Assembly (NCBI GenBank): GCA_019634245.1
Contig: JAHQVR010000099.1
Location: 1-8,434 of the forward strand
Length of the DNA: 8,434 nt
Origin: Gammaproteobacteria bacterium
GTDB taxonomy: Bacteria; Pseudomonadota; Gammaproteobacteria; Granulosicoccales; Granulosicoccaceae
Direction: 5' to 3'
Both the position numbers and the translations under genes were made by a program. This document shows positions 1 through 8,434 of this stretch, one piece after another. The first letter of the stretch is position 1. Every line of letters begins with the position of its first letter. Under the pieces are notes generated by a model. That model was given only the letters and a program-made list of their open reading frames with translations. It was not told the DNA's origin and ran no database searches.

Positions 1-933
1 GTGTGGAGGGCACCGTTGGTGCATGACTGGCGTGGCTATCAAATCGTTGCGGCGCCTCCACCCAGTTCCGGTGGTTTTGCAGTGATTCAATTGTTAGAGA
101 TGAAAGATCAGCTGCAAGAGAGTTTTGCAGGCTTAGCCCACAACTCAACTCAGTATATTCATTTGGTCGCGGAAATGGAGAAACGCGTTTTTGCCGACCG
201 TGCTAAGTACTTCGGTGACCCTGATTTTGTTGACGTGCCAATGCAACAACTGCTCGATAACGCCTATATAGCCCGACGAGCAGCCGAGATTCAAACCGAC
301 ACAGTCAGCGCGACAGAAGATGTAAAGCCGGGTTTGGAAAGCCCTGATACCACTCACTTCTCCATTGTTGATCAATGGGGAAATGCGGTCTCCAATACCT
401 ACACCTTGAACTGGAGCTACGGCAGTGGTTCGGTCGTTGAGGGCGCAGGATTTTTACTTAATGACGAGATGGACGATTTCAGTACTAAGCCTGGGGTACC
501 CAATATCTACGGTGTTGTCGGCGGTAAGGCGAATGAGATTCAGCCAGGCAAACGTATGCTGTCTTCGATGTCACCAACCATTATTTTGCAGGACAATGAG
601 GTGGAAATTGTCGTTGGCGGTATGGGCGGTTCGACCATTTTTACTTCGGTTTTTCAAACCATCGTTAACTTACTTGACTTTGATATGTCAGCACAGCAAA
701 GCGTTGCTGCCAGCCGCTTTCACCATCAGCTGTTGCCAAAAGATCTTATTACCATGAGTATTAGTCGGCCGCTGACAGATCAAGTACAAGAAGAACTACG
801 AGAACGCGGTTACAAAGTGGCGCCGCACGGATTCGAGTTTGGTGATATACAGCTTATTGCGGTTGATAATGATAAGCTCTCGGCAGCGTCTGACCCACGC
901 GATATCGGCCGAGCCATTGTGGGGCAGCCGTAA
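1..933 (+). CDS. ggt: Gamma-glutamyltransferase (gamma-glutamyltranspeptidase), 3' part, cut at the window start
   Basis: The enzyme transfers or hydrolyses the gamma-glutamyl group of glutathione and related compounds, usually in the periplasm, after self-cleavage into a large and a small subunit. The visible 310 residues hold the end of the large subunit and all of the small one. The motif TTHFSIVD starts at residue 117, so Thr117 (bases 349-351) is the expected self-cleavage site and nucleophile; the resulting 194-residue small subunit fits the E. coli size of about 190. Counting from this Thr, residues known from E. coli GGT fall in place: Asn137 (N411), Asp159 in MDDFS (D433), Ser188-Ser189 in SSMSPT (S462-S463) and Gly209-Gly210 (G483-G484). 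The oxyanion loop reads GGMGG where I recall GSPGG in E. coli. The in-frame GTG at base 1 is almost certainly not the real start, because most of the large subunit and the export signal are missing. The stop is TAA at 931-933. Family identity is very secure. Confidence 0.95.
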   Translation: MWRAPLVHDWRGYQIVAAPPPSSGGFAVIQLLEMKDQLQESFAGLAHNSTQYIHLVAEMEKRVFADRAKYFGDPDFVDVPMQQLLDNAYIARRAAEIQTDTVSATEDVKPGLESPDTTHFSIVDQWGNAVSNTYTLNWSYGSGSVVEGAGFLLNDEMDDFSTKPGVPNIYGVVGGKANEIQPGKRMLSSMSPTIILQDNEVEIVVGGMGGSTIFTSVFQTIVNLLDFDMSAQQSVAASRFHHQLLPKDLITMSISRPLTDQVQEELRERGYKVAPHGFEFGDIQLIAVDNDKLSAASDPRDIGRAIVGQP

Positions 934-941
934 AATAATTC

Positions 942-970
942 TTAAGTTTGTAACCTTCAGTAAGCATAAT
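942..970 (+). promoter_or_regulatory. Weak candidate sigma-70 promoter before the phoX-like gene
   Basis: The 75 bases between the GGT stop and the phoX-like start hold a CATAAT at 965-970, a 5 of 6 match to the -10 consensus. A poor -35 candidate, TTAAGT at 942-947, matches 3 of 6 and lies 17 bases upstream. No terminator hairpin is visible after the GGT gene, so read-through from it is equally possible. I see no recognisable tandem Pho box (CTGTCAT-type repeat). This is inference from consensus matching by eye. Confidence 0.25.
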
Positions 971-1008
971 CACAGACTTGTTTTGTCCATTTCCGAGCAT
1001 TGGGAATC

Positions 1009-2964
1009 ATGAGTAACGATAATAAAATCAGCAACCCCAGCCCTAGTAACGATGGGAGTTCTTTTGTCGAAATTTGCGCGCGGAGATATTCGCGTCGTGA
1101 CGTTTTAAAAGCGGGAGCCGCCGCCAGCGCGGCATTTGCCCTAGGTTCTTTGAGTGGGTGTTCAGGCGAAGAAGAAGTTAGTTCAGAGGAACTAGCTAAC
1201 TCTAATTGGCGCACTGAAAACCCGTATCGAAGTGCGTATGACTTTATCGAAATCCAACACGGTATGGATGAGCATCACCATGTGGCGCCCGATCATCAAG
1301 CGCAGGTTTTGTTGCGTTGGGGTGATCCTCTGTTTAAGCATGCGCCAGAATTTGACCCCAATGCGCAAACGCTCGATTCTCAACTGCAGCAGTTCGGTTA
1401 TAACAACGATTACATCGGCTATGTCGCGCTAGAACCTAAAAAGGGTCAGGATGCACGGGCGCTATTATGTGTCAATCATGAATACCCTATCCATGGTTTA
1501 ATGTTTCCAGGATTTGGTGCTAACGACAGTATCTCCGCAGAACAGGTAAAGATTTCGCAAGCGGCCTGCGGTGCGAGTGTGGTGGAGGTTAATTGCAAGG
1601 ATGGCATTTGGGAAGTTAATCTTGATTCCGTTTACAACCGTCGTATCACGTCCTTGGATACGGAGATGGAAATTACTGGGCCGGCGGCGGGCCACTCACG
1701 TATGCGAACCAACGCTGATCGATCTGGTAAAAAAGTACTCGGTACCTTAAATAACTGTGCTGGAGGAATCACGCCCTGGGGCACGTACTTAACTTGCGAA
1801 GAGAACTTCAATTATTGCTTTGGGGGTGAACTGCCTGCGAACCACCCTGAAACCGCAAACCATGAGCGCTATAACGTGCCCCTAGGTTGGATGCATTGGG
1901 ATAAGCATGACGCTCGATTTGATATCAGTAACGAGCCCAATGAGCCGAACCGTTTCGGCTGGGTTGTTGAGATCGACCCTTTTAATCCTAAATCCAAGCC
2001 TAAGAAGAGAACCGCACTGGGCCGCTTCAAACATGAAGGTGGTGAAAATATTATTGCGACAGATGGTCGCTTGGTCATCTATATGGGGGACGACCAAAAT
2101 TTTGAATACCTATACAAGTTTGTTAGCCGTGACCCAGTAAATTTGGGCAATCCAAAAGCAAACCGAGATTTACTAGATCATGGCACCTTATATGTCGCTA
2201 AGTTCTACGATGAAGGCTATCTGGAATGGTTGCCGTTAGAGCATAGCCAAGGCCCGCTGTCAGCACATTTTGACTCTCAAGCCGATGTTCTGATTGAGCC
2301 GCGTAGAGCTGCTGATCTACTCGGTGCAACACCGATGGACCGCCCCGAAGATGTGGTGCCAAACGCCAAGACAGGTAAGGTTTATGTGATGTTGACCAAC
2401 AACACAAAGCGTAAAACGCCCAATGTTGCGAACCCGCGCGCCGCGAATGTTTTTGGCCATATTATCGAAATCTCTGAGTTAGATAACAATCATGCTCAGA
2501 CCCGTGGCTATTGGGATATGTTGGTCAAAGGTGGTGATCATAACAATCAAGATCATGATGCCTATTTCCATCCTGAGACCAGCGAAAATGGTTGGTTTGC
2601 CAGCCCCGATAATGGTGCGATTGATCCGACAGGTCGGCTATGGGTGTCCACCGACCAAGGCCCAAAAGCAAACCTCACTGGCACTAATGACGGGCTTTGG
2701 TCACTTGAAACTGAAGGCCCCTTGCGTGGCATGAGTAAAATGTTTTTTCGCGTGCCCATGGGTGCAGAAATGAGTGGGCCGGTTTTTGCTGATGATGGTG
2801 AGAGTCTGTTTTTGGCCGTGCAGCACCCTGGTGATATTGAAGAACGACCGGGTAGCGCTAGGATTGAAACCGCATCAACTCGTTGGCCGGATTTTGCAGA
2901 AAGCATGCCGCCAAGACCGTCAGTCGTTGTGGTTACTCGTAAGAATGGTGGTCGTATCGGGTGA
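1009..2964 (+). CDS. phoX: PhoX/DUF839 family phosphatase, Tat-exported probable lipoprotein
   Basis: PhoX-family proteins are Tat-exported phosphatases; the characterised Pseudomonas PhoX is an iron/calcium alkaline phosphatase that releases phosphate from organic phosphomonoesters. With the ATG at 1009 the protein has 651 residues, a normal length for the family. The N-terminus has a twin-arginine motif, SRRDVLK (residues 28-34), a hydrophobic Ala-rich stretch, and a lipobox LSGC with Cys51, so a lipid-anchored protein is likely; Ser at +2 fits outer-membrane sorting. Family landmarks are NNCAGG (248-253), TCEEN (262-266), FGWVVEIDP (about 316-324), MGDDQNFEYLY (about 359-369), RPEDV (445-449) and a late SPDNGAIDP segment (about 532-540). 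I cannot assign each metal ligand from memory. An in-frame TTG at 1000 is an alternative start, but ATG is preferred; an in-frame TAA at 967-969 rules out starts farther upstream. No strong ribosome site is seen: GGGAA at 1002-1006 is too close. The stop overlaps the next gene in GTGA (2961-2964). Substrate is not proven; many DUF839 proteins are uncharacterised. Confidence 0.88.
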   Translation: MSNDNKISNPSPSNDGSSFVEICARRYSRRDVLKAGAAASAAFALGSLSGCSGEEEVSSEELANSNWRTENPYRSAYDFIEIQHGMDEHHHVAPDHQAQVLLRWGDPLFKHAPEFDPNAQTLDSQLQQFGYNNDYIGYVALEPKKGQDARALLCVNHEYPIHGLMFPGFGANDSISAEQVKISQAACGASVVEVNCKDGIWEVNLDSVYNRRITSLDTEMEITGPAAGHSRMRTNADRSGKKVLGTLNNCAGGITPWGTYLTCEENFNYCFGGELPANHPETANHERYNVPLGWMHWDKHDARFDISNEPNEPNRFGWVVEIDPFNPKSKPKKRTALGRFKHEGGENIIATDGRLVIYMGDDQNFEYLYKFVSRDPVNLGNPKANRDLLDHGTLYVAKFYDEGYLEWLPLEHSQGPLSAHFDSQADVLIEPRRAADLLGATPMDRPEDVVPNAKTGKVYVMLTNNTKRKTPNVANPRAANVFGHIIEISELDNNHAQTRGYWDMLVKGGDHNNQDHDAYFHPETSENGWFASPDNGAIDPTGRLWVSTDQGPKANLTGTNDGLWSLETEGPLRGMSKMFFRVPMGAEMSGPVFADDGESLFLAVQHPGDIEERPGSARIETASTRWPDFAESMPPRPSVVVVTRKNGGRIG

Positions 2965-3845
2965 GCTTAGCGCACAACCTTCTTGCCCTGCTCGTGGTAT
3001 TCATCTGGGGCACGAATTTCGTTTTTATTCGCTACGGTTTAGATGAGCTAGGACCATTTACGTTCGCCGCCTTGCGCTTTGCTTTGGTGGCATTTCCATT
3101 GGTGTTATTTTTGCCGCGTCCCGCAGTTCCCTGGCGTTCGCTAATCAGCTATGGCGTGCTGATTGGAGCAGGACAGTTTGGTTTCTTGTTCTGGGCAATG
3201 CAGAGTGATATTTCGCCAGGGCTGGCGTCTTTAGTTGTGCAAAGCCAAGTGTTCTTTACCGTAGGATTGTCTGCCTACCTACTCTCAGAGTCTGTGGGTA
3301 GAACGCAATTGATTGCCTTAGCTCTAGGTCTGCTTGGCATCTCCGTAGTATTAGTCTTTACTGACGGCTATACCACCGGGTTTGGTGTGACGTTAACTTT
3401 GTTAGCTGCCTTGAGTTGGGCGGGTGGTAATTTAGTCGTTAAGCATGCAGGCCAGGTGGACGTGTTGGCGTACATCGCTTGGTCATCCATTTTTGCTTTG
3501 CCGCCCCTGTTTCTGGTCGCTTTCTTATTTGAAGGCGGAACCAGCATTTTCAGCGCTGCTGCCAATACTTCTGCGCGCGGATGGGCGGTCATCATTTGGC
3601 AAAGTGTGGGCAACACTTTGATCGGCTATGGCTTGTGGAATTTTTTGCTGAGTCAGTATCGAGCAGCAATCGTTGCCCCGTGGGCGCTGATGGTACCAGT
3701 GTTTGGCTTGCTGGCGTCTTCAGTGATGTTGTCTGAACCAATGCCAGCATGGAAATTAGTGGCTGCGGCTCTCATTCTGAGTGGTCTAACGCTGAATATT
3801 GTTGCGGGGCGAGAACGCATCGCCCAATCTACTCACGGTGTTTAA
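2961..3845 (+). CDS. eamA: EamA/DMT-superfamily inner-membrane exporter, YdeD-like
   Basis: This 294-residue protein is very hydrophobic, with about ten predicted membrane segments (roughly 5-25, 33-51, 62-80, 86-108, 115-134, 141-161, 168-190, 207-227, 236-257, 263-282). They form the two EamA repeats of the drug/metabolite transporter superfamily. Its first half closely resembles, as I remember it, E. coli EamA (YdeD), an exporter of O-acetylserine and cysteine: LLALLVVFIWGTNFV near the N-terminus, LRFALVAFP (38-46) and GLASLVVQSQ (87-96). Export of amino acids or related metabolites is therefore a reasonable inference, but substrate in this superfamily is poorly predicted by sequence. The GTG start overlaps the phoX-like stop by 4 bases, indicating translational coupling; GGTGG at 2947-2951 may help as a ribosome site. 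The TAA stop (3843-3845) overlaps the stop of the convergent GNAT gene. Family call is secure; the gene symbol is tentative. Confidence 0.88.
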   Translation: MSLAHNLLALLVVFIWGTNFVFIRYGLDELGPFTFAALRFALVAFPLVLFLPRPAVPWRSLISYGVLIGAGQFGFLFWAMQSDISPGLASLVVQSQVFFTVGLSAYLLSESVGRTQLIALALGLLGISVVLVFTDGYTTGFGVTLTLLAALSWAGGNLVVKHAGQVDVLAYIAWSSIFALPPLFLVAFLFEGGTSIFSAAANTSARGWAVIIWQSVGNTLIGYGLWNFLLSQYRAAIVAPWALMVPVFGLLASSVMLSEPMPAWKLVAAALILSGLTLNIVAGRERIAQSTHGV

Positions 3846-4342
3846 ATCGGCCCCTGCCAATAACCTACATCCACCCATTTATCAAACTTATACCCCACTT
3901 CCTTAAAGTGGGCTACTTTTTCCATGCCAAACTTTTCGTGCAGCGCTATGCTTGCATCGTTAGGCAATGAAATACCACCTATCACCATATGGTATCCCAG
4001 CTCCGATAGAGCGCTGAAGAGTTCATCATAGAGTTTACTGCCTAGACCATGCCCCGTTGCGTCGGGTGCTAGGTACACGGTGGCTTCTACCGTATATCGA
4101 TAAGCACAACGCCCTTTCCATTTGCTGGCGTAGGCGAAGCCACGGACCTGATCATCAACCTCTGCCACCAGATAGGGCAAAGACTGTTGTTCCGTCTCAG
4201 CGATGCGGGTCGCTATTTCTTCGCCGTTTACGGCCGTTTCTTCAAAGGTAACAACGGTATTGGCAATGTAATGATTATAGATGGCAGCAATGCTGTGAGC
4301 ATCACTGCCATCGGCCAGCCGAATGACAATGGACTTCGACAA
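3842..4342 (-). CDS. GNAT N-acetyltransferase, phosphinothricin acetyltransferase/MnaT-like
   Basis: The 166-residue product is a single GNAT domain of the subfamily holding phosphinothricin acetyltransferase (PAT/Bar) and E. coli MnaT (YncA). These transfer acetyl from acetyl-CoA to the amino group of amino-acid-like substrates such as methionine sulfoximine, methionine sulfone or phosphinothricin. Visible signatures are IRLADGSDAHSIAAIYNHY at the start, TVEATVYL (84-91), with Glu86 in the spot of the conserved TVE glutamate, the CoA loop TGHGLG (96-101), SLPNDASIALHE (125-136) and a C-terminal KWVDVGYWQ (155-163). The CoA loop normally begins with Gln or Arg; here it is Thr96. The only fitting start is TTG at 4340-4342. 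It lies 2 bases after the M20 stop with no good ribosome site, so translation probably depends on coupling with the upstream M20 gene. Its 3' end overlaps the eamA-like stop by 4 bases. The real substrate is unknown; a detoxifying or general amino-acid N-acetylase is likely. Confidence 0.87.
   Translation of the reverse strand: MSKSIVIRLADGSDAHSIAAIYNHYIANTVVTFEETAVNGEEIATRIAETEQQSLPYLVAEVDDQVRGFAYASKWKGRCAYRYTVEATVYLAPDATGHGLGSKLYDELFSALSELGYHMVIGGISLPNDASIALHEKFGMEKVAHFKEVGYKFDKWVDVGYWQGPI
3894..3921 (+). terminator. Probable intrinsic terminator of the plus-strand genes, inside the convergent GNAT gene
   Basis: CCCACTT (3894-3900) and AAGTGGG (3906-3912) form a perfect 7-base stem with a 5-base loop. 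Four bases later comes TTTTT (3917-3921). This is the layout of a Rho-independent terminator for transcription leaving the eamA-like gene, whose stop is about 50 bases upstream. The hairpin lies within codons of the GNAT gene (around residues 145-150), so it could also be a by-product of the coding sequence. The T-run serves only the plus strand. Confidence 0.6.
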
Positions 4343-4344
4343 GC

Positions 4345-5661
4345 TTAGTTGCCCATTAGCTCCATGAGTGCATGAACTGTGGCTTCAACGCCATTAGTCA
4401 CTGCAGGTTCCGGAGTAATTTTAAACAACGGGCTGTGGTGGCTGGGCACTGCAGGGCCACCGTTTGCGGCGGCTTCAAAGTCAGCCTCTGGTGTTCCACC
4501 AATGGCAAAATAGACACTTGGGATATATGGCTCAGTGGTAAAAAATGGATAGTCTTCAGCGCCCATGCCCTTATTGGGTTTTTGCGACAGAATATCTTCG
4601 CCCATTTTATCCACCCACACTTTGCGCAGTCGTTGCGCCAGTTCAGGGTTATTTATCGTGGGTGGAACGCTTTCTTCTAGCACGATAACTTCTGGCAATT
4701 TGTCATCTGGCAATCCCGCTACACGCCCCATGTTTTCGGCGATTCGTTTGATTCCATCGAGCAACGTGGTTCGGGTTTCTTGACTTGTGTTGCGAACGGT
4801 TAGCTGTAAAACAGCACGGTCAGAAATAATATTGTGCTTAGTGCCCGAGTGAAATGAACCTACGGTGACCACACCGGGGTCTCGTGGTGGTAGTTCGCGG
4901 GCCACCAATGTTTGCAGCGCCATCACAATTTGTGAGCCAAGCACTATTGGGTCTTTGCCTGCATGGGGGCTCGCACCATGTGCGCCAATACCGTGAATAA
5001 TAATGTCTACGGTGTCAGCGCCAGCGTAGGGGCTGCCGTCAGTCACACCAATTTTACCTGCCTCAAGGCCTGAGGAGACATGAAAAGCAAGGCCAAAATC
5101 AGGCTGACCAAAACGCTGGTAAAGGCCATCTTCCATCATCGCCTTAGCACCCAACACTCGCTCTTCGGCTGGTTGTACAATCAACATTAGCGTACCCGAC
5201 CATTTGTCTTTGCTGGCCGCCATTTGACGTGCGGTGCCCACCAAGCTTGTGATGTGCACGTCATGCCCGCAAGCGTGCATCACGAACACTTCGTCACCCG
5301 TGATCGGGTCTATTTGTTTGGCTTTAGAGGCATACTCGAGGCCGGATTTCTCTTCTACTGGCAGTCCGTCCATGTCAGCGCGCATGCTCACCATCGGCCC
5401 GTCACCATTTTTTAGCATTGCGACAACACCTGTGCCGCCAACGCCTTCAGTCACTTCAAAACCCGCAGCACTCAGCTCTTTCGCCATGCGTGCTGCAGTT
5501 TGATTTTCGATGGTGCTCAGCTCTGGATTGGCATGAAAGTGTTTAAACAACGGCCCCAAATAATCTTGGTAGTCGTTATCAATACTGTTGCGCAGTTCGG
5601 TATCTGCGGCGGCGCTTAGGCTCAAACCTGCGGTTAGAGCAAACACAAGGGTTTTAATCAT
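4345..5661 (-). CDS. Exported M20-family metallo-amidohydrolase (N-acyl amino acid or peptide hydrolase)
   Basis: The 438-residue protein belongs to the M20 amidohydrolases (hippurate hydrolase, IAA-amino-acid hydrolase and N-acyl-amino-acid deacylase relatives), which cleave an amide bond using a two-metal centre. An N-terminal Sec signal (residues 1-19, likely cut after SAAA before Asp20) places it in the periplasm or outside. Motifs in order are RADMDGLP (94-101), HACGHDVH (129-136) with likely ligands Cys131 and His133, QPAEE (163-167) with general base Glu166 and ligand Glu167, FH with His194, HGASPHAGKDP (228-238) in the lid domain, and HHSPLF (408-413) with likely ligand His409. All expected catalytic residues appear present, so it should be active. 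The start is ATG at 5659-5661 with a good AGGA ribosome site at 5668-5671. The GNAT gene follows after 2 bases, so the two form an operon. Acyl group and amino-acid preference cannot be read from sequence. Confidence 0.92.
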   Translation of the reverse strand: MIKTLVFALTAGLSLSAAADTELRNSIDNDYQDYLGPLFKHFHANPELSTIENQTAARMAKELSAAGFEVTEGVGGTGVVAMLKNGDGPMVSMRADMDGLPVEEKSGLEYASKAKQIDPITGDEVFVMHACGHDVHITSLVGTARQMAASKDKWSGTLMLIVQPAEERVLGAKAMMEDGLYQRFGQPDFGLAFHVSSGLEAGKIGVTDGSPYAGADTVDIIIHGIGAHGASPHAGKDPIVLGSQIVMALQTLVARELPPRDPGVVTVGSFHSGTKHNIISDRAVLQLTVRNTSQETRTTLLDGIKRIAENMGRVAGLPDDKLPEVIVLEESVPPTINNPELAQRLRKVWVDKMGEDILSQKPNKGMGAEDYPFFTTEPYIPSVYFAIGGTPEADFEAAANGGPAVPSHHSPLFKITPEPAVTNGVEATVHALMELMGN

Positions 5662-5722
5662 GATAATTCCTGTTCTTTTTCTGATGGCGCTAGCTTACCA
5701 TCTGATTTAATCCGATGGCTAA

Positions 5723-5750
5723 TTGAGCGCTAACTGCTAACATCGATAAT
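5723..5750 (+). promoter_or_regulatory. Candidate sigma-70 promoter for the aminotransferase operon
   Basis: TTGAGC (5723-5728) and GATAAT (5745-5750) are separated by 16 bases and match the -35 and -10 consensus at 4 and 5 of 6 positions. The predicted start of transcription, near 5757, gives a leader of roughly 36 bases before the ATG at 5793. This is the best promoter-like pair in the 131-base region between the divergent M20 and aminotransferase genes. A promoter for the M20 gene must lie in the same region on the other strand, but only weak candidates are visible there. Confidence 0.5.
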
Positions 5751-5776
5751 CTGAGAGGGCGATCGCTCCCGCTAAC
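5729..5776. repeat. GCTAAC repeats and GCGATCGC palindrome in the divergent control region
   Basis: GCTAAC occurs at 5729-5734, 5736-5741 and 5771-5776; the first two are 7 bases apart start to start, within the promoter spacer. A near copy, GCTAAT, is at 5718-5723. The perfect 8-base palindrome GCGATCGC at 5759-5766 lies at or just after the predicted transcription start. Together they are placed as operator elements would be, but no regulator gene is in the window and short repeats can arise by chance. Confidence 0.3.
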
Positions 5777-5792
5777 TTAAGAAAACCGCCAC

Positions 5793-6704
5793 ATGAGTCA
5801 TTCCACCCATAGCTATCAGCAAGATGCTCGCAATGAGCAAATTAAAATAAATATAAATGGCGAATTGTTTGCCCGTGCTGAAGCCAAAATCTCGGTGTTC
5901 GATTCGGCCTTTATGTTGGGCGACGGTGTCTGGGAGGGGTTGCGCGTACACAACGGCAAAATTGCCTTTTTACAAACTCATTTAGACCGTTTATGGGCTG
6001 GCGCCAAGGCCTTGGATTTTGACCCTGGGATCTCGCAGCAGCAACTCACTCAGCGCATTCACGACACACTGAATGCTAACGACATGAGTGATGGTGTGCA
6101 TTTGCGATTGATGGTCAGTCGAGGTACTAAATCGACGCCCTATCAAGATCCGCGTGTGACGATTACACCACCTACCATCGTGATCATCCCAGAGTATAAA
6201 GAGGCACTTCCAGAAACGGTGAGTAAAGGAATTGAATTGTTTACCGTGCACGTCCGTCGTGGATTTCCCGACGTGCAAGACCCCAAACTCAATAGCCACT
6301 CAAAAATAAATTGTATCTTGGCTTGCATACAAGCTACCAAAGCCGGAGCGGATGAAGCTTTAATGCTCGATCCACATGGTTTCGTGGCGACCTGTAATAG
6401 CACGCATTTCTTTATTGTTAAAGACGGTGTGGTGATGACATCAACCGGTCAATATTGCATCGATGGTGTGACCCGCGGCGCGGTCTTGAGATTGTGTAAG
6501 GAAAATCAAATCGAGAGTGCGCAAACTGAATTTTCTCTGGTCGACGTTTACAGCGCTGAAGAAGTATTCGTAACGGGAACATTCGCAGGGCTGGTACCCG
6601 TGCGTAGCGTGGATGGCCGGCAAATCGGGGCTGGCAAGAGAGGCCCGATGGTAAAACGTCTGCAGGAGCTCTACATGACACTGTTAGCCGAAGAGTGCGC
6701 ATGA
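5793..6704 (+). CDS. Class IV (fold-type IV) aminotransferase homologue with atypical active-site pattern
   Basis: The family includes branched-chain aminotransferase IlvE, D-amino acid aminotransferase and aminodeoxychorismate lyase PabC, all cytoplasmic PLP enzymes. The 303 residues show the family order: INGELFARAEAKISVFDSAF (21-40), GDGVWEGLR (43-51), THLDRL (62-67) with Arg66 in the PLP-phosphate position, DEALMLD (187-193), GVTRGAVLRL (225-234) and VFVTGTFAGLVPV (258-270). Two positions are unusual. In PDVQDPKLNSHSKINCILA (159-177) the usual lysine slot reads Asn167, while Lys165 and Lys171 flank it. In GFVATCNSTHFF (196-207) the glutamate that contacts the pyridine nitrogen reads Thr200. 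A remembered plant homologue has a lysine at the place of Lys165, so that residue may form the PLP link through a longer loop. The start at 5793 has only a weak ribosome site (AAGA, 5779-5782). The TGA stop overlaps the next ATG in ATGA. Fold is sure; substrate, and even transaminase activity, are not. Confidence 0.87.
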   Translation: MSHSTHSYQQDARNEQIKININGELFARAEAKISVFDSAFMLGDGVWEGLRVHNGKIAFLQTHLDRLWAGAKALDFDPGISQQQLTQRIHDTLNANDMSDGVHLRLMVSRGTKSTPYQDPRVTITPPTIVIIPEYKEALPETVSKGIELFTVHVRRGFPDVQDPKLNSHSKINCILACIQATKAGADEALMLDPHGFVATCNSTHFFIVKDGVVMTSTGQYCIDGVTRGAVLRLCKENQIESAQTEFSLVDVYSAEEVFVTGTFAGLVPVRSVDGRQIGAGKRGPMVKRLQELYMTLLAEECA

Positions 6705-7438
6705 ACGAGGAGGTAATTCGAATAGCGATGTGGAGTGGGCCTCGGAACATCTCTACTGCGATGATGCGTGCTTGGGAAAATCGTGCGGATACAGTAGTCG
6801 TGGATGAACCATTCTATGCCTGTTATCTGACGCACACCGGAATTGTTCACCCGATGCAGGAAGAAGTATTAGCGAGCCAAGCAAACAATTGGCAACAGGT
6901 AATCGATGGAGAGTTGAGTCGGTCTTTATCAGCAGAGCAAAGCATTCAGTACCAAAAGCACATGACGCATCATATGGTTGATGAAGTTTCGCCCAGCTGG
7001 TTCGCGTCACTTCGGCATGCGTTTTTGATTAGAAACCCGGCTGAAGTCGTGGTCTCGTACAGTAAGAAGCGAGCCGAGTTATCCGCCGATGACATCGGCT
7101 TTCGACGCCAGCGAGAATTATTTGAAAAGGTTCGTGCTCTAGGGATTGAGCCACCTGTGATAGAGTCCACTGATGTTCTAAAAGCACCGCGTGCCAGCTT
7201 ACAAAAATTGTGTGCAGCCCTAGCGGTACCGTTTGATTCTGCGATGCTCAGTTGGCCACAAGGCTGTCGGAGTTCGGATGGAGCCTGGGCGCCACACTGG
7301 TATCAGAACGTAGAAAACTCAACCGGGTTCGCACCCTATGAAGAGAAGCCAATACAATTATCGGCTGCTCAACAGCGTGTTGTGAACGAATGCCTTGACG
7401 ATTATCACGCGCTGGCTGAATACAAAATTAAACCATGA
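6701..7438 (+). CDS. Sulfotransferase-like P-loop protein, partner of the class IV aminotransferase homologue
   Basis: With the ATG at 6701 the product has 245 residues, with no signal peptide or membrane segment. It shows the two nucleotide sites of the PAPS sulfotransferase fold. A first strand (VIRIAMW) leads into the loop WSGPRNIST (residues 11-19), a variant of the usual 5'-phosphosulfate loop. HAFLIRNPAEVVVSY (106-120) matches the 3'-phosphate motif, with Arg111 and Ser119. Other likely family-conserved pieces are VVDEPFYACYL (33-43), WAPHWYQNV (196-204) and ENSTGF (205-210). These also match, from memory, the N-terminal half of plant branched-chain aminotransferase-like proteins, whose C-terminal half is a class IV aminotransferase. 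Both gene junctions are ATGA overlaps, so co-translation is likely. GTG at 6695 is an alternative start; ATG at 6728 would remove the first strand. Reaction and acceptor are unknown: PAPS-dependent sulfation, another nucleotide use or a non-enzymatic role are all possible. Confidence 0.8.
   Translation: MNEEVIRIAMWSGPRNISTAMMRAWENRADTVVVDEPFYACYLTHTGIVHPMQEEVLASQANNWQQVIDGELSRSLSAEQSIQYQKHMTHHMVDEVSPSWFASLRHAFLIRNPAEVVVSYSKKRAELSADDIGFRRQRELFEKVRALGIEPPVIESTDVLKAPRASLQKLCAALAVPFDSAMLSWPQGCRSSDGAWAPHWYQNVENSTGFAPYEEKPIQLSAAQQRVVNECLDDYHALAEYKIKP
6707..6714 (+). promoter_or_regulatory. Strong Shine-Dalgarno-like sequence inside the start of the P-loop gene
   Basis: GAGGAGGT at 6707-6714 is close to the ideal anti-16S match, but it lies just after the chosen ATG (6701) and 14 bases before the in-frame ATG at 6728. 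It is too far from 6728 to be an optimal site, and a protein starting there would lose the first beta strand. It may recruit ribosomes around the overlapping stop and start, or be chance from codons for Glu-Glu-Val. Confidence 0.35.
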
Positions 7439-8434
7439 CCATGAAACAACAAGCACTCCTTCTCTTTGCCGTTCTGATTGCCTTCCTGAGCGCCCCAACC
7501 GCCGTGGTTTCAGCTCAGCCAGTCGACAATTCTGCATTAGCCAAGCTGTTAGACAAGCACTGGGCAAAAGCCGAAGAAGAGCAGATCTTTTTTCGCAAAG
7601 ACCCTGATGCATTCCGTATGAATGGTGAATTGCCAGATGTCTCCGCTGAAGGTCGGGCTCGTCGCGCAGCGTTTAACCAAGACTTGCTCACAGAGCTAGC
7701 ACAAATCGATGTTGAAACTTTAAGTTCGCGCGATCAGGTTACGTTTAAGTTGTTTCAATATGAGCGACAAACCGAAGCGGCCAGCTATCTGCAGTTGGAT
7801 CATTTTTATCCCCTGCATTTTTATTCCAATTGGTTTTCTTACTTTGCCGGTGCACCGAATAACATGTCCTTCTTGAGTAAGCAGGACTATGAAAATTATT
7901 TGCTTAGCCTGGCGGACTTTCCGCGCTACAACCAACAGTTTATCGATAATGTGGAACAGGCGATCGAGGCCGGGCATGTCCACTACTGTGATAGTTTTCA
8001 AGGCTACGAAAAGCGCATCAGCAAGCACATTGTTGCGGACGTTAAAGACAGCGTGTTTTATGTCCCCTTGGCCACCATGCCGAGTAAGTTTGATCAAGCC
8101 AGCCGTGAGCGTTTTAAACAGCAAGTTAGCAAACTCATTGCTGAAATCGTGGTGCCGGAATACCGCAAGATTGAGAAGTTTTTCAAACAACGCTACATGC
8201 CGGCATGCCGAGATAAAGTCGGGATCACTGAGCTTGCTGGCGGAGAAGAGTATTATCAATATCTGATTCAGTACTACACCACGACAGATTACTCAGCTGA
8301 GCAAATCCATCAGCTTGGGCTTGATGAAGTCGCTCGTATCCGCGCCGAAATGCTGAGTTTAATAAAGAGCACCGGCTTTAAAGGGGAATTCAAAGAGTTT
8401 GTAAACTTCTTGCGCACTGATCCGCGTTTCTATA
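7435..8434 (+). CDS. Exported DUF885 family protein (putative metallopeptidase-like), cut at the window end
   Basis: An open frame of 333 codons runs from ATG 7435 to the edge without a stop, roughly the first half of a family usually near 600 residues. DUF885 proteins are largely uncharacterised, often exported, and related by their C-terminal HExxH region to zinc peptidases; that region would lie beyond the window, so catalysis cannot be judged here. The N-terminus is a Sec signal: MTMKQQ, a hydrophobic core, then a likely cut after VSA (Ala27). Family-typical text near the end includes GITELAGGEEYYQYL (about 263-277), YYTTTDYSAEQIHQLGLDEV (about 280-299) and FLRTDPRFY at the edge. The ATG overlaps the upstream TGA in ATGA (7435-7438). 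A second ATG at 7441 would also keep the signal peptide. No clear ribosome site is seen, so coupling to the upstream gene is likely. Peptide cleavage in the periplasm is inferred. Confidence 0.88.
   Translation, partial: MTMKQQALLLFAVLIAFLSAPTAVVSAQPVDNSALAKLLDKHWAKAEEEQIFFRKDPDAFRMNGELPDVSAEGRARRAAFNQDLLTELAQIDVETLSSRDQVTFKLFQYERQTEAASYLQLDHFYPLHFYSNWFSYFAGAPNNMSFLSKQDYENYLLSLADFPRYNQQFIDNVEQAIEAGHVHYCDSFQGYEKRISKHIVADVKDSVFYVPLATMPSKFDQASRERFKQQVSKLIAEIVVPEYRKIEKFFKQRYMPACRDKVGITELAGGEEYYQYLIQYYTTTDYSAEQIHQLGLDEVARIRAEMLSLIKSTGFKGEFKEFVNFLRTDPRFY

Follow-up and report, generated by a model that had tools for sequence, protein, structure and literature searches.

An overlapping gene pair

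The window, i.e. the whole stretch of 8,434 nucleotides of DNA that was analysed, carries two overlapping genes on its forward strand: one for a homologue of class IV aminotransferases (AT), followed by one for a homologue of sulfotransferases (SULT). The stop codon of AT and the start codon of SULT share the tetranucleotide ATGA, which bears out the 4-base overlap and both reading frames proposed in the initial annotation. An in-frame GTG at position 6695, upstream of the ATG at 6701, is an alternative, yet less likely, start of SULT. The features of the two genes are the following:

5793..6704, + strand: AT, class IV aminotransferase homologue without PLP lysine (303 aa, ATG start)
5988..5990, + strand: Arg66 codon of AT, phosphate-cup residue (R in 101/101 relatives)
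6291..6293, + strand: Asn167 of AT (AAT codon), at the position of the PLP-binding lysine according to the alignment to 5cm0, 7z79 and 9j32
6465..6476, + strand: Gly225-Val-Thr-Arg228 of AT, phosphate-cup loop of the GITR type (G225 and T227 in 101/101 relatives)
6573..6581, + strand: Thr261-Gly-Thr263 of AT, phosphate-cup loop (T263 in 100/100 covered rows of the 101)
6701..6704, + strand: ATGA stop/start overlap of AT and SULT, suggestive of translational coupling
6701..7438, + strand: SULT, PF19798 sulfotransferase homologue (245 aa counted from ATG 6701)
6734..6757, + strand: SGPRNIST, predicted 5′-phosphosulfate-binding P-loop of SULT (W11-R15 and S18 invariant in 42 sequences)
6806..6808, + strand: Glu36 codon of SULT (DEP motif), candidate general base (invariant in 42 sequences)
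7031..7060, + strand: RNPAEVVVSY, predicted 3′-phosphate-binding motif of SULT (R111 and S119 invariant in 42 sequences)

SULT is a member of the Pfam family PF19798 (Sulfotransfer_5; 211 bits, cut-off 23.2), and no NCBIfam model matched it at E ≤ 0.001. We take SGPRNIST and RNPAEVVVSY to be the 5′-phosphosulfate loop and the 3′-phosphate motif of sulfotransferases, respectively, and the predicted structure has a sulfotransferase fold with high confidence. Since SULT thus combines the loop, the motif and the fold of PAPS-dependent sulfotransferases, we infer from its sequence that it uses PAPS. The sulfotransferase domains of CurM and an olefin synthase (4gbm, 4gox) are among its best fold matches and are the sole two PDB profile matches at E ≤ 0.01; the part around RNPAEVVVSY aligns to both, whereas the identity is just 15–19%. 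The substrate of these domains is a carrier-bound β-hydroxy acid.

AT belongs to the Pfam family PF01063 (Aminotran_4; 140 bits, cut-off 28.5), yet it does not reach the cut-off of any of the 18 NCBIfam models matched, among them those for BCAT, D-amino acid transaminase and aminodeoxychorismate lyase. Its top scores were 255.5 against a cut-off of 363 for the PRK08320 subfamily and 215.4 against 245.55 for the ilvE_I equivalog. The initial assignment of AT to the class IV aminotransferases stands with regard to the family, but the catalytic lysine is replaced by Asn.

Co-occurrence, fusions and genomic context

A scan of contigs for SULT relatives gave at least 584 confirmed stretches, of which the best 80 loci were analysed. 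In 71 of these 80, no more than 2 kb separate an AT gene from SULT, which removes the objection, raised in the initial annotation itself, that the adjacency might be restricted to a single genome. AT precedes SULT on the same strand in 65 of the best 80 loci; in the remaining ones it follows SULT (4), lies within 2 kb on the opposite strand (2) or is not on the locus (9). The AT-to-SULT junction measures exactly −4 in 39 of the 64 measurable cases within this set of the best 80, and 20 bases or less in 60 of the 64.

Because these 80 loci are biased towards close relatives of SULT, evenly drawn phylum samples were also searched, each including its centre genome, which had been picked for having the pair. 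Among 150 genomes of Pseudomonadota (the phylum of genome G004), PF19798 is present in 10, and AT (E ≤ 1e-55) in the identical 10, with both genes adjacent in 9 of them. In Actinomycetota (the phylum of G018), 9 of 149 genomes have a PF19798 match above 100 bits, and AT (E ≤ 1e-58) occurs in the identical nine, always adjacent to SULT; nine more genomes of this sample with weaker PF19798 matches only (20.7–69.5 bits) have no AT match. The archaeal phylum of G033, which includes locus L080, has SULT in 9 of 145 genomes, and AT adjoins it in 9 of 9. Even where SULT is not beside AT, an Asn-type AT is encoded elsewhere in 7 of 10 genomes, as compared to 0 of 20 SULT-less genomes. At E ≤ 1e-60, no AT was found in the other three (G009, G011 and G019); two of their unpaired SULT genes are close to a contig end (193 and 451 bases), and the third is flanked by 8 kb on either side. 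A mirror-tree test of the AT and SULT distance matrices revealed a weak correlation (r 0.29, permutation maximum 0.22).

The two domains have also been joined naturally. A search for longer proteins with a SULT part yielded 153 matches, and among the 120 listed 37 were taken as also containing PF01063, with SULT first in 14 and AT first in 23. Read-through may have produced several of the AT-first fusions, which are singletons or incomplete; the best-supported fusions are the SULT-first proteins P0195, P0199 and P0201 (539 aa; 1, 28 and 13 members). In a structural model of P0201 (pLDDT 84.7, pTM 0.56) the domain arrangement was discarded as a guide to the complex, because at this pTM the AT–SULT interface is not readable. 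P0151 and P0174 combine the PF19798 domain with an ArsC and an HD domain, respectively, and may be annotation artefacts.

In the Arabidopsis ‘branched-chain aminotransferase-like’ proteins, a single chain combines a P-loop domain at the front with an aminotransferase domain behind it. The SULT-first fusions indicate that this domain order exists in bacteria as well. No plant names were seen among the 120 listed matches of each of two protein searches, most of which are nameless, and the 120 listed matches of the last protein search were all bacterial-looking and mostly single-domain. A literature search with plant gene names and phrases found no plant fusion. Altogether, conserved adjacency, matched presence and absence, archaeal pairs and natural bacterial fusions lend support to the initial proposal that the two products act together.

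No conserved third gene was found beside the pair when 983 ORFs from the best 80 of at least 584 loci were clustered. The clusters present in at least four loci comprise SULT (57), AT (44), two presumed antisense shadows (13 and 12) and others (7, 5 and 4), numbers that come from a crude ORF caller that overlooked genes, the pair included. The 4-locus cluster is an enoyl-CoA hydratase-like gene (by eye) downstream of SULT in L001, L005, L040 and L051. By eye, no common partner emerged from the ORFs on either side of AT or SULT genes that stand alone. The neighbours of the pair in the window are, according to Pfam, a gamma-glutamyltransferase fragment, PhoX, EamA, GNAT, M20 and DUF885; except for DUF885 in four loci, none of them has a match (E ≤ 1e-5) in the best 80 of at least 584 SULT loci. 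The GNAT protein (3842–4342, − strand) scores 219.8 bits for the arsinothricin N-acetyltransferase ArsN1 family B (NCBIfam cut-off 210). The PhoX-family gene (1000–2964, + strand) and the EamA transporter gene (2961–3845, + strand) also overlap by 4 bases, provided that EamA starts at GTG 2961.

Weak PF19798 paralogues from Actinomycetota share the Pfam family with SULT, and by eye their PAPS motifs are alike. In contrast to the pair, however, they have no AT within about 1.5 kb, and their identity is 27–34%; AT had no match at E ≤ 1e-58 in 7 genomes holding only a 60–70-bit PF19798 paralogue. Such paralogues adjoin an ATP sulfurylase gene in L101, L104, L105, L107, L111 and L113, and in L101, L104, L105 and L111 an APS kinase gene comes next, which places the homologue inside a PAPS-synthesis operon; at 6 of the 12 weak-paralogue loci ATP sulfurylase is missing. 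In the pair-type loci (best 80 of at least 584) there was no match for ATP sulfurylase or APS kinase. In P0171 (416 aa) a full APS kinase domain is naturally fused to a PF19798 domain, a fusion known from this full-length singleton and the two shorter relatives P0163 and P0165. By analogy with these relatives, both the APS-kinase fusion and the paralogues adjoining ATP sulfurylase give a hint that SULT uses PAPS. In L110 (434–3185), a weak PF19798 paralogue sits between two genes for OpuAC-type glycine betaine binding proteins, so its acceptor is possibly choline-like.

An aminotransferase fold without its lysine

For the analysis of the AT active site we used the best match per fetched locus with at least 225 bits to the window's AT, a threshold of our own choice, and counted identical sequences once. 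Among the resulting 101 distinct relatives, the site of the Schiff-base lysine is Asn in 93, His in 8 and Lys in none. Eleven further matches below the threshold (≤195 bits) have Lys (7), Leu (2), Arg (1) or Asn (1), where Leu and Arg may be alignment shifts. Among all fetched loci the next-best matches fall to 195 bits and read K-Y-E. In an alignment of 72 rows, made up of the window, 7z79 and 70 loci that have both genes, Asn stands at the site in 66 and His in 6, while 5cm0 has Lys. A substitute lysine elsewhere in AT was rejected, as AT has no invariant lysine column (K113 in 97/101, K136 in 92/101).

Three contact columns covary in the 101 relatives: N-K-T (70), N-R-S (22), N-R-T (1) and H-L-E (8). 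The window's AT is of the Asn type with Asn, Lys and Thr, whereas 5cm0 has Lys, Tyr and Glu at these positions. At the third, which is presumably the position facing the PLP ring nitrogen in class IV aminotransferases, the window has Thr200 and hence no acidic residue (T 71, S 22, E 8 of 101). The phosphate cup of class IV aminotransferases (Arg, G-I/V-T, T-G-T) is present in AT. Here we regard Arg66 as the counterpart of Arg59 of E. coli BCAT, and we likewise assume the roles of the G225-R228 and T261-T263 loops from the E. coli enzyme. Two residues that differ from canonical 5cm0 are also almost fully conserved, H103 in 101/101 and E134 in 100/101 relatives.

In a tree of 141 AT rows, the Asn and His types form a single clade (SH-aLRT 99) with two parts, one of 84 Asn-type rows (100) and one of 17 His-type rows (99), and the Lys-bearing paralogues branch outside. 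The tree was built by a quick method with SH-aLRT support only; it draws on 71 rows taken from L081–L173, among others, and omits rows shorter than 250 aa as well as three identical rows. L161, L167, L169 and L172 have a gap or another letter at the lysine site, probably owing to short or shifted alignments. L146 (genome G200) has Asn at this site and is found on a long branch among the canonical enzymes, outside the clade, possibly through independent loss or misalignment. The SULT tree does not separate the partners of Asn-type from those of His-type AT, a hint that both types may serve one SULT chemistry. Since Asn, which is a single base change away from Lys, has been retained for long, the pattern argues for maintenance by selection rather than decay.

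Of the solved structures, 7z79 and 9j32 come nearest to AT; their entry titles state no function. 7z79, an ‘aminotransferase-like protein’ from Variovorax paradoxus, is homologous over AT residues 4–299 (312 bits) and likewise has Asn at the PLP lysine site, whereas 9j32, a mutant (N174K), has Lys there. From these entries it is evident that the lysine loss in a homologue has been noticed before. The neighbours of the Variovorax protein in the AT tree, from L012 and L020, do adjoin a PF19798 gene. Fold and phosphate cup are also shared by the archaeal-type branched-chain aminotransferases 5cm0, 5e25 and 5mqz.

In the openly licensed literature (work may exist elsewhere) we found nothing on the lysine-less AT protein, the function of PF19798 or the pair, in agreement with the initial statement that the pair has no assigned reaction. 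PF19798 appears in a table row of one paper (PMC11625862) and is mentioned once in another (PMC12506393). As far as searched, the pair can be called undescribed; for AT this holds only in part, given the solved structures of a homologue. Our addition is to connect the lysine-less protein to a sulfotransferase, across the three phyla sampled, one of them archaeal.

A probable shared role in sulfation

The adjacency of AT and SULT could in principle be operon hitch-hiking of genes without a common function. Since the pair is kept in three sampled phyla, an archaeal one included, and in both gene orders, and since fusions of AT and SULT and their matched presence and absence speak strongly against it, we give this explanation next to no credence. 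The simplest form of the initial proposal, an ordinary transaminase and a sulfotransferase that catalyse successive steps, is very improbable in view of the lysine missing in 101/101 relatives, the lack of any other invariant lysine in AT and its failure to reach the cut-off of any of the 18 NCBIfam models matched; the reading of AT as a working aminotransferase is not supported.

The main rival is that AT is still a cofactor enzyme, with a lysine-independent chemistry. AT might hold PMP or a PLP-amine adduct and employ His (in the His type) or another base; it would make or consume an amino compound, whose sulfation by SULT would be a successive step. A precedent is ColD, which depends on PMP and has His instead of Lys. 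The phosphate cup is invariant, and the Glu contacting the PLP ring nitrogen is retained in all eight His-type rows. However, the Asn type, to which the window's AT belongs, differs from the K-Y-E of 5cm0 at all three ring contacts, and no general base is evident at its site; we consider this alternative rather unlikely. A loss of catalysis altogether is the other way to read the absence of Lys from all 101 relatives together with the co-occurrence with SULT: AT would then be a pseudoenzyme with a structural or regulatory part to play, either lending stability to SULT or sensing a phosphorylated metabolite. Yet the near-invariance of positions that deviate from 5cm0, H103 and E134, suggests a specific ligand or reaction, which renders a mere pseudoenzyme decidedly improbable.

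As AT and SULT nearly always co-occur in the sampled bacteria and archaea, they probably perform one shared sulfation reaction. The explanation that we favour, and to which we grant an even chance, is that a PAPS-dependent SULT and the lysine-less AT form one functional unit in which AT binds a phosphorylated ligand rather than transaminating. SULT would be the PAPS-dependent sulfotransferase and AT its nearly obligate partner with a class IV aminotransferase fold, which would not transaminate normally because the Schiff-base lysine is lost. Since the phosphate cup is kept alongside a rebuilt, strongly conserved pocket, the ligand of AT would most likely be a phosphorylated small molecule, either an adduct of pyridoxal or pyridoxamine phosphate or a different phosphate ester, unless the cup is a relic, as it might be. 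AT may hold, present or shape the acceptor, which SULT would then sulfate.

Somewhat short of an even chance, we consider the pair to be an undescribed two-component sulfotransferase of bacteria and archaea, and of plants if the Arabidopsis fusions prove to be of this kind, in which the aminotransferase fold was recruited as acceptor-binding or co-catalytic partner for making a sulfated metabolite. The label ‘branched-chain amino acid aminotransferase’, which some sources give to such proteins (e.g. P0249 and P0257, whose relatives have His in place of the lysine), probably misstates their function. Our results suggest a sulfated metabolite in about 6–7% of the genomes sampled per phylum (10/150, 9/149 and 9/145, centre genomes included), and should the plant proteins be part of this family, plants would carry out the same reaction.
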